A stretch of 64,000 nt of DNA. Origin: Glycocaulis abyssi (GTDB lineage Bacteria; Pseudomonadota; Alphaproteobacteria; Caulobacterales; Maricaulaceae). This document shows, piece after piece, positions 1-64,000 of the stretch (positions are counted from its first letter, which is position 1; each line of letters starts with the position of its first letter). The DNA lies in NCBI RefSeq assembly GCF_041429775.1, contig NZ_CP163421.1, forward strand, positions 1,240,001 through 1,304,000, in the 5' to 3' direction. The notes under the pieces are model-generated. The model was given only the letters and a program-made list of their open reading frames with translations. It was not told the DNA's origin and did no database searches. Position numbers and translations under genes: made by a program.

Positions 1-548
1 TGGTCGCCCGTGGTCAGCGTGCCGTGATTATTGAGGATCATCAGGTTCTTGCCGCCAAGATCGGCCACCAGACGCTCCTTCTCATCCTCTTCCAGAGCGA
101 TGCCCTCGTAGCCGTGATAGGCGACATCCTTCATCACGGTCATGGCGCTCTGCGAAATCGGCAAGAGCCCACGCTTCTGCGCAGACACCGCCACACCCTG
201 ATCGGTGTGCAGGTGCATGATTACCTTCACGTCCGGGCGCGCATGATGAATGGCGGAGTGGATGGTAAAACCGGCCGGGTTGATCCCGTACTGGCTGGGC
301 GGCAGGACATTGCCCTCCAGGTCAATCTTTACAAGGTTGGACGCCGTCACATCCTCAAACAGCAGGCCGAACGGGTTGAGCAGGAAATGCTCCTCCGGTC
401 CCGGCACGCGCATGGAGATGTGGGTGAAGAACAGATCGTCCCAGCCATGCATGAAGACGAGCCGGTAAAGCGCGGCCAGATCGCAGCGCGCCTTCCATTC
501 CTCGGCTGAAACCTGATCCTTTACCGAGATACTGGCCTGATCGTCCAT
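1..548 (-). CDS. Class II aldolase/adducin family protein (3' part outside window)
   Basis: The reverse strand from the ATG at 548 reads about 182 residues and runs off the left edge, so the C-terminus is missing. The translation has the class II aldolase/adducin pattern: a region around MHGWDDLFFTHIS, then HARPDVKVIMHLHTDQG, which carries the His pair expected to bind the divalent metal, and NNHGTL near the edge, the third ligand region. Members include fuculose- and ribulose-phosphate aldolases/epimerases and many uncharacterised proteins. The substrate cannot be told from this fragment. It is a cytosolic protein with no signal peptide. Confident on family, not on function. Confidence 0.85.
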   Translation of the reverse strand, partial: MDDQASISVKDQVSAEEWKARCDLAALYRLVFMHGWDDLFFTHISMRVPGPEEHFLLNPFGLLFEDVTASNLVKIDLEGNVLPPSQYGINPAGFTIHSAIHHARPDVKVIMHLHTDQGVAVSAQKRGLLPISQSAMTVMKDVAYHGYEGIALEEDEKERLVADLGGKNLMILNNHGTLTTGD

Positions 549-638
549 GATTGCGCCTCCCGTTTCGTCCGGTGCCTTGGGGCACGCTATTGGCTGAGCA
601 TTATATCAAGGATTGCGCCCCAGCGCCTCCGCGTCAAA

Positions 639-1931
639 TCAACTCGTCAAGTCCTTCGCCAGGCGCAGCCCCGTCATCTGCCATTGGGCCTGCGGGGGGA
701 AGAAGTTGCGATAGCTGGCGCGGACATGACCCGGCGGCGTCAGGGCAGAGCCGCCTTTCAGCACGAACTGCCCGCACATGAATTTGCCATTATACTCGCC
801 AATCGCGCCGCCCTGCGCGCGATAGCCCGGATAGGGCGCATAGGCAGAGCGCGTCCATTGCCACACCCCGCCAAACAGATTGGCCTGATCGGCAGACGCT
901 GGATGCAGCCAGCCATCAGGCGTCATGGCGCGGGCGCTTGTCGCATCGAACTGGCGCGCCGCCAGCTCCCATTCGCGTTCCTCCGGCAGGCGATAGCCGG
1001 TCCATTCGGCAAAGGCGCTGGCCTCGAAATAATCGAGATGGCTGACAGGCGCCGACGCGTCCAGCTCCCGCTCGCCATGCAGGGTAAACTCGCGCCATTC
1101 GCGCGCGCCGCCGCGCCAGTAGAGCGGGCAGCGCCGCCCCTCTGCCTGCACCCGCGCCCAGCCGTCAGACAGCCACAACGAGGCGGTATCATATCCGCCA
1201 TCGGCAATGAATTCGGCATACTGGGCATTAGTCACGCAATGGGTGGACAGCGCAAAAGGTGCCAGCCATGCCTTATGGCGCGGCCCTTCATTGTCAAACG
1301 CAAACCCGCCATCCCCGGCCCCGAATTCATCCAGCCCGCCGGCAAACTCCAGCCAGCCGGCCAGCGCGCCGGGTTGAACGGTCAGAGATGCCGGCTCGCT
1401 ATAGATTTCGCCAAACGGATTGACGCTCAGCACATGCTTGATGTCGGTCAGGATCAGTTCCTGATGCTGCTCCTCATGGGCGATGCCGGTTTCAGTCAGT
1501 GCGGCGATCCGTTCCAGATCAGCCTCCCCGCAACTCTCCAGAAGGTGCTCCATCGCCTCGTCTACATGGGCGCGATAGGCCATGACATGGGCAATGCCCG
1601 GCCGGGTGATATGACCGCGCGCGGCGCGCGGCTGCCGGTCGCCCAGCGCCTCGTAATAGGAATTGAACAGATAGCCAAAGCGCGGATCAAAAGCCTCATA
1701 ACCCGGCAGGTGCGGCTCCAGCAGGAAAGTCTCCCAGAACCAGCTGGTATGGGCCAGATGCCATTTGGATGGGGACACATCCTCCATGGTCTGCGCGCCC
1801 ATATCCTCAGCCGACAGAGGCGATGTCAGCGCGGTAGAGCGCGAGCGGAGCGCCTGAAAGCGCCCGATCAGGTGCGCGCGCATGGCATGCCCCGGATCAG
1901 CAGGGGCCATGACAGCGGTTTCAATTGCCAT
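639..1931 (-). CDS. egtB: Ergothioneine biosynthesis protein EgtB-like sulfoxide synthase
   Basis: This 430-residue protein has the two-part architecture of EgtB: an N-terminal DinB-like four-helix region carrying the iron ligands (HLAHTSWFWE near residue 58 and EEQHQEL near 150), followed by an FGE-sulfatase-like C-terminal domain (FGGVWQWTRSAY, FVLKGGSALTPPGHVRASYRNF). EgtB couples oxygen-dependent C-S bond formation between trimethylhistidine and a thiol donor in ergothioneine synthesis. Its usual partner, the methyltransferase EgtD, is not in the window, so it may lie elsewhere. A GGAG about 11 bp before the ATG supports the start. The gene is divergent from nadK with about 160 bp between them. 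Confidence 0.88.
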   Translation of the reverse strand: MAIETAVMAPADPGHAMRAHLIGRFQALRSRSTALTSPLSAEDMGAQTMEDVSPSKWHLAHTSWFWETFLLEPHLPGYEAFDPRFGYLFNSYYEALGDRQPRAARGHITRPGIAHVMAYRAHVDEAMEHLLESCGEADLERIAALTETGIAHEEQHQELILTDIKHVLSVNPFGEIYSEPASLTVQPGALAGWLEFAGGLDEFGAGDGGFAFDNEGPRHKAWLAPFALSTHCVTNAQYAEFIADGGYDTASLWLSDGWARVQAEGRRCPLYWRGGAREWREFTLHGERELDASAPVSHLDYFEASAFAEWTGYRLPEEREWELAARQFDATSARAMTPDGWLHPASADQANLFGGVWQWTRSAYAPYPGYRAQGGAIGEYNGKFMCGQFVLKGGSALTPPGHVRASYRNFFPPQAQWQMTGLRLAKDLTS

Positions 1932-2090
1932 TTCGAACCAGTCTCCGTGTGCTGCACTGATAACTCTGGCACACGGTCCGGGGGTTCGGAAAGGTGCACA
2001 GCGCGCGCGATCGGCGCTTTCCGCCCTTGCATGCTCTCCCCGGCGCAGCTTGAATGCGCATTACTGTTTGTCCCGATTACAGGTTTTGCC

Positions 2091-2849
2091 ATGCGCCTGG
2101 CCTTCCACGCCGCTGACCGGCCCGACGCGCTGAGCGCACGCAACGCGCTGGTGGAGCGCTATGGCGATTGCCCGCTACTGGAAGCAGACTGCGTGATTGC
2201 GCTGGGCGGAGACGGCTGCATGCTCGATGCGCTGCATGCCGTGATGGGCCACAACATTCCCGTTTACGGGATGAATTTCGGCTCGGTCGGCTTTCTGATG
2301 AATGATCCGGTGCATGACGATCTGCCCGCGCATCTTGAGGCTGCCGAGACCGCGATCATCCATCCTTTACGGGCCAAAGGCTCCAATGTGCATGGAGAGA
2401 CGTTTGAATCGCTGGCCATCAACGAGGTCTCGCTGCTGCGCCAGACCCGCCAGACCGCCAAAATCCGCATATTCATCGACGATATCGAGCGCATGGAGGA
2501 GCTGGCAGCCGACGGGGTGCTGGTCTCCACGCCAGCGGGCTCGACCGCCTACAATTTCTCGGCCCACGGCCCCATCCTGCCGATTGATGCCAGCCTCTTG
2601 GCCCTCACCCCTATCAGCGCCTTCCGTCCGCGGCGCTGGCGCGGGGCTTTGCTCAGCCATGCCAGCACCGTGAAGTTCGACGTGATAGAGCCGGTTCACC
2701 GTCCGGTTGCCGCCGTCGCAGACAATCGCGAGTTTCGCGATGTGAAGTCTGTGACCATCGCCGAATCCGATGATGTGACGCTTACCATGCTGTTTGACGC
2801 CGGCCGGGCGCTGGATGAACGCATTATCCTCGAGCAGTTCACGTCCTAG
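2091..2849 (+). CDS. nadK: NAD kinase
   Basis: The 252-residue product phosphorylates NAD to NADP using ATP in the cytosol. Diagnostic motifs are GGDGCMLDAL near residue 43, the NAD-binding loop around VYGMNFGSVGFLMN, an NE motif (AINEVSLLR), and STPAGSTAYNFSAHGPILP. The length is typical of the short alphaproteobacterial NadK. The open frame extends far upstream but that part lies opposite egtB and has no family similarity, so I start at ATG 2091, just after an AGG. With nadA, nadB and nadC at 34-38 kb the window holds de novo NAD synthesis genes as well as the NADP-forming step. Confidence 0.95.
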   Translation: MRLAFHAADRPDALSARNALVERYGDCPLLEADCVIALGGDGCMLDALHAVMGHNIPVYGMNFGSVGFLMNDPVHDDLPAHLEAAETAIIHPLRAKGSNVHGETFESLAINEVSLLRQTRQTAKIRIFIDDIERMEELAADGVLVSTPAGSTAYNFSAHGPILPIDASLLALTPISAFRPRRWRGALLSHASTVKFDVIEPVHRPVAAVADNREFRDVKSVTIAESDDVTLTMLFDAGRALDERIILEQFTS

Positions 2850-2856
2850 GGCCTGC

Positions 2857-2871
2857 TTAGCCGTATATTAA
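2857..2871. promoter_or_regulatory. CtrA-type box, one mismatch
   Basis: TTAG at 2857-2860, seven bases, then TTAA at 2868-2871. This matches the TTAA-N7-TTAA consensus of the cell-cycle regulator CtrA with one mismatch. It lies in the short gap between nadK and the response regulator gene, about 80 bp before the latter's ATG, a position suited to control that gene and the Hpt gene after it. One-mismatch sites do occur by chance. Confidence 0.4.
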
Positions 2872-2951
2872 GCAAGTTGCCCTTAGGGTTTGCCTCCAAC
2901 GGGGGATACGAAGAACGAGGTAGCGTTTTGGCTGGAGAACTTCCTGCCGAC

Positions 2952-3437
2952 ATGGCCTTCACCAAGCTGCGCGTGCTGCTGGTTGATGACAACGCAGCGA
3001 TGCGCGGGCTGGTGCGTGCGGTGCTTGGCGCTTTTGGCTGTGACAATGTGTTTGAGGCGGCCGATGCCAAGCGTGCGCTGGGCATATTGTCGGTCGAGCA
3101 GATCGACGTGATTGTCACGGACTGGAAGATGGCACCTGTCGACGGCCTGGCGCTCGTTCGTCATCTGCGCAATCCAGAAAAGAGCGCCAACCCTTTCATC
3201 CCGATCATCATGCTGACGGCCTATGCCGAGCCTTCGCGGGTGCGCGAAGCGCGTGATGCGGGCGTTACCGAGTTTCTCGCCAAGCCATTTTCTGCCGAGC
3301 AGCTTTACAAACGCCTGCAGGTGATCGTGAACCGCCCGCGCCCTTTTGTGCGCACCAAGGTGTTTTTCGGCCCCGACAGGCGGCGTCTCAATAACGAGTA
3401 TGAAGGCCCGGAACGCCGCGAAGACGCGGCACTCTAG
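2952..3437 (+). CDS. Single-domain (CheY-like) response regulator with short C-terminal tail
   Basis: From ATG 2952 the product is 161 residues: a receiver domain over about residues 6-125 with the acidic pair DD at 12-13, the phospho-acceptor Asp57 (IVTDWKM), a Thr at LTAYAE and Lys in LAKPF, then a tail of about 35 residues (FFGPDRRR, EGPERRED) and no DNA-binding domain. Such proteins pass phosphate or act by protein contacts. The basic FFGPDRRR tail is common in alphaproteobacterial single-domain regulators. A TTG at 2928 with GAACGAGG in front is an alternative start adding eight residues. The next gene, 24 bp on, encodes an Hpt-like protein, so the two probably form a phosphorelay pair. 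No histidine kinase is nearby. Confidence 0.85.
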   Translation: MAFTKLRVLLVDDNAAMRGLVRAVLGAFGCDNVFEAADAKRALGILSVEQIDVIVTDWKMAPVDGLALVRHLRNPEKSANPFIPIIMLTAYAEPSRVREARDAGVTEFLAKPFSAEQLYKRLQVIVNRPRPFVRTKVFFGPDRRRLNNEYEGPERREDAAL

Positions 3438-3461
3438 TGTGACAGGGGAAGGGACAAGGCC

Positions 3462-3956
3462 ATGACGCAACGCGAACGACCCATCGAGATCATCAACCCG
3501 CCCAACATGCTCAAGGTGAAGGTGGGCGGACGGATTGCGCCAGCAGATCCGGCAGCCATTGCGCGCGCCGAGGCTGCGCTGGCCGAGATGAAGGAAGAGT
3601 TCTCCGGCTGGCTCGCCGAAGAGGTCGACAAGCTGGAAGCCGCCCTCGCCAAGGTGGAGGCCGAAGGGCTGACCAGCGACGCGGGCGACGAGCTTTTCAC
3701 CGTTGCACACGATTTGCGCGGCCTTGGGACCACGTATGACTTTCCGCTGGTGACACGCATGGCCGCCTCCCTGTCGCGCCTGGTGGAAACAGGTGAGAAG
3801 CGCGAGCTGGTGCCTGTGCAGCTGGTGGAGGCCCATGTCGGCGCTATCCGCGCGGCCCTGCGCCAGAACATCCGCACTGACGATCATGCCGTCGGCCGGA
3901 CTCTGGCCGAGGAACTGGAAACCCGCGTGATTGATCTGGTCGGCGCGCCGGCCTGA
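3462..3956 (+). CDS. Hpt-domain-like phosphotransfer protein
   Basis: This 164-residue protein is predicted to be mostly helical. Residues 80-100 (TVAHDLRGLGTTYDFP) fit the histidine phosphotransfer signature HDLRGLG, which makes His83 the candidate phosphorylated residue. Residues 35-70 are charged and likely coiled (AALAEMKEEFSGWLAEE). It follows the CheY-like gene by 24 bp in the same direction and presumably exchanges phosphate with that protein. I infer this from motif and context. There is no kinase or output domain. It ends about 20 bp before the convergent DUF2336 gene. Confidence 0.7.
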   Translation: MTQRERPIEIINPPNMLKVKVGGRIAPADPAAIARAEAALAEMKEEFSGWLAEEVDKLEAALAKVEAEGLTSDAGDELFTVAHDLRGLGTTYDFPLVTRMAASLSRLVETGEKRELVPVQLVEAHVGAIRAALRQNIRTDDHAVGRTLAEELETRVIDLVGAPA

Positions 3957-3979
3957 CCGCAATTGCGGTTAAAGACCGG

Positions 3980-5146
3980 TCAGCCTGCCTTTCGGGCTGC
4001 CGGCGGGGCGATATCGCCGGTGACGGCGCCCATATCGGCTTCAAGACGCGCCATGCAGTACTCAAGGTCGGCTTCCGGCGCGCCCTGGAACTGGGTGAAG
4101 ATGCGCTGGGTCAGCGCCGCCCTGAACTTCACGATATCTTCGGGCCCCTGCCCGCCAATCTCCAGCGAATGATAGGCGCTCACCGAAGCGCGCACGGCCG
4201 GCAATATACGCCGCGGCAGACCGGAACGCTCAAACACCGCATCAAGCCCCAGCGGTCCTGCATCATGGATCAGCAGCCACGCCTTGGCGTGCGGTATCCC
4301 GGCAAGCTCGGCCATGCAGTGCTCGAAAAAGCTCATATGGCCACGAAACAGGGCGCGCAGGATCAGTGAGGGCGTCAGCCGCCCGTTCATCTGCAATTGC
4401 TGCACGAAGCGGCGCGGATCAGGGGTCAGCCCTGCCTGCTCGACCAGATCGACAGTCGCGCGCTCGCGTGTGGCTTCAGCCAGCTCGACGGCCAGTTGCG
4501 CCGGCAAGGCATGGCGCGAAACGAGGCGCTCCACAGCCGTCTCTGAAATTACGTTGATGAGCTTTTCGGTGACTTCCATCGGCAGGCTGGCGCGCTCGAC
4601 GAAATTCTCCAGCATGGCAGGCTGGTCGTGATAGCGCTCAAAGGTCAGGGCGTAGGAGCCGGCATCGAAATGCGCGCCATCATTGGCGATCACCCGCTGG
4701 ACGGCCGGGTCTGCGCCGCGCATGACCAGTTCGCGCACCACCTTGCCTGGCACTTCCGCACGTCCGGCAATGGCCAGCTGGCGGATAACGATCCCCGAAC
4801 GGACAATCTCGGTGAGGTCTTCCTCAGTCAGGGATGGTGAGCCGGCAATAACCGGCACGGCAATGGAATCGATATCAGCGGCCAGCTTGCGCGCAACATC
4901 GCGCGGCAGGCTCGGTGAGCGCGCCAACGTGACCGACAGCGCACGCCGCACGATCTCTGCCGCGTCATTGGCAAGAACTTCCAGAATGGCATTGGCCGCG
5001 GCGCGGTCACTGTCCGACAGGCCCGGCATGGAGATGCGGGCGCATATCTTGCGCGCGGCGAGGGCACGGCCCTCATCATCCTGTGCACTGGCAAGGCGGG
5101 CAACGTCCTCACGGGTGAGACGCGCTCTTAAAGCCTTTACGCTCAT
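3980..5146 (-). CDS. DUF2336 domain-containing protein
   Basis: The 388-residue protein is built from helical, HEAT-like repeats rich in Leu, Ala and Arg (for example EIVRRALSVTLARSPSLPRDVARKLAADI), the pattern of the DUF2336 family found in Caulobacterales and Rhizobiales. The family's function is not established. I chose ATG 5146 because GGGAG lies about 9 bp upstream; an in-frame start 36 bp further upstream would add a poorly conserved tail. There is no signal peptide or membrane segment. The gene converges on the response regulator/Hpt pair and may work with it, but that is only positional. Confidence 0.75.
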   Translation of the reverse strand: MSVKALRARLTREDVARLASAQDDEGRALAARKICARISMPGLSDSDRAAANAILEVLANDAAEIVRRALSVTLARSPSLPRDVARKLAADIDSIAVPVIAGSPSLTEEDLTEIVRSGIVIRQLAIAGRAEVPGKVVRELVMRGADPAVQRVIANDGAHFDAGSYALTFERYHDQPAMLENFVERASLPMEVTEKLINVISETAVERLVSRHALPAQLAVELAEATRERATVDLVEQAGLTPDPRRFVQQLQMNGRLTPSLILRALFRGHMSFFEHCMAELAGIPHAKAWLLIHDAGPLGLDAVFERSGLPRRILPAVRASVSAYHSLEIGGQGPEDIVKFRAALTQRIFTQFQGAPEADLEYCMARLEADMGAVTGDIAPPAARKAG

Positions 5147-5237
5147 GGTCCCATACTCCCAAGCAACAAGGACAACCGGCACCAGGAAGCGTGCGCCTGA
5201 AATCTTAACGGGTTATTGCTGCGCGTCAGGCAAACCG

Positions 5238-6068
5238 TCAGGAGCGCCGCCCCCGGCTGCGCAGCGGCATGTCCAGCGTGTTGAGAATTTCCATCACAGC
5301 CGGAGACAGAACCGCGCCCGGTGCGCCGCCTGTGGCATATCCCGAAACCCCGGCGCGAAGATTCTCGCGAACGCGTTGCAGGCTGGCACCGGCCTGTGTA
5401 TCGGCCACCATGCGTGGCGTCGTAACCGTATCAGGCACATTGGCCACCGGCCGCTCGCGGGTCAGAAACGACAACAGTTCGGAAGCGCTGCGCGGGCGCG
5501 CACCGTCAAAGAATACGCGCCGGTTGGCCGAGGCCGCATCGGGAAACAGCGCATCGGCGCGCATGTCCGGATTGGTATGCGCCGTCTCGATCAGGCGTGC
5601 GGCGCGCGACGCGCCCAGGAAGTGGGCCGCATAGAGCTCACCGGTTGTGGGTTCACGCCCCGTGGCAGAGCGCAGGATCGCCGCATTCTCCGCCGTCAGC
5701 TCGCCCGCCATGAGGCTGGCCGCGCGCGGATCAAAGCGCATGTCGAGAATTTCCTGGCGGCGCGCCGGATCATCCACGACAAACCGGCTGCCATCCTGAC
5801 GCACAGAGGCGGCCATATCGCCATAACCATGCCGCTCGCCATGGCGGGCAACCATGGCAAGCCAGGTCTGCTCGATAAACTGGAACATGCCCGATGCGCT
5901 GGACGTGCTGGCGCGCGCACCCGCATCGAAATTGCTTTCGCGGGCCGCCGTGCGCATCAGAAAGTCGAAATTGGCACCCGTGGCGCTGGCTGCATCTGAA
6001 ATCAGCCGCGACGGCGAGAATGTGTTCTGCAGCTGGCCTGCCAGCGCGTTGCCAATGCGGTCGGGCAT
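5238..6068 (-). CDS. Lytic transglycosylase-like (SLT fold) protein
   Basis: The 276-residue product carries an SLT-type muramidase motif at about residues 40-70: AARESNFDAGA, where the Glu would be catalytic, followed by SSASGMFQFIEQTW, the usual GxxQF motif. A second region (GELYAAHFLGASRAARLI, near 145-165) matches the end of this fold. It would cleave peptidoglycan glycan strands. I see no classical signal peptide, so export may use another route, as for flagellar or phage-type transglycosylases. A one-mismatch CtrA-type box (6125-6139) lies about 57 bp before the start, inside the end of the neighbouring gene. The C-terminal 90 residues are low in recognisable features. Confidence 0.75.
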   Translation of the reverse strand: MPDRIGNALAGQLQNTFSPSRLISDAASATGANFDFLMRTAARESNFDAGARASTSSASGMFQFIEQTWLAMVARHGERHGYGDMAASVRQDGSRFVVDDPARRQEILDMRFDPRAASLMAGELTAENAAILRSATGREPTTGELYAAHFLGASRAARLIETAHTNPDMRADALFPDAASANRRVFFDGARPRSASELLSFLTRERPVANVPDTVTTPRMVADTQAGASLQRVRENLRAGVSGYATGGAPGAVLSPAVMEILNTLDMPLRSRGRRS

Positions 6069-6110
6069 GAGAACGGTACGCTCCGGTAAAAGAATCGCTT
6101 CGTCCCCATC

Positions 6111-7232
6111 TCACCCGGCGGAGGATAAGCCTTCGTTAACCGTGTCCGGCGCGAACGGGGCAAGAAGCATATCCGCCCTGCTCTCATCGATAAGCCCGGC
6201 AAGTCCCTCAGCGATGGCGGGAGCGAGCATGACGCCATGCCGGTAGGCACCCAGCGCCACCACAAGGCCCGGCTCGGCCAGCCCGGCGCGCGGCATCAGA
6301 CCCGGCAGCGCCGGACGGATACCGGCCCAGTGCGCCAGCCGGGGCATTGACGCGATGTGCGGCAGATAGCGGGCCGCGCGTTCGATCAGCGCAGTGGCCA
6401 TGCCCGGCTCTGTCGCGGCATCACTCCTGCCCGGCTCTACGCTGGCACCCACCAGCAGACGCCCGCCGGGCTTGGGAGCAAGATAGACGTCGCCCGCGCG
6501 CAATAGCGGCCAGTCGGGCTGCGTACCCGCATCCAGCATCACGGCCTGCCCCTTGACCGGATAGATACCGGCCGCCGCGCTGTGCAGGTCTGCAGCCGCC
6601 CAGCCGGCCGCCAGCACCACGAAATCGGCCTCAATCATCTCTCCTGTGGCGAGCCGGACCTGCCAGACATCCCCGTGCCGCTGCAGCGTGGCCACGCGCG
6701 CATTTTCGCGCACACTCACGCCGCGCCCGGCCAGGGCGGCCATCAGTGCAGAGATCAGGTGCGGCGCTGATATCTGCGCATCGCCGGGCAGGAAAATTGC
6801 ACCGTCTGGCAGGACGAGCCCCGGCATGCGGGCGCGGACGGCACCAGCATCGAGAGAAACCGCCTCGATATCTCTGCCTGCCAGCCATTGCGCCATGCCT
6901 GTCTGGCGTACCGGTATCAGCGAGCCACAGGCCCTGTAGGCCACATCCATACCCGTCTCGGCAGACAGGCGGTGCGCCCATTCCGGCCAGTGCGACGCGC
7001 TGTGCCGGGCCAGTGCAGCAAACGCCCCGGCCAGAGGAGAGGCGCTGTCTCGCGCCTCCCAGATTTCCGCTCCGGGGGCGATCATGCCGGCAGATGCCGC
7101 CAAAGCGCCATGACCTGCCTTACCAGCGTCACAAATAAGCGTATTAATTCCTCGCAAGGATAGCGCATACGCCAGTGCAAGCCCGGCTGCCCCGGCACCG
7201 ATTATGCACACGCGTGGAGCGTCCTTACGCAT
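6111..7232 (-). CDS. FAD-dependent oxidoreductase, glycine oxidase (ThiO)-like
   Basis: The 373-residue protein starts with an FAD-binding Rossmann motif (VCIIGAGAAGLALAYALSL, residues 7-25) and has the DAO-type layout: SAGMIAPG after the first strand, VVLAAGWAA before the substrate lobe, and a C-terminal VVALGAYRHGVMLAPAIAE that closes over FAD. These fit the glycine/D-amino-acid oxidase family, where ThiO makes the imine for thiamine thiazole. No other thi gene is present, so amine substrate specificity is open. The ATG at 7232 directly precedes the FAD motif; a longer frame upstream is not conserved. Cytosolic. Confidence 0.8.
   Translation of the reverse strand: MRKDAPRVCIIGAGAAGLALAYALSLRGINTLICDAGKAGHGALAASAGMIAPGAEIWEARDSASPLAGAFAALARHSASHWPEWAHRLSAETGMDVAYRACGSLIPVRQTGMAQWLAGRDIEAVSLDAGAVRARMPGLVLPDGAIFLPGDAQISAPHLISALMAALAGRGVSVRENARVATLQRHGDVWQVRLATGEMIEADFVVLAAGWAAADLHSAAAGIYPVKGQAVMLDAGTQPDWPLLRAGDVYLAPKPGGRLLVGASVEPGRSDAATEPGMATALIERAARYLPHIASMPRLAHWAGIRPALPGLMPRAGLAEPGLVVALGAYRHGVMLAPAIAEGLAGLIDESRADMLLAPFAPDTVNEGLSSAG
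6125..6139. promoter_or_regulatory. CtrA-type box, one mismatch, before the transglycosylase gene
   Basis: ATAA at 6125-6128, seven bases, then TTAA at 6136-6139 followed by CC. This is one mismatch from TTAA-N7-TTAA. It sits inside the 3' end of the ThiO-like gene, 57 bp before the transglycosylase start codon. The location is good but the motif is weak. Confidence 0.3.
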
Positions 7233-7301
7233 ACCAGCCTCTCTGCAGGCGCCTCCGGTTCCGGGCAGGAACACAAGAAGACAGGAAAGGTTCGCGTTAC
7301 C

Positions 7302-7709
7302 ATGGTGGCGAAACTCGAAACCATCTCTCGTATTGCCGCAGCTATAGCGGCTGCAGGCGCTGCAATCACCCTGTCAGGCACAGCCATGGCCGGTGAAAGC
7401 GTGCAATCGGACCGCTGCGTGCAGATCGGCAGCATCAGTGGCTATTCGGTCATTGACGACCGCCATCTGATCCTGCGCTCAGGTGCCAGGAACTTTTTCC
7501 TTGTCACCACGGCCACGCGGTGCTCGGGGCTGAATTTCGGTGTGGAAATCGCCACCTCGATCACCGGCAATCAGCGCATCTGCCAGCCCATGAGCGAGTT
7601 CGTCATTCCCGATGACGGATGGCGCTGCCGGATTGCGTCCATCGAGGCGGTCGACAGCGAAGATGCGGCGCGCGCCCTCGTCGAGGAGCGCCGCGAAAGC
7701 GGAAACTGA
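7302..7709 (+). CDS. Small secreted protein, DUF6491-like
   Basis: The 135-residue product begins with a basic N-terminus and a hydrophobic stretch ending in TAMAGES (residues 27-33), a clear Sec signal peptide with cleavage after AMA. The mature part has four Cys (DRCVQIGSI, TRCSGLNFG, QRICQPM, WRCRIAS) and resembles the DUF6491 family of small periplasmic proteins common in Caulobacterales and relatives. Its function is unknown; the even cysteine number suggests disulfides. It is divergent from the ThiO-like gene and converges on the next gene with a 6 bp gap. Confidence 0.7.
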   Translation: MVAKLETISRIAAAIAAAGAAITLSGTAMAGESVQSDRCVQIGSISGYSVIDDRHLILRSGARNFFLVTTATRCSGLNFGVEIATSITGNQRICQPMSEFVIPDDGWRCRIASIEAVDSEDAARALVEERRESGN

Positions 7710-7715
7710 CACAGA

Positions 7716-8390
7716 TCAGCCCGGCGTCTGGCTCGCCAGACGCACCGGGCTGACGCGCTCTGCCCCTTCAGCATCCTCATCGGCCCGTTCCAGCGCAATA
7801 CGGCAATCGGCCAGAAAACGTTCACCGGCATTATCGCCCTGGCGCGACCAGGGCCGTGACAGGGCGCGCGAATAGAACGCCGTAACGGCGGCGCGCCACA
7901 CACTTTCCGGCCCCTCCTCATCCTCGCGTTCACCGCACGCTTCCAGAGCCATCTCGAACACGCGCTGCAGGCATTCCAGCGCCGGAGCGGCATCCTCCAG
8001 CCGGGTACGGGTTTTCCCGTCATGGCCAGCATCAAGACGGCGCTCGGCCTCGCGCAGCGCGGCAAGGTGGCGGCGCGTCAACGTCATGGTGGGGGTATCA
8101 TCGCGCAGATGGGCCGCGTCGGGAACCAGACCGGCAAGCTGGCCGGTCAGGCGCAGCCCCATCTGCAAGTCCTGCCGCAGGCGGGCAATCTGGGTGCGGC
8201 GCGTCTGCAGACGCTTCTGGTCGATCAGCGCGCGCCCGCAATCCTCCAGCAGGCGCCAGAGCGCCATCTTCTGGTCCGCATCGCCAATGGCATGGCGCTC
8301 GCAGATCCGGTCGATATCGGCCTCGTCGTAAAGCTCGCCATCATCAAGGATGATAAAGCTGGTGCCGGTTGTGCTGGTCAGTCTCGCCAT
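7716..8390 (-). CDS. Hypothetical protein behind a perfect CtrA box
   Basis: I do not recognise this 224-residue protein. It is acidic at the N-terminus (ILDDGELYDEADIDR), then strongly helical and charged (residues 45-120, rich in Arg, Leu and Gln), with no signal peptide, membrane segment or catalytic motif. I start at ATG 8390 (MARLTSTTG); the frame stays open upstream but without a plausible start context. A perfect TTAA-N7-TTAA box lies 63 bp upstream, so it may be a cell-cycle-controlled gene, which would suit a role in motility, division or polarity, though nothing in the protein says which. Confidence 0.7.
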   Translation of the reverse strand: MARLTSTTGTSFIILDDGELYDEADIDRICERHAIGDADQKMALWRLLEDCGRALIDQKRLQTRRTQIARLRQDLQMGLRLTGQLAGLVPDAAHLRDDTPTMTLTRRHLAALREAERRLDAGHDGKTRTRLEDAAPALECLQRVFEMALEACGEREDEEGPESVWRAAVTAFYSRALSRPWSRQGDNAGERFLADCRIALERADEDAEGAERVSPVRLASQTPG

Positions 8391-8452
8391 GCCTGCTCCC
8401 TGCCCCGGCCCCTCAACCGGCATCATATTTTTGGGCCACCCTCTGTGACAGA

Positions 8453-8467
8453 TTAACCTATCGTTAA
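8453..8467. promoter_or_regulatory. Perfect CtrA-type box (TTAA-N7-TTAA)
   Basis: TTAA at 8453-8456, seven bases (CCTATCG), TTAA at 8464-8467. It lies in the gap between the S9 peptidase gene's end and the unknown gene reading leftward from 8390. At this GC content an exact 8-base match is rare, roughly one per million positions by simple composition, so a chance hit in a promoter gap is unlikely. Confidence 0.65.
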
Positions 8468-8557
8468 GCAAGCTGCGCCCTGCAAGGCGCACAACGCCAG
8501 CACTTTCCTGTGGAAAATGCTGAGCGCCGCCCGAGCCAAACAAGCCAGTCTGACAGC

Positions 8558-10621
8558 CTAATCCTCGTCTGTGCGGTTTGCCGGGTCGTGTTCGGCGAAC
8601 CAGCGCAGGTTTTCTGCAACCACCATCAAAAGGCGGCTGGGCCGTGAAGCGGTGATCCCGTGGGGCGCGCCGGGGATGACAACCAGGCGGGTTGGTACAT
8701 CCCGGATGCGCAGCGCAGTGTAGTATTGCTCGGACTCCGATACCGGCGTTCGCAAATCGTCGCCGCCGACCATCACCATGGTCGGCGTTGTCACATTGCC
8801 GACCAGAGAAAGCGGCGACCGGCGCCAGTACGCTTCGGGGTCTTCCCACGGCGGTGCATCAAACCAGAAGCGATAGAAGACGTTCGTCAGGTCGGCGTGG
8901 AGGACAAAGCTGCCCCAGTTTATCACCGGCTTGACGGTCGAGGCCGCCGCAAACCGGTCCGTATTGCCCACGATCCACGCCGTGAGCACGCCGCCGCCTG
9001 ATCCGCCCGACACGAAAAGCCGGTCCTCATCGATATAGCCGCGCGCAATCAGGGCATCGACGCCGCCCATCAGGTCATCGTAATCATTGCCTGGATAGCT
9101 GCGGTCGATGAGATTGGCAAACTCCTCGCCATAGCTCGTTGATCCGCGCGGGTTTGTGTAGATCACGACATATCCCGCAGCAGCCATGAGCTGTAACTCG
9201 GCGGTGAAGGTCGGGCCGTACGCGGCAAATGGACCGCCATGGATTTCAAGAAATAGCGGGTAGGTCTGGCCGGGATTGAATCCGGGCGGGTGAAGAACCC
9301 AGCCCTGTATCTGGCGCCCGTCATGGGGCGAAGCCCACCAGATCTCTTCGGCGTCAGACACATGGCGCCGCGACAACAGCTCCTCGTTAAGCGAGGTTAT
9401 GCGCCGCAGCCCGCTACGCCGGTCTCCTGCAGCCACTTCGGCCGGACGCAGCGGCGACGAAACGGCTCCGGCAAACCTGCCCGTCCGGGGCGATACCGAA
9501 AACGTGCCGCCAGCATACGGAACACCGAAACTGGAACCGCTCAGCCCTTCGCCCAGCACCTGGACATCGCCGTTCAGCGTAATCAGAGCAATCTTCACCT
9601 CGCCCTGATCGACGAAGGAGACATAGACGCCGCGCCCGTTCTGCGCCCACACCGGGTTGGCTAGGCTGCGGTCAAAATCGGCTGAGATCACACGCGAATT
9701 GCTGCCGTCAATGTCCATCACATAGAGGCGCTGGGTCTGGAAACCCAGATAGCGCTGATCGTATCCGAGATAGGCGATCCGGCGTCCGTCGGGCGACACA
9801 GCCGGAGAGCTGTCCGGTCCCCGCCTGTCAGTCAGTTGCGTGATGGTGCCGGAGGCGAGATCGATGCGGTGAAGCTCGGTGTCTGCTGGAGACGCATTGC
9901 GGCCGGGCCGGCGGTCAGCAGAGACAATCAGGGCCGATCCATCAGGTGTCCACGCAAAGTCGGCAGCAACGCCCTCGATGTCGTCTGTCACCTGAACGGG
10001 TGTCCCGCCCTCCGCGGCGATTACAAATATTTGCTGTACGCCGTGGGGCACCAGCCCCCGCCCGTCGGCGCGGAACACCATGCGCTCTTCCACCCGGGCG
10101 GGTTCGGCCCATTGCGCACCCTCGGGGCGTGACGGCAGGGAGGCTGGCGACGGACCCGAACCGGGGGAGAAGCTGGCAAAGGCCAGCCGGTTGCCATCTG
10201 GAGACCACTGCAGTCCCGCCGGCGTGCCCGGCAGGCGGCTGATCGCTGCATCACGGCTGCTGGACACCCAGTGCAGGCGCAATTCCTGGATTCCGCCCGT
10301 ACTGGCGACATAGGCCAGCCTGCCACTGTCAGGCGCCCAGCGCGGGCTGGTGAAGTCTGCCGAAGCGCTGGAAGCGACAGGCATATGGTTGCGCCCGTCA
10401 TAGTCCACTATCCAGATGCTGCTGCGGGCGCGATCGGTCATGATGTCGTTCGTGCGGCGCACATAGGCGATGCGCTGGCCATCCGGCGAAATCTGCACAT
10501 CCGCTGCCGCTTCCATCGCGAACAGGTCCACAGGCTGTAGCGGCCCATGATCGCCGTCCTGCGCATGAGCTGTCATGCAGAGCGCGGCGGCGGACAAAAC
10601 TACAAGGAAACGCAACAGCAT
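8558..10621 (-). CDS. S9 family peptidase (prolyl oligopeptidase/acylaminoacyl-peptidase type)
   Basis: The 687-residue protein has a Sec signal peptide (LLRFLVVLSAAALCMTAHAQ, cleaved after HAQ), a beta-propeller region of PD40/WD40-like repeats (for example ISPDGQRIAYVRR, SPDGNRLAFASF, SPDGRRIAYLGYD) over roughly residues 40-400, and a C-terminal alpha/beta hydrolase domain. The nucleophile is Ser541 in VSGGSGGG; Asp in GGDDLRTPV and His in PGAPHGI complete the triad. It would hydrolyse short peptides in the periplasm. The gene stands alone, with hairpin-forming sequence after its end (8470-8540). Confidence 0.92.
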   Translation of the reverse strand: MLLRFLVVLSAAALCMTAHAQDGDHGPLQPVDLFAMEAAADVQISPDGQRIAYVRRTNDIMTDRARSSIWIVDYDGRNHMPVASSASADFTSPRWAPDSGRLAYVASTGGIQELRLHWVSSSRDAAISRLPGTPAGLQWSPDGNRLAFASFSPGSGPSPASLPSRPEGAQWAEPARVEERMVFRADGRGLVPHGVQQIFVIAAEGGTPVQVTDDIEGVAADFAWTPDGSALIVSADRRPGRNASPADTELHRIDLASGTITQLTDRRGPDSSPAVSPDGRRIAYLGYDQRYLGFQTQRLYVMDIDGSNSRVISADFDRSLANPVWAQNGRGVYVSFVDQGEVKIALITLNGDVQVLGEGLSGSSFGVPYAGGTFSVSPRTGRFAGAVSSPLRPAEVAAGDRRSGLRRITSLNEELLSRRHVSDAEEIWWASPHDGRQIQGWVLHPPGFNPGQTYPLFLEIHGGPFAAYGPTFTAELQLMAAAGYVVIYTNPRGSTSYGEEFANLIDRSYPGNDYDDLMGGVDALIARGYIDEDRLFVSGGSGGGVLTAWIVGNTDRFAAASTVKPVINWGSFVLHADLTNVFYRFWFDAPPWEDPEAYWRRSPLSLVGNVTTPTMVMVGGDDLRTPVSESEQYYTALRIRDVPTRLVVIPGAPHGITASRPSRLLMVVAENLRWFAEHDPANRTDED

Positions 10622-10769
10622 ATTATCCCTCCCCGGATTTGTGCGGGAAGGCTAGGTCGGAATGAGGGGTGTTTCCATTGGCCGTGTGCGGTTGTCACGC
10701 ATATGTGACAACACCGGGACTGCCTGATGCGCGGCGGCACCAAAACCCCAGCTTGTCACGGCAGTTGAA

Positions 10770-10846
10770 TGGTACCGCCTCCCCGGCTCGAACGGGGGAC
10801 CTCTAGATCCACAATCTAGCGCTCTAACCAACTGAGCTAAGGCGGC
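10770..10846 (-). tRNA. tRNA-His (GTG)
   Basis: The reverse strand folds into a full cloverleaf with anticodon loop TTGTGGA (anticodon GTG), T-arm CCCCG-TTCGAGC-CGGGG and an encoded CCA end. The acceptor starts GCCGCCT and ends AGGCGGT then A73. There is no extra G at -1 (the base is T) and the first pair is G1-U72, the known alphaproteobacterial form of tRNA-His read by their divergent histidyl-tRNA synthetase. The flanks 10622-10769 and 10847-10952 hold no gene I can support. Confidence 0.96.
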
Positions 10847-10952
10847 ACGCAAAACCGGCGCGAGGGCGAAGCCTCAAGGCGGCGGGAGCGCTGACATAGC
10901 GCCGCCGGACCTGCGATGCAAGACCGGCGGCCATGTGATGTAGCTCAGTGTA

Positions 10953-11771
10953 TCAGGCGTAGCCGCTCGAGGTGATATGGCTCTGCAGAGCCTGCATGCG
11001 CTGGGCGTCTGACGGATGCGTCGACAGGAAGGCAGGCGGACCGCCCGAACCCCCGCTGCGCGCCATCATGCCGTTCCAGAAGGTGAGCGCTTCGGTGGGG
11101 CGGTAATTGGCTCTGGCCATGTAGTCGGTGCCCAGCCGGTCGGCCTCGTATTCGTGGCGGCGCGAATAGGGCAGCAGAACGCCGAAGGTCAGCCCCGCGC
11201 CCAGCACACCGGCCCACATGCCGGCATTGCTTACCCCGCCCTGGTCCAGCGCGACGGCGGCAAGTCCGGCCCCCACGCCGGCTGCCATCTGCTGGGAGGC
11301 ACGCTCCTGCGCGTGACGGCCTGCCACGTGGCCGGCCTCGTGGCCGATCACGGCGGCCAGCTGGTCGTCATTGCCCGCCACGTCCAGCAAGCCCGAATAG
11401 ACCGCCACCTTGCCATTGGGCAGCACCCAGGCATTGACCTGGTCATTGTCGAACACGACGAATTCCCAGTCATGCTGGGTCATGCCGGAGCTTTGCGCGA
11501 TGCGCTGGCCGACCCGGTTGACCTGATTGCGCTTGCTGGCATCGCGGGTGACGCGTTCCTGTTGCAGCGATTGCTGCCATGTCTGCTGGGAGAGCTGGGC
11601 GATCTGGGCATCAGAGACGAGCATGAGCTGGCTGCGGCCCAGCGCCTCGTTATGCGCCGTGCACCCGGCAACGAACGGCACGACCGTACCAACTGCGAGC
11701 CCCATCAGCAGCTCGCGCCGGTCCATGCGCACCGGCGGCAATGCGGGATCAATTTTCAGTTCGTTATTCAT
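10953..11771 (-). CDS. M48 family metalloprotease, Tat-type lipoprotein
   Basis: The 272-residue protein carries the zinc-metalloprotease motif HEAGH (His144, Glu145, His148) and the third ligand Glu209 in HEYEADRLG. Residues 17-24 contain a twin-arginine motif (DRRELLMG) followed by a hydrophobic stretch and a lipobox ending at Cys37 (VAGC). It is therefore probably exported folded by Tat and lipid-anchored. The family (BepA/LoiP/YcaL-like) degrades or folds envelope proteins. ATG 11771 has GGGGAG about 6 bp upstream. It is divergent from the AsmA gene, so both envelope genes share a promoter gap of about 160 bp. Confidence 0.9.
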   Translation of the reverse strand: MNNELKIDPALPPVRMDRRELLMGLAVGTVVPFVAGCTAHNEALGRSQLMLVSDAQIAQLSQQTWQQSLQQERVTRDASKRNQVNRVGQRIAQSSGMTQHDWEFVVFDNDQVNAWVLPNGKVAVYSGLLDVAGNDDQLAAVIGHEAGHVAGRHAQERASQQMAAGVGAGLAAVALDQGGVSNAGMWAGVLGAGLTFGVLLPYSRRHEYEADRLGTDYMARANYRPTEALTFWNGMMARSGGSGGPPAFLSTHPSDAQRMQALQSHITSSGYA

Positions 11772-11929
11772 CACCACTCCCCCTTCAGGACAATGACGGG
11801 CGCACCAGGATTCATTTTTCCGGCCCGCCACGATGGAAACAATTGTCCCGAGAAGTTAAACATAACCCGGACCGCTACGGAACTGTTTCCGTTGACCCCT
11901 CGCCTGCTGGTAATACCGGAGTTCACGTC

Positions 11930-13930
11930 ATGCGCCGCCTGCTTATGATTCTTCTGGTCCTTGCGGGGATCGCTGTTGCCGCCGCCCTTCTGGTACCCGC
12001 GCTGCTCACCCCGGAGAACTGGCGCGGCGAAATCGAGCGACGGGCCAGCGAGCAGCTGGGGCGCGAGGTGAGCATTGGCGGCGATATCGGGCTGACCATA
12101 TTGCCCTCCATCCAGATCAGTGCAGGCAATGTTTCCATCGGCAATGCGGAAGGGTTTGGCGAGGAGGCGTTTGCCGAACTCTCCGAGCTGCGCCTGGGCC
12201 TCGCCCTCTGGCCGCTGTTTTCCAACCGGGTGGAGGTCAGCGAGTTCGTGCTGGTCGAGCCGGTTATCCGTCTTCGCGAAAACGCGCGCGGCAATAACTG
12301 GACATTTGCCTCCGCTGAGGAAGCGCAAGCTGCGCCGCCATCCGACAGTAATGGCGGCTTCCGCCAGCCCGGCGCGCTTCCCTTCGACGGGACGTTTTCC
12401 GGCATCCGCATTGAAAACGGCGCATTGAGCTATTCCGACGGAACCGACACCTGGGACGTTTCGCAGCTCAATGTCCGGCTGCAGGCAGAGGATCTGGACC
12501 GCGAAGCGCGCATGGACGGCGACTTTGTGCTGCGCGGCGAGAGGATTGCTTTCGACACCCGGCTCGGCGGCCTGCGCCCGTTCATGGAGGGGCGTGAAAC
12601 CCCTCTGACGCTGGAGGTTCGCTCCAGCCCGCTTACCGTGAGTTTCGACGGCAATGTGCTGGAAAGCAGCACGTTTGATCTGGCTGGCGACGCCAGTGTC
12701 CAGACCGATATTCCCGGTCTGGCGCGGCTTGCCGGCGAGCCCTTGCCGCCCGGCTCGGCCCTGCGCAGCGCATCAACATCCGGGCGCCTGACCAGCGTGC
12801 CCGGCGAACTTCGGTTCGAAAACGCACGGCTGCGCCTCGACGAGATCACCGCAACGGGCTCCCTGACCGTACAGACGGAGCGTGAACGCCCCATGCTGAC
12901 CGGCCAGATGGTTATCCCTGTCCTGAACCTCAACCCATATATGCCCGCCGAACAGTCCGGCACGGCTGCGGGCGGTCAGACCGAATGGAGCACCGAGGAA
13001 ATCGATCTGGCCGCCCTGCGACTGGTGGATGCTGACTTGCGCCTCAGCGCCGGACGGCTGATCTTCGGCGATGTCGAGGCAAGCGAGGCCGCTGTCCATG
13101 CCCGCCTGACCAATGGGCGCCTGGTGGCCGATCTGTCACGCTTCACGCTCTATGGAGGTAGCGGTTCGGGCCAGCTCGTTGTCAATGCACGCAGCACGAC
13201 GCCCAGCTATTCACTGAACGCCCGGCTGCGGGGCTTGCAGACCCAGCCCTTCCTCGGTGCGGCAGCCGATTTTTCGGCACTGCGGGGCCTGGGCAATTTC
13301 ACGATTGACCTGACCAGTTCGGGCGCCAGCACGGCAGCGATCATGCGGTCACTGTCGGGCAGCGGCGATCTGCGCCTGAGCGATGGCGCGATTGAAGGTT
13401 TCAACCTGGCGCGTATCCTTCGCGGCGTGCAGACAGCGATCACCACTCGCCAGCTTCCCCAGGGCTTCGGACCGGAGGAAGAAACCGATTTCAGCGAGCT
13501 GGGCGGCACGTTCAATATCCGCAATGGCGTCCTGACGAACAACGATCTGTCCATGCTCAGCCCGCTATTGCGGGTTACCGGCACAGGCGAGTTCAATCTG
13601 GTGGAACAGTCGATGGACTACCGCATTTCGCCGCGCGCCGTCGCCTCGCTGGCTGGCCAGGGCGGCACGCCGGAGCTGGGCGGGATTGCCGTGCCGGTGC
13701 GGGTGCGCGACAGCTTCGCCAACCCGTCTTTCAGCATCGACTTTGAATCGGTTGCGCGCGCACTGGCAACCGGCCAGGCGCGCGGACTACTGGACCGTAT
13801 CCTGCCCGGCCAGAGCTCCGGCGAGGATGCGGAAGAGGGCGAGGAGCAGCAGGCCCAGCCAACCCCGGCCGATCTCCTGCGCGGCCTTCTGGACCGTCAG
13901 CGCCGCAGCGGGAGCGATGACGGCAACTGA
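11930..13930 (+). CDS. AsmA family protein
   Basis: The 666-residue product has one N-terminal membrane helix (LLMILLVLAGIAVAAALLVPALL) and a long periplasmic part with AsmA features: an N-terminal block (LTPENWRGEIERRASEQLGREVSIGGDIGL) and a C-terminal AsmA_2 block around residues 480-620 (GSGDLRLSDGAIEGFNLARILRG). AsmA-like proteins are chorein-type lipid-transfer bridges that move phospholipid to the outer membrane. The last 40 residues are acidic and disordered. I chose ATG 11930, with GGAG 8 bp before it, because upstream residues overlap the divergent protease gene. Confidence 0.9.
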   Translation: MRRLLMILLVLAGIAVAAALLVPALLTPENWRGEIERRASEQLGREVSIGGDIGLTILPSIQISAGNVSIGNAEGFGEEAFAELSELRLGLALWPLFSNRVEVSEFVLVEPVIRLRENARGNNWTFASAEEAQAAPPSDSNGGFRQPGALPFDGTFSGIRIENGALSYSDGTDTWDVSQLNVRLQAEDLDREARMDGDFVLRGERIAFDTRLGGLRPFMEGRETPLTLEVRSSPLTVSFDGNVLESSTFDLAGDASVQTDIPGLARLAGEPLPPGSALRSASTSGRLTSVPGELRFENARLRLDEITATGSLTVQTERERPMLTGQMVIPVLNLNPYMPAEQSGTAAGGQTEWSTEEIDLAALRLVDADLRLSAGRLIFGDVEASEAAVHARLTNGRLVADLSRFTLYGGSGSGQLVVNARSTTPSYSLNARLRGLQTQPFLGAAADFSALRGLGNFTIDLTSSGASTAAIMRSLSGSGDLRLSDGAIEGFNLARILRGVQTAITTRQLPQGFGPEEETDFSELGGTFNIRNGVLTNNDLSMLSPLLRVTGTGEFNLVEQSMDYRISPRAVASLAGQGGTPELGGIAVPVRVRDSFANPSFSIDFESVARALATGQARGLLDRILPGQSSGEDAEEGEEQQAQPTPADLLRGLLDRQRRSGSDDGN

Positions 13931-14041
13931 CGTCACACGCACGTGAACAGGCTGGGGTTTTGCTTGCACCGGCGCAAGCCGCCGCCATGATGTGGTCCAA
14001 GAAACAGCCCCAAACAAGCTGACGGGGCGAAGGGGAGCATT

Positions 14042-15814
14042 ATGAAAACGCTGAACGCACTTCTGGCTGCAGGAGCCGTCATGGCCTTTACCCATCTGGT
14101 TCCGGCGAGCGCCGCTCAGACCTTCCACCCCGGCGACCGGGTGACCGGAGATCATTTCGCCACCCGCTCGCCCATTCAGGCGATCAATGGCGTAACCGCC
14201 TCCGCGCAGCCGCTGGCCAGCATGGTCGGCATCGACATTCTAAAGGCTGGCGGCAATGCGGTTGACGCGGCTATCGCGATGAACGCGGTGCTGGGCCTGA
14301 TGGAGCCGGTCGGCAACGGAATTGGCGGCGATATTTTCGTGCTGGTCTATGACCCGGAGACACAGCAGGTCTACGGGCTGAATGGCGCAGGCCGCTCGCC
14401 CATGGGTCTCGATATCGAGACCGTGCGCGCCAATCTGACGCCGGAGGGGACAATCCCGCCTGTCGGCCCGCTGGCCGTTTCGGTGCCGGGCGCCGTTGAT
14501 GGCTGGTTTGCCCTGCATGAGCGCTTTGGCCGCCTGCCGATGGAACAGGTTCTGGCGCCCGCCATCCGCTACGCGGAGGACGGCTTTCCGGTCAGCCACA
14601 CCATTGCCTATTACTGGGAGCGCAATATGCGCATCTTCCAGGAGCGCTACGAGGCAGGCCAGTTCAGCGAGTTTGACAATGCCCGCGCAACCTATCTGAA
14701 CGCTGACGGACGCGCGCCCGCCGAGGGCGAGATTTTCCGCAATCCGGATCTGGCCCGCACCTACCGCCTGCTCGCCGAACAGGGGCGGGATGCCTATTAC
14801 GAGGGCGAGATCGCCCGCACGATAGACGCCTATATGCGCCGTATCGGCGGCTGGCTACGCTATGAGGACTTTGCTGCCCACACTTCAGAATGGGTGGACC
14901 CGGTCACGGTCAATTACCGCGGCTATGATGTCTGGCAGATACCGCCGCAGGGCCAGGGCATGAGCGTGTTGCAGATGCTGCAGATACTCGAAGGCTTCGA
15001 CCTCACCTCCATGGGCTATATGAGCGCCGACACGCTGCACGTGATGATCGAGGCCAAACGCCTCGCCTTCGAGGACCGGGCGCGTTTTTACGCTGACCCG
15101 GCTTTCCAGCCTGCACCGGTGGAATGGCTCCTGTCAGATGAGTATGCCGCCGAACGGCGCGCGCTGATCTCCATGGAGCGGGCGATGGAACAGGTGGGTC
15201 CGGGTGATCCGCCCCAGATCGAGCACAATGACACGACCTATCTGAGCACCGCCGATTCCAGCGGCATGATGGTGTCGCTGATCCAGTCGAACTATCGCGG
15301 TATGGGTGCCGGTATCGTGGCCGACGGGCTGGGCTTCATGTTCCAGAACCGGGGTGAAGCCTTCTCGCTGGACGACGATCACCCGAATGTCTACGAGCCC
15401 GGCAAACGCCCCTTCCACACCATTATTCCCGGCATGGTGACCTATGAGGGCCAGGGCTATTTGAGCTTTGGCGTGATGGGCGGTGCCATGCAGCCCCAGG
15501 GCCATGTGCAGGTGCTGTCCAACATGATCGATTTCGGCCTGAACCTGCAGCAGGCAGGCGATAGTGCGCGCTGGCGCCATGAAGGCTCCACAGAGCCGAC
15601 AGACGGGCTGGGAACGCCTGCGGGGCTTGGCGTGGTGCATCTGGAAAGCGGCGTGCCGCAGGATGTGCGCGAGGAGCTGGAGCGGCGCGGCCATGTGCTC
15701 GGAAGCAGCGATGGCGGATTTGGCGGTTATCAGGCAATCCGCCGTGATCCGGTGACCGGTGTGCTCACCGGCGCATCAGAAATGCGTACCGACGGCGCCG
15801 CAATGGGCTATTAG
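14042..15814 (+). CDS. ggt: Gamma-glutamyltransferase
   Basis: The 590-residue precursor has a signal peptide (residues 1-24, ending ASA) and matches gamma-glutamyltranspeptidase throughout: GGNAVDAAIAMNAVLGLMEP near 70, NGIGGDIFVLVY, NGAGRSP, and the autocleavage site Thr398 in HNDTTYLS, which becomes the N-terminal nucleophile of the small subunit. The GGAMQPQGHVQVL motif near residue 490 is also typical. It cleaves gamma-glutamyl bonds, mainly glutathione, in the periplasm. A GGGGAG lies just before the ATG. Confidence 0.94.
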   Translation: MKTLNALLAAGAVMAFTHLVPASAAQTFHPGDRVTGDHFATRSPIQAINGVTASAQPLASMVGIDILKAGGNAVDAAIAMNAVLGLMEPVGNGIGGDIFVLVYDPETQQVYGLNGAGRSPMGLDIETVRANLTPEGTIPPVGPLAVSVPGAVDGWFALHERFGRLPMEQVLAPAIRYAEDGFPVSHTIAYYWERNMRIFQERYEAGQFSEFDNARATYLNADGRAPAEGEIFRNPDLARTYRLLAEQGRDAYYEGEIARTIDAYMRRIGGWLRYEDFAAHTSEWVDPVTVNYRGYDVWQIPPQGQGMSVLQMLQILEGFDLTSMGYMSADTLHVMIEAKRLAFEDRARFYADPAFQPAPVEWLLSDEYAAERRALISMERAMEQVGPGDPPQIEHNDTTYLSTADSSGMMVSLIQSNYRGMGAGIVADGLGFMFQNRGEAFSLDDDHPNVYEPGKRPFHTIIPGMVTYEGQGYLSFGVMGGAMQPQGHVQVLSNMIDFGLNLQQAGDSARWRHEGSTEPTDGLGTPAGLGVVHLESGVPQDVREELERRGHVLGSSDGGFGGYQAIRRDPVTGVLTGASEMRTDGAAMGY

Positions 15815-15908
15815 AGATGAACGAAAGCACATAAGCGCTTTCATCGGGGGTTCACGGCGCAAAGACCACTCTTTCTGCCATGAACAGGCTGGAAAGGGAG
15901 TATCGGTA

Positions 15909-16865
15909 ATGAACCTGGCCAAGTGTATTGTTGCATTGGGAGCGGCGGCTGCCGCTTTCGTGCTTGTCCCGCTGGACGCCGAGGCCCAGCGTGGCCGCCC
16001 CGGAGGCGGCGGTGGCGCGCCGGTCATCGAATTTTTTGAAGGGCCAAACTTCACCGGGCGCTCCATTCGCCTGGACGGGGATGCGCCCGACTTTCGCCGG
16101 ATGAACTTCAATGACGTGCCCAGCTCCTTCCGGATATCGAGAGGCTATTGGGAGATCTGCTTCGACATCAACTATCGCGGCCGCTGCCAGATTTTCTGGC
16201 AGGACGCCCCGCAACTGACCAGCGGCTGGAACAACCAGATAAGCTCGGCACGTCCGGTTGATTTCCGCCGGGGCGGGCGCGAGGCGCTGATGATGTTCTC
16301 CGAGCCGAATTTCGGCGGCGAGGCGCGCCTCATCATGGACAATGTGTCGAACTTCAATTCGATCCAGTTCAACGACCGTCCGCGCTCCTTGCGTGTGCTC
16401 AGCGGAGAGTGGATCGTCTGCCAGCACGCCAATTTCGGCGGCCGCTGCGAAACGCTCCGCAATGAAGCGTCCGACCTGCGCCGCATGGGCCTTGACCGCG
16501 AGATCAGCTCGGCCTCCCCGACCTCGCAATACAACCCGCCCACGCCCGCTCCCAATCCGGGCTTCAACCCCGGCCCTGGCTCCAATCTGCGTCCGGGGTC
16601 TGTGTTTGGCGGCACGCGTGGCGCGCAAAGCACCTATTTTGCCAATCCGCGCATTAGCGGGGCTCCGGTCGCGCGCTGCATGAGCAATTTCAACAACTCG
16701 GCCTGCGATCAGGTGACGGCGGACGCGCTCTGCCGGGGTGAGGGCTTCCGCGGTGCAGCCTACTACACCATCACCGACCAGGGACGCAGCAATCACTACT
16801 TTATCGGTGATGCCCGCACCGGGCAGTCCAACGGCGCCCTCGCCGACGTGCTGTGCGTCCGGTAA
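15909..16865 (+). CDS. Secreted protein with two beta/gamma-crystallin domains
   Basis: The 318-residue protein has a signal peptide (cleavage near residue 26, AEA-Q), a Gly-rich linker, two beta/gamma-crystallin domains (about 38-117 and 124-203) and a Cys-containing C-terminal domain (240-318). Each domain has paired Greek-key strands (EFFEGPNFTGRSI, WEICFDINYRGRCQIF; MMFSEPNFGGEARL, WIVCQHANFGGRCETL). The calcium signature (N/D)(N/D)xx(S/T)S is intact twice in domain 1 (NDVPSS 68-73, NNQISS 108-113) but altered in domain 2 (NDRPRS 155-160, DREISS 196-201). Domain 1 should bind calcium, while domain 2 may be structural. A Pro-rich linker (208-230) leads to the C-terminal part. Its role is unknown. 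A strong terminator follows. Confidence 0.88.
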   Translation: MNLAKCIVALGAAAAAFVLVPLDAEAQRGRPGGGGGAPVIEFFEGPNFTGRSIRLDGDAPDFRRMNFNDVPSSFRISRGYWEICFDINYRGRCQIFWQDAPQLTSGWNNQISSARPVDFRRGGREALMMFSEPNFGGEARLIMDNVSNFNSIQFNDRPRSLRVLSGEWIVCQHANFGGRCETLRNEASDLRRMGLDREISSASPTSQYNPPTPAPNPGFNPGPGSNLRPGSVFGGTRGAQSTYFANPRISGAPVARCMSNFNNSACDQVTADALCRGEGFRGAAYYTITDQGRSNHYFIGDARTGQSNGALADVLCVR

Positions 16866-16893
16866 GCGGATAAAAACATGCGCCGTGCAGCTT

Positions 16894-16929
16894 GGCCCCT
16901 CGCGCAAGCGGGGGGCCTTGCTTTATCTT
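16894..16929 (+). terminator. Rho-independent terminator after the crystallin gene
   Basis: GGCCCCTCGC at 16894-16903, GCAA loop, GCGGGGGGCC to 16917, with one G-T wobble, then TTGCTTTATCTT. It lies 28 bp after the stop codon and ends transcription before phhA. Confidence 0.75.
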
Positions 16930-16961
16930 GCCGGAAAAGTTTATCGAATCCGGAGCGAGCC

Positions 16962-17846
16962 ATGCCTGTGCAGGATCCCGTAATCGCCGAGCAGACCCCC
17001 GCAGCTGACCATACGATTGACCAATGCTGGGACCGCTATTCGCCGGAGGAGCACGGCGTGTGGGACACGCTCTACAAGCGCCAGATGAAGGTGTTGCAGG
17101 GCCGCGCCGCGCCGGAACATTTCAAGGGGCTGGAACTCTTGAACCTGAATGAGGGCGGCATTCCCGATTTCCGCCGCATGAACGAGAAGCTGGAAAAACT
17201 CACCGGCTGGACCGTCGTCGCCGTTCACGGCCTCATCCCCAACGATGTCTTTTTCGACCATCTGGCCAACCGCCGCTTTGTCGCCGGACGCTTCATCCGC
17301 GATGCCGACAAGCTGGACTACCTGCCCGAGCCGGACATTTTCCACGACGTGTTCGGCCATGTGCCGCTGCTGACCCAGCCGGTCTTTGCCGACTATATGC
17401 AGGCTTACGGCAAGGGCGGGGCAAAGGCTGAAAAGCACGGCATGATCGAGAATCTCACCCGGCTTTACTGGTACACGGTGGAGTTCGGCCTCATCAACAC
17501 GCCTGAAGGCCAGCGCATCTATGGCGCGGGTATCGTCTCCAGCCAGTCTGAATCGGTGTTTGCCCTGGAGGGCCGCTCGCCCAACCGGGTTCATTTCGAT
17601 CTGGAACGCGTGATGCGCACCGACTACCGCTACGATGACTTCCAGCAGACCTATTTTGTCATCAACTCCTATGAGGAGCTGATGGAGGCCACCGCCGGTC
17701 AGGACTTCGATCCGATCTATACCCGCCTGAAGGGCCAGAACGATTTCAAGGCCAGCGATATCGTGGACGGCGACAAGGTCTACACCCAGGGCACGCAGGA
17801 ATACGCAAAGGCTGGCGGCCTGGCCAAAGGGGCCAAATGGGTGTGA
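16962..17846 (+). CDS. phhA: Phenylalanine-4-hydroxylase
   Basis: The 294-residue monomeric enzyme hydroxylates phenylalanine to tyrosine with tetrahydrobiopterin and iron. The iron ligands are His128 and His133 (HDVFGHVP) and a Glu near 174 (YWYTVEFGL). PEPDIFHDVFGH and NRRFVAGRFIRD are classic. The length fits bacterial PhhA, which lacks the mammalian regulatory domain. ATG 16962 has GGAG 7 bp before it; the frame upstream overlaps the crystallin terminator. Partner genes such as a pterin dehydratase are not adjacent. It ends 6 bp before the convergent DUF3137 gene. Confidence 0.95.
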   Translation: MPVQDPVIAEQTPAADHTIDQCWDRYSPEEHGVWDTLYKRQMKVLQGRAAPEHFKGLELLNLNEGGIPDFRRMNEKLEKLTGWTVVAVHGLIPNDVFFDHLANRRFVAGRFIRDADKLDYLPEPDIFHDVFGHVPLLTQPVFADYMQAYGKGGAKAEKHGMIENLTRLYWYTVEFGLINTPEGQRIYGAGIVSSQSESVFALEGRSPNRVHFDLERVMRTDYRYDDFQQTYFVINSYEELMEATAGQDFDPIYTRLKGQNDFKASDIVDGDKVYTQGTQEYAKAGGLAKGAKWV

Positions 17847-17852
17847 GCCCGC

Positions 17853-18833
17853 TCACGCCATCCATTCAGGCTTTTCATCCGGTGCCAGCACCAGGGCGAT
17901 GATCTCTTCGACCAGTTCAAAATCACGGTAGAGCGCCTGCACCCGCTCACGCGCGTTCAGCGGTTTGAAGAGTGATCCCGGCTCGAACAGATTGCCTGTT
18001 TCGGCGGCCAGCAACAGCTCGCCCTTGCCGAATCCCTCGGCGAGGCTTTCGTCGAACACGCCGCGTACATTCTTGCCCTTCAGCGCCGTCTCCAGCGCCA
18101 GTACGCGCTCCATGAAGGCTGGCGTCATCAGATAACGCGCCATCACCTGGTCGGTGCCATAGACCTGAAAGATGCGCTCAAATTTCGGGTCGACCAGGCC
18201 GATACGCTCCAGCCTGCGTCCATTGGCCGAACGCATCAGCCCGCTCAGCGCGTTGAATATGCCCTGATCACGCGTAATCAGGGTGACGCCTTCTATGGTC
18301 CGGGGAAAGGCGACGCGGATCAGAACGCCGCGAAACACGGTGACGTAATAGGTGCGCTTTCTGCTGCGGCGGCGCTGCTTGAGCTCCGCCTCGTAGAGCT
18401 CGAACTCTGCGCCATGGGCCTCGCCGGAAAAATGATCTTCAAACTCGCGCCGGTCGGAATTCGGGATCAGGCCGTGGCTGCGGAAACTGTCAAAGCGCGC
18501 CGGATTGGCGGGCTTTGGCGCGTAGCGCAGACCGAAGGCGCCAGCCAGCCGGGTGTTCATCCCGTGCTTGACCTCGGTTCGCAAGGCATAAAAGGGCGCA
18601 GACACGATCCCGACAACGATAGCGGCAAGCACGATGGCGGCGATTATCGCCACCCCTCCGGGCAGTCCCAGGGCCGACAGAACCAGTATCACGGCCAGCG
18701 CGCCGGGGACCACGGCGATAATCCCGGTCACCAGCCGGCGTGCTGCCGCCTTCCGGCGCGTCTCCAGACCCGCCAGCCAGGGTTCCAGCTCTGCCCAGAC
18801 CGCATCAAATTCCCGCAATCTGCCTACCCCCAT
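17853..18833 (-). CDS. DUF3137 domain-containing membrane protein
   Basis: The 326-residue protein has two closely spaced membrane helices at about residues 38-85 (VTGIIAVVPGALAVILVLSA, GVAIIAAIVLAAIVVGIV) and a large cytosolic C-terminal part with FSGEAHGAEFELYEAELKQ and FRGVLIRVAFPR, the DUF3137 pattern. The family's function is unknown. I use ATG 18833; a TTG two codons upstream is also possible. No clear ribosome binding site is visible. A hairpin directly abuts the start (18839-18869), so the 5' region may be structured. Confidence 0.75.
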   Translation of the reverse strand: MGVGRLREFDAVWAELEPWLAGLETRRKAAARRLVTGIIAVVPGALAVILVLSALGLPGGVAIIAAIVLAAIVVGIVSAPFYALRTEVKHGMNTRLAGAFGLRYAPKPANPARFDSFRSHGLIPNSDRREFEDHFSGEAHGAEFELYEAELKQRRRSRKRTYYVTVFRGVLIRVAFPRTIEGVTLITRDQGIFNALSGLMRSANGRRLERIGLVDPKFERIFQVYGTDQVMARYLMTPAFMERVLALETALKGKNVRGVFDESLAEGFGKGELLLAAETGNLFEPGSLFKPLNARERVQALYRDFELVEEIIALVLAPDEKPEWMA

Positions 18834-18838
18834 ACGCA

Positions 18839-18869
18839 ACAGGCGCCCGTTTTACGGGCGCCTGTTTTT
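18839..18869 (+). terminator. Strong hairpin with T-run on + strand, between popZ and the DUF3137 gene
   Basis: An 11-bp perfect stem (ACAGGCGCCCG / CGGGCGCCTGT) closes a TTTTA loop and is followed by TTTTC on the + strand. On the minus strand no T-run follows, so as a terminator it faces rightward transcripts. The only such transcript would be read-through of phhA running antisense through the DUF3137 gene. It would stop that RNA before popZ. Confidence 0.6.
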
Positions 18870-18912
18870 CATGCCGGCCGCCTACGGCCGGTATGTAGCT
18901 GCTCTTTCCGGC

Positions 18913-19563
18913 CTAGCGGCGGCGGCGCGCCACACGCTCGATCTCTTCTTGCACCTTCGCCTCGACGATGGCCGGCAGGTTTTCATCCAGCCATTGCTTG
19001 AGCATCGGGCGCATCAGCTCGCGCACAATGCCTTCAAGCGTCTGACCGTTATCGCTGCTCACGCGTAAATTCTCGGTAAGCGCGGCAAATGCCCCCGCAG
19101 CAGCGCTGGCGGCCGGTTCGGCCAGCAGGCTGTCATCATCTTCAGCCGGTGCCGGGGCAGGTTCAGGTGCTTCAGCCATGACGGGTTCCGGTTCTGGCTC
19201 AGGTTCGGGTTCAGCGGCCGGCGCGGCTTCCTCTTCACGATCAAGGATCATCAGATCATCCGCGATGGCCATCGGCGAGGTGCCCTCGCCCTCTTCCTCA
19301 ACCCGGTCGGTCAGCTCCAGGACATCGTCATCAACGGCGACCTCCTCCGGCTCCGGCTCAGGTTCGGGCTCAGCTGCCGTCTCAAGCACCGGTTCTGCCT
19401 CCGGTTCAGCTTGCGGCTCCGGCGCAGCTTCCGGCTCGGCTGCAGGCTCAGAAGCGGCAGGCGCAGCCTCGGCTTGCGGCTCATCATCCTCGTTGATGAT
19501 ACGCCGGATGGAGGCCAGGATTTCCTCCATGGTCGGTTCTTGTTCTGCGTTGCTCTGGGCCAT
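18913..19563 (-). CDS. popZ: PopZ polar organizing protein (DUF2497)
   Basis: The 216-residue product has the PopZ three-part plan: a short N-terminal partner-binding helix (TMEEILASIRRIINEDD, residues 11-27), a long disordered acidic Pro/Glu/Ala linker (about 28-150, with runs such as EPEPEPEPEE), and a C-terminal oligomerization block (LEGIVRELMRPMLKQWLDEN, about 180-199, to the end). PopZ forms a polymeric polar microdomain that anchors the chromosome origin through ParB and recruits cell-cycle kinases. I chose ATG 19563 (MAQSNAEQEP), where the family begins. It lies downstream of tolC in the same direction. A weak CtrA-like site lies about 116 bp upstream inside tolC's end. Confidence 0.93.
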   Translation of the reverse strand: MAQSNAEQEPTMEEILASIRRIINEDDEPQAEAAPAASEPAAEPEAAPEPQAEPEAEPVLETAAEPEPEPEPEEVAVDDDVLELTDRVEEEGEGTSPMAIADDLMILDREEEAAPAAEPEPEPEPEPVMAEAPEPAPAPAEDDDSLLAEPAASAAAGAFAALTENLRVSSDNGQTLEGIVRELMRPMLKQWLDENLPAIVEAKVQEEIERVARRRR

Positions 19564-19664
19564 GAAACAGGTCCTTCGGATGGTCGCGAGGGGTTGCTTG
19601 ACACTTGGCCAAGCTTGGAATGCCCTCGCCGGGATGTCCAGCACTTGCGTGCGCTGAATAGACC

Positions 19665-21017
19665 CTAATTACCGCCCGTTAAAGGGAAGTTAGGCCAGAA
19701 TCGGGGGTTTTGGCCTGCATCGGCCTCTTCATAGGGCTCCAGACCCAGCTGTGTCCCTGTCAGCCTGCCCATTGCCTGCAGCAATGCGTAGGCCGCGACC
19801 TGATAGTCGCGCTCGGCCCGGACCAGCTCCAGACGGGAATTGAGCAATTCCTGCTCGGCGTTGAGCACATCAAGCGTGGTACGCAGCCCCACAAACGCCT
19901 CCTGGCGCACGCCCTCAAAGGCAATCTCGTTGGCACGCACCGCCTGACGGCTGGAGATAATCACCGCTTCGGCCGCCAGATAGCTGTTCCAGGCATTGGA
20001 AATGCCTTCAGCCACCGCGCGGCGCACATTGAGCACCTGCAGGCGCAACTCATCGGCCACGGCCACCGCCTGACGGACCCGCGATTCGTTAAGACCGCCC
20101 GTGAAAATCGGCATGGAAACACGCGCACCGACGGTCACCGAGCCGCGCCCGCGGCCGGTGAAGTCCGATTCGCGCGATTCCGACGCCGAAGCCGACAGCG
20201 CCACATCCGGCCGCAGGGCAGAACGCGCCACGCGGATACCCGCCTGGCTTGCCTGTTCATTGAACAAGGCCGAGAGAAGCAGCGGATTGTTTTCCAGCGC
20301 CACATCGGCGGCAATCGCCAGCGATTCTGGAACATCGGGCTGGCTTTCGGGCTGCTCGACATCCAGCGGCGCGATGCCTGTCACCCGTTCATAGCCTGCC
20401 CGTGAGGCGGCCAGAGTCGCCTGCGCGGCGGAGAGCTGGGCCTGTGCGCCCGATACACGCGCCTCGGCCTGCGCCACATCGGTGCGGGTGATTTCACCCA
20501 CTTCGAAACGGTCACGCGCGGCGCGCAACTGCTCGGCCAGCACGTCCACATTATTGCGGCGGATATCAACGATTGCGGTGTCCCGGACGACATCGAGATG
20601 CGCGGCAATCGCCGACAGCATGACTTCCTGCTCGGTGCCGACAACATTCCACCGGCTGGCCTCGATCCGGTTCAGGGCCTGATCCACCGAGGCATCTATG
20701 CCGCCGCCGGAATAAAGGCTCTGGCTGGCACTCAGCGAGTAGCTGACATCGCCGCCACTACCCCCGGCACCGGCTCCCGGCCCCCAGCTCTCGCCATCGG
20801 AAATGCCGGCACTGGCCGACAGGCTGGGCAAGCGCGCCGAGCGGGCCTGCACCACACCTTCACTGGCCTGACGCAAGCGCGCGCGCTCTGCGGCCAGTAC
20901 AGGACTGGTCCGATAGGCAGCTTCAAGCGTTTCGTTGAGCGTCTGGGCGTTCGCACCGGCAGCCAGACCGCCCAGCCCCAGCCCGGCGGCCAGCATCAAG
21001 GTAATTGGAAATTTCAT
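19665..21017 (-). CDS. tolC: TolC family outer membrane efflux/secretion channel
   Basis: The 450-residue precursor has a signal peptide (cleavage after ANA near residue 24) and two OEP repeats with the alternating helical pattern of TolC: TLNETLEAAYRTSPVLAAERARLRQA at the N-terminus, DTAIVDIRRNNVDVLAEQLRAARDRFEVGEITRTDVAQAEAR in the first half and VRQEAFVGLRTTLDVLNAEQELLNSRLELVRAERD in the second. It forms the trimeric outer-membrane duct for type I secretion and efflux. No inner-membrane partner is in the window. In Caulobacter the equivalent gene also follows pcm. Confidence 0.92.
   Translation of the reverse strand: MKFPITLMLAAGLGLGGLAAGANAQTLNETLEAAYRTSPVLAAERARLRQASEGVVQARSARLPSLSASAGISDGESWGPGAGAGGSGGDVSYSLSASQSLYSGGGIDASVDQALNRIEASRWNVVGTEQEVMLSAIAAHLDVVRDTAIVDIRRNNVDVLAEQLRAARDRFEVGEITRTDVAQAEARVSGAQAQLSAAQATLAASRAGYERVTGIAPLDVEQPESQPDVPESLAIAADVALENNPLLLSALFNEQASQAGIRVARSALRPDVALSASASESRESDFTGRGRGSVTVGARVSMPIFTGGLNESRVRQAVAVADELRLQVLNVRRAVAEGISNAWNSYLAAEAVIISSRQAVRANEIAFEGVRQEAFVGLRTTLDVLNAEQELLNSRLELVRAERDYQVAAYALLQAMGRLTGTQLGLEPYEEADAGQNPRFWPNFPLTGGN
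19679..19693. promoter_or_regulatory. CtrA-like site upstream of popZ (weak)
   Basis: TTAA at 19679-19682, seven bases, TTAG at 19690-19693. It is one mismatch from the CtrA consensus, inside the last codons of tolC and about 116 bp before the popZ start. It could be chance. Confidence 0.2.
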
Positions 21018-21106
21018 GCGTCCCTCTCACGGTTCACGACCACCCCGGCCCCGTTTACATGGGCGCTAAGCCCTGAAATTCCATCCCCGCGCAACGATTG
21101 CCAAGC

Positions 21107-21131
21107 AAAAAGTGAACAGTGTTCACTTTTT
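21107..21131 (-). terminator. 25-bp near-perfect palindrome after pcm (terminator or operator)
   Basis: Twelve-base arms AAAAAGTGAACA and TGTTCACTTTTT flank one central base, starting 2 bp past the pcm stop. Read on the minus strand it makes a GTGAAC/GTTCAC hairpin with flanking A and T runs, so it can act as a bidirectional terminator. The same dyad (GTGAACANTGTTCAC) also looks like an operator for a TetR-type repressor of the downstream tolC gene. Confidence 0.55.
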
Positions 21132-21133
21132 TA

Positions 21134-21787
21134 TCACAGCGAGAATTCAGGCTCGCGTTCAAAGCCGGGCAGAACCGATGTCATCGAGTCGAACACAGCC
21201 CGGCTGCCAACAACCCCGTCCTTGCGCGTGTAAATCTTTGCCCGGCCAACACCGTTTTCCCGCACGATCACGGCCAGGCGGCCATTCTCTGCAAGCTGTG
21301 ACAACCAGGCGTCCGGCACAATTTCAACAGCACCATTCACCAGTATAACGTCGAACGGGCCCTGTTCCGGCGCTCCTTTTTTCACATCGCCGGTCACAAT
21401 CACGGCATTATCCGCGCCGACATCGCTAAGGGCACCTTCAGCCTTGGACGCAAACGATTCACTGGACTCAATGCCGATCACCGTTTCGCACAGGCGCGAC
21501 AGGATAGCGGTGGAGTAGCCCCGCCCGCAGGCGAGATCGAGCACAAGATCACCGGCCTTCACGCCGGCCGCCTGCACCAGCTTGGCAAAGTCGCGCGGAC
21601 GCATGAAACGCCGCCCCTCGCCCAGATCAATCTCCATGTCGGCATAGGCCGATCCGGCCATTGAACGGGGCAGGAAGCGCTCGCGCGGGATAGCCAGCAT
21701 CGCGTCCTGCAGGCGTCTATCGGTCACATCTGCGGGGCGGACCTGGCTGGCAACCATTTGCCGGCGCGCTTCAGCAAGCTCACTCAT
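21134..21787 (-). CDS. pcm: Protein-L-isoaspartate O-methyltransferase family
   Basis: The 217-residue SAM-dependent enzyme has the PCMT signature: SQVRPADVTDRRLQDAMLAIPRERFLP at the N-terminus, the SAM motif VLDLACGRGYSTAILSRL (about residues 82-99, DLACGRG), and GPFDVILVNGAVEIVPDAWLSQL near 145. It methylates isoaspartyl residues to start repair of damaged proteins. The usual VLEIGTGSGY is replaced by VLDLACGRGY, a common alphaproteobacterial variant whose repair activity has not been shown generally. It reads toward tolC, separated by the palindrome above. Confidence 0.85.
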   Translation of the reverse strand: MSELAEARRQMVASQVRPADVTDRRLQDAMLAIPRERFLPRSMAGSAYADMEIDLGEGRRFMRPRDFAKLVQAAGVKAGDLVLDLACGRGYSTAILSRLCETVIGIESSESFASKAEGALSDVGADNAVIVTGDVKKGAPEQGPFDVILVNGAVEIVPDAWLSQLAENGRLAVIVRENGVGRAKIYTRKDGVVGSRAVFDSMTSVLPGFEREPEFSL

Positions 21788-21952
21788 GGGAAATACGTCC
21801 GCGTTAAATCCAAGGATGGCCGCTTATATCGCGGCCCGGCAACAAAGTGCAACGCGCGCACTGACCGGCAACTGCCAGCTGTATGCGGACAGCCTGCAAA
21901 GCGCGTTGCAGCGCGCGGGCCGCATCGCTATAGCTCTATCCCCACCACGAGA

Positions 21953-22026
21953 GGCGCCATGGCGGAGTGGTGACGCAGAGGACTGCAAATCCTTGTACCC
22001 CGGTTCGATTCCGGGTGGCGCCTCCA
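21953..22026 (+). tRNA. tRNA-Cys (GCA)
   Basis: The cloverleaf starts GGCGCCA, has anticodon loop CTGCAAA (anticodon GCA), a CCGG-TTCGATT-CCGG T-arm, and ends TGGCGCC-T-CCA with an encoded CCA. It is 74 nt long. It overlaps no gene and sits between pcm and the DUF962 gene. Confidence 0.96.
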
Positions 22027-22049
22027 ACTCCCCTGCCCGCCGATGAAGG

Positions 22050-22436
22050 TCACGCACCCTGGCGTGCGTGGGGATGACCGGTCACACCGGCCTTCTCAAG
22101 CTCGCTATCCAGCCGGCCCGTCACCCACAGCCAGAACATCTTGTAATCGCCGATCAGCGACCAGAGCGGGTAGGTAAAGGTGGCCGGCTTGTTACGCTCG
22201 ATGAAGGCGTGGCTGACCCAGGCGAAGAAATACCCGCTCACCGGCACCAGCAGAAGGCCCCACCAGGTCTGGGTCACCAGCGCCCAGATCAGGACCAGTG
22301 GCGCCAGAACCGTGCCGACAAAGTGCCAGTAGCGCGTCGCCGGAATGGCGTGTTCGCGCAGATAGAAGGGGAAAAAGGCCGAAAAGCTCGTATAGCGGCC
22401 ATTGACCATCCCGGCATCGTCCTGTGTCTCATTCAT
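22050..22436 (-). CDS. DUF962 (Mpo1-like) membrane protein
   Basis: The 128-residue protein has the DUF962 pattern: FFPFYLREHAIPATRYWHFVGT with conserved His and Trp, two membrane helices (LAPLVLIWALVTQTWWGLLLVPVSGYFFAW), SHAFIERNKPATFTYPLWSLIGDYKMFWLWVTG. The yeast relative Mpo1 is an iron-dependent dioxygenase acting on 2-hydroxy fatty acids, and the conserved His residues here suit that. The bacterial role is not established. It is an inner-membrane protein, the single gene on this strand between tRNA-Cys and the small RNA locus. Confidence 0.85.
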   Translation of the reverse strand: MNETQDDAGMVNGRYTSFSAFFPFYLREHAIPATRYWHFVGTVLAPLVLIWALVTQTWWGLLLVPVSGYFFAWVSHAFIERNKPATFTYPLWSLIGDYKMFWLWVTGRLDSELEKAGVTGHPHARQGA

Positions 22437-22571
22437 CGGCTGACCTCCCGAAAGTGTAGTGTTTATGGCGGGCAGGATAGCCCAGCTTGCCTGTCCCGGC
22501 GAGACGCGCGTTAAGCTCCCGGTCAGAGCGGTGAGTCATTTCTCTCACACGTCTCCCAGCGTTAGCGAGAT

Positions 22572-22592
22572 ATTAACCATCGAATCGTTAAT
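22572..22592. promoter_or_regulatory. Dyad ATTAAC-N9-GTTAAT with central GANTC, upstream of sRNA candidate
   Basis: ATTAAC at 22572-22577 and GTTAAT at 22587-22592 form a dyad whose centre contains GAATC (22582-22586), a CcrM methylation site. GAGAT (22567) and ATCTC (22596) extend the symmetry. The left half reads TTAACCAT, reported as a CtrA-associated half-site. GTTAAT could also act as the -10 element. It lies right before the hairpin RNA. Confidence 0.45.
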
Positions 22593-22597
22593 GTGAT

Positions 22598-22671
22598 CTC
22601 GTCTTCTTCATGAAGACACCCCACCATCCACCCATGCCTTTTCGGGAGCCTCACGGCTCCCGATTTTTTTT
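22598..22671 (+). ncRNA. Candidate small RNA (hairpin, C-rich single strand, terminator)
   Basis: About 74 nt with a clear architecture: a 5' hairpin GTCTTC-TTCAT-GAAGAC (22601-22617), a 25-nt unpaired stretch rich in CCACC (22618-22642, including CCACCATCCACCC), and a textbook terminator. No credible protein frame exists here. The C-rich open stretch could pair with G-rich ribosome binding sites, as in several alphaproteobacterial regulatory RNAs. The 338 bp gap between the DUF962 gene and tRNA-Asn otherwise holds nothing I can name. The 5' end is estimated from the promoter-like dyad. Confidence 0.6.
22643..22671 (+). terminator. Rho-independent terminator of the sRNA candidate
   Basis: CGGGAGCC (22643-22650), TCAC loop, GGCTCCCG (22655-22662), then A and eight T (22664-22671). 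It is a perfect 8-bp stem. No protein-coding gene ends nearby on this strand; the closest upstream + strand feature is tRNA-Cys, about 600 bp away. Confidence 0.88.
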
Positions 22672-22774
22672 GTCCGTATTGCGGTGGCTGAAACTTCTGC
22701 CCCAATTAACGGCAAAAGCGCCTTGCGGGACACAACCCGTATTGCTAAAGACCCCACCTCGCTTGCGAGAGTGT

Positions 22775-22850
22775 TCCCCGGTAGCTCAGTTGGTAGAGCA
22801 GCGGACTGTTAATCCGCCTGTCGCTGGTTCGAGCCCGGCCCGGGGAGCCA
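22775..22850 (+). tRNA. tRNA-Asn (GTT)
   Basis: A 76-nt cloverleaf: acceptor TCCCCGG with CCGGGGA, D-arm GCTC...GAGC, anticodon loop CTGTTAA (anticodon GTT), T-arm with GGTTCGAGCC, discriminator G and encoded CCA. Confidence 0.97.
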
Positions 22851-22904
22851 TCGCAGCGAGTGTTTCCAAAAGCCCGTCCAGCCCTGCGTGAAACGCGTAT
22901 CGCG

Positions 22905-23978
22905 TCAGGCACCGCAGTACAGCGCGGGCGGTATCCGGAACGCGAAGAAATAATCGGCATCGCCGGGACCGGGTCTCCAGCTGGTCAGCCCCGCGTGGCG
23001 GGTTTTCGTATGGCATGGGTCATGGCTGTGCACGCGGCGCAGGTGTGGTCTCACGCCTTTCAGCACCCCCTCAGGCAGATGGGCGGGGAAGTGCAGGCGC
23101 ATCCTCGACGCCCCGGCCCGCCGCGACACGCTGACCAGATGGCGCAGCAAGGCCGATTGCGCGCGCACACCATCTGCGCAGGGCGATGCGGCCCAGTCGA
23201 CGACCTCCGCGTGGTCAAGGCGTCCGGGCGCAGCCTTGGTCAGCAGCAGGGCCGCAACGGCCAGCGCCCTGCCCTCCAGCCTAGCAACCACATATTCCAT
23301 GCCGCCCCTGCGATCCGGGTCGGCGGCGCGGTAGCGCAAGGATACCTGGCTGATCTCGCGTGACATGTGTCCGGCAGGCGCAAGCGCGGCCAGTTCCTCA
23401 TCCGAAACCGTGTCCAGCGGCTCGAACACCGCATCACCGCGCCGCCCGCTTATATCAAACGCAAAACCGGCGCCGCAGTCGAACCGCTCTGTATTCTCGC
23501 GGCCGGGCAGCGCTGCCAGCACTATCCGGTCGGGGCGGAACACCCATTCGGCCCATTCACGGCCCCTCTGCCCCAGCCACGCCTTGGCGCCCACACGGGC
23601 CAGCAAAGGCGCAGACAGCGCATTATTGTTCAGGGTCACAAACGCATCCACATCAGGCTGCGCCAGGCCGTGACGGATGAGCTTCAGACCGGCCAGCCGC
23701 CCGGTCTGCGCCCGGTCGGTTACGACCGTGTGGCCGGTTGCGATGACATAGCTTTCGGTGCCGCACCTGTATCGATTGACGAAATTGCCCAGGAATCCGC
23801 TCACGCGCCCGCCGGACTCGGCAACCCATCCCGGCGCGATATCGCCCTGCTGCGGATTGCCGAACAGGACCCAGCGCCACCCCTCAAGCGAGCGCGCAGG
23901 AAAGCCACACGAATCCACCAGCGGGACAATGGCCGGCAAGTCGGCCTCATGGACCTGTCGAATTGTCACTGCGGCCAT
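22905..23978 (-). CDS. GNAT-type acetyltransferase-like protein
   Basis: The 357-residue product begins like a GNAT domain (VTIRQVHEADLPAIVPLVDSCGF) and continues with FLGNFVNRYRCGTESYVIATGHTVVTDRAQTGRLAGLKLIRHGL, matching the beta4/beta5 and acetyl-CoA loop region. A second, weaker lobe follows (GGMEYVVARLEGRALAVAALLLTKAAP), suggesting a tandem fold, as in FemAB/Eis-like proteins. The substrate is unknown. It has no signal peptide and is divergent from the lipid kinase gene, about 100 bp apart. Confidence 0.65.
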   Translation of the reverse strand: MAAVTIRQVHEADLPAIVPLVDSCGFPARSLEGWRWVLFGNPQQGDIAPGWVAESGGRVSGFLGNFVNRYRCGTESYVIATGHTVVTDRAQTGRLAGLKLIRHGLAQPDVDAFVTLNNNALSAPLLARVGAKAWLGQRGREWAEWVFRPDRIVLAALPGRENTERFDCGAGFAFDISGRRGDAVFEPLDTVSDEELAALAPAGHMSREISQVSLRYRAADPDRRGGMEYVVARLEGRALAVAALLLTKAAPGRLDHAEVVDWAASPCADGVRAQSALLRHLVSVSRRAGASRMRLHFPAHLPEGVLKGVRPHLRRVHSHDPCHTKTRHAGLTSWRPGPGDADYFFAFRIPPALYCGA

Positions 23979-24080
23979 GCGTGTCCGATCCCTTCGAAGA
24001 CAGGAAATACAGCGCGTTATATGAGAAATGGTTTACACAGGCTGGGGAACCCGTTCCGCAGCGCAGCGTTATCGACCGGC

Positions 24081-24974
24081 ATGAACCACACACAAGACAC
24101 TGCAATCCGGCCAGCCACAGCCCGATCGGTCTCGCGTGCGGGCGTGGTGATAAATCCCAATGGCGGCAGCGTGCCCGCCGACGGGCGCGAGATTATTGAC
24201 GCCGTTCTGTCCGGAATGGGCGTGCCGGCCCATTTTGAAATCGTCGATCACGACTGTGAAGCGGCCTGCCAACGCGTTCTGGAGCAGGATGTCGACATCA
24301 TCATCGTATGGGGCGGAGATGGCACGGTGGCGTGCGCGCTGAACACGCTTAGATCCGATGATCCGCCTGTACTGCCACTGCCCGGCGGCACCATGAACAT
24401 GCTGCACAAATTCGTGCACGGCGCAGATCTCGATCCTGGTACATGCCTGAAGACCGTACTGGAAAACCCCGTCGAGATGGACATCGCCGCCGGAGAGGTG
24501 CTGGAGCACCGCTTTTACGTCGGCGCCCTGCTGGGCGGGCTGACACGGCTGGCGGCCCCGCGCGAGGCGCTGCGCAATGCCGATTTGTTGCAGGCCGTAA
24601 CCGAATTTGGAGAGGCCAATGCGTTTGGCCTCGACACCCCCATGCGCTGCCTGTCCGATACTGGTGCCCGCCAGGATGCGCAGGCGTTGGGCATCTTCCT
24701 GTCCGAAGACCCGGCCCGGCCCGGTTTCGATGTGCTGGCAACGGCGCCTGAGAGCCTGCTTGATCTCGCCTATACGGGCCTGACCGGCCTGCTTGCCGAC
24801 TGGCGCAATGCCTGGGGCGTGGAGCGCGGATTTGCCTCAAGGGTGGACGTCGAAGCGCTTGAATCCTCAGGCATCGAGGCTACGCTGGATGGTGAACCCG
24901 TCACCCTGCCGCGGCACGCCCGTTTCACGCTCGTCAGGAAAGCAGCAAGAGTGCTGACAGCACGCGGAACATGA
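24081..24974 (+). CDS. Diacylglycerol kinase-type lipid kinase
   Basis: The 297-residue protein has the DAGK catalytic fold: VVINPNGGS near residue 22 at the N-terminus, IIIVWGGDGTVACAL near 75, and LPGGTMNMLHKFVHG near 105, the GGDGT and PxGT motifs for ATP. It would phosphorylate a lipid such as diacylglycerol or sphingosine. A very long upstream frame is open opposite the GNAT gene but without similarity, so I start at ATG 24081. Its last bases overlap the phosphoesterase start (ATGA), so the two are translationally coupled. Confidence 0.85.
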   Translation: MNHTQDTAIRPATARSVSRAGVVINPNGGSVPADGREIIDAVLSGMGVPAHFEIVDHDCEAACQRVLEQDVDIIIVWGGDGTVACALNTLRSDDPPVLPLPGGTMNMLHKFVHGADLDPGTCLKTVLENPVEMDIAAGEVLEHRFYVGALLGGLTRLAAPREALRNADLLQAVTEFGEANAFGLDTPMRCLSDTGARQDAQALGIFLSEDPARPGFDVLATAPESLLDLAYTGLTGLLADWRNAWGVERGFASRVDVEALESSGIEATLDGEPVTLPRHARFTLVRKAARVLTARGT

Positions 24975-25762
24975 TGCGCATCTTCCAGCTGGCCGATTTG
25001 CATTTCGGTACCGAGGACCCCGGTGCCATGACTGCGGCCGCCGAACTGATATCCGCCGCCGCGCCGGGCGCACTGATGATCTGCGGCGACCTCACACAGC
25101 GCGGCAAGCGTTCAGAGTTCGAAGCCGCAAGGGGCTGGCTTGACCAGTTCGACGTGCCGCAGCTTGTCGTGCCCGGCAATCACGACACGCCGCTCCTGAA
25201 CGCGGTCTCGCGCGTCTCGCGGCCATTTTCGCGGTTTGCGCGCTATTTCTCCGACCGCAGCGCACCGCTGGATATCGGCCCCTGGCGCGCTGCCGGACTG
25301 AACTCGGCGCGCGGCTGGCAAGCCCGGTCAAACTGGGCGGAGGGGTCGATCAGCACGGCCCAGCTGAAAATCGCGCTGGGCGAGATCGGCGAGCAGCCGG
25401 GCATACTGGTATGCCACCACCCGCTCAAACCGCCCGCCACCGCACCGCTGCACACGCGGACGGCGCGCGGGATCAAGGCAAGCGCCATGATTGCGCCGAG
25501 CCCGGTACGCCTGGTCCTGTCAGGTCATGTCCACGGCGCATCGGCAGACCTGCACAGCTATTCGCAAGGCTCCTATCTCTCGCTGACGGCAGGCACACTG
25601 TCCACGCGGCTGCGCGAGGGGCAGCCTTCCTTCAGCGAGATCGTTCTGGATGGTGAAGGCGTGGAGGTGACGGCCCATCGTTTTGACGGCAAGCGCTTTG
25701 CCCCCCACACGCTCGGCCAGTTCAGGATTGGCCCTGACGGCGCGATTGCACAGGCGCGCTGA
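24971..25762 (+). CDS. Calcineurin-like metallophosphoesterase
   Basis: The 263-residue enzyme carries all five metal-binding blocks: QLADLHFG (residues 6-13), ICGDLTQRGK, VVPGNHDTP, VCHHPLK and LSGHVHGA. These ligate two metals for phosphoester hydrolysis. It shares an ATGA overlap with the lipid kinase gene, which suggests it acts on the same phospholipid or nucleotide product, but that is inference from context. No signal peptide. It converges on the next gene with a 3 bp gap. Confidence 0.88.
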   Translation: MMRIFQLADLHFGTEDPGAMTAAAELISAAAPGALMICGDLTQRGKRSEFEAARGWLDQFDVPQLVVPGNHDTPLLNAVSRVSRPFSRFARYFSDRSAPLDIGPWRAAGLNSARGWQARSNWAEGSISTAQLKIALGEIGEQPGILVCHHPLKPPATAPLHTRTARGIKASAMIAPSPVRLVLSGHVHGASADLHSYSQGSYLSLTAGTLSTRLREGQPSFSEIVLDGEGVEVTAHRFDGKRFAPHTLGQFRIGPDGAIAQAR

Positions 25763-25765
25763 GCG

Positions 25766-26203
25766 CTACCCGCCGACCAGCTTCTTCAGCCAGCTGAACC
25801 GGCCCGATGATGCAGCTGCGCTCTTCGCGCCGTCCTGCCGGGCGGAGAGCAGAAAGGCATCCGCTTCCTCCACCGTACGAAACAGGCCGACATTGCGCCC
25901 TGCCCGGAGGAGTTCTTCGGTGAAGACCTCGATGAAACGGGCATCATTGCTGTGGCCCGGACGGACAATAGCCAGCGCCAGGGTAGGCGGTGTCTCGCGG
26001 GCAAACATGCGGGCCAGCTCAGGGGCTTCCGAATGCGAGATCAGTATCTCGGCCCGTCCCATATCCATAAGGACTTCGCGCGCGCCCTCATCTTCCACCA
26101 GAGCCGCGTAAAGCGCGAAGGATTCCATCGCGTCCTGCCAGTCGACACTGCCCTCACGTTCAGACGTGATCCGCCAGTTCCGGGTCTTTACAGAACGTCC
26201 CAC
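25766..26203 (-). CDS. Hypothetical protein, possibly STAS/SpoIIAA-like
   Basis: I do not recognise this 145-residue protein firmly. The centre reads VLMDMGRAEILISHSEAPELARMF and RAGRNVGLFRTVEEADAFLL, a beta-alpha pattern ending in an F-x-T/D-EEA-x-x-(W/F)L motif like the SpoIIAA-like fold. I start at GTG 26203 because GGAGG lies 6 bp before it; an alternative GTG at 26239 would add 12 residues. No signal peptide. The C-terminal 25 residues are basic (SGRFSWLKKLVGG). The role is unknown. Confidence 0.55.
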   Translation of the reverse strand: MGRSVKTRNWRITSEREGSVDWQDAMESFALYAALVEDEGAREVLMDMGRAEILISHSEAPELARMFARETPPTLALAIVRPGHSNDARFIEVFTEELLRAGRNVGLFRTVEEADAFLLSARQDGAKSAAASSGRFSWLKKLVGG

Positions 26204-26281
26204 ACGCGCGCCCTCCAGCGACAATAACCGTACGCACACTAGGGACGAGGCGTTTACAGGAACTGAACCCGCCAGCGGGAA

Positions 26282-28153
26282 CTACAGTGCACGCTCGCGC
26301 GCGGCGGTGGCTGCACGCACCTGACGCGCCGCATCCACGGCCTTGATCTGGCGGTCCCACATGGCCGCATATTTGCCGCCCAGCGCCACCAGCTCCTCAT
26401 GCGTACCCTGCTCGGCGATGGTACCTGCATCCAGGACATAGATCTTGTCGGCACGGGCGATGGTGGAGAGCCGGTGCGCAACCGATATAACCGTGCGCCC
26501 CTTCATCACCTCGTCGAGCGCTTCTTGCACATCGCTTTCGGTTTCGGAATCCAGAGCCGATGTGGCCTCGTCAAGGATCAGGATGGGCGGGTCTTTCAAA
26601 ATGGCACGCGCTACGCCGACACGCTGCTTCTCACCGCCGGAGAGTTTCAGCCCCCGCTCGCCCACACGCGTTTCCAGACCGTCCTGCAAATCCTCCACGA
26701 AGGCACGCAGACGCGCCCGGTCAATCGCATTCCAGAGTTGCTCCTCGGTGGCATCAGGGCGCCCGTAGAGCAGGTTCTGGCGCAGCGTATCGTTGAACAG
26801 CACCACATCCTGCGGCACCAGCCCCAGGGCGTTGCGCAGGCTCTCCTGCGTCACGTGCGCGATGTCCTGACCGTCAATCAGCACGCGGCCCTTGTCAGGG
26901 TCAAAGAAGCGCAAGAGCAGCCGCAAGGTGGTGGATTTGCCGGAACCGGACGGCCCCGCAATTCCCACGAACGTGCCGCCCGTGACATCAAAGCTCAGAT
27001 TGGCAACCGACCGCGAGCGGCCCTCATGGGCAAAGGACACGTTGTCAAAGGACATCGCGCCGTCGGTCACAACCAGCTCTGCCGCGCCCGGCCTGTCCTG
27101 AACATCCGGCACCAGGGTCAGCGTCTCGAAAAGGCGTTCCAGATCAATGGCAGCCTGGCGGATCTGCCGGTAGGCAAAACCCAGAATGTTGAGCGGCTGA
27201 TAGACGCTCATCAGCAGAAGGGTCAGGGCCGCGACATCGCCCGGCTGCAAGCGGCCTTCCAGCGCCAGCAGCGCTCCGACCAGCATGACAGCCAGAAGCC
27301 CGCCATTCATAATCGCCGCCTGCACGATATTGAGCGTCTGCAGGCTCTGGTCGGCCTTGGTTGCCGCCACTGCATAGCGGCCGCGCGCCTCGTCAAAGCG
27401 GGCCGATTCGCGCCTCTCGGCGGCAAAGGCTTTCACCGTCTCGAAATTGCCGAGGATATCGACCGCGCGCGCATTGACCTCGCTGTCGGCCTCATTCATC
27501 TGCCGGCGCAGCTTCACGCGCCACTCGGTCAGGAACCACGTCACCAGCGCATAGGCCGCAACCGCGCCGACAATGATGGCTGAGAATATCCACCCATAGC
27601 GCAGCGCCACGATGACGGACGCCAGAATCAGCTCGATTACCGCCGGCACGATGTTGAAAACCAGATAGCGCAGCAGGAAATCGACCGCCCCCGCGCCCCG
27701 GTCAATGATCCGGTTCACGGCGCCCGCCCGGCGTGTCTGGTGGTAGCGCAGCGACAGGGACTGCACGTGCAGGAAGCCCTTCAGCGCGACGATGCGCTGG
27801 GCATCCTGCGAGACGCGCGCAAACATCATGTCGCGCAATTGCGGTGCGGAATTGGAGGCAAATCGCGCCAGTGCATAGGCTACGAACGCGCCGCCAAACG
27901 TCCAGAACGCGACCGTCGCCCCGGCATCCACGCCATCAATGAGCGCATTCAGGCCATCGCCGAAAAGAACCGGCGCCAGAACGGCGAACATCTTGGCCAC
28001 GACGGTGAGCAGGAACGCCACCACCATGCGCGTGCGCCAACGTGCCATGTCCCGTGAGGCGAGGATGCCCACAACACGTGCGATGGCTTCGCCCAGCCGC
28101 CCCTGGGGGAGCTGACCGTCGGGCGTGGTGACTACATCGCTCGGTGTTGCCAT
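26282..28153 (-). CDS. ABC exporter, Atm1-like (permease fused to ATPase)
   Basis: The 623-residue half-transporter has six membrane helices in residues 40-330 and a C-terminal ATPase with Walker A GPSGSGKST, Q-loop (GLVPQDVVLF), signature LSGGEKQR, Walker B ILILDEATSALD and H-loop (SVAHRLST). The order and the NAKASLANF-like elbow region (RFASNSAPQLRD) fit the Atm1/HMT1 (ABCB7-like) exporters of glutathione conjugates and sulfur/metal species. As a homodimer it would work in the inner membrane. It is a single gene, with the LysM gene 62 bp upstream in the same direction. Confidence 0.88.
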   Translation of the reverse strand: MATPSDVVTTPDGQLPQGRLGEAIARVVGILASRDMARWRTRMVVAFLLTVVAKMFAVLAPVLFGDGLNALIDGVDAGATVAFWTFGGAFVAYALARFASNSAPQLRDMMFARVSQDAQRIVALKGFLHVQSLSLRYHQTRRAGAVNRIIDRGAGAVDFLLRYLVFNIVPAVIELILASVIVALRYGWIFSAIIVGAVAAYALVTWFLTEWRVKLRRQMNEADSEVNARAVDILGNFETVKAFAAERRESARFDEARGRYAVAATKADQSLQTLNIVQAAIMNGGLLAVMLVGALLALEGRLQPGDVAALTLLLMSVYQPLNILGFAYRQIRQAAIDLERLFETLTLVPDVQDRPGAAELVVTDGAMSFDNVSFAHEGRSRSVANLSFDVTGGTFVGIAGPSGSGKSTTLRLLLRFFDPDKGRVLIDGQDIAHVTQESLRNALGLVPQDVVLFNDTLRQNLLYGRPDATEEQLWNAIDRARLRAFVEDLQDGLETRVGERGLKLSGGEKQRVGVARAILKDPPILILDEATSALDSETESDVQEALDEVMKGRTVISVAHRLSTIARADKIYVLDAGTIAEQGTHEELVALGGKYAAMWDRQIKAVDAARQVRAATAARERAL

Positions 28154-28215
28154 ACAGCATGCATAGGCTGATTAGCCTTTGGCAACAATGCCTTTGAAGG
28201 GGCAGCGCGGCAAAA

Positions 28216-29178
28216 CTAGCCTTCGTCGGGCGTGGCCAGAACCTGGCCCGGATAAATCAGGTCCGGATCACGAATCTGCTCGCGATTTGCCTGGTAGATG
28301 ACGGTGTACTGAAAGCCGTCACCATAGAGCCGGCGCGCGATACGCCAGAGCGAATTGCCCGGCTGCACGACAACTCTCTGGCCGCCAAGAGCCAGCTGCT
28401 CCCGGCTGGCGCGCTCAAACGGCAGCACGATGACGGCGGTGACGCGGCCCTCATCGTCCAGCTGGTCAAGCTGGAGATCATAGACGCCCGGTTCAAAGCC
28501 CGTGCTGGCCGAAACGCTCCAGCGGCCAGCGGCGTCAGCCTGCGTTTCGGCAACAATCTCGCCATTGGCCAGAATGCGCACGCCCGCATTGGGCTCGGCG
28601 CGGCCAGAGAAGATGACCGAGCCATTCTCGTCATAATCCACGGTTTCAAGAACCAGCGGACCAACGCCGATACCATCTTGCGGGCCTTGCAGGACGCGGC
28701 TCGCCTCGCCCGGACGGCCCAGCACCACCAGAGGTGTTTCATCGCGGGACGCCGGCACCGAGACCACGACAACCTGATCTGAGCGCACTTCCTGACCATC
28801 CGGTGTGCGCATGAGCAGGCTCAGCTCGACCGTGCCGGTGGGCAGCGGGTTTTGCAGGATGATGACCCATTCGCCCGCTGATGTGATGGCGGTGCGGGTC
28901 AGTTCGCTCTGATTGGCCAGCAGCGCCACCTCGGCGCCCGGAGCGCCGCGTCCGGCAATCACCGCATTGCCGCGTGCATCCACGCGCACCACGTCAAAGC
29001 TGGGCGGGGTAAGGCTGGTCGCGGGCTGGCGCGGTGCTTCGCGTTCAACCTGCTCGGACGCTTCAGGCGCGGCGGGCTCCGGGTCTGCCGCAGGGCGCGT
29101 CGCGATGTAAACGCCAGCTGCCGCTATCGCGGCTACCAGCAGGACCGCAGCTATGATGAAAGACCGCGTGGCCGCCAT
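28216..29178 (-). CDS. LysM-domain membrane-anchored protein
   Basis: From ATG 29178 (AGGAGAG about 7 bp upstream) the 320-residue protein has an N-terminal membrane anchor (residues 6-26, FIIAAVLLVAAIAAAGVYIA), an acidic linker, two Ig-like beta modules (about 60-140 and 165-240; SVSASTGFEPGVYDLQLDQLD) and a C-terminal LysM domain (VQPGNSLWRIARRLYGDGFQYTVIYQANREQI). LysM binds peptidoglycan GlcNAc, so it bridges the inner membrane and cell wall. Such proteins are widespread in alphaproteobacteria; the exact role is unknown. Confidence 0.88.
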   Translation of the reverse strand: MAATRSFIIAAVLLVAAIAAAGVYIATRPAADPEPAAPEASEQVEREAPRQPATSLTPPSFDVVRVDARGNAVIAGRGAPGAEVALLANQSELTRTAITSAGEWVIILQNPLPTGTVELSLLMRTPDGQEVRSDQVVVVSVPASRDETPLVVLGRPGEASRVLQGPQDGIGVGPLVLETVDYDENGSVIFSGRAEPNAGVRILANGEIVAETQADAAGRWSVSASTGFEPGVYDLQLDQLDDEGRVTAVIVLPFERASREQLALGGQRVVVQPGNSLWRIARRLYGDGFQYTVIYQANREQIRDPDLIYPGQVLATPDEG

Positions 29179-29311
29179 GTGACGTCTCTCCTGAACGCGC
29201 ATCCTGGTAAAGAGGATACGGGGGTCTAACCTTGTCGGCCGCAAACCTTGCAAGGTGCGGGCCGCACGGGTGCTGATCCCCCAGCCGGTCCATTACTACA
29301 CAGCCGCCATG

Positions 29312-29347
29312 GCAAAAATAGGGAGGGACTGCAGATGAGTCCCTCCC
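29312..29347 (-). terminator. Rho-independent terminator after the SRPBCC gene
   Basis: On the minus strand: GGGAGGGACT, loop CATCTGC, AGTCCCTCCC, then TATTTTTGCC. A perfect 10-bp stem with a T-run, 25 bp after the SRPBCC stop, separating it from the LysM gene. Confidence 0.8.
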
Positions 29348-29372
29348 CGGTTCATGCATCAAGCAAGGAGTA

Positions 29373-29861
29373 TCAGGCGCGTCCGGCTTTCAGTTCGGCC
29401 ACAACCTCCTGAAGCTGGGTGAGCGCCGTGCCCCACCCCTCATGGAAGCCCATATCCACATGGCGTTTGCACCCCGCCTCGTCCTTGTGCAGCGCATAGG
29501 CGGTGTAGCGCGTACCCTCGCCTTCGGGTTCGAAATAGATGAGCGCGGAGAAGAAGGCGTCAGCCGTGGGCCGCCAGTCATCGTCCAGCGCGTCGGTAAA
29601 GGCGATCAGGCGCTCGGACTGCACATCAATGAACATGCCCTTATTGTCAAATTCCTTGCCCTCAGGCGAGCGCATCACAGTATGGAAGAGCCCGCCGGGG
29701 CGCAGAACCATGTCTGCGGCCACCGTCTGCCATGGCCGGGGCGTCCACCATTTGACGAAATGCTCCGGCTTGGTCCACGCCTCCCACACCAGTGCGACCG
29801 GCGCGTCAATAAAGCGGCTCATCTCTAGATCCAGGGAAGGATTGGGCTTGGGACGTTTCAT
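29373..29861 (-). CDS. SRPBCC (AHSA1-like) domain protein
   Basis: The 162-residue protein has the Bet v1-like fold of the AHSA1/ATPase activator type: DLEMSRFIDAPVALVWEAWTKPEHFVKWWTPRPW near the N-terminus and FHEGWGTALTQLQEVVAEL at the end. It binds a hydrophobic ligand or partner; no substrate is known. It follows the ArsR regulator by 4 bp and is clearly its operon partner. This regulator-effector pairing is very common and usually autoregulated. Confidence 0.88.
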   Translation of the reverse strand: MKRPKPNPSLDLEMSRFIDAPVALVWEAWTKPEHFVKWWTPRPWQTVAADMVLRPGGLFHTVMRSPEGKEFDNKGMFIDVQSERLIAFTDALDDDWRPTADAFFSALIYFEPEGEGTRYTAYALHKDEAGCKRHVDMGFHEGWGTALTQLQEVVAELKAGRA

Positions 29862-29865
29862 AAAT

Positions 29866-30201
29866 TTATTCCTTGTTCTTCAGTGATATGACGTAGGCAT
29901 CAAACTGGTCGAACCGGCTCTCCCAGAGGGCGCGCTGTCCGCTTAGCCAGTCCTCGGCTTCGCGCAATGTCTCCGTTCTCAACGCACAGATGCGCACCCT
30001 GCCCTCCTTGCGTGTGGTGATCAGCCGTCCAGCCTCCAGCACTTTGAGGTGTTGCAGCACGGTCGGCATGGCCATGGAGAAGGGCCGCGCGACCTCCGAA
30101 ACCGATGCCGGCCCCTCCATCAGGCGCGCAATCACCGCCCGCCGCGTGGGATCGGCAAGCGCATGGAAGGTTGTGTCGAGAGCGGATGTTTGGTTAGCCA
30201 T
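29866..30201 (-). CDS. ArsR family transcriptional regulator
   Basis: The 111-residue protein is a winged-helix repressor: TFHALADPTRRAVIARLMEG, then recognition helix MAMPTVLQHLKVLEAGRLI and wing TRKEGRVRIC. No clear metal-binding CxC motif is seen, so it belongs to the non-metal ArsR/SRPBCC type. ATG 30201 is in the middle of a palindrome (30193-30210), implying autorepression; a longer start is possible. The adjacent SRPBCC gene is in the same operon. Confidence 0.9.
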   Translation of the reverse strand: MANQTSALDTTFHALADPTRRAVIARLMEGPASVSEVARPFSMAMPTVLQHLKVLEAGRLITTRKEGRVRICALRTETLREAEDWLSGQRALWESRFDQFDAYVISLKNKE

Positions 30202-30210
30202 ATGACTAAC
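30193..30210. promoter_or_regulatory. Palindrome over the arsR start codon (candidate operator)
   Basis: GTTAG-CCATATGA-CTAAC with an inner CATATG, spanning the start codon of the ArsR gene. The arms and core are symmetric apart from one C/A pair. It is a likely autoregulatory site. Confidence 0.55.
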
Positions 30211-30287
30211 TATTATCATCTCGACAGGCACGTCAAGATGGTTAGGTGTTTGGCTTAGTGTTTAATGCGGGGGGAAGGAAGGGGAAA

Positions 30288-31793
<1,506 letters not shown>

Positions 31794-31897
31794 GGCAAGT
31801 CTCATCAGGTGGAGGAAGTGGTTTCAACGCATGTAATGTCGCGCAGAAACGCATTTGGCTAGGGATTTTCCTCAGAAGCTGACGGACTGTCATCCTC

Positions 31898-32353
31898 TCA
31901 AACCGGCAATTCCGTCGTGTTCTTGATCGCTTCCATGGCGAAACTCGCGCTGACATCCGACAATGGCGCGATGGCGATGAGTTTCTTATAGAAGGCGTCG
32001 TAATCGGCAATCTCCGGCAGGGCGATCTTGATGAGGTAGTCCACCTCGCCGCTCATCCGGTAGAACTCGATCACTTCGGGCAGGCGCGCGACGCCCCTGG
32101 AGAAGCGCTCCAGCCAGTCGGCATCGTGGCGGCTGGTTTTCACGAAGATGAAAAGCGTGGCGCGCAAGCCCAGCCCTTCCTGATCGATCAGCGCAACACG
32201 GCCCCGGATCAGCCCCGCCTCCTCCATGCGTTTGATACGCCGGTTGACCGGCGTGGCGCTGAGGCCCACCGCATCGGCCAGCTCCTGCACGGTCTGGTCT
32301 GCATTGGCCTGCAACAGACGCAAAATCTTCCGGTCGTGGTCGTCAAGCTCCAT
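31898..32353 (-). CDS. Lrp/AsnC family transcriptional regulator
   Basis: The 151-residue protein has an N-terminal AsnC-type HTH (LDDHDRKILRLLQANADQTVQELADAVGLSATPVNRRIKRMEEAGLI) and a C-terminal RAM ligand-binding domain (ATLFIFVKTSRHDADWLERF, MSGEVDYLIKIALPEIADYDAFY). Such regulators respond to amino acids. It is divergent from the class V aminotransferase gene, so it very likely controls that gene and itself. Candidate sites are in the gap (32371-32402). Confidence 0.93.
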   Translation of the reverse strand: MELDDHDRKILRLLQANADQTVQELADAVGLSATPVNRRIKRMEEAGLIRGRVALIDQEGLGLRATLFIFVKTSRHDADWLERFSRGVARLPEVIEFYRMSGEVDYLIKIALPEIADYDAFYKKLIAIAPLSDVSASFAMEAIKNTTELPV

Positions 32354-32370
32354 GCTTGCAGCCTTTCATG

Positions 32371-32402
32371 GTGATTTTCACTATCATACGCGAGAATACG
32401 CG
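32371..32402. promoter_or_regulatory. Palindrome and direct repeat between lrp-like and aminotransferase genes
   Basis: GTGATTTTCAC (32371-32381) is an 11-base palindrome. ATACGCG at 32386-32392 repeats exactly at 32396-32402, a 10-bp period or one helical turn. These suit the Lrp-family regulator beside them. No binding data. Confidence 0.4.
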
Positions 32403-32461
32403 CTGAAATAGGTCAAAAGCACTCAGCAAGCCGTGATTTCCTGACAGCAAGAGGAGGAATC

Positions 32462-34153
32462 ATGGCTGCAACAGACATTTCCGGCACCCGTAACGTGGAC
32501 GCGCTGCGCGAAGGGCTGACCGCCCGGCATGGCATGATCCGCACGCCTTTCGGGGAGCGCCCGCTTGTCTATGCAGACTATACCGCCTCCGGCCGCCCGC
32601 ACCGCGCGGTGGAAGACCAGATCAATGCGCTCCATACCCTCCTCGCCAATCCGCATACCGAAGACAGTGCCACGGGCCGGGCCTCCAATGCCTGGCTGAA
32701 AAGCGCCGAAACCATTATCAAGCGCGCGGTGAACGCCTCTGCCGATGACGCGCTCATCCCGTGCGGAGCAGGTGCCACCGCCGCCATCCACAAGCTGCAG
32801 GAAATCCTCGGGATTGCCTGCCCGCCCGCCAGCCTTGCCCGCATGAGCGATGCGGTCAGCGCCGCGCTGGGGGCAGAGGCGAAAGCCGCGCTGGAAGCCC
32901 ATCTCGGCGCCACGCGTCCCGTCGTCTTTGTCGGCCCGTACGAGCACCACTCCAATGAGCTGAGCTGGCGCGAAAGCATGGCCGAAGTGGTGCGGGTGAA
33001 GCTCTGCCCCGATGGCGGGATAGACTTTGCGGCGCTGGAAACTCTGCTCAAAGCCCCGCAATGGCAGGGAAGGATGCGCATTGGCGCGTTCTCGGCAGCC
33101 TCCAACGTCACCGGCATCATCAGCGATGTGCGCCGGCTGGCGAAGCTGTTGCACGCGCATGACGCCATTCTGGCGCTCGATTGCGCGGCCAGCGCGCCCT
33201 ATCTGGCCATCGACATGCACCCTGCGGATGAGCCGGACGCCTATGTGGACGCCATCTCCTTCTCGCCGCACAAATTTGTCGGCGGGCCGGGATCATGCGG
33301 CGTTCTGGTGTTCAACAAGGCCCTCTATCGCAATGACCTGCCCCCCACCTGCTGCGCGGGCGGCACGGTGCGCTATGTGTGGGATGGCGGGCATGACTTC
33401 CTGGACGACGTGGAGGCGCGCGAGAAGGCCGGCACGCCCGGCCTGCCCCAGCTGGTACGCGCCGCTTTGGCACTGGAGCTGCGCGATGCGCTGGGGCTGG
33501 AGCGCCTGCACAGAATTGAGCAGGACTATCTGGAGCGCGCTTTCGCCGCGTGGCAGAACTGTCCCGGCGTCGAGATACTGGGCCCGCAAGACCCGTCCCG
33601 GCGGCTCGCCATCGTGTCGTTCAACCTGCGTGATCCGCGCGGCGGCTGGCTGCATCCGCGCTTCGTGACGACGCTTCTGAGCGATCTGTTCGGCATTCAG
33701 GCGCGCGCGGGCTGTGCCTGCGCCGGGCCGTACGCGCACGATCTGCTGGGTCTGGGAGAAGACGAGGCGCTGGCCTATCGCGACGCCGTCCTCTCCGGTC
33801 ATGCGGGCGTACGGCCGGGCTGGAGCCGGGTCAGCCTGCACTGGGCGATGGACGAGGCGGAGATCGGCTATATCGTCGACGCCATCGCCTTCCTGGCGGC
33901 TGAGGGCTGGAAATTCCTCGACCTTTACCGGTTTGATCTCTCCACCGGCGCGTGGAGCTGGCGCGGGGCGGCACGCATGGATGCGCGCGAGGCAATCTGC
34001 GGCGAATGCCCTGAGGATCGCGGCGCGCTGTTTGCCGCCCTGCTGGACGAAGCCAGGACACGCGCCTGCGCCCTCTCTCCCTGCCCGGACGCCCGCCTCC
34101 GCCTGCCTGAACCGGTGGAGCGCTTGCGCCAGTTTTCCCTGCCGACTCTCTGA
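32462..34153 (+). CDS. Class V aminotransferase-fold PLP enzyme (cysteine desulfurase-like)
   Basis: The 563-residue protein has the class V aminotransferase fold: VYADYTASGRPHRAVEDQ at the N-terminus, LALDCAASAPY near 240, and the PLP lysine Lys271 in SFSPHKFVGG. The C-terminal part (AGCACAGPYAHDLLGL, GVRPGWSRVSLHW) resembles NifS/SufS-like enzymes, but it is about 150 residues longer than those. The length, together with the Lrp regulator opposite, suggests an amino-acid enzyme of specialised role. The SD AGGAGG just upstream of ATG 32462 is strong. Substrate unknown. Confidence 0.85.
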   Translation: MAATDISGTRNVDALREGLTARHGMIRTPFGERPLVYADYTASGRPHRAVEDQINALHTLLANPHTEDSATGRASNAWLKSAETIIKRAVNASADDALIPCGAGATAAIHKLQEILGIACPPASLARMSDAVSAALGAEAKAALEAHLGATRPVVFVGPYEHHSNELSWRESMAEVVRVKLCPDGGIDFAALETLLKAPQWQGRMRIGAFSAASNVTGIISDVRRLAKLLHAHDAILALDCAASAPYLAIDMHPADEPDAYVDAISFSPHKFVGGPGSCGVLVFNKALYRNDLPPTCCAGGTVRYVWDGGHDFLDDVEAREKAGTPGLPQLVRAALALELRDALGLERLHRIEQDYLERAFAAWQNCPGVEILGPQDPSRRLAIVSFNLRDPRGGWLHPRFVTTLLSDLFGIQARAGCACAGPYAHDLLGLGEDEALAYRDAVLSGHAGVRPGWSRVSLHWAMDEAEIGYIVDAIAFLAAEGWKFLDLYRFDLSTGAWSWRGAARMDAREAICGECPEDRGALFAALLDEARTRACALSPCPDARLRLPEPVERLRQFSLPTL

Positions 34154-34198
34154 CACGCAGATCTCGACCGGGTTTGCGGTCCTGTGGGCCGAGATGTT

Positions 34199-34312
34199 GT
34201 CCTCCCCCGTTTACGGGGGAGGTGTCAGCGCAGCTGACGGAGGGGGGAACTTTTTCGGATTATCCCCCCCCCCCTCGCCGCTTCGCGGCACTCCCCCCGT
34301 GAACGGGGGGAG
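34199..34312. repeat. Palindromic intergenic repeat doublet (REP-like)
   Basis: Two hairpin units in inverted orientation: CCTCCCCCG-TTTA-CGGGGGAGG followed by GTCAGCGCAGCTGAC and a G-run, then a spacer (AACTTTTTCGGATTAT), then the mirror unit with GCCGCTTCGCGGC and CTCCCCCCG-TGAA-CGGGGGGAG. It is typical of alphaproteobacterial extragenic palindromes. No transposase or RAYT gene is near. It sits between the convergent aminotransferase and nadC ends. Confidence 0.85.
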
Positions 34313-34339
34313 ACAAAGTGGGGCGCAGGAGAAATCCCC

Positions 34340-35173
34340 CTACCCCTCATCCATGCCGAAATCGAAATTCGGGGCAGAATGGGTGAGCGCGCCGACCGAG
34401 ATCACGTCCACGCCGGTTTCGGCGATGGCGCGTACGGTGTTGAGATCAACGCCGCCGGACGCCTCTAAGGTAACCTTACCCTTGGCGGCTTTCACGGCGG
34501 CCTTCATGTCATCCAGCGGAAAATTGTCGAGCAGTACGCTCTCCGCCCCCGCCGCCAGCGCCTCATCGAGCTGGTCCAGCCGGTCAATCTCGACCGCCAC
34601 GCGAATCATGTGCCCGGCATGGGCTTTGGCACGACGCACCGCCTCGCCCACACTGCCCGCAACCGCCACGTGATTATCCTTGATCAGGATGGCATCATCG
34701 AGCCCGAAACGGTGGCTCGCCCCGCCGCCAGCGCGCACGGCGGCCAATTCCAGCGCGCGAAGCGTCGGCGTGGTCTTGCGGGTGTGGGCGATGGCCACGC
34801 CGGTGCCTTTGACCGCCTCCACATAGCTCTGCGTCAGCGTGGCAATGCCGCTGAGGCGCCCGAGGAAGTTCAGCGCCGTGCGCTCGGCCATCAGGATGGC
34901 GCGGACAGACCCCTCCACCGCCAGCACCACATCGCCTGCGGCCAGCGTGTCGCCGTCCTTCGCGCGCCAATAGGTCTTCAGCGTGGGGTCGCATTGGCGG
35001 AACACTTCCGCCGCCACCGCCTGCCCAGCCAGCACGCCAGTCCCCCGCGAGGCGATGACGAAGGCGGCATGGGCGTGGGCGGGGATCACCGCTTCGCTGG
35101 TTACATCGCCGCGCCCGCCCAGATCCTCGGCCAGCGCGCGGGCCACGATGTCTTGGAGATAAGCGCTGTTCAT
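34340..35173 (-). CDS. nadC: Quinolinate phosphoribosyltransferase (nicotinate-nucleotide pyrophosphorylase)
   Basis: The 277-residue enzyme turns quinolinate and PRPP into nicotinate mononucleotide. It shows ALNFLGRLSGIATLTQSYV, HTRKTTPTLRALELAAVRAGGGASHRFGL, ILIKDNHVA and LEASGGVDLNTVRAIAETGVDVISVGALTHS, all family signatures. ATG 35173 overlaps the nadB stop by 4 bp (ATGA), so translation is coupled. It is the last gene of nadA-nadB-nadC. Confidence 0.96.
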   Translation of the reverse strand: MNSAYLQDIVARALAEDLGGRGDVTSEAVIPAHAHAAFVIASRGTGVLAGQAVAAEVFRQCDPTLKTYWRAKDGDTLAAGDVVLAVEGSVRAILMAERTALNFLGRLSGIATLTQSYVEAVKGTGVAIAHTRKTTPTLRALELAAVRAGGGASHRFGLDDAILIKDNHVAVAGSVGEAVRRAKAHAGHMIRVAVEIDRLDQLDEALAAGAESVLLDNFPLDDMKAAVKAAKGKVTLEASGGVDLNTVRAIAETGVDVISVGALTHSAPNFDFGMDEG

Positions 35174-36699
35174 TCGGCAGGCTCCGCCAGCGGAGAAATG
35201 TGAGGATGCACAGCGCGCGCGTCGGCGAGCGTCAGGCGGGTATGGGCGGCCACTGCTGCCGTCGCGGGACAATCGCTGCGGAAATGCCCGCCCCGGCTCT
35301 CGGTGCGGGTCAACGCCCCCGCCGCCACAAAACGCGCGGCGATCAGCGCATCGGCCTCGCCATGAGCGGCTTCCAGCGTGTCGATAAGATCAATCAGGCG
35401 GGCGAGCCCCGCCGCCTCACGCTCCACGCCCGCCTGCATCGCCATGGCGGCACGCAAGCGCGCCAGAGCGTCAGCGGGCAGCGCCGGGGCCGGATCGGCC
35501 TCAACCGGCGTCAGCGCACGCTGGGAGGCGTTCTTCAGCGCCTCTGCCGCACGCCGTCCGAAGACGAGACCTTCCAGCAAGGAGTTGGAGGCCAGCCGGT
35601 TCGCGCCATGCACGCCGGTGGAGGCGCACTCACCCACGGCCCACAGGCCCGGCACGCCGGTAAAGCCATCTGTGTCCGTCGCCACACCGCCCATATGATA
35701 GTGCGCAGCAGGCGCGACCGGGATGGGCTCAAGGCGCGGATCAATGCCCGCCGCCATGCAGGCAGCAAACACGGCCGGGAAGCGATCGGGGAACTCCTCG
35801 CCCACCGCCGCACGGGCATCGAGATAGGCTCCGCGCCCGGTCTTCACCTGACGGTGGACAGCGCGGGCCACCACATCGCGCGGGGCGAGCTCTGCATCGG
35901 CGTGAACGCCGCGCATGAAGCGATGGCCTTTGGCGTCGATGAGCGTGGCCCCCTCCCCGCGCAGGGCTTCGGTGGCGAGCGGTGCCGGATCGCGGCCCAC
36001 ATCAATGGCGGTCGGGTGGAACTGGACAAATTCCGGGTCCTGAATGACCGCGCCGAGCCGTGCCGCCCAGGCCAGAGCCTGCCCCTGGCTGCTGGCGGGC
36101 GTGGTCGTCACGCCATAAAGCCCGCACAGGCTTCCCGTGGCCAGCACCACATCGCTGGCGAGGAGGTCATGGCGTTTGCCTGACGGATCAAACGCGATCA
36201 CGCCTGCACAGCCGCCTTTTTCATCGGGGATCAGGCCGGCTGCACGCCAGCCCTCGCGGATCTCGATATGGGGCGCGGCTTGAACGGCGCGGATGAGCGC
36301 GGCGAGAATGCCCGCCCCTGCCTGATCGCCCTTCACCCGCGCCACGCGGGCACGCGAATGCGCGGCTTCGCGCGACAATGCCCAGCCGCCGTCCGCCTCG
36401 CGCTCGAACGGCGCGCCCAGCGCATAGAGCGCCTCGATCTCGGCAGGTCCGGCTTCGGCCAGAAGGCGCGCTGCCGCCTCATCGACCAGCCCGGCGCCAG
36501 CGGCAATCGTGTCGCGCGCATGCAAGGACGGGCTGTCATCGCCCCCCAGCGCTGCGGCCACCCCGCCCTGCGCCCAGCCGGTGGAGCTGCTCCTCCCCAG
36601 CCTTGCCCCCGTCAGCAGGACCACCCGGCGCGGGGCGGCATGCAGCGCGGTCCAAAGACCCGCTATGCCAGCGCCAATGATGATGAGGGGATGGTTCAC
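35170..36699 (-). CDS. nadB: L-aspartate oxidase
   Basis: The 509-residue flavoenzyme oxidises aspartate to iminoaspartate for quinolinate synthesis. It has the FAD motif IIGAGIAGLWTALHA at the N-terminus, TGWAQGGVAAAL, FVQFHPTAI and the GANRLASNSLLEGLVFGRRAAEAL motif near residue 375, with HYHMGGV. It lies between nadA and nadC with a repeat element in front of it (36717-36776). Cytosolic, acting with NadA. Confidence 0.96.
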   Translation of the reverse strand: MNHPLIIIGAGIAGLWTALHAAPRRVVLLTGARLGRSSSTGWAQGGVAAALGGDDSPSLHARDTIAAGAGLVDEAAARLLAEAGPAEIEALYALGAPFEREADGGWALSREAAHSRARVARVKGDQAGAGILAALIRAVQAAPHIEIREGWRAAGLIPDEKGGCAGVIAFDPSGKRHDLLASDVVLATGSLCGLYGVTTTPASSQGQALAWAARLGAVIQDPEFVQFHPTAIDVGRDPAPLATEALRGEGATLIDAKGHRFMRGVHADAELAPRDVVARAVHRQVKTGRGAYLDARAAVGEEFPDRFPAVFAACMAAGIDPRLEPIPVAPAAHYHMGGVATDTDGFTGVPGLWAVGECASTGVHGANRLASNSLLEGLVFGRRAAEALKNASQRALTPVEADPAPALPADALARLRAAMAMQAGVEREAAGLARLIDLIDTLEAAHGEADALIAARFVAAGALTRTESRGGHFRSDCPATAAVAAHTRLTLADARAVHPHISPLAEPAE

Positions 36700-36716
36700 G
36701 GGAAAACCTCAATTAA

Positions 36717-36776
36717 GCGTTTCACCGGCGCAAGCCGGTGCCCAGTTTTTCTGGGTCCCGGCGTTCGCCGGGAAAA
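36717..36776 (-). repeat. Palindromic repeat family copy 1 (between nadA and nadB)
   Basis: Three hairpins: CACCGGC-GCAA-GCCGGTG (36723-36740), CCCAG-TTTTT-CTGGG, CCCGGCG-TT-CGCCGGG (36757-36772). Its reverse complement aligns almost throughout with the element at 60822-60884. It interrupts the nad operon and may give RNA stability or partial termination. Confidence 0.8.
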
Positions 36777-36790
36777 CGAGAAATGAGTGA

Positions 36791-37918
36791 CTAAACCCTC
36801 ACATAGGGGATGGAGACGGCAGGTTTGCTGGTATCGAAGGCGGGCGGCTTGCCAAGCGAGGGCAGCGCCAGCATGGCGTCTACACTGGCCTTGGCGCGCG
36901 TCGCGATTCCCGGATCGACATGGACTTCATGCTTCATGTCACGCAGCGCCTCATAGATGCCGCGCAGCGTGATGCGCTTCATGTGAGGGCAGAGATTGCA
37001 GGGCTTTACGAAGTTCACGCCCGGATTTTCCACCGCCACATTATCGCTCATCGAGCACTCGGTGATGAGGATGGCCGTTTGCGGCTGGTGGTCCTTCACA
37101 TAAGCCGCCATCGCGCCGGTGGAGCCGGCAAAGTCAGCGGCTTTGAGCACGTCTGGCGGGCACTCAGGGTGCGTGATGATCATGGCTTCGGGGTGGGCGG
37201 CGCGAAGGGTCTCGATATCTTCCACCGTGAACTGCTCATGCACCTCGCAGGAGCCTTTCCAGGTGAGGATGCGGATGCCGGTCTGGCTCGCGACATTCTT
37301 GGCCAGATACTCGTCCGGAATGAGGATGACCGTGTCGGTATTCCATTCCGCCGCAATGGCTTCGACCACTTGCACCGCGTTCGACGAGGTGCAGCAAATG
37401 TCGGAATACGCCTTCACCTCGGCCGAGGTGTTCACATAGGTGACGATCGGATAATCGGGATAAGCCTCTCGGATAGCGCGCACATTCGCGCCGGTGATGG
37501 ATGCGGCGAGCGAACAGCCCGCGCGCTCATCGGGGATCAGCACGGTCTTTTCCGGCGAGAGGATTTTCGCCGTCTCGGCCATGAAGTGGACGCCGGCCTG
37601 CACGATAACGCGGGCTTCGGTTTTCGCCGCTTCCTGCGCGAGTTTGAGCGAGTCACCCATGATATCGCCCACCGTGTGGAAGATGTCGGCGGTCATGTAA
37701 TTATGGGCGAGGATGACGGCGCCGCGCTCGACTTTCAGGCGGTTGATCGCGTCGATCAGCGGCGCATGCAGCGGCCACTCCATCAGCGTCACCACTGATT
37801 TCACCTTCTCATAGAGGTGATCGGTGCGCGCCTTCACCCCCGCATCATAAACCAGCGTATCGGCTTCGGGCCATGCATTATCAAGGGTTTGCAGGCGGGT
37901 CGGGTCGTGCCGGTCCAT
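36791..37918 (-). CDS. nadA: Quinolinate synthase A
   Basis: The 375-residue enzyme condenses iminoaspartate with dihydroxyacetone phosphate to quinolinate using a [4Fe-4S] cluster. Signatures: [63 protein letters not shown], and the third cysteine region [17 protein letters not shown] 37918 is the natural start. First gene of the nad operon, with two candidate operator sites upstream. Confidence 0.96.
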
Positions 37919-37946
37919 CGCGTCTCATCCTCTCCCTGCCCTCTTT

Positions 37947-37961
37947 TGCTCATTTTGAGCA
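37947..37961. promoter_or_regulatory. Candidate nadA operator 1 (TGCTCA-TTT-TGAGCA)
   Basis: A perfect 15-base palindrome centred at 37954, about 36 bp before the nadA start. Matched by a second imperfect copy 63 bp further upstream. It likely binds a dimeric regulator of NAD synthesis, such as NadQ or NrtR, but the protein is not in the window. Confidence 0.6.
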
Positions 37962-38009
37962 TTACGAGGGGCCAGAAAATCGGCGGGCCGTTTACCGGTC
38001 TCGCCGTTA

Positions 38010-38024
38010 TGCTCTTTATGAGCC
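38010..38024. promoter_or_regulatory. Candidate nadA operator 2 (TGCTCTTTATGAGCC)
   Basis: Agrees with operator 1 at 12 of 15 positions and is centred at 38017. The 63-bp spacing equals about six helical turns, so both sites face the same side of the DNA. Confidence 0.5.
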
Positions 38025-38106
38025 TAAGGTGGGACGTTTCTACGCCCGCACAAGGGGGGATGCAAGACAGTTTTCTTACACCCCATCGTGAGAAGCGCGG
38101 GTACGC

Positions 38107-38667
38107 CTATCTCACACGCCCATAGCGCAGCAGCACGACATCCTTTTTCATGGGCCGGGCTTCCAGCAGGGAGAGTTTCCTTTGCTCCGCCCATTGCTTG
38201 AACAGCGGCACACCCTCTCCCAGCAATAGCGGCGCAATGCCGATGCGGTACTCGTCAAACAGATCCGCCTCGATCAGCGGACGGGCCAGGTCCGCACTGC
38301 CGAAAAGATAGAGGTCCTTGCCGCCTTCGGCCTTCAGCCGCGTGATCTCCGCCACCGGGTCGGTGTTGAACATTGTCACGTTGGACCAGTCGGAGCGCTC
38401 CACCGTGCGCGAGAAGACATATTTCGGCAGCGTGTTCATGAAATGGGCGACATTGGCCTCCGGCCCGTCCGCCGCTGCCGGCCAGTGGCTCGCCATCAGA
38501 TCGTGGGTGCGCCGTCCGAACACCATGGCGCCCATCGCCTCGCCCTGCTGCATGGAGAGCGCCTCCATATCCTCGCTCCAGGCATCGGCCATCCACGCAA
38601 TATCATGGCCGGGGCCTTCAAACCGGCCATCGAGGCCCATCAGATTCCACATGATCAGCTTGCGCAT
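38107..38667 (-). CDS. Dihydrofolate reductase/RibD-C-like domain protein
   Basis: The 186-residue product fits the RibD C-terminal/DHFR-like fold: KLIMWNLMGLDGRFEGPGHDI at the N-terminus, AMVFGRRTHDLMASHW near 55, and GKDLYLFGSADLARPLIEADLFDEYRIGIAPLLLGEGVPLF near the end. It probably reduces a small molecule with NADPH; it is not the housekeeping folA. I chose ATG 38667, with GAGGA about 8 bp before it; a GTG at 38682 overlaps the upstream stop. It forms an operon with the SRPBCC gene. Confidence 0.85.
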   Translation of the reverse strand: MRKLIMWNLMGLDGRFEGPGHDIAWMADAWSEDMEALSMQQGEAMGAMVFGRRTHDLMASHWPAAADGPEANVAHFMNTLPKYVFSRTVERSDWSNVTMFNTDPVAEITRLKAEGGKDLYLFGSADLARPLIEADLFDEYRIGIAPLLLGEGVPLFKQWAEQRKLSLLEARPMKKDVVLLRYGRVR

Positions 38668-38678
38668 GGGCGCTGTCC

Positions 38679-39131
38679 TCACGCCGCGCGGGCGAGTTCG
38701 CCGGCAAGATTATCAAGCGAAGCGCCATAGCCGTGGCGATAGCCGTCGGCCATGCCGGGCACAAACTCTGTCACCTGGCAGGTCACGATCTGGCGGGTGC
38801 CCTTGCCGTCTGCAGCCAGCGAGACGCTGACCAGCGCCGCACACATCGGTTTTCCGGCCTCGCTGATGGTTTCGGCCAAGACGATCCGCTCGTTCTGGAC
38901 AATATCGAGATAGAGGACTTCGGCCTGAAACCGCAGATCACCCTTCGCGCCGCAGCGGGCGAGATCACGCCCGCCAACGCGGAAATCGGATTGCTCATAG
39001 CGCAGCTCATGGTCCGGGCCGGGCACGGCCCAGCGGCTCATCGCCTCGCTATCCGCCCAGGCCGCGAACACCTGCTCCGGCGTTGCATCATAGGTGCGGT
39101 CGAACCGCACCGTGTCGTGGGAAAGGGTCAT
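38679..39131 (-). CDS. SRPBCC domain protein
   Basis: The 150-residue protein has an AHSA1-type START-like fold: VRFDRTYDATPEQVFAAWADSEAMSRWAVPGPDHELRY and a C-terminal GYGASLDNLAGEL helix. It starts at ATG 39131, not at the longer open frame, which overlaps the HxlR promoter region. It forms an operon with the DHFR-like gene and is divergent from HxlR, the usual regulator arrangement. Confidence 0.85.
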   Translation of the reverse strand: MTLSHDTVRFDRTYDATPEQVFAAWADSEAMSRWAVPGPDHELRYEQSDFRVGGRDLARCGAKGDLRFQAEVLYLDIVQNERIVLAETISEAGKPMCAALVSVSLAADGKGTRQIVTCQVTEFVPGMADGYRHGYGASLDNLAGELARAA

Positions 39132-39227
39132 GGCTGGGCCTCCAAACCAATTGCGTTTATCAACTGGTTGCAGCATGCTTCGAACCACATCAGATATGCA
39201 AGTGGTTTTTGAGGGAAATTGCAGGCC

Positions 39228-39722
39228 ATGGCCGATGCGCCCCGTTCGGGCTGTCCGATCAATCTGTCGGTGGAGGTGTTCGGCGATCGCTGGAGCCTGC
39301 TCATCCTGCGCGACATGATCTTTGGCGGGCGCAGGCACTTCCTCGACCTGATGAAGAACCAGGAAGGCATCTCGACCAATATTCTCGGAGACCGGCTCAA
39401 ACGCCTTGTCGCGCTCGGCATGCTGACCGCTGCGCCGGACCCCACTCACCGGCAGCGCATGATCTATTCGCTGACCGAACAGGCGATCCAGCTGATCCCG
39501 ATAATGGCGCACTTAGGCGCGTGGGGGCGCAGGCATCTGCCCGTCACCCCTGCCCTTTCGATCCGCGCGCAAGTGCTGGAGGAAGGCGGCCCGGCCATGT
39601 GGGAGGACTTCATGGAGGATTTGCGCGCCGAGCACCTCGGCCAGCCGCGCAAAGACCCGTCACGCCCACGGGTGCGCGACCGGCTGCAGGCGGCCTATGA
39701 AGCGATAGCGGGGGAAGGGTGA
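39228..39722 (+). CDS. HxlR family transcriptional regulator
   Basis: The 164-residue protein has an HxlR winged helix: CPINLSVEVFGDRWSLLILRDMIFGG, then LMKNQEGISTNILGDRLKRLVALGML and the wing DPTHRQRMIYSLTEQAIQL. A Cys near the N-terminus (SGCPINL) is common in redox-sensing HxlR proteins. ATG 39228 is preceded by GAGGG 12 bp away; a TTG at 39219 is alternative. The gap with the SRPBCC gene contains two copies of CAA(C/G)TGGTT (39160s and 39200s), candidate sites. Confidence 0.88.
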   Translation: MADAPRSGCPINLSVEVFGDRWSLLILRDMIFGGRRHFLDLMKNQEGISTNILGDRLKRLVALGMLTAAPDPTHRQRMIYSLTEQAIQLIPIMAHLGAWGRRHLPVTPALSIRAQVLEEGGPAMWEDFMEDLRAEHLGQPRKDPSRPRVRDRLQAAYEAIAGEG

Positions 39723-39805
39723 CACCGCCTGATCTGCGGCTTGATTGCGGGCGCGGGCGCGCCTAGGTTCGCGCGCGATTTTCCAACCCGCCGGAAACAT
39801 GTGTC

Positions 39806-40687
39806 ATGGTCGAGCAAAAAGCCCCGTCCTTTCAGGACCTGATCCTGACGCTCCAGCACTACTGGGCGAAGCAGGGCTGCGCCATTCTCCAGCCCTATGA
39901 CACCGAAGTCGGCGCCGGCACGCTGCACCCGGCCACCACGCTGCGCTCGCTGGGGCCGAAGCCGTGGCGGGCGGCCTATGTGCAGCCCTCGCGCCGTCCG
40001 GGCGACGGGCGCTATGGCGAGAACCCCAATAGGCTGCAGCATTATTACCAGTTCCAGGTGCTCCTGAAGCCCTGCCCGGCCGATATTCAGGACCTTTATC
40101 TCGGCTCTCTCGATGCGCTCGGCATCGACCGGCGCCTGCACGATGTGCGCTTTGTGGAGGATGACTGGGAGAACCCGACCGTCGGCGCGTGGGGGCTTGG
40201 CTGGGAGGTCTGGTGCGACGGGATGGAGGTCAGCCAGTTTACTTACTTTCAGCAGGTCGGCGGGCTGGATGTGGAGCTGGTCTCCGGCGAGCTGACATAC
40301 GGGCTCGAACGCCTCGCCATGTATGTGCAGGGCGTGGAGAATGTCTACGATCTCGATTTCAACGGCGCGGGCCTGACCTACGGCAATGTGTTCCTTGAAA
40401 ACGAGCGCCAGCACTCCGCCTTCAATTTCGAGCATGCCGATGTCGACATGCTGATCGAATGGTTCAAGGGCGCGGAAAAGCAGTGCATGGCGCTGCTCAG
40501 CCTGCCGACGCCCCTGCCCCTGCCCGCCTATGACTGGTGCCTGAAAGCCTCCCATCTCTTCAACCTCGTCGATGCGCGCGGCGCGATCTCGGTCGCTGAA
40601 CGCGCCAGCTGGATCGCGCGGGTGCGTGAGCTCGCCAAGGGCTGCGCCAGCGCCTGGGTGGAACAGCAGAAAAAGGATGCTGCGTGA
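39806..40687 (+). CDS. glyQ: Glycine-tRNA ligase alpha subunit
   Basis: The 293-residue alpha subunit carries the class II catalytic core: [52 protein letters not shown], and [30 protein letters not shown]. It works with GlyS as an alpha2beta2 enzyme. glyS lies 1.2 kb downstream, separated by two GST genes. The TGA overlaps the next ATG by one base. Confidence 0.97.
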
Positions 40688-41283
40688 TGAGTGTGAAGCT
40701 TTACCACAACCCGCAATCGCGCGCCGTGATGATGCACTGGCTGCTGGAGGAGATCGGCTGCCCCTACGAGCTGGTCCCCGTCCAGTATGATGACGGCTCG
40801 ATGCGCTCGGATTCCTTCCTGAAGCTCAACCCGATGGGCAAGATTCCGGTGCTGGTCGACGGCGAGACGGTGGTGACCGAAACGGTCGCCATCGCGCTCT
40901 ATCTCGCTGACAGGTTCAAGACCCCCAACGATCTTGCTCCTGCCATCAATGACGCCACGCGCGGCGATTATCTGCGCTGGATCGCCTTCCAGTCGGGCGC
41001 GGTGGAACCGGCCATGATGCAGGCGGGCGCCAAGTTCGAGGCCAAGCGCGAACAGGCTGGCTGGGGCTCAGCCGAGCTGGTGGTGGACGTGCTCGAACAG
41101 CGTATTTCCAGGGCGAGCCCGTGGCTGCTGGGCGACAAGTTCTCCGCAGCTGACGTGGTGCTCGGCGGATCGCTGAGCTGGGCGGTGGGGTGGAAACTCT
41201 TCCCCGCGCGCCCCGGATTTGCAGACTATCTCGAACGCCTGACCAACCGGCCCGCTTACAAGCGCGCTTTCGCCACCAGCTAG
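40687..41283 (+). CDS. Glutathione S-transferase family protein
   Basis: The 198-residue protein has the thioredoxin-like N-terminal GST domain (VKLYHNPQSRAVMMHWLLEEIGCPYELV, LNPMGKIPVLVDGETVVTETVAIALYLAD) and an all-helical C-terminal half. A Ser/Cys position near SRAV would hold glutathione. ATG 40687 shares one base with the glyQ stop. Its C-terminal DKFSAADVVLGGSLSWAVG is typical. It is one of two GSTs placed between glyQ and glyS. Confidence 0.9.
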   Translation: MSVKLYHNPQSRAVMMHWLLEEIGCPYELVPVQYDDGSMRSDSFLKLNPMGKIPVLVDGETVVTETVAIALYLADRFKTPNDLAPAINDATRGDYLRWIAFQSGAVEPAMMQAGAKFEAKREQAGWGSAELVVDVLEQRISRASPWLLGDKFSAADVVLGGSLSWAVGWKLFPARPGFADYLERLTNRPAYKRAFATS

Positions 41284-41298
41284 AAGGCCCCGACCCTC

Positions 41299-41904
41299 GT
41301 GAGTGACGCGAAAGACCTCATCGTCTGGCACGGCCCCAACACCCGCTCTACCGGCACGGTCTGGCTGGTGGAGGAGCTGGGCGTGCCTTACGAGCTGCGC
41401 AAGGTGGACGTGTTCGGCGGGGAAACGCGCGAGGCGGAGTTCCTGAAAATCAACCCCGCCGGCAAAGTTCCCGCCATCCGCCACAAGGGCAAGACGCTGA
41501 CCGAGATGGCCGCGATCTCGCTCTATCTGTGCGATGAGTTTCCCCAAGCCGGGCTTGCCCCGGCCATCGGCGACCCTCTGCGCGCCGATTACCTTTACTG
41601 GAGCGTGTTCCGCCCCGGCGTGCTGGAACCAGCCATCGTGACGAAAGCGCAGAACCTTGATGTCGATCCGCGCACGGTCGGCTGGGGTGAGTGGGAGACG
41701 GTGATCGGCCTCGTCGAGGCGGCACTTGAAAACGGTCCCTACCTGCTGGGAGAGCGCTTCTCTGCCGCCGATATTCTCATTGGCGGCGCGCTCGGCTGGC
41801 TCAAACACTTCAAGCTGATGCCGGACAATCCGCGCATCGACGACTATATCACCCGCCTGCACGCGCGGCCCGCCTATGCCCGCATGCAGGCCAGCAACCA
41901 GTAA
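41299..41904 (+). CDS. Glutathione S-transferase family protein (second)
   Basis: The 201-residue protein resembles its neighbour in domain order (VWHGPNTRSTGTVWLVEELGVPYELRKVDVFG, INPAGKVPAI, EMAAISLYLCDEF, GERFSAADILIGGAL). The start is GTG 41299. The two GSTs look like an old tandem duplication, with moderate divergence. Substrates unknown. It lies 18 bp before glyS. Confidence 0.9.
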   Translation: MSDAKDLIVWHGPNTRSTGTVWLVEELGVPYELRKVDVFGGETREAEFLKINPAGKVPAIRHKGKTLTEMAAISLYLCDEFPQAGLAPAIGDPLRADYLYWSVFRPGVLEPAIVTKAQNLDVDPRTVGWGEWETVIGLVEAALENGPYLLGERFSAADILIGGALGWLKHFKLMPDNPRIDDYITRLHARPAYARMQASNQ

Positions 41905-41922
41905 GAACCGGACGTACCGCCC

Positions 41923-44109
41923 TTGGCCCAGCTACTCATCGAACTCTTCTGCGAGGAAATCCCGGCCCGCATGCAGGCGCGGGCAGAGGAAGACCTTGCC
42001 CGGCTGATGGGCGAGGCGTTCAAGGCGGCGGGCCTTGGCGTGGATGCCCTCACAACCTTCTCCGGCCCGCGCCGTATCGGCCTGGTGGCCGAAGGCGTGC
42101 CTGCCCGCACGGCCGATGTGCGCGAGGAGCGCAAAGGCCCACGCGTTGGCTCGCCGGAACAGGCCGTGCAGGGCTTCCTGCGCGGGGCGGGGCTGGAAAG
42201 CCTCGACCAGTGCCGCATCGACAACACCCCCAAGGGTGATTTCTATGTCGCTGTCATCGAGAAGCCGGGCCGCGATGCCGGCGCGGTGATTGCCGAGGCG
42301 CTGGAAGCCGCGATCCGCAATTTCCCCTGGCCAAAATCGATGAAGTTTGGCGAAGGCGACAAGGCCCAGCGCTGGGTGCGGCCCCTGCACCGCATCATCT
42401 GCCTGCTGGATGGCAAGACCGTGCCGGTAAGCGTGTTCGGTATCGAAGCGTCAAACCTCACCGAAGGCCACCGCATCCACTCGAAGGGCGAACGGGTATT
42501 TGCCGTGAAGGACTATGCCGATTACGCAGCACGCTTGCGCGATAATGGCGTGGTGCTGACGCGCGCCGAGCGCTCCGCCATCATCCTAGAGGGGGCAAAG
42601 CGCGTCTGCGCGCAGGCCGGCCTTGAGCTGATCGAGGATGAGGGCCTGCTGGCCGAAGTGACGGGCCTTGCCGAATGGCCGGTCGCGGTGCTGGGCGAGA
42701 TCGACCCTGCCTTCCTCGACCTGCCGGCTGAAGTCATCGCGCTCACCATGAAGGTGCACCAGAAATACTTCGCCGTGCGCGATCCGAAGACCGGCAAAAT
42801 CGCCCCGAAATTTGTAAAAATCGCCAATCAGGACGCGACAGATGGCGGCAAGGCGATTGCCCACGGCGCGGCCCGCGTCGTCTCCGCGCGCCTGTCTGAT
42901 GCCCGCCATTTCTGGGACCTCGACCGCAAGCGCGGCCTTGAGGCGATGGCGGGTGAGCTTTCCAAGGTCACCTTCCACGAAAAGCTCGGTACGCTGGCCG
43001 ACAAGGTGGAGCGGGTCGCCGCGCTCGCGCGCGAACTTGCCCCGGCTGTGGGCGCTGACCCGGAGCTGGCATACCGCGCGGCGAAACTCGCCAAGGCCGA
43101 TCTCGTCAGCCAGATGGTCTATGAATTCCCCGAGCTGCAGGGCGTGATGGGGCGCTATTATGCGCTGGCGGCGGGTGAACCGGCCGAAATCGCCGACGCC
43201 ATCCGCGATCACTACAAGCCGCAAGGCCCGTCAGACGCGGTGCCGACAGCGCCGGTCAGCGCGGCGGTCGCGCTCGCCGACAAGCTCGATACGCTGGTCG
43301 GCTTCTGGGCGATCGATGAAAAACCCACCGGCTCGAAAGACCCGTTCGCCCTGCGGCGCGCGGCGCTGGGGGTGATCAGGATTCTTGAAGCGGGCGGCTA
43401 TCGTCTTCCGCTCCTGCAAGCCGTAAGCGACGTGAAATCAATCGAGCAGATGTTGAAGGCGGTCCGTTCGGATCGAGGAGCTATGGTCGCTCAGATCGAG
43501 CGAGCAAGGGACCTCCTTTCCTTCTTCGCGGACCGCCTCAAAGTTCACCTCCGCGACGAAGGCATACGCCACGACGTGATCGATGCGGTGTTCGCACGCA
43601 ATGATGACGACCTGGTACGGGTCACGAACAAGTCGCGGGCGCTACAGGCGTTTCTGGAGACCGAGGACGGGTCCACGCTGCTGGCTGCTTACAAACGGGT
43701 ACAGAACATTCTCTCGGCCGAGGAGAAGAAGGGCTTCAATTCGGTTGCATACGCTTCTGAAATACTGAGAGAAATTCCTGACCCGGATGATAATCTTTCG
43801 TGGTCGAACGAAGCTTTGGATGCCGCCCTGCTTGCAGCCATCGCCAAGACGGCCAACACGCCGCAAGAGAACACCCTTGTAAGTGAAATCCAGACCGCCG
43901 AGGCCGATGCCGCCAAGGCCCTCGAAGCTGAAAACTTTGAAGGCGCGATGCGGGCGCTGGCCACTTTACGCGCGCCGGTTGATGCCTTCTTCGAGGCGGT
44001 TACGGTGAATGCGGACGATCCCATGTTGCGGCGCAACAGACTTGTTCTATTGTCGCGCATCCGTGCGGCCGTTCAGGCCGTGGCAGATTTTGACAGGCTG
44101 GAAGGCTAG
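41923..44109 (+). CDS. glyS: Glycine-tRNA ligase beta subunit
   Basis: The 728-residue beta subunit starts at TTG 41923, where the family's N-terminus (AQLLIELFCEEIPARMQARAEEDL) begins, with no strong ribosome binding site, so it may depend on coupling to the GST gene 18 bp upstream. Conserved blocks include NFPWPKSMKFGEGDKAQRWVRPLHRIICLL, PAEVIALTMKVHQKYF and the C-terminal DALR-type anticodon-binding part (SFFADRLKVHLRDEGIRHDVIDAVFA). The region at about 43430-43860 has a visibly different, less GC-biased codon choice. Confidence 0.96.
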   Translation: MAQLLIELFCEEIPARMQARAEEDLARLMGEAFKAAGLGVDALTTFSGPRRIGLVAEGVPARTADVREERKGPRVGSPEQAVQGFLRGAGLESLDQCRIDNTPKGDFYVAVIEKPGRDAGAVIAEALEAAIRNFPWPKSMKFGEGDKAQRWVRPLHRIICLLDGKTVPVSVFGIEASNLTEGHRIHSKGERVFAVKDYADYAARLRDNGVVLTRAERSAIILEGAKRVCAQAGLELIEDEGLLAEVTGLAEWPVAVLGEIDPAFLDLPAEVIALTMKVHQKYFAVRDPKTGKIAPKFVKIANQDATDGGKAIAHGAARVVSARLSDARHFWDLDRKRGLEAMAGELSKVTFHEKLGTLADKVERVAALARELAPAVGADPELAYRAAKLAKADLVSQMVYEFPELQGVMGRYYALAAGEPAEIADAIRDHYKPQGPSDAVPTAPVSAAVALADKLDTLVGFWAIDEKPTGSKDPFALRRAALGVIRILEAGGYRLPLLQAVSDVKSIEQMLKAVRSDRGAMVAQIERARDLLSFFADRLKVHLRDEGIRHDVIDAVFARNDDDLVRVTNKSRALQAFLETEDGSTLLAAYKRVQNILSAEEKKGFNSVAYASEILREIPDPDDNLSWSNEALDAALLAAIAKTANTPQENTLVSEIQTAEADAAKALEAENFEGAMRALATLRAPVDAFFEAVTVNADDPMLRRNRLVLLSRIRAAVQAVADFDRLEG

Positions 44110-44177
44110 GCAGGCGCCCGGCACATCACATGACCGCCCCGGCGCGGCGGACCTTAGGAAGAGCGAGTACACTGGCG

Positions 44178-46844
44178 ATGACGAAATGGGTTTATGCCTT
44201 TGGTGGCGGCGCAGCCGATGCGATGACCGGCGATGCCCGCGCGCTTTTGGGGGGCAAGGGCGCAAACCTTGCCGAGATGGCGCGCCTTGGCCTGCCTGTC
44301 CCTCCGGGCTTTACCCTGACCACCGAAGTGTGCACCGCCTATTACGCCAATGACCGCGCCTATCCGGCCGAGCTGGAAGGCCAGGTGGAAGAAGCCCTCG
44401 CCAGCCTGGAAAAGAAGGTCGGCAAGGCGTTTGGCGATCCCGCCAATCCGCTGCTGGTTTCGGTGCGTTCGGGCGCCCGCGCCTCCATGCCGGGCATGAT
44501 GGATACCGTGCTCAATCTCGGCCTCAATGACGACACGGCAGAGGGCCTCGCCAAACTTTCCGGCGACCGGCGCTTTGCGCTCGACAGCTACCGGCGCTTC
44601 ATCACCATGTATTCGGACGTGGTCTTGGGCGTGCCGCACGCCGAGTTCGAGGAAATCCTGGAGCGCTACAAGGAAGAGCACGACTTCCAGCTCGATACCG
44701 AGATTGATGCGGCTGGCTGGGAAGAGATCATCGCCGACTACAAGGCCGCCGTGCAATCGGCGCTGGGCGAGCCCTTCCCCAGTGATCCGCGCGACCAGCT
44801 CTGGGGCGCTGTTGGAGCGGTGTTCGGTTCGTGGATGAATGACCGGGCCATCACCTACCGGCGCATGTATGACATCCCCGCCAGCTGGGGCACGGCTGTC
44901 AACGTGCAGGCCATGGTATTCGGCAATATGGGCGACAGCTCCGCCACGGGCGTGGCCTTCACCCGCGACCCCTCCACCGGCGAGCGCGGCTATTACGGCG
45001 AATTCCTGATCAATGCTCAGGGCGAAGACGTGGTGGCGGGCATCCGCACGCCACAGTGCCTGACCAAAACCATGCGCGAGAAGATGGGCGACACCCAGCC
45101 CTCCATGGAGGAGGCGCTGCCGCAAGTTTATGGCGAGCTGGCGAAGGTGTTCGACTCGCTGGAGCGCCACTATCGCGACATGCAGGACATCGAATTCACG
45201 GTGGAAATGGGCCGGCTGTGGATGCTGCAGACCCGCAACGGCAAGCGCACCGCGCGCGCGGCGCTGAAAATCGCCTGCGATATGGTCGATGACGGCCTCA
45301 TCACGCAGGAAGAGGCCGTGCTGCGCGTGGACCCGTCCGCGCTCGACCAGCTGCTCCACCCGACCATCGCCGAAGACTATAAGCGCGACGTGATCGCCAA
45401 GGGCCTGCCTGCCTCTCCGGGCGCGGCGTCGGGCCGGGCGGTGTTTGATTCCGATGAAGCCGAGCACCGCGCCAGCCTTGGCGAGAAGGTTATTCTGGTG
45501 CGCGTGGAAACCTCGCCGGAAGACATTCACGGCATGCACGCCGCCCAGGCCATCGTGACGGCGCGCGGCGGCATGACCAGCCACGCGGCGGTTGTCGCGC
45601 GCGGCATGGGCCGGCCTTGCGTGTCCGGTGCGGGCGAAATCCGCATCGATGCAGGCAAGAAGCAGTTCACCGCGCGCGGGCGCACCATCACCGATGGCGA
45701 TATCATCACCGTCGATGGCGCGACGGGCGAAGTGCTGTTTGGCGAAGCCAAGATGATTAAGCCGGAGCTGACCGGTGATTTTGGCAAGCTGATGGGCTGG
45801 GCAGACGCGGCGCGGCGCATGAAGGTGCGCACCAATGCCGAAACGCCCGCCGATGTGCAGACGGCCAAGGAGTTCGGGGCCGAAGGCATTGGCCTGTGCC
45901 GCACCGAGCACATGTTCTTTGACGCCGACCGCATTGCGGCGGTACGCGAGATGATCCTGTCAGAGGATCAGGACGGGCGCATCAATGCGCTGGCCAAGAT
46001 CCTGCCCATGCAGCGCGATGATTTTGCGCAAATCTTCCGCATCATGGAGGAGCGCCCCTGCACGATCCGCCTGCTGGATCCGCCTCTGCACGAATTCCTC
46101 CCCCACAGCGCGGAAGACGTGAAAGCGGTCTCCGAAGCGACCGGCTTGCCCGCCGACGCGCTGATGGAGCGCGCGCGGGCGCTGGCCGAAACCAATCCGA
46201 TGCTCGGCCATCGCGGCTGCCGGCTCGGCATCACCTTCCCTGAAATCTACGAGATGCAGGCGCGCGCCATCTTCGAGGCGCAGGCGCTGGTGGAGAAGGA
46301 AACCGGCTTCAAACCCGTCGCCGAAGTGATGATCCCGCTCGTTGCGACCGCCAGGGAGCTGGAAATCCTCAAAGTACGCGTGGCCGCCGTCGCCCGCGAT
46401 GTGGAGCGCGAATCTGGCGTAGCGCCGGTGTATCTTATCGGCACCATGATCGAACTTCCGCGCGCGGCCCTGCGTGCGGGCGACATAGCGGAATTTGCCG
46501 AATTCTTCTCGTTCGGCACGAATGACTTGACCCAGACCACGTTCGGCCTGTCTCGCGACGATGCCGGCAAGTTTCTGGGCGCTTATCTCGAAGCACAGAT
46601 TTTCGAGCGCGATCCGTTCGTATCCATCGACCAGGACGGGGTTGGCGACCTGATCCGCATTGCCGTGGAGCGCGGACGGGCCGCCCGGCCAGAGCTAAAG
46701 CTCGGAATTTGCGGAGAACATGGCGGTGATCCGGCCTCGATTCGGTTCTGCGAGTCGGTCGGGCTCGATTACGTCTCGTGTTCACCTTATCGTGTACCGA
46801 TTGCCCGTCTGGCGGCGGCGCAGGCGGCTTTGAAGGCCAAGTAA
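44178..46844 (+). CDS. ppdK: Pyruvate, phosphate dikinase
   Basis: The 888-residue enzyme interconverts pyruvate, ATP and phosphate with PEP, AMP and pyrophosphate. It has the N-terminal ATP-grasp domain (GGKGANLAEMARLGLPVPPGFTLTTEVC), the phosphohistidine domain with catalytic His in GGMTSHAAVVARGMG, and the C-terminal TIM-barrel with the Cys in DYVSCSPYRVPIARLA. I chose ATG 44178 (MTKWVYAFGG), which matches the family start; an ATG at 44130 would add 16 residues. Follows glyS by about 70 bp. Confidence 0.96.
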   Translation: MTKWVYAFGGGAADAMTGDARALLGGKGANLAEMARLGLPVPPGFTLTTEVCTAYYANDRAYPAELEGQVEEALASLEKKVGKAFGDPANPLLVSVRSGARASMPGMMDTVLNLGLNDDTAEGLAKLSGDRRFALDSYRRFITMYSDVVLGVPHAEFEEILERYKEEHDFQLDTEIDAAGWEEIIADYKAAVQSALGEPFPSDPRDQLWGAVGAVFGSWMNDRAITYRRMYDIPASWGTAVNVQAMVFGNMGDSSATGVAFTRDPSTGERGYYGEFLINAQGEDVVAGIRTPQCLTKTMREKMGDTQPSMEEALPQVYGELAKVFDSLERHYRDMQDIEFTVEMGRLWMLQTRNGKRTARAALKIACDMVDDGLITQEEAVLRVDPSALDQLLHPTIAEDYKRDVIAKGLPASPGAASGRAVFDSDEAEHRASLGEKVILVRVETSPEDIHGMHAAQAIVTARGGMTSHAAVVARGMGRPCVSGAGEIRIDAGKKQFTARGRTITDGDIITVDGATGEVLFGEAKMIKPELTGDFGKLMGWADAARRMKVRTNAETPADVQTAKEFGAEGIGLCRTEHMFFDADRIAAVREMILSEDQDGRINALAKILPMQRDDFAQIFRIMEERPCTIRLLDPPLHEFLPHSAEDVKAVSEATGLPADALMERARALAETNPMLGHRGCRLGITFPEIYEMQARAIFEAQALVEKETGFKPVAEVMIPLVATARELEILKVRVAAVARDVERESGVAPVYLIGTMIELPRAALRAGDIAEFAEFFSFGTNDLTQTTFGLSRDDAGKFLGAYLEAQIFERDPFVSIDQDGVGDLIRIAVERGRAARPELKLGICGEHGGDPASIRFCESVGLDYVSCSPYRVPIARLAAAQAALKAK

Positions 46845-46850
46845 GACTAG

Positions 46851-46871
46851 CCTGCACTTTGCCTGCACTTT
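46851..46871. repeat. Tandem repeat CCTGCACTTT with 11-bp period
   Basis: CCTGCACTTT at 46851-46860 and again at 46862-46871, one base between them. It lies just after the ppdK stop and before the SleB promoter candidate. It might be a binding site. Confidence 0.5.
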
Positions 46872-46927
46872 CCGATTACTGAAGTTGGGCGGAATTGTGG
46901 CTATAGTTAACGCGCAATGCAGCACTG

Positions 46928-46956
46928 TTGACCTTGCATGCGCACTTGAGTATGCA
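46928..46956 (+). promoter_or_regulatory. Candidate sigma-70-type promoter upstream of sleB-like gene
   Basis: TTGACC at 46928-46933, a 17-bp spacer, then TATGCA at 46951-46956. It would give a 5' leader of about 130 nt before ATG 47096. The region 46845-47095 is otherwise without a supported gene. Confidence 0.4.
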
Positions 46957-47095
46957 TGGCCAGATTTCGTTCACACCTTGCTAACCGAAGCAGGCACCCT
47001 ATGTGTGCCATCTCTGGCGCTCGGTCTGGTGCGCGAATTGCATGGTGACATGCAGATTGCAGCACCCGAACGGCAAGGCGGAAGAAGAGGTATGC

Positions 47096-47848
47096 ATGGC
47101 TATCGCGACGCAATTGCGTTCAGCGTTGTCAGGGTTTGCGCGTCTCTCAGGCGTTGCGGCAACCATCGGTCTGATGTCGGCCCTGCCGCTTGTCAGCGGC
47201 GAGGTTTCGGCGCGCGCCGATAACGCGCTCTGGTCGGCAATCGCCGAACGCTATCTGGACAGCGCGCTGGAAGGCAGCTGGGAAGAGGGCGAGGCCCTGT
47301 TCCAGACCGCTTCCTTCACTATTGACGCTTCAGACGGGCTTATGGTTCCGCAGGTCAATGGCCGGTCGCTGGACGATCTGCAGACATTTGATCTGGGGCA
47401 TCTCTCGCTGGCCCGTGATGCGCGCCGCCAGCAGAACTGCCTGGCGGAGGCCGTCTATTACGAAGCGCGCGGCGAAAATCTCAGCGGCCAGATGGCCGTC
47501 GCCGAAGTGGTGCTGAACCGTGTGCGCCACCGCGCCTATCCGGACAGCATTTGCGGCGTAGTCTATCAAGGCTCCGAGCGCGCTACGGGGTGCCAGTTCA
47601 GCTTTTCGTGTGACGGCTCGACCGAGCGTGCGCCGCGCGGCCGCGCCTGGCGCCAGTCACAGCTGGTCGCCAAGCATGCCATGCTGGGCTTTGCCCCGCA
47701 GGTGACGCGCTCTGCCACGCACTTCCACACGGCCAGCGTCAATCCGCGCTGGTCTTCCAGCCTCGTGCAGACGCGCCGGATCGGTTACCACATCTTCTAT
47801 CGCATGCCGAACCGCGCCGAGCGCGATCTGATCGACCGCGGCGTCTAG
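47096..47848 (+). CDS. SleB/CwlJ-like cell wall hydrolase
   Basis: The 250-residue protein has a signal sequence (LSGVAATIGLMSALPLVSGEVSA, cleavage near residue 40) and a Hydrolase_2 domain in the C-terminal half: RQQNCLAEAVYYEARGENLSGQMAVAEVVLNRV, with the conserved Glu, and YPDSICGVVYQG, then THFHTASVNPRWS. Relatives are spore cortex lytic enzymes; in Gram-negatives they remodel peptidoglycan. I start at ATG 47096 (AAGAGG upstream). The stop overlaps the convergent small gene by 4 bp. Confidence 0.87.
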   Translation: MAIATQLRSALSGFARLSGVAATIGLMSALPLVSGEVSARADNALWSAIAERYLDSALEGSWEEGEALFQTASFTIDASDGLMVPQVNGRSLDDLQTFDLGHLSLARDARRQQNCLAEAVYYEARGENLSGQMAVAEVVLNRVRHRAYPDSICGVVYQGSERATGCQFSFSCDGSTERAPRGRAWRQSQLVAKHAMLGFAPQVTRSATHFHTASVNPRWSSSLVQTRRIGYHIFYRMPNRAERDLIDRGV

Positions 47849-47988
47849 CGCCCGTCTTTTTCAAGCTGTTGCTCAACCGCTTTGCGGGCCGCTTCGGCGG
47901 CCCGTTCGCGTTTCTGGCGGGCATTGCGGCCGAATATCAGCGCGAAGATGATGGCCAGCAGGACAAGGCCGATCGTCAGCTCGATCAT
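47845..47988 (-). CDS. 47-residue small membrane protein, translationally coupled
   Basis: An unannotated frame of 48 codons: an N-terminal hydrophobic helix (residues 3-19, ELTIGLVLLAIIFALIF) followed by a charged, likely helical tail (RNARQKRERAAEAARKAVEQQ). Its ATG overlaps the TGA of the TrmN6-like gene by 4 bp (ATGA), and GGAG motifs lie 7-14 bp upstream inside that gene. The position gives strong evidence of translation. No homology recognised. It may modulate an inner-membrane partner. Confidence 0.7.
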   Translation of the reverse strand: MIELTIGLVLLAIIFALIFGRNARQKRERAAEAARKAVEQQLEKDGR

Positions 47989-48758
47989 GGGCGTCTCCTC
48001 TCCGGCGCGCTTAGGACAAGGCGGGATTCGCCCTTCAATACGGCAGCTGCCTCTGACATGAAACGCTCTCCTTCCCCGCCATGCACGATAAGGCCGGGCA
48101 GTATGCGCAAGGGCGCGCGGCTGGCTTTCACCGCCCGCACGATGATCCGCTTGGCCGGTTCGCCTGCGCGCGGATGCACCGGCAGCACACCAATATCGCC
48201 CGCACGGCCCTGAAACTCCGCCAGAATATCGCCCAGCCGGTCCGCCCTGTGGATCAGCACGATCTGACCCCTTGGGCGCAGTGCCTTCAGGCCCGCACCT
48301 ATCCAGTCTGCCAGCGGGGCATCGCTGATCCAGGCACCGCGCTTTTCCGCCGAAGGCGGACGCAAGGCGCTCTCATCATCAAAGAAGGGCGGGTTGAAGA
48401 ATACCGCATCAAACCGGGCGGTTCCCGCCAGCGCCAGCGCATCGCCGGTTTCCACCTCAATCCGGTCCTCACCGCCATTCAGGACTATGTTCGCGGCGGC
48501 CAGCGCCGCCATGGCCTGATCTTTCTCGAACGCTGTGAAACGCGCATCAGGGTTCAGCCGCGCCGCGCACAGCAGCGCCGCCCCTGCCCCGCAGCCGAAC
48601 TCGCACGCCTGAGCGCCGGGGCGCAGTTCCAGCGCCGCCGCCAGCAGGACAGCGTCCAGCCCGGCGCGATAGCCCTTGACGGGCTGATCCAGCATCACGC
48701 GTCCGTCGTGCAGGGTAGACCGGCTGATTTCAGCCTCGCCCGAGGCGACAGCGCTCAT
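47985..48758 (-). CDS. tRNA1(Val) (adenine-37-N6)-methyltransferase-like protein
   Basis: The 257-residue SAM enzyme has the YfiC/TrmN6 pattern: LHDGRVMLDQPVKGYRAGLDAVLLAAAL at the N-terminus, the SAM motif ACEFGCGAGAALLCAA, and the N6-adenine-type motif VFFNPPFFDD (NPPF). Likely substrate: a tRNA or other RNA adenine. It overlaps the upstream DUF2007 gene and the downstream small membrane gene by 4 bp each (ATGA), a three-gene coupled set. Confidence 0.87.
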   Translation of the reverse strand: MSAVASGEAEISRSTLHDGRVMLDQPVKGYRAGLDAVLLAAALELRPGAQACEFGCGAGAALLCAARLNPDARFTAFEKDQAMAALAAANIVLNGGEDRIEVETGDALALAGTARFDAVFFNPPFFDDESALRPPSAEKRGAWISDAPLADWIGAGLKALRPRGQIVLIHRADRLGDILAEFQGRAGDIGVLPVHPRAGEPAKRIIVRAVKASRAPLRILPGLIVHGGEGERFMSEAAAVLKGESRLVLSAPERRRP

Positions 48759-48976
48759 GCCCTGTCCGTTTTGCCCAGCGCATCGGCCAGAAGGCGGCGC
48801 GCCTTGTCCGCCTGTTCGTCAGGCACCAGCACACGCCGCTTCACCCAGGGCAGCGCGCCGCCAAACATACCGGCTGTCTCCGCGTCCAGCACCACCGCCC
48901 TGATGCCCGCATCCTTGAGCACAGCTTCAATGAAAGACAGCTTTACCGGATCGTTGGTGGTCTCTATCTCGATCAC
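48755..48976 (-). CDS. DUF2007 small protein
   Basis: The 73-residue protein fits DUF2007 (putative signal-transducing) proteins: ETTNDPVKLSFIEAVLKDAGIRAVVLDAETAGMFGGALPWVKRRVLVPDEQADKARRLL. It starts at GTG 48976, with AGGAGA 7 bp upstream. Cytosolic. It leads a coupled trio with the methyltransferase and the 47-residue protein. Function unknown. Confidence 0.85.
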   Translation of the reverse strand: MIEIETTNDPVKLSFIEAVLKDAGIRAVVLDAETAGMFGGALPWVKRRVLVPDEQADKARRLLADALGKTDRA

Positions 48977-49091
48977 GCACTATCTCCTGATGAAACGGGT
49001 TCATTGGCCGCAGTGTCCTGCGCTTGCTGACACGTTAGCGCATTTCTATTGTGGCGGCTCGAACCCGCGCTTAGCAAGAGTACCGCCCATC

Positions 49092-50108
49092 GTGAACGGA
49101 CTGCCCCTGACAGACACGCCGCAGGCGATAGCCGATCCTGTGTCCACGCTGATGGCGCTGGCCGGGGACGACATGCCGCGCGTGGAGGCCCTGCTGAGCG
49201 AACGCATGGCAAGCCCGGTGGAGCTGATCCCGGAACTGGCCGCCTGGCTGGTCAAGGCTGGCGGCAAGCGTATCCGCCCTCTCATCACCATCGCCAGCGC
49301 GCGTATGCTGGGCTATGAGGGCGAAGGCCATCTGGCCCTCGCTGGCGCAGTGGAGCTGATCCACACCGCCACCCTGCTGCACGACGATGTGGTCGACGAG
49401 AGCGAGCTGCGGCGCGGCAAGGCATCGGCCAACCATATCTGGGGCAACCCGCAAAGCGTGCTTGTCGGTGACTTCCTGTTTGCGCAGGCCTTCATGCTGA
49501 TGGTGGATTCCGGCTCGCTGGATGCGCTGCATGTTCTCTCGCGCGCCGCCGCCATCATTGCCGAAGGCGAGGTGCGCCAGCTGGCCATGGTGGGTGATGT
49601 AGCGGTTTCCCGGCAAAGCTATATGGAAGTGATTGACGCCAAGACGGCGGCCCTGTTTGCCGCCGCCGCGCAGGTGTCGCCCATTCTGGCCGGACGCCCC
49701 AAGGCCGAGGAGGATGCGCTCCATACCTATGGGCGGGAGCTGGGCCTTGCCTTCCAGCTTGTAGACGATGCGCTGGATTATGGAGGGCTTGCTGCCCTTC
49801 TGGGCAAGAATACGGGCGATGATTTCCGTGAAGGCAAGATCACCCTGCCTGTCACGCTGGCGCTGGAAGCCGCGAGCGCCGACGAACAGGCATTCTGGGC
49901 CCGCACGCTAGGTGCCAAGAACCAGACAGACGGCGATCTGGACGAGGCCATTGCCATCCTCAAACGCCATGGCGTGCTGGACGAGACGCTGGCGCAGGCC
50001 CGCGCCCGCGCGGCCAATGCCCAGTCCGCCTTGGGTGTTTTCCCGCGCAATGAATGGACAGACGCCCTCTCGGCGCTGGCCGAATTCGTCGTCGACCGCG
50101 CCTATTAG
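49092..50108 (+). CDS. ispB: Polyprenyl (octaprenyl-type) diphosphate synthase
   Basis: The 338-residue enzyme elongates isoprenyl chains, probably the ubiquinone side chain. It carries the two aspartate-rich motifs, HDDVVDESELRRG (first DDxxD) and FQLVDDALDY (second), plus GGKRIRPLITI near residue 55. The start GTG 49092 follows AAGAG; an in-frame ATG far upstream lacks homology. It converges with the WecA-like gene, sharing 4 bp at the stops. Confidence 0.94.
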   Translation: MNGLPLTDTPQAIADPVSTLMALAGDDMPRVEALLSERMASPVELIPELAAWLVKAGGKRIRPLITIASARMLGYEGEGHLALAGAVELIHTATLLHDDVVDESELRRGKASANHIWGNPQSVLVGDFLFAQAFMLMVDSGSLDALHVLSRAAAIIAEGEVRQLAMVGDVAVSRQSYMEVIDAKTAALFAAAAQVSPILAGRPKAEEDALHTYGRELGLAFQLVDDALDYGGLAALLGKNTGDDFREGKITLPVTLALEAASADEQAFWARTLGAKNQTDGDLDEAIAILKRHGVLDETLAQARARAANAQSALGVFPRNEWTDALSALAEFVVDRAY

Positions 50109-51130
50109 GACGCAGCCGATGAGGCGTCGGCATAACGCCCGGCGAGCACATAGAGCGCGCTCAAAACACACGTCATCACGGCGAATGCTGCGAACGCCGC
50201 GCCTTGCGGACCCTGCAGTGCCAGAAGGCCTGCCAGCACGCACAACGCACTGGCGCCTGCATAGACCAGCGCAATCCTCCCATGGCTCCAGCCGGCTGCG
50301 ATGAGGCGTTGGTAGAGGTGCTCGCGATGCGCCTCCATATCCAGCCGTCTGCCGGCGGCCCGGCGCGCCATCGTCAGCAGCACATCAGCCAGAAACGGCA
50401 GGATGAAAAGCGGAGCCAGCCACAGTGCGCCGGAAAAGCCCGATCCGGCCATTGCCAGCGCCCCGCCTGCATAGAGTGCGCCTGCGGTCAGTGACCCGCC
50501 ATCGCCGGCAAACACCTTCGCGGGTGGCCGGTTAAGTATCAGGAAGCCTGCCAGACCGCCTGCCAGCGCGGCACCGGCAAAGCTGGTGTCCAGATGGCCG
50601 GTGGCCAGCCCGGCCAGCACCAGCCCTGCCCCGCCGGGCACGAGACCGGCAACCAGCATGCCGTCCGACCCGTCCATGAAATTGACGGCGTTGACCGTAA
50701 CGAAAATGAACAGGCCCGCACCCGCCAGCGCCACCCAGGCCGGCAGGGCGAGATACACAGTCTCAGTGACAGCGAGATAGCCCGGCACACCGATGAACCA
50801 CGCTGCGCTGAGGGCGATGACCGCCATAAGGGCGAACTTTGTGCGCGAGGACAGGCCAAAAATATCGTCCGCCGTGCCCAGCGCGCCCATTAGTGCCGTC
50901 AGTGCAAGAATGGCGAGCGCGCTCCCGCCCGGCACCGGCGCGAAGGCAAGCCACAGGAAGGCCGCGCCTGCCGCCGCCAGTGTGCCGATCCCGCCGCCGC
51001 GCGGCGTGGGCGTCTCATGCAAGGATCTGTGACCTGGCATGTCCAGCACACCGGCCCTCCAGACAAGCGCCGCGACACCGAAACTGATCAACACCGCGAT
51101 CAGCGTACAAATGGCGAGCATCATTCCCAT
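50105..51130 (-). CDS. WecA/TagO-like glycosyl-1-phosphate transferase (GT4)
   Basis: The 341-residue polytopic membrane protein matches the MraY/WecA/TagO family: GTADDIFGLSSRTKFALMAV with the Asp-Asp motif, NAVNFMDGSDGMLVAG, and KVFAGDGGSLTAG, and HREHLYQRLIAAGWSHGRI near the C-terminus. About 10 helices. It transfers a sugar phosphate to undecaprenyl phosphate to begin a polysaccharide. It overlaps ispE by one base (TGATG). Confidence 0.9.
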   Translation of the reverse strand: MGMMLAICTLIAVLISFGVAALVWRAGVLDMPGHRSLHETPTPRGGGIGTLAAAGAAFLWLAFAPVPGGSALAILALTALMGALGTADDIFGLSSRTKFALMAVIALSAAWFIGVPGYLAVTETVYLALPAWVALAGAGLFIFVTVNAVNFMDGSDGMLVAGLVPGGAGLVLAGLATGHLDTSFAGAALAGGLAGFLILNRPPAKVFAGDGGSLTAGALYAGGALAMAGSGFSGALWLAPLFILPFLADVLLTMARRAAGRRLDMEAHREHLYQRLIAAGWSHGRIALVYAGASALCVLAGLLALQGPQGAAFAAFAVMTCVLSALYVLAGRYADASSAAS

Positions 51131-52026
51131 CAGGCCGCTCCGGCCAGCCGCACAGGGCGGACAATCCAGTCCGGGTGACTTTCCGACAATGCCCGCGCCA
51201 CATGCGAGGCCATTGCAGCCTCATCGACCAGCGCAAAACAGCTTGCGCCTGAGCCGGTCATGCGCGCCAGACGCACTGCGTCGAACGCGTTCAATTCGGC
51301 CAGCACATCGCCGATCACCGGATTCAATATGACAGCAGGCTGTTCCAGATCATTGCGTCCCGCTGCCGCGAGCGCCAGCGCCGCAGCCGGGTCTCCCGCC
51401 ACGGGCACGCGTGACAGCACGCCAAATCCTGTGCGGTCTTCGCACCGGTCGAGCGCCCGGAATACGTCCGGCGTTGATACCGGCACGCCCGGATTGACGA
51501 TAACCGCGTTCAGCTCCGGCCAGGCGGGCAGAACCCTGATCTCCTCGCCAATACCTTCCATCAGCAAGGGACGCGACCAGACACAGGCCGGCACGTCAGC
51601 GCCAACCACGCTGCCAATCTCAGCCAGCGCGCGGGTCGAAAAGCCCAGCTCCCACAGATCATTGAGCACCTTGAGTGCCGCTGCCGCATCAGCCGAACCG
51701 CCCCCCATGCCCGATGCGACCGGCAAGTGCTTGTCCAGCGTCAGACGTGCGCCCAGCTGCGGCTGGTCTGCGGCAGCACGCAATGCCCAGGCGGCCTTCA
51801 GCACCAGATTATGGGTGTCCTCCGCGAGCGCCGGCGCAAACGGTCCATCCAGCTGCAGGCTGAGATCACTGGCCGGGCTGGCATGCAGCGTGTCGCCCCA
51901 ATCGGCAAACACGACAAGGCTCTGCAAGGGGTGATAGCCATCAGGCCGCGGTACAGCCACGCGCAAGGTGAGATTGATTTTCGCAGGCGCAAAGACTGTC
52001 AGCCTGCCCGGGCCGGACTCGCTCAT
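51130..52026 (-). CDS. ispE: 4-diphosphocytidyl-2-C-methyl-D-erythritol kinase
   Basis: The 298-residue GHMP kinase acts in the MEP isoprenoid pathway. Motifs: FAPAKINLTLRV at the N-terminus, PVASGMGGGSADAAAALK (ATP loop), and TGSGASCFALVDEA near the C-terminus. It is in the middle of an overlapping chain from the TPR gene (ATGA overlap of 4 bp) to the WecA-like gene. Confidence 0.96.
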   Translation of the reverse strand: MSESGPGRLTVFAPAKINLTLRVAVPRPDGYHPLQSLVVFADWGDTLHASPASDLSLQLDGPFAPALAEDTHNLVLKAAWALRAAADQPQLGARLTLDKHLPVASGMGGGSADAAAALKVLNDLWELGFSTRALAEIGSVVGADVPACVWSRPLLMEGIGEEIRVLPAWPELNAVIVNPGVPVSTPDVFRALDRCEDRTGFGVLSRVPVAGDPAAALALAAAGRNDLEQPAVILNPVIGDVLAELNAFDAVRLARMTGSGASCFALVDEAAMASHVARALSESHPDWIVRPVRLAGAA

Positions 52027-53684
52027 TCAACGTCCTCGGGCGCGCCGTCCAGGCCTTGCGCAAGGCGCAGCTCCAGAAGGGCCTCCTCGCGCGGGTCAGC
52101 CGTCAGGTCGAGTGCACGCTGCCACTGAAAGCCAGCCTCCAGCGTCCGCCCAGACCGCGCATAGGCGTCGCCCAGATGCCAGTGGATGGTGGCGTTGGCC
52201 GGGGAAAGCTCCACAGCGCGCTCCAGCCATTGCACCGCCTCGTCATACCGGCCGAGCTTGAAATGCCCCCAGCCGAGACTGTCGAGAATGGCCCCGTTCT
52301 CCGGCGCCAGTTCGGCGGCCCGCTCCACCAGGGCGAAACCTTCATTGACGCGCTCTCCCAGCACGATCCAGTTATAGCCCAGATGATTGAGGACCCGCGC
52401 CTCGTCAGGTTCCAGCGCGAGTGCCTGCAGGAAGCCTGCCTCCGCCCCCGCCCAGTCACCGGCAATCTGCAGGCACACGCCACGATAGAAAATGTGGCGC
52501 CAGTCCATCTCCCGGCCCTCGGCGGCCCGCTCTTCGAGCACCGCGTCGTAGAGCGCCACCGCGTCATCGCAATGTCCCGTCAGCCGGTAGATATCGGCCA
52601 GTAGCAGGCGCGGCTGTTCGGCCATCTGGCCGGAGGCCAGCGCACGCGCACGCGCCAGCGCATCAGTCTGGTCACCACGCCGGAACAGGGTCCACGCCGC
52701 ATCGACACGCGCCTGCTCCAAGAAGGGCGGGCTGTCCACCGAATCGAAGGCGGCGACCGCGTCATCCTCCAGCCCCAGCCGATCGAGAATCGTCGCCAGA
52801 AGCATGGTGTTACGGTCAAATTCCGGGTCGATGCTCTGCACAATACGAAGGTAGAGCGCAGCATATTCCGCCGGCGCAGAAGCATTCAGCATGGCCGCAG
52901 GCGCAAACATGGAGCGCGCCGCGCCTTGCGCCGGCGTGAACCGCGCCGGGGGGCGCCCTCCGGCATCCAGACGCGCCAGAGCCTGTGCCACCTCGGGGTC
53001 ACGTTCGCCAACGCTGCGGCTCAGATGCGTCTGGTACAGACGCCGCGCGTCATCGCGCCGCCCCTGACGTTCGAAAAATCCGCCGCGGACGATGGTGGTG
53101 TAACCCTCCATGTCGAGGCCCGAATATGCTGCGCGATAGGCTTCGTCAGCCGCCTCCATGCGCCCGGCCGCCTCCAGGATCATCCCCCTGTGAAGCATGA
53201 TGTGCCCGGTCAGCCCGGCCGAGGCCGTAACGGGCCGGTCAGCAGCCTCTGATGCCCGCCCGGCCCGGACAAGCCGCCAGTCATCCAGCATGGAGGACAC
53301 CATCGCGCCGAAAGGCCCGAACGGATCATCGAGCTCCACCGACGGGCCGCGTATGCGCCCGGCAAGCTCACCGCCCTTCAGATATATATGGGCCAGCTGC
53401 AGCCCGTCCGGGTGATCCCCGGCAGCACGTGCAGGGCCGTCCGCCCGTTCGAACTGGCCGGCCAGCAGCGCCGAGTAGAAGGCGCGCTCCGACAGCAGTG
53501 GCGAGCCGGGCTCATGGCTCAACGCCTCGGCATAAAAGCGCGAAGATTCAGCCGTTTCGCGCGATGAACCGGCATAGCGCGCAGCGAGAAAAGCGCCGTA
53601 TGCGCTGGTCTCCTCATCCTGCACCAGGCTTTGCGGCAGCGCACACGACACCGCCAGCACGGGCAGGCACAAGGCCACGCGCAT
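52023..53684 (-). CDS. Tetratricopeptide repeat protein, secreted or lipid-linked
   Basis: The 553-residue protein has an N-terminal signal-like stretch (RVALCLPVLAVSCALPQ), perhaps a lipoprotein with an atypical lipobox ending at Cys13, and at least eight TPR-like helical pairs, clearest near the C-terminus (NEGFALVERAAELAPENGAILDSLGWGHFKLGRYDEAVQWLERAVELSPANATIHWHLGDAY). TPR proteins of this kind scaffold envelope assembly. I use ATG 53684; the frame upstream overlaps etf-QO by 26 bp. Overlaps ispE by ATGA. Confidence 0.85.
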   Translation of the reverse strand: MRVALCLPVLAVSCALPQSLVQDEETSAYGAFLAARYAGSSRETAESSRFYAEALSHEPGSPLLSERAFYSALLAGQFERADGPARAAGDHPDGLQLAHIYLKGGELAGRIRGPSVELDDPFGPFGAMVSSMLDDWRLVRAGRASEAADRPVTASAGLTGHIMLHRGMILEAAGRMEAADEAYRAAYSGLDMEGYTTIVRGGFFERQGRRDDARRLYQTHLSRSVGERDPEVAQALARLDAGGRPPARFTPAQGAARSMFAPAAMLNASAPAEYAALYLRIVQSIDPEFDRNTMLLATILDRLGLEDDAVAAFDSVDSPPFLEQARVDAAWTLFRRGDQTDALARARALASGQMAEQPRLLLADIYRLTGHCDDAVALYDAVLEERAAEGREMDWRHIFYRGVCLQIAGDWAGAEAGFLQALALEPDEARVLNHLGYNWIVLGERVNEGFALVERAAELAPENGAILDSLGWGHFKLGRYDEAVQWLERAVELSPANATIHWHLGDAYARSGRTLEAGFQWQRALDLTADPREEALLELRLAQGLDGAPEDVE

Positions 53685-53724
53685 CAGACCGGCCAGCGAG
53701 GAACGCCTGCGCGGCGCGTCCGGG

Positions 53725-55392
53725 CTACATGTTGGGGTAGTTCGGGCCACCGGCTCCCTCTGGCGTCGTCCAGTTGATGTTCTGGTTGGGATCCTTGATG
53801 TCGCAGGTTTTGCAGTGGACGCAGTTCTGCGCGTTGATCACGAATTTGGGCTCTCCACCCTCGTCGACCCATTCATACACCGCAGCCGGGCAGTAGCGCG
53901 CTGACGGCCCGCCATAGACATCATGTTCGCTGGCTTTCTGCAGCGCCATGTCGGCGACTTTGAGGTGGATCGGCTGATCCTCCTCATGATTGGTGTTGGA
54001 GATGAATACCGATGAGAGACGGTCGAAGGTCAGTACGCCATCGGGCTTGGGATAGTGGATCGGCTTGCACTGGGCGGCGGGTTTTGTCGCCTCGTAATCG
54101 GCGCCGCCATGGCCCATCGTGCCGAAGATGGAAAAGCCGAACAGCTGGTTCGTCCACATATCCATGCCGCCCAGCGCCACGCCCACAAGCGTGCCCCATT
54201 TGGTCCAGAGCGGCTTGACGTTGCGGACCTTCTTCAGCTCCGCCTTGACCCAGGATTTGTCATATGCCGCCTCATAGGCGGTGAGCTCATCATGCTGGCG
54301 GCTCTCGCCCAGCGCGGCAAAGGCGGCCTCTGCGGCCAGCATGCCGGTCTTCATGGCGTTATGGCTGCCCTTGATGCGCGGCACGTTCACAAAGCCGGCC
54401 GAGCAGCCGATCAGCGCGCCGCCCGGGAAGACCAGCTTCGGCACGGACTGGAAGCCGCCTTCTGTAATCGCGCGCGCACCATAGGACAGGCGCTCTGCGC
54501 CCTCAAAGATCGGCGCGATATCGGGATGGGTCTTCAGGCGCTGGAACTCACCGAACGGGAACAGGTTCGGGTTCTTGTAATTGAGGTGCACCACAAAACC
54601 GATGGCGACCAGATTATCGCCGAAATGATACATGAACGAGCCGCCGCCCGTATCGTTCGAAAGCGGCCAGCCCATGGTGTGCATGGCGAGGCCCTTCTTG
54701 TGGTGCTCCGGCTTCACGCGCCAGAGCTCCTTCATGCCGAGGCCATACTTTTGCGGCTCGCGCCCCTCATCGAGATTGAAGCGCCTGATCAGCTGCTTGG
54801 AGAGATTGCCGCGCGCGCCTTCGGCAAAGAGCGTGTACTTGGCGCGCAGCTCCATGCCGGGCTGGTACATGTCCTTGTGACTGCCATCCCGGGCCACACC
54901 CATATCGCCGGTGACAACGCCCTTGATGACGCCGTCTTCCTCGATCACCGAGGCAGCAGGGAAGCCGGGATAGATCTCCACGCCCAGGCCTTCAGCCTTT
55001 TCAGCCAGCCAGCGGCACAGATTGCCCAGCGAGCCGATATAGCAGCCGTGATTATGCATGAAGCCCGGCATGGCAAAGCCGGGGAAAGTCGCAGAGCCGG
55101 ACTCGCCCAGCGCCACGAACTTGTCGTCAGTGACTTCGGTATCAAAAGGCTGGTTCGGATCATCGCGCCAGTCAGGAAACAGCTCGTCGAGCGCCTTGGG
55201 ATCAAACACGACACCAGAGAGGATATGGGCGCCGACCTCGGAGCCTTTCTCGATCACGGCAACAGAGACCTCGCGGCCCTCGGCCTCGGCCAGTTGCCGG
55301 ATGCGGATGGCAGCCGCCAGACCGGCCGGTCCGCCGCCTGCAATCACCACATCGTATTCCATCGCGTCGCGTTCGATTCCGCCGTCAGCCAT
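53725..55392 (-). CDS. Electron transfer flavoprotein-ubiquinone oxidoreductase
   Basis: The 555-residue protein passes electrons from ETF to ubiquinone. It has the FAD motif VVIAGGGPAGLAAAIRI, ubiquinone-binding regions (GWPLSNDTGGGSFMYHFGDN), and the 4Fe-4S ligands near the end (RYCPAAVYEW and NCVHCKTCDIKDP). The cluster pattern matches the human enzyme. Start ATG 55392. Membrane-associated. It precedes the TPR-ispE chain. Confidence 0.96.
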   Translation of the reverse strand: MADGGIERDAMEYDVVIAGGGPAGLAAAIRIRQLAEAEGREVSVAVIEKGSEVGAHILSGVVFDPKALDELFPDWRDDPNQPFDTEVTDDKFVALGESGSATFPGFAMPGFMHNHGCYIGSLGNLCRWLAEKAEGLGVEIYPGFPAASVIEEDGVIKGVVTGDMGVARDGSHKDMYQPGMELRAKYTLFAEGARGNLSKQLIRRFNLDEGREPQKYGLGMKELWRVKPEHHKKGLAMHTMGWPLSNDTGGGSFMYHFGDNLVAIGFVVHLNYKNPNLFPFGEFQRLKTHPDIAPIFEGAERLSYGARAITEGGFQSVPKLVFPGGALIGCSAGFVNVPRIKGSHNAMKTGMLAAEAAFAALGESRQHDELTAYEAAYDKSWVKAELKKVRNVKPLWTKWGTLVGVALGGMDMWTNQLFGFSIFGTMGHGGADYEATKPAAQCKPIHYPKPDGVLTFDRLSSVFISNTNHEEDQPIHLKVADMALQKASEHDVYGGPSARYCPAAVYEWVDEGGEPKFVINAQNCVHCKTCDIKDPNQNINWTTPEGAGGPNYPNM

Positions 55393-55575
55393 GTCGCCTC
55401 CCGTCAGTTCTTCTTCCCGCGCTGATTATGTGCGCCAGCTTGACACCAGCGTTTGCGCGAGGCCCTGTCCCGTCTTAGCTTACACCTAGCAAATGAGCTA
55501 GGGCATCAGCCCGGCTACGCCAGCAAAAAGCACAGAGCGCGGATAAATTCTCAAACCCGGATCGGACCTGATTGC

Positions 55576-56370
55576 GTGACGCCTGACCATCCACCCTCCC
55601 AAGCCAATGCGCTCGCCGCGCTGAAAAGCCTGGCCGGCTGGTGGGAGGATGCCGGGATCGCGGTGGATATCCCCCCTGCCCCGCCCGCAGCGCTGCGCAA
55701 GAGTGCACCGGAGCGTCAGGCCGCCCCGGCCGCGCCTGCGGTGAAATCCGCGCCTGCGGGGCCGGAAAAGCCCGCGCAGGACGCGAGCGCGATGGCGCGT
55801 GCCGCCACTGACATCGCGGCGCTGAAAGTCGCCGTGGAGAGTTTTGACGGGTGCGACCTGAAACGCACCGCCCGCAACACCGTGTTCGCGCGCGGGAACC
55901 ACGAAGCGCCCCTGATGGTGATCGGCGAAGGGCCAGGGCAGGACGAGGACCGCGAGGGCCTGCCTTTCGTGGGCCGCTCTGGCCAACTCCTCGACCGCAT
56001 GCTCGCCGCCATCGGCCTTGATGAAACCAGCGCCTACATCACCAATGTCGTGTTCTGGCGTCCGCCCGGAAACCGCAAGCCCTCCACAGAGGAAATCGAG
56101 ATCTGCCGCCCGTTTGTGGAGCGCCATATCGCGCTGGCAAAACCGCGCCTCATCCTGCTGGCGGGCGGTATCTCCACACAGGCCATGCTGAAAACGCCCC
56201 AAGGGATCATGGCGTTGCGCGGGCGCTGGTCGCAAGTGACCGTGGAGGGCCATTCCACCCCGGCCCTGCCAATTTTCCACCCGGCCTTCCTCCTGCGCCG
56301 TCCGCAGGAAAAGGCGAAAGCCTGGGCCGATCTGCTGAGCCTGCAGGAGAAGCTGGAAGAGCTTTCCTAA
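55576..56370 (+). CDS. Uracil-DNA glycosylase, family 4-like
   Basis: The 264-residue protein has the motif GEGPGQDEDREGLPFVGRSGQLLDRML (motif A), NVVFWRPPGNRKPS, and the C-terminal IFHPAFLLRRPQEK (HPS/A-type motif). It excises uracil from DNA. Compared with thermophilic family 4 enzymes, only two of the four iron-sulfur Cys are seen (GCDL and EICRP), and FWRPP replaces the usual Cys-Arg, as in the alphaproteobacterial branch. The N-terminal 85 residues are Ala/Pro-rich. Start GTG 55576. Confidence 0.88.
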   Translation: MTPDHPPSQANALAALKSLAGWWEDAGIAVDIPPAPPAALRKSAPERQAAPAAPAVKSAPAGPEKPAQDASAMARAATDIAALKVAVESFDGCDLKRTARNTVFARGNHEAPLMVIGEGPGQDEDREGLPFVGRSGQLLDRMLAAIGLDETSAYITNVVFWRPPGNRKPSTEEIEICRPFVERHIALAKPRLILLAGGISTQAMLKTPQGIMALRGRWSQVTVEGHSTPALPIFHPAFLLRRPQEKAKAWADLLSLQEKLEELS

Positions 56371-56936
56371 GCTTCATCCACATCGGCCAGCTCGCGCAAA
56401 TACGCGATGCGGGCAAGGCCGTGGGCGCGAAGGCGGATCTCAAGATCGCTGCGCGTATGGGCGCTCGACCAGCGTATGCCCTCAAACAGCCCGCGCGGGG
56501 CCGGGCCTTTAAGCGCCAGCAGCCAGTAACCGCCATCTTCCGCCGGGCCAATCACCGCGTCATGGCGTTTGAGCAGGGCGAAAGCGCGCGCGACATCGCG
56601 CCGGGTAATGTCGGGCGCATCGGTGCCGATGATTGCGATGGGGCCAGCACCGGCCAACACCCTTGCCTGCCGCGCACCGAGATCACCGCCCCCTTGCGGC
56701 CAGCGCATCAGATCATCCGGCCAGACCTTGCCGAACGCGCGGGTGATGGCGCTGTCCGGGCTGACTGCCAGCACGGTCCGCCAGCGCGCATTATCGCGCA
56801 CGGCCCGAAGCGTTTTGGCCGTCATCGCCCGGTAGGCGCGCCACGCCATCACCTTGCCGATACCGGCGGCAAGGCGCGTCTTGGCTCCGCCAATCACCGG
56901 CGCGCGGGCAAAGACGATGAGGCGCGCTTTGCTCAT
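56367..56936 (-). CDS. Arsenosugar-type glycosyltransferase TIGR04282 family
   Basis: The 189-residue protein has the TIGR04282 signature: LIVFARAPVIGGAKTRLAAGIG at the N-terminus, GDLGARQARVLAGAGPIAIIGTDAPDI near residue 90, and AVIGPAEDGGYWLLAL. The family belongs to a set found with arsenosugar synthesis genes, but the activity here is unknown. Overlaps the next gene by 4 bp (ATGA) and the UDG gene's stop by 4 bp. Confidence 0.85.
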   Translation of the reverse strand: MSKARLIVFARAPVIGGAKTRLAAGIGKVMAWRAYRAMTAKTLRAVRDNARWRTVLAVSPDSAITRAFGKVWPDDLMRWPQGGGDLGARQARVLAGAGPIAIIGTDAPDITRRDVARAFALLKRHDAVIGPAEDGGYWLLALKGPAPRGLFEGIRWSSAHTRSDLEIRLRAHGLARIAYLRELADVDEA

Positions 56937-57646
56937 GACCTGCGCCTTGAATAGACCCGCGCCAGCTTTTCCGGGTCCGCGCCGAGGAAATATCGCGCGA
57001 GCAGGAGAAGATTGGCCGCAGAGCGGCGCAGATACCCCTCGGAGCGGAAGCGCGCGGCGCTGGTGATAGCGCGCGCCGGAACCGGTTTCAGGCGGCGCCT
57101 GCCTATGCGCCTTACGACGTCCACATCCTCAAACAGGCGCATCAGGCGGTATCCGCCAAGCCTCTCATAAAACCGTGCCGGAACGAGCAATCCCTGATCG
57201 CCATAGGGCAGGCCGAACGCCGCGCAGCGCCAGGCCACAAACCGCTCCAGACGGCGCGCAGGCGCGCTCTCATCATCCAGCGCAAACTGGAAATATCCCG
57301 CAACCTCCCCGCCCGCATGCGCCGCCATGAAGGCTTTCACCGCCTTCGCCCAGCCCGGCTCCAGCCGTGTGTCCGCGTGCAGGAAGAGCAGCCAGTCGCC
57401 TTCGCCGGCGCCTTCAATCGCGCGGGCTGCCCCGGCGGCGAGCTGCACACCGCGCCCCGGCAGGGATTTGACCACATCAAATCCGCGCGCGCGGGCGAGC
57501 TTTACCGTGGCATCGCCCGACCCGCCATCGGCCAGCACCCAGCGCGAGACCAGCCCGCAGGCAATGGCCGGTTCCAGGCTGGCGAACGTGTCCGGCAGGG
57601 AGGGGGCCGCGTTCAGTGCGGGAATGATAACAATCACATGGCTCAT
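56933..57646 (-). CDS. GT2-type glycosyltransferase, TIGR04283 family
   Basis: The 237-residue protein is a GT-A glycosyltransferase: VIVIIPALNAAPSLPDTFASL, VLADGGSGDATVKLARARGFDV, DWLLFLHADTRLEPGW (metal-binding DxD-like HADT), and LFEDVDVVRRIGRRR. It matches the TIGR04283 set paired with TIGR04282, forming a coupled two-gene unit. The radical SAM arsenosugar enzyme usually next to them is not here. ATG 57646 is chosen over an upstream ATG at 57664. Confidence 0.85.
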   Translation of the reverse strand: MSHVIVIIPALNAAPSLPDTFASLEPAIACGLVSRWVLADGGSGDATVKLARARGFDVVKSLPGRGVQLAAGAARAIEGAGEGDWLLFLHADTRLEPGWAKAVKAFMAAHAGGEVAGYFQFALDDESAPARRLERFVAWRCAAFGLPYGDQGLLVPARFYERLGGYRLMRLFEDVDVVRRIGRRRLKPVPARAITSAARFRSEGYLRRSAANLLLLARYFLGADPEKLARVYSRRRS

Positions 57647-57731
57647 GCGCGCCATAAGGCGCATGCGCGGCTCCGCTCGTCAATGTGATTTTGTTCTTGA
57701 ATTGTTCCAGATTTCGAGTCAGCGTCCTGCC

Positions 57732-58835
57732 ATGAACGCGATTACCCCCGCCCGCCAGTCAGAGGCCCTGCCCGACCCCTTCCAGCCTTCTGGAAGGGGC
57801 GCAAAGTCCAACGCTTCGGGACGGTTTGAGCGCACGACCTCGCAGCCGGTCGATGATGGCTGGCACAGCGAGGCGCCGCCGCGCCAGATCAAGACCACAC
57901 TCATCCGCGATGCGGCACGCTCCATCATCACGAGTAATGACAGCCCGGATATCAGCTTTGACCAGTCGGTGAACCCCTACCGGGGCTGTGAGCATGGCTG
58001 CATCTACTGTTTTGCGCGGCCCACCCATGCCTATTGGGGCTATTCGGCAGGCCTCGACTTTGAAAGCGTGATCTTTTTCAAGCCCGGCGCGGCAGAGCTT
58101 TTACGCAAGGCGTTTTCAAAGCGCGGCTATGCTCCGCGCCCGGTCGCGCTGGGCAGCAATACCGACCCCTACCAGCCGGTGGAGCGCGATTTGCGCATTA
58201 CCCGCTCCATCCTTGAAACCTGCCTGGCGTTCCGCCACCCGGTCAGCATCATCACCAAATCGGCAGGCGTGCTGCGTGATCTGGACCTACTATCGGAACT
58301 GGCCGCGCTTGGCCTTGCTCATGTGGCGATCTCGGTGACGACGCTGGATGCGAAGCTGGCCAGAACCATGGAGCCACGCGCTTCCACGCCCACGCGGCGG
58401 CTCTCGGCCATCACGGCATTGAGCGAAGCGGGCGTGCCGGTCAGCATTTTCACCTCGCCCATGATACCGGGCCTCAATGATCACGAGCTGGAAAACCTGC
58501 TCGGCGCCGGCGCGAAGGCCGGGGCAGACCATGCCAGCTATGTATTGCTCCGCCTGCCGCTGGAGGTGGAGCCTCTGTTCAGACAATGGCTCTCGGTTGA
58601 ACGCCCTCTCTCCGCCAAAAAAATCATGGGACTGATCGAGAGCACGCGCGGCGGCAAGGCCTATGACAGCCGCTTCCATGCGCGGATGCGCGGCGAAGGC
58701 CCGGTGGCAGGGCTGATCCGCGCCCGCTTCGAGAGGGCCTGCCGGGCGAACGGGCTTTCGCGCAAGGTGGCGCCGCTGCGCGCGGACCTTTTTACCGTAC
58801 CGGAAAAGGACAGCGATCAGCTGAGTTTGTTTTGA
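57732..58835 (+). CDS. PA0069-family radical SAM protein
   Basis: The 367-residue protein has a radical SAM cluster motif CEHGCIYCFARPTH (Cys-x3-Cys-x2-Cys) near residue 95, VNPYRGCEHGCIYC just before it, and GSNTDPYQPVERDLRITR. It resembles the PA0069/Rv2578c family, related to spore photoproduct lyase. The reaction is unknown. It starts at ATG 57732, divergent from the glycosyltransferase pair. GANTC lies about 12 bp upstream (GAGTC). Confidence 0.88.
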   Translation: MNAITPARQSEALPDPFQPSGRGAKSNASGRFERTTSQPVDDGWHSEAPPRQIKTTLIRDAARSIITSNDSPDISFDQSVNPYRGCEHGCIYCFARPTHAYWGYSAGLDFESVIFFKPGAAELLRKAFSKRGYAPRPVALGSNTDPYQPVERDLRITRSILETCLAFRHPVSIITKSAGVLRDLDLLSELAALGLAHVAISVTTLDAKLARTMEPRASTPTRRLSAITALSEAGVPVSIFTSPMIPGLNDHELENLLGAGAKAGADHASYVLLRLPLEVEPLFRQWLSVERPLSAKKIMGLIESTRGGKAYDSRFHARMRGEGPVAGLIRARFERACRANGLSRKVAPLRADLFTVPEKDSDQLSLF

Positions 58836-58858
58836 TTTTACCTCGACAGAGAAGAATT

Positions 58859-58944
58859 ACCGGGGTCCCGGGCTTGACCCGGGATCCAAACTTGCAGCCG
58901 CTGACAGTTCCTATGGGTCCCGGCTCGGGGGCCGGGACCCCGGT
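58859..58944. repeat. 86-bp inverted repeat with 13-bp outer arms
   Basis: ACCGGGGTCCCGG at 58859-58871 pairs perfectly with CCGGGACCCCGGT at 58932-58944. Inner hairpins CCCGGG-CTTGA-CCCGGG and GGTCCCGGC-...-GCCGGGACC lie inside. It fills part of the gap between the radical SAM gene and rnhB. Confidence 0.8.
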
Positions 58945-59047
58945 TGGGGAGGCCTGCGGGTTGTTTGCCACGCTCATCACAATGTTGAGACGAAGAGTTC
59001 GCTCCCTCACCCTTTACCCCTCCCCCGCACCGTCCTAGCAAGACGCC

Positions 59048-59633
59048 ATGAGAGAAGCGCAGATCATCGCAGGCATAGACGAGGCCGGGCGCGGGCCGCT
59101 GGCCGGGCCAGTGGTAGCAGCCGCGGTGATCCTGCCTGCACACTTCTCTGCCCTCTCCGCACTGGCGGATTCCAAAAAGCTGACCGCTAGACGCCGCGAG
59201 GCGCTGGCCGCCATCATCCGCGCCGAGGCCATGGTCGGTGTCGGCATTGCGGAACCCGCCGAGATTGACCGGGTAAACGTGCTCGAAGCGACCATGCGGG
59301 CCATGTCGCGCGCCTGCCGGAACCTGCCCCTCGTCCCGCATAAAGTCCTGGTCGATGGCAACCGCCTGCCCCGCCTCGACTGCCCGGCAGAGGCGATTAT
59401 CGGCGGCGATGGCAGCCAGCCGATGATTTCAGCCGCCTCCATCATCGCAAAAACCGTGCGCGACGCCCTGATGATCGAGGCTGCACTGCGCTGGCCCGGC
59501 TACGCGCTGGAAGGCCATAAAGGCTATGGCGCAAAGGCCCATATCGATGCCCTGCAAGGGCTGGGCGCCACACCCATCCATCGCTTTTCCTACCGCCCTG
59601 TCGCGCATGCGGCAGAAAAAAGTGCACAAGGGT

Positions 59634-59635
<2 letters not shown>
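59048..59635 (+). CDS. rnhB: Ribonuclease HII
   Basis: The 195-residue enzyme removes ribonucleotides from DNA. It has GIDEAGRGPLAGPVVAAAV (catalytic Asp/Glu), DSKKLTARRREAL and the C-terminal GYALEGHKGYGAKAHIDAL-LGATPIHR region. A stop TGA overlaps the GANTC site of the ccrM promoter region. It is directly upstream of ccrM. Confidence 0.96.
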
Positions 59636-60792
<1,157 letters not shown>

Positions 60793-60821
60793 GGGGCGCT
60801 TTTCCCAGTCCCTTTTCGCAT

Positions 60822-60884
60822 TTTCCCGACGAAAGCCGGGCTCCGGAATAAAAAGCTGGGCACCGGCTTTCGCCGGTGAAACGC
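60822..60884 (+). repeat. Palindromic repeat family copy 2
   Basis: CCCGACGAAAGCCGGG then CACCGGC-TTTC-GCCGGTG (60861-60878). Matches the reverse complement of the nadA-nadB element over about 60 bp. It lies between convergent ccrM and mutY ends. Confidence 0.8.
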
Positions 60885-60920
60885 GGTGTAGAGGTTTCCC
60901 GTCGACTAGAGTTAATCCAC

Positions 60921-62036
60921 CTACAACGCCGCCTGCACCGCCTTTTTCATCGCTGTAGGCAGCCCTGCCGCACGGATCGGGTGCACACCCACCCAGCGCG
61001 CGCCATCGGGCAGGTTTGCCTCCCCCGACAGGGGCGCGGCAAAAACCGTCAGGCGCAATTCAAAATGGGTGAAGACATGGGTGATCCGGCCCGCCTCGCG
61101 CCATCTGAGCGCCAGCGGCGCGGCTTCTGACAGGGCGGGCAACGCCCCGGCGTCCACCACCCAGTCCGTCCCCGGCACTTCCAGCATGCCGCCCAGCAGC
61201 CCCTTGTCGGGCCGTGTGCGCACCAGCACCTCGCGGCCCTCGCCCTCCCCGCGCAGGACCACGAAGGCGAGGCCATGGCGCACGGGCTTGACCTTCTTCG
61301 CGGCTTTCACCGGATAGCGTTCCTGATCGCCCGCAGCGCGCGCGGCACAGTGCGCCGCCCACGGACACGCACCGCAGGAGGGAGCGCGCGGCGTGCAGAT
61401 AACCGCGCCCAGATCCATGATGGCCTGTGCGTAGTCTCCGGGCCGGGCCGGATCAGCCAGGCTGGCCGCATGTTTGCGGATGTCTGGCTTGGCAGAGGGC
61501 AGCGGCGCCTCGATACGGAAGACCCGTGTGATGACACGCTCCACATTGGCATCCACCACGCTGGCGGGCAGGTTGAAGGCGGCTGCGCGGATAGCGTGCG
61601 CGGTGTATTCGCCTATGCCAGGCAGCGCGCGAAGCCCTTCCAGATCAGACGGGAACACCCCGCCCAGCTCACGCGATACGGCTTGCGCGCAGGCATGCAG
61701 ATTGCGGGCGCGGGCGTAATATCCAAGCCCCGCCCAGGCTGCCATCACATCCTCGCGCGGCGCATCGGCAAGATCATGGACCGTCGGCCAGAGCGACAGG
61801 AATTTCGCATAGTACGGCGCGGCATGGGCCACTGTCGTCTGCTGCAGCATGATCTCCGACAGCCAGACGGCGTACGCGTCTGCCACGCGGCCCGCCACGC
61901 GCTCTTCAGGCCTTATGCGCCACGGCAGGGTACGCCCCTCCCGGTCGTACCAGGCAAGAAGACGCGCGCGCATGGCGGCGATGTCACCGTCAGGCGGGCT
62001 TGCCGCATCGATCGGAAGTGCCGAAACTGTGCTCAT
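60921..62036 (-). CDS. mutY: A/G-specific adenine glycosylase
   Basis: The 371-residue enzyme removes adenine opposite 8-oxoguanine. It has LPGIGEYTAHAIRAAAFNLPASVVDANVERVITR (HhH and catalytic Asp), the 4Fe-4S motif CTPRAPSCGACPWAAHC (Cys-x6-Cys-x2-Cys-x5-Cys), and a C-terminal NUDIX-like lesion-recognition domain (KGLLGGMLEVPGTDW). ATG 62036 overlaps the divergent dciA ATG; ATG 61973 (MRARLLAWYDREG) is possible and loses 21 residues. Confidence 0.96.
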   Translation of the reverse strand: MSTVSALPIDAASPPDGDIAAMRARLLAWYDREGRTLPWRIRPEERVAGRVADAYAVWLSEIMLQQTTVAHAAPYYAKFLSLWPTVHDLADAPREDVMAAWAGLGYYARARNLHACAQAVSRELGGVFPSDLEGLRALPGIGEYTAHAIRAAAFNLPASVVDANVERVITRVFRIEAPLPSAKPDIRKHAASLADPARPGDYAQAIMDLGAVICTPRAPSCGACPWAAHCAARAAGDQERYPVKAAKKVKPVRHGLAFVVLRGEGEGREVLVRTRPDKGLLGGMLEVPGTDWVVDAGALPALSEAAPLALRWREAGRITHVFTHFELRLTVFAAPLSGEANLPDGARWVGVHPIRAAGLPTAMKKAVQAAL

Positions 62037-62601
62037 GGATGAAAGCTGGAAACAGGACGGCCAAAAGGCAATCACGCAGCGCAGGCGCATACGCTCCAAA
62101 AGCGATGCCGTCTCGCGGGCACAGGCCGATCTGTGGGCCGTCGATCACCGGGGGAAACCGGCCATCAAGCCGCCGCCGCCCGCCGGGCGGGCGCTGGCCA
62201 ATGTGATCCGTCCGCTCGCCAAGGCCTTCGGACCCGGCGCCTCTGAGCTGGAGGAGCACTGGGAGGCGATTGTCGGTGAAGCACTGGCGCGCTGGACCAG
62301 CCCTGAAAAACTGCAATCAGGCACACTGACCGTGCGGGCGCGCGGGCCTGCCGCCGCGCTGATCGAGGCGCAATCGGGCGTGATACTCGAACGCGTCGCG
62401 CAATATGCCGGCAAGGCGCCCAAGCGCCTGCGCATCGTACAGGGCTCGCTGGCTGCGCCTGCCGGGCCGGTACGCCGCGCGGCAAGCCGGGTAGTCAAAC
62501 GCGCCGAACCCCTGCCCACGCCGGCCGCCGATCCGGCAGAGCGCCTGGCGGCGGCGCTAGCCGATTTTGCGGCGGCGGTGAAGGAACGCGAGGGCGGGTA
62601 G
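62035..62601 (+). CDS. dciA: DciA family (DUF721) helicase-loading protein
   Basis: The 188-residue protein has the DciA-type DUF721 domain: LANVIRPLAKAFGPGASELEEHWEAIVGEALARWTSPEKLQSGTLTVRARGPAAALIEAQSGVILERV. DciA loads the replicative helicase in bacteria without DnaC. The N-terminal 40 residues are basic. ATG 62035 overlaps the mutY ATG. Confidence 0.88.
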   Translation: MDESWKQDGQKAITQRRRIRSKSDAVSRAQADLWAVDHRGKPAIKPPPPAGRALANVIRPLAKAFGPGASELEEHWEAIVGEALARWTSPEKLQSGTLTVRARGPAAALIEAQSGVILERVAQYAGKAPKRLRIVQGSLAAPAGPVRRAASRVVKRAEPLPTPAADPAERLAAALADFAAAVKEREGG

Positions 62602-62623
62602 CTTCGTCCTCGCTGTCCAATGC

Positions 62624-62739
62624 TGTCATCCTCCGGCCGAGCGTTCGCGAGGTCCGGGGGACCCATGCCTCAATCTTTCCGCCCGATCGCTCTTTGCAGG
62701 CATGGGTTCCCCGGATGGCTGCGCCACCGGGGAATGACA
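62624..62739. repeat. 116-bp imperfect inverted repeat
   Basis: Outer arms TGTCATCCTCCGG (62624-62636) and CCGGGGAATGACA (62727-62739) match at 11 of 13 positions, with inner arms GGGACCCATGCC and GGCATGGGTTCC. It occupies the gap between dciA and the yceI gene. Confidence 0.75.
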
Positions 62740-62752
62740 AGTTGTTGGAACC

Positions 62753-63298
62753 CTACTCCGCATCCGCCTCGATATGCAGGCGCACGGTGACGGTGGGTGC
62801 CACTTCGGCCCAGCTGGAACCGCCCACGCCAAACTCTGCCCGCACGATCTCCAGACTGCCTTGCGCCACGGCGCGGCCATTATTGATCTCGACAGTGAAG
62901 GGCAGAACGGCGCCGCGGCTCTCGCCCTTGATGGTCAGCGTGCCACGGGCCTCATAGCCTTCATCAGTGGCCACAATCTCTTCGGACACAAAGACCGCTT
63001 CGGAATATTCGGCCACATGCAGGCCATCGCGGCTGACCAGAGCCGACTGGTATTCACGGTTCGGGATAGTGCCGGTATCGCTGGTCACGCGCGCGGAAAT
63101 CTGCGCGTTTTCAAGATCTTCCGGATCGAAGCTGATCTCGGCAGAGAACTCGGCGAATGTGGCGGCCACGGCCTGCCCGAAAACACGGGTTTCGGCGGTC
63201 ACTTCAGACGCAGCTGTGTCAATCACCCAGTCCTGAGCCGACAGGGGAAAAGTGCCGGTCAGGGCAAAGGCAAAAGCGGCGATGGATGCACGGATCAT
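62753..63298 (-). CDS. YceI-like periplasmic lipocalin-type protein
   Basis: The 181-residue precursor has a signal peptide (cleaved near SAQ, residues 20-21) and the YceI beta-barrel pattern: WVIDTAASEVTAETRVFGQAVAATFAEFSAEISFDPEDL and LTIKGESRGAVLPFTVEI, ending RLHIEADAE. YceI binds isoprenoid lipids. It follows the b561 gene by 35 bp in the same operon. A second YceI lies upstream, so the two flank the cytochrome. Confidence 0.9.
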   Translation of the reverse strand: MIRASIAAFAFALTGTFPLSAQDWVIDTAASEVTAETRVFGQAVAATFAEFSAEISFDPEDLENAQISARVTSDTGTIPNREYQSALVSRDGLHVAEYSEAVFVSEEIVATDEGYEARGTLTIKGESRGAVLPFTVEINNGRAVAQGSLEIVRAEFGVGGSSWAEVAPTVTVRLHIEADAE

Positions 63299-63333
63299 GG
63301 GGAGGTCTCCGTTATCGGTTGTTTTTCTGATAT

Positions 63334-63918
63334 TTATACGCGGGGTTTGAGAAACGGGATCATGCGGGTGAGCACGTTGTCCCTGTTGATGAAATGGTGC
63401 TTAAGGGCCGCGCCCACATGCAGGGCCAGCAGCACAAAAATCACCCAGCCGCCAGCGCCATGAATCGAGCCGAGCGGTTCATAGGCCTCGTTGGGCACCG
63501 GCAGGTGCGGCAGTTCCAGCGCTGGATTATTGGCCAGATAGCTCGGGAAATTGGTCGCCGAGGCCGTCAGCCAGCCCAGCACCGGCACGGCGATCATCAC
63601 CGCGTAGAAAGCGATATGCGTGGCGCGCGCGGCTATTGCTTCCCACGGCTTCATCGTGTCCGGCATGGGCGGGACCTTGTGCGTAAACCGCCAGCCGAGC
63701 CGGGCCAGCGCCAGCACGAGAAGGCTGATCCCGATCGTCTTGTGCCAGTTATAATAGGTCTGCACCTCGGCAAAGCTCAGCTCGCCCGCCAGCGCCTGAT
63801 CGCGCATATCCTCCATCTGCCAGCCCATGAAGATCATGCCGACCAGCAGGGCCGCCATCAGCCAGTGGAGGAGAATAGCGACCGCCGTGTAGCGGGGTTG
63901 TTCGGTGGTGCTCGTCAT
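63334..63918 (-). CDS. Cytochrome b561-type protein
   Basis: The 194-residue integral membrane protein has four helices and the b561 heme ligands: RYTAVAILLHWLMAALLVG, YYNWHKTIGISLLVLALARLGWR, and HVGAALKHHFINRD. It moves electrons between quinol and a periplasmic acceptor. It is sandwiched between two YceI genes, an arrangement seen with yceJ-yceI. Confidence 0.92.
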   Translation of the reverse strand: MTSTTEQPRYTAVAILLHWLMAALLVGMIFMGWQMEDMRDQALAGELSFAEVQTYYNWHKTIGISLLVLALARLGWRFTHKVPPMPDTMKPWEAIAARATHIAFYAVMIAVPVLGWLTASATNFPSYLANNPALELPHLPVPNEAYEPLGSIHGAGGWVIFVLLALHVGAALKHHFINRDNVLTRMIPFLKPRV

Positions 63919-63924
63919 CGCGCC

Positions 63925-64000
63925 CTAATCCCTTGCGATAAATTCCGCCTCGATAGATAGGCGCACCGTGTCACCAATGAAATTGCCTGGCAAGCGGCCA
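63925..64000 (-). CDS. YceI-like protein, C-terminal end only
   Basis: The last 24 codons are visible (GRLPGNFIGDTVRLSIEAEF, then IARD and a stop). VRLSIEAEF resembles the VRLHIEADA end of the downstream YceI. The rest lies beyond the right edge. The stop is 6 bp before the cytochrome b561 start, same strand, likely an operon. Confidence 0.7.
   Translation of the reverse strand, partial: GRLPGNFIGDTVRLSIEAEFIARD

Follow-up and report, generated by a model that had tools for sequence, protein, structure and literature searches.

The locus and its predicted transcript

Within the window, that is, the whole stretch of 64,000 nucleotides that was analysed, a free-standing small RNA gene with a length of about 71 nt is predicted upstream of a tRNA-Asn gene on the same strand. 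The features of the locus are listed below.

21134 to 21787, minus strand: gene of a PCMT-family methyltransferase (PF01135, 9.2e-33)
22562 to 22578, plus strand: CtrA box TTAG-CGAGATA-TTAACC, covering roughly -39 to -23 relative to the predicted start
22582 to 22586, plus strand: GAATC, a GANTC (CcrM-type) site between the CtrA box and the -10
22589 to 22594, plus strand: predicted -10 hexamer TAATGT, from a signature across homologous promoters
about 22601 to 22671, plus strand: small RNA gene, distant CC0196 ortholog (predicted transcript, start within a few bases)
22601 to 22617, plus strand: 5' hairpin GTCTTC-TTCAT-GAAGAC with the stem GTCTTC/GAAGAC (predicted fold, paired changes in homologs)
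22618 to 22633, plus strand: C-rich single strand ACCCCACCATCCACCC, presumed pairing region (predicted unpaired)
22642 to 22671, plus strand: intrinsic terminator with a 9-pair stem (22642-22663), a 4-nt loop and eight T
22775 to 22850, plus strand: tRNA-Asn (GUU), conserved downstream neighbour

The original prediction, made from the letters alone, described a free-standing small RNA gene with a 5' hairpin, a C-rich single strand and a strong terminator, and this architecture is present. The 74-nt stretch folds at -26.6 kcal/mol, compared with -9.9 +/- 2.1 for 200 shuffled versions, none of which was as low (z -7.9), and the single strand between the hairpin and the terminator reads ACCCCACCATCCACCCATGCCTTT. 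A promoter of its own, a terminator and an exposed pairing region, the features by which a base-pairing sRNA may be recognised, are all found in the sequence and the predicted fold.

The gene neighbourhood is also conserved. In 149 of the 156 homologous loci with enough sequence, the first tRNA gene after the RNA is a tRNA-Asn of the same orientation; in one of the remaining seven the tRNA-Asn has the opposite orientation, and six lack one within 700 nt. This near-universal same-strand pairing of an sRNA gene with tRNA-Asn is a case of tight linkage. In 57 of the 126 loci with enough flanking sequence the PCMT gene is no more than 1.5 kb away from the RNA, and in Caulobacter-type genomes the RNA is found between a gene read as GST-like from its translation, tRNA-Asn and PCMT. 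In the window, genes for a DUF2497 protein, a TolC-type OEP and the PCMT lie in a row on the minus strand (18913-21787); DUF2497 is a family that we take to be that of PopZ. OEP- and PCMT-like genes, as read from their translations, also flank the RNA in a locus of the genus g28 (L200).

Conservation and relation to CC0196

Homologs of the RNA are widespread. A covariance model built from 12 sequences (R1) gave 88 matches in the 94 loci that it was given, and a second model (R2) was rebuilt from these 88 matches. On the RNA of the window R2 scores 80.7 bits (E 2e-17), and this is the sole match in the genome at E <= 0.01. At E <= 1e-5, R2 finds the RNA in 231 of the 298 genomes of the order, representing 42 of its 48 genera, and each of these genomes has a single match apart from G499 and G544; at this threshold 67 genomes are without a match, at least two of which (G040 and G525) have weaker R2 matches, and G010 and G052 have none at E <= 0.001. 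Second matches to the RNA model in G286, G499, G544 and G615 are possible duplicated copies. In a class-wide draw R2 matches 39 of 386 genomes at E <= 0.01, and 19 genomes, spread over eight families, match at E <= 1e-7. A BLAST query of 141 bases finds matches in 27 of 61 genomes at E <= 1e-4, in the genus of the window, many other genera of its family and two other families; at the loose threshold of E <= 1 there is some match in 43 of the 61, many of them probably chance. The pattern GTCTTC-N2..9-GAAGACACCCCACCAT occurs in at least 117 stretches of the named genome collection, and the matches listed include Caulobacter, Phenylobacterium, Maricaulis, Oceanicaulis, Hyphobacterium, Hyphomonas, Hirschia, Ponticaulis, Hellea, Robiginitomaculum, Aquidulcibacter, Rhizomicrobium and Parvularculaceae, among others. 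The same RNA is present in Glycocaulis albus (NZ_BMFS01000014), of the same genus as the window.

The covariance search in relatives that had been proposed as a check thus finds the hairpin and terminator kept. Standard pairs occupy 99.5% of the pair cells across 74 distinct sequences obtained with BLAST or R2, and 11 of the 14 pairs have changes on both sides, with none of 500 shuffles as good on any of five measures, in structure-fitted alignments, a kind of fitting that favours the structure. When the alignment is slid as a control, the paired fraction drops to 44-58%. In the same sequences three of the six pairs of the 5' hairpin have changes on both sides, while the terminator is the most variable part and all eight of its modelled pairs changed on both sides. 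With a MAFFT alignment of 79 homologs, in which the loops and terminators were poorly aligned, RNAalifold found no pairs. The invariance of the hairpin in set A3 comes partly from selection, most of these sequences having been picked by a pattern that contains the hairpin; the loci of set A4 come from BLAST or R2, and R2 was itself trained mostly on pattern-selected loci. The core ACCCCACCA is invariant in 79 of 79 sequences of set A1, most of which were found by a pattern containing ACCCCACCA, and it is one C shorter (ACCCACCAT) in L201, L204, L207, L208 and several other homologs found by the models. Conservation and covariation together therefore strongly support a real small RNA gene, with a promoter and terminator of its own as read from the sequence.

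The RNA was originally thought to match no named family. This holds for the window, where no Rfam family except tRNA passes its threshold in the 64 kb, but the Caulobacter orthologs belong to a named family, RF01519 (CC0196, gathering cut-off 35 bits). RF01519 has no match in the window at its gathering cut-off and none at E <= 10 in 351 nt, and among the matches listed for genome G000 it reaches at most 19.2 bits, all away from the RNA. It exceeds its cut-off in 8 of 20 homologous loci scanned (95.2 to 41.3 bits), all eight of family f3, and passes in 9 of 39 genomes, again all f3. In a scan of 12 named loci holding the RNA it matches four of four from Caulobacter and two of three from Phenylobacterium, and none of the five homologs from Glycocaulis, Maricaulis, Hyphobacterium, Hyphomonas and Rhizomicrobium. 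The two models meet at the same loci: R2 matches all ten genomes given of genus g28, where RF01519 lies at the RNA in seven of seven loci scanned, and at G070:C1:2969269-2969339, in one of the nine f3 genomes, R2 (69.1 bits) and RF01519 (35.1 bits) coincide, which makes this locus a bridge. The RF01519 model starts inside the 5' hairpin and is without the 5' stem, so that it models the terminator stem only, and it has a shorter core, GCACCCACCAUC. The missing 5' stem helps to explain why RF01519 is confined here to Caulobacteraceae.

An identification of CC0196 with CCNA_R0004 was considered and dropped. CCNA_R0004 sits between CCNA_00197 and CCNA_00196 (Table 1 of PMC6237742) and is annotated as 'Cell cycle regulated' (Table 1 of PMC5988900), and CCNA_00197 is rplS (PMC8144410). 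Since the RNA in Caulobacter-type genomes lies instead beside the GST-like gene, tRNA-Asn and PCMT, neither the CCNA_R0004 link nor its expression data are used here. No paper on CC0196 with Caulobacter or RF01519 was found in the literature searched. Pieces of the core sequence turn up in 32 papers, of which the 15 listed belong, by their titles, to other fields. Homology to Caulobacter CC0196 runs through intermediates, the neighbourhood agrees (tRNA downstream, PCMT nearby), and CC0196 in Caulobacter and the RNA of the window appear as the same gene with the same tRNA neighbour. From the shared loci, including the G070 bridge, we infer that the RNA of the window is a distant ortholog of CC0196, and by the same sequence comparisons CC0196 shows only a fragment of a family that reaches much further.

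A CtrA box in the homologous promoters

CtrA is a master cell-cycle regulator of alphaproteobacteria, and it is encoded in the genome of the window (NF045991, 425.9 bits, cut-off 350), where gcrA is also present. The promoter region had been noted for a GANTC and a TTAACCAT half-site. The former is present (GAATC, 22582-22586); instead of the latter we find a full CtrA box, TTAG-N7-TTAA at 22562-22576, with one mismatch to TTAA-N7-TTAA. Each of the 167 distinct homologous promoters examined has a full TTAA-N7-TTAA box, exact in 113 and with one mismatch in 54; the box begins 38-40 nt 5' of the hairpin in 165 of these pooled promoters, while 1408 GC-matched control windows from the same loci gave no exact box and a one-mismatch box in 1.9%. 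Every one of the 133 distinct upstream regions of the first set has the box with no more than one mismatch, 91 of them exact, and it begins 38-40 bases before the hairpin in 131; shuffles of this set had an exact box in 0.1% and one with a mismatch in 2.8%. Among exact TTAA pairs of the first set, spacings of 4, 5, 6, 8 and 10 are absent and a spacing of 9 occurs in five. Another 38 loci, from model searches, several of which overlap loci of the other promoter sets, have 20 exact and 18 one-mismatch boxes.

Apart from the box, conservation in the promoters is highest for an A at -11 (140 of 167) and a T at -7 (133 of 167), counted from the first base of the hairpin, and a pyrimidine is preferred at -1. 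Because of these -10 marks and the preference at -1, the first base of the hairpin is the likely start of transcription. The RNA therefore probably starts at the predicted 22601 rather than at 22598, where it had been placed; its end at 22671 is retained. The promoter would thus consist of a -10 and a CtrA box over the -35 position. In C. crescentus full CtrA motifs with their 5' base near -35 mark CtrA-activated promoters (PMC4287350), and the geometry of the box here is the same. Such a full box near -35 is what a member of the CtrA regulon should have, and it is found here, in the window with one mismatch. The gene is very probably CtrA-activated, to judge from its promoter sequences.

The suggestion of cell-cycle or CcrM control has gained on the side of CtrA and is weak on that of CcrM. 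Of the 167 promoters, 53 have a GANTC within their last 45 nt, twice as many as in shuffles (mean 24.9), and its presence in just these 53 suggests that control by methylation is a minor or lineage-specific addition. The window also has an ATTAAC/GTTAAT dyad (22572-22592), the right half of which overlaps the predicted -10 and lies outside the promoter pattern common to the 167 homologs; the dyad is probably the one reported at first as a promoter-like site.

The C-rich core and its possible role

A promoter that CtrA probably activates, a 5' end that the hairpin would protect, a near-invariant C-rich strand and a terminator with a U tail point together to a regulator that acts by base-pairing, as SisA and the CCCC loop of CcnA do. 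The RNA would probably regulate by base-pairing through its ACCCCACCAU core, and with moderate confidence we favour the reading as a whole, a CtrA-activated small RNA, orthologous to CC0196, the core of which pairs with mRNAs. CtrA~P would activate the gene, so that the RNA would be made when CtrA is high, in predivisional cells and perhaps in swarmer cells. The 5' hairpin would shield the 5' end, and Hfq may bind the U-rich tail, the tail being the only hint of this. The exposed ACCCCACCAU core would pair with G-rich stretches of mRNAs and lower, or otherwise alter, their translation or stability. By this route the CtrA regulon would gain a conserved post-transcriptional arm.

The more specific proposal that the C-rich stretch pairs with ribosome binding sites found no support in exact complements, in the gcrA and ctrA leaders or in scans of starts within 464 kb, and the target prediction proposed for this stretch gave nothing convincing. 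The exact complement ATGGTGGGGTH occurs at 84 places in 25 genomes, compared with 28 for the pattern read backwards, and at least two of the 84 (in G039 and G040) are the opposite strand of the RNA itself. For 30 of the 84 places the surrounding open reading frames were compared, which yielded two pairwise similarities and no target at a start that these exact 10-mer complements have in common. Compared with the reversed core, the core paired better with nine gcrA leaders, worse with nine and equally with one, in the 19 of 25 loci where a start was found (six were dropped); with the ctrA leader it was no better than shuffled cores (-16.3, shuffled mean -16.7). The start-pairing scan covered about 15% of the genome. 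When 634 starts, chosen loosely, were scanned first, 18 reached -24, compared with a mean of 5.6 and a maximum of 9 for shuffled cores. With 314 non-overlapping open reading frames, a scan of 464 kb, 9 starts reached -22 (shuffled mean 4.9), as did 12 places inside genes (shuffled mean 5.0). Over these 464 kb the core has a modest pairing advantage over shuffled cores, which is seen inside genes as well as at starts and is no greater at the latter; it is therefore not specific to starts.

A core that is near-invariant over several families, yet for which no conserved target was found, may instead bind a protein, which the CACC-rich single strand would titrate or control in its activity without pairing to mRNAs. 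Repeats of CACC would be a fitting site for a single-strand-binding protein, but to our knowledge no protein is known for a CACC motif of this kind, and the RNA has the architecture of a base-pairing sRNA of the kind of SisA (PMC12559287); we regard protein binding as unlikely, if the strongest of the alternatives. Rather less probable is a terminated leader or attenuator of the tRNA-Asn unit that sets CtrA-driven read-through into tRNA-Asn. The tRNA gene does lie just downstream on the same strand in nearly all loci, and a separate tRNA promoter is indistinct in most gaps: the loose pattern YTTGM-N14..20-GCTA fits 34 of 152, and the best sigma-70 score before the tRNA averages 7.5 compared with 6.9 for shuffled gaps. 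Against this, the window has a strong terminator, which the homologs keep as well, the gap of the window reads as holding a promoter-like CTTGCG...GCTAAAG, and the C-rich core would be left without a role.

The layout of weak hairpin, C-rich strand and terminator is shared with aR8/mmgR (SisA-D, RF00519 'suhB'), and RF00519 matches the RNA of the window weakly (16.4 bits), as it does the RNA in G046 and G054. That the RNA is a paralog of aR8/mmgR, its function retained under a changed core, is nevertheless very improbable, and membership in RF00519 fails on three points. The score stays under the gathering cut-off, 41 bits; neither the RNA of the window nor the first 80 nt of any of the 167 homologs contains the UUUCCUCCCU core; and true aR8 genes lie elsewhere in the genomes that have this RNA, as in G054, with an RF00519 copy (64.9 bits) on contig C45 and this RNA on C32. 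In addition, R1 had no match in the four mmgR (RF00519) loci among the 94 that it was given. We give next to no credence to a short protein-coding gene. An open frame of 93 codons (22610-22891) does exist, but it opens in the variable hairpin loop and crosses the terminator and the tRNA gene, and it is unconserved, an ATG within the first 20 nt being found in 9 of 167 homologs. The original view that there is no credible reading frame therefore stands.

The chances are slightly better than even that the RNA is an ancient, nearly fixed part of the CtrA regulon, activated directly by CtrA, in Caulobacterales and some lineages close to them, and that it serves the cell-cycle circuit as a conserved post-transcriptional arm. 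It would have escaped notice until now because Rfam contains just a truncated fragment from Caulobacter. With a box in every homologous promoter examined, it looks to be among the steadiest targets of CtrA. A CtrA-linked sRNA, CcnA, has reportedly been worked out in one species; the orthologs in Caulobacter, a genetically tractable genus, make an order-wide action of CtrA through an sRNA testable there.

Among known sRNAs, aR8/mmgR/SisA-D are close in design and like this RNA have a weak 5' hairpin, a pyrimidine-rich single strand and an intrinsic terminator; they differ in their core, which is UUUCCUCCCU there and ACCCCACCAU here, and in their loci. A short 5' hairpin, an exposed C-rich strand and a U-tailed terminator make up the architecture of base-pairing sRNAs of the SisA type; SisA represses mRNAs and is itself sponged by CrfA (PMC12559287). 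Among the genomes G000-G060, aR8/mmgR exceeds the RF00519 cut-off in all 24 that come from the order's other families and in only 5 of 37 from the family of the window, where this RNA is common; this family may have lost or altered aR8. CcnA (CCNA_R0094) also has a CtrA box in its promoter, and its CCCC loop pairs with GGGG in the ctrA and gcrA leaders (PMC8959179); unlike this RNA it is 182 nt long and lies at the replication origin, and the gcrA and ctrA leaders have no special complementarity to the core described here. GsrN is controlled by SigT, with BLAST hits restricted to Caulobacteraceae according to PMC5869019, but like this RNA it has an exposed C-rich stretch, in its case a loop that serves in target recognition.
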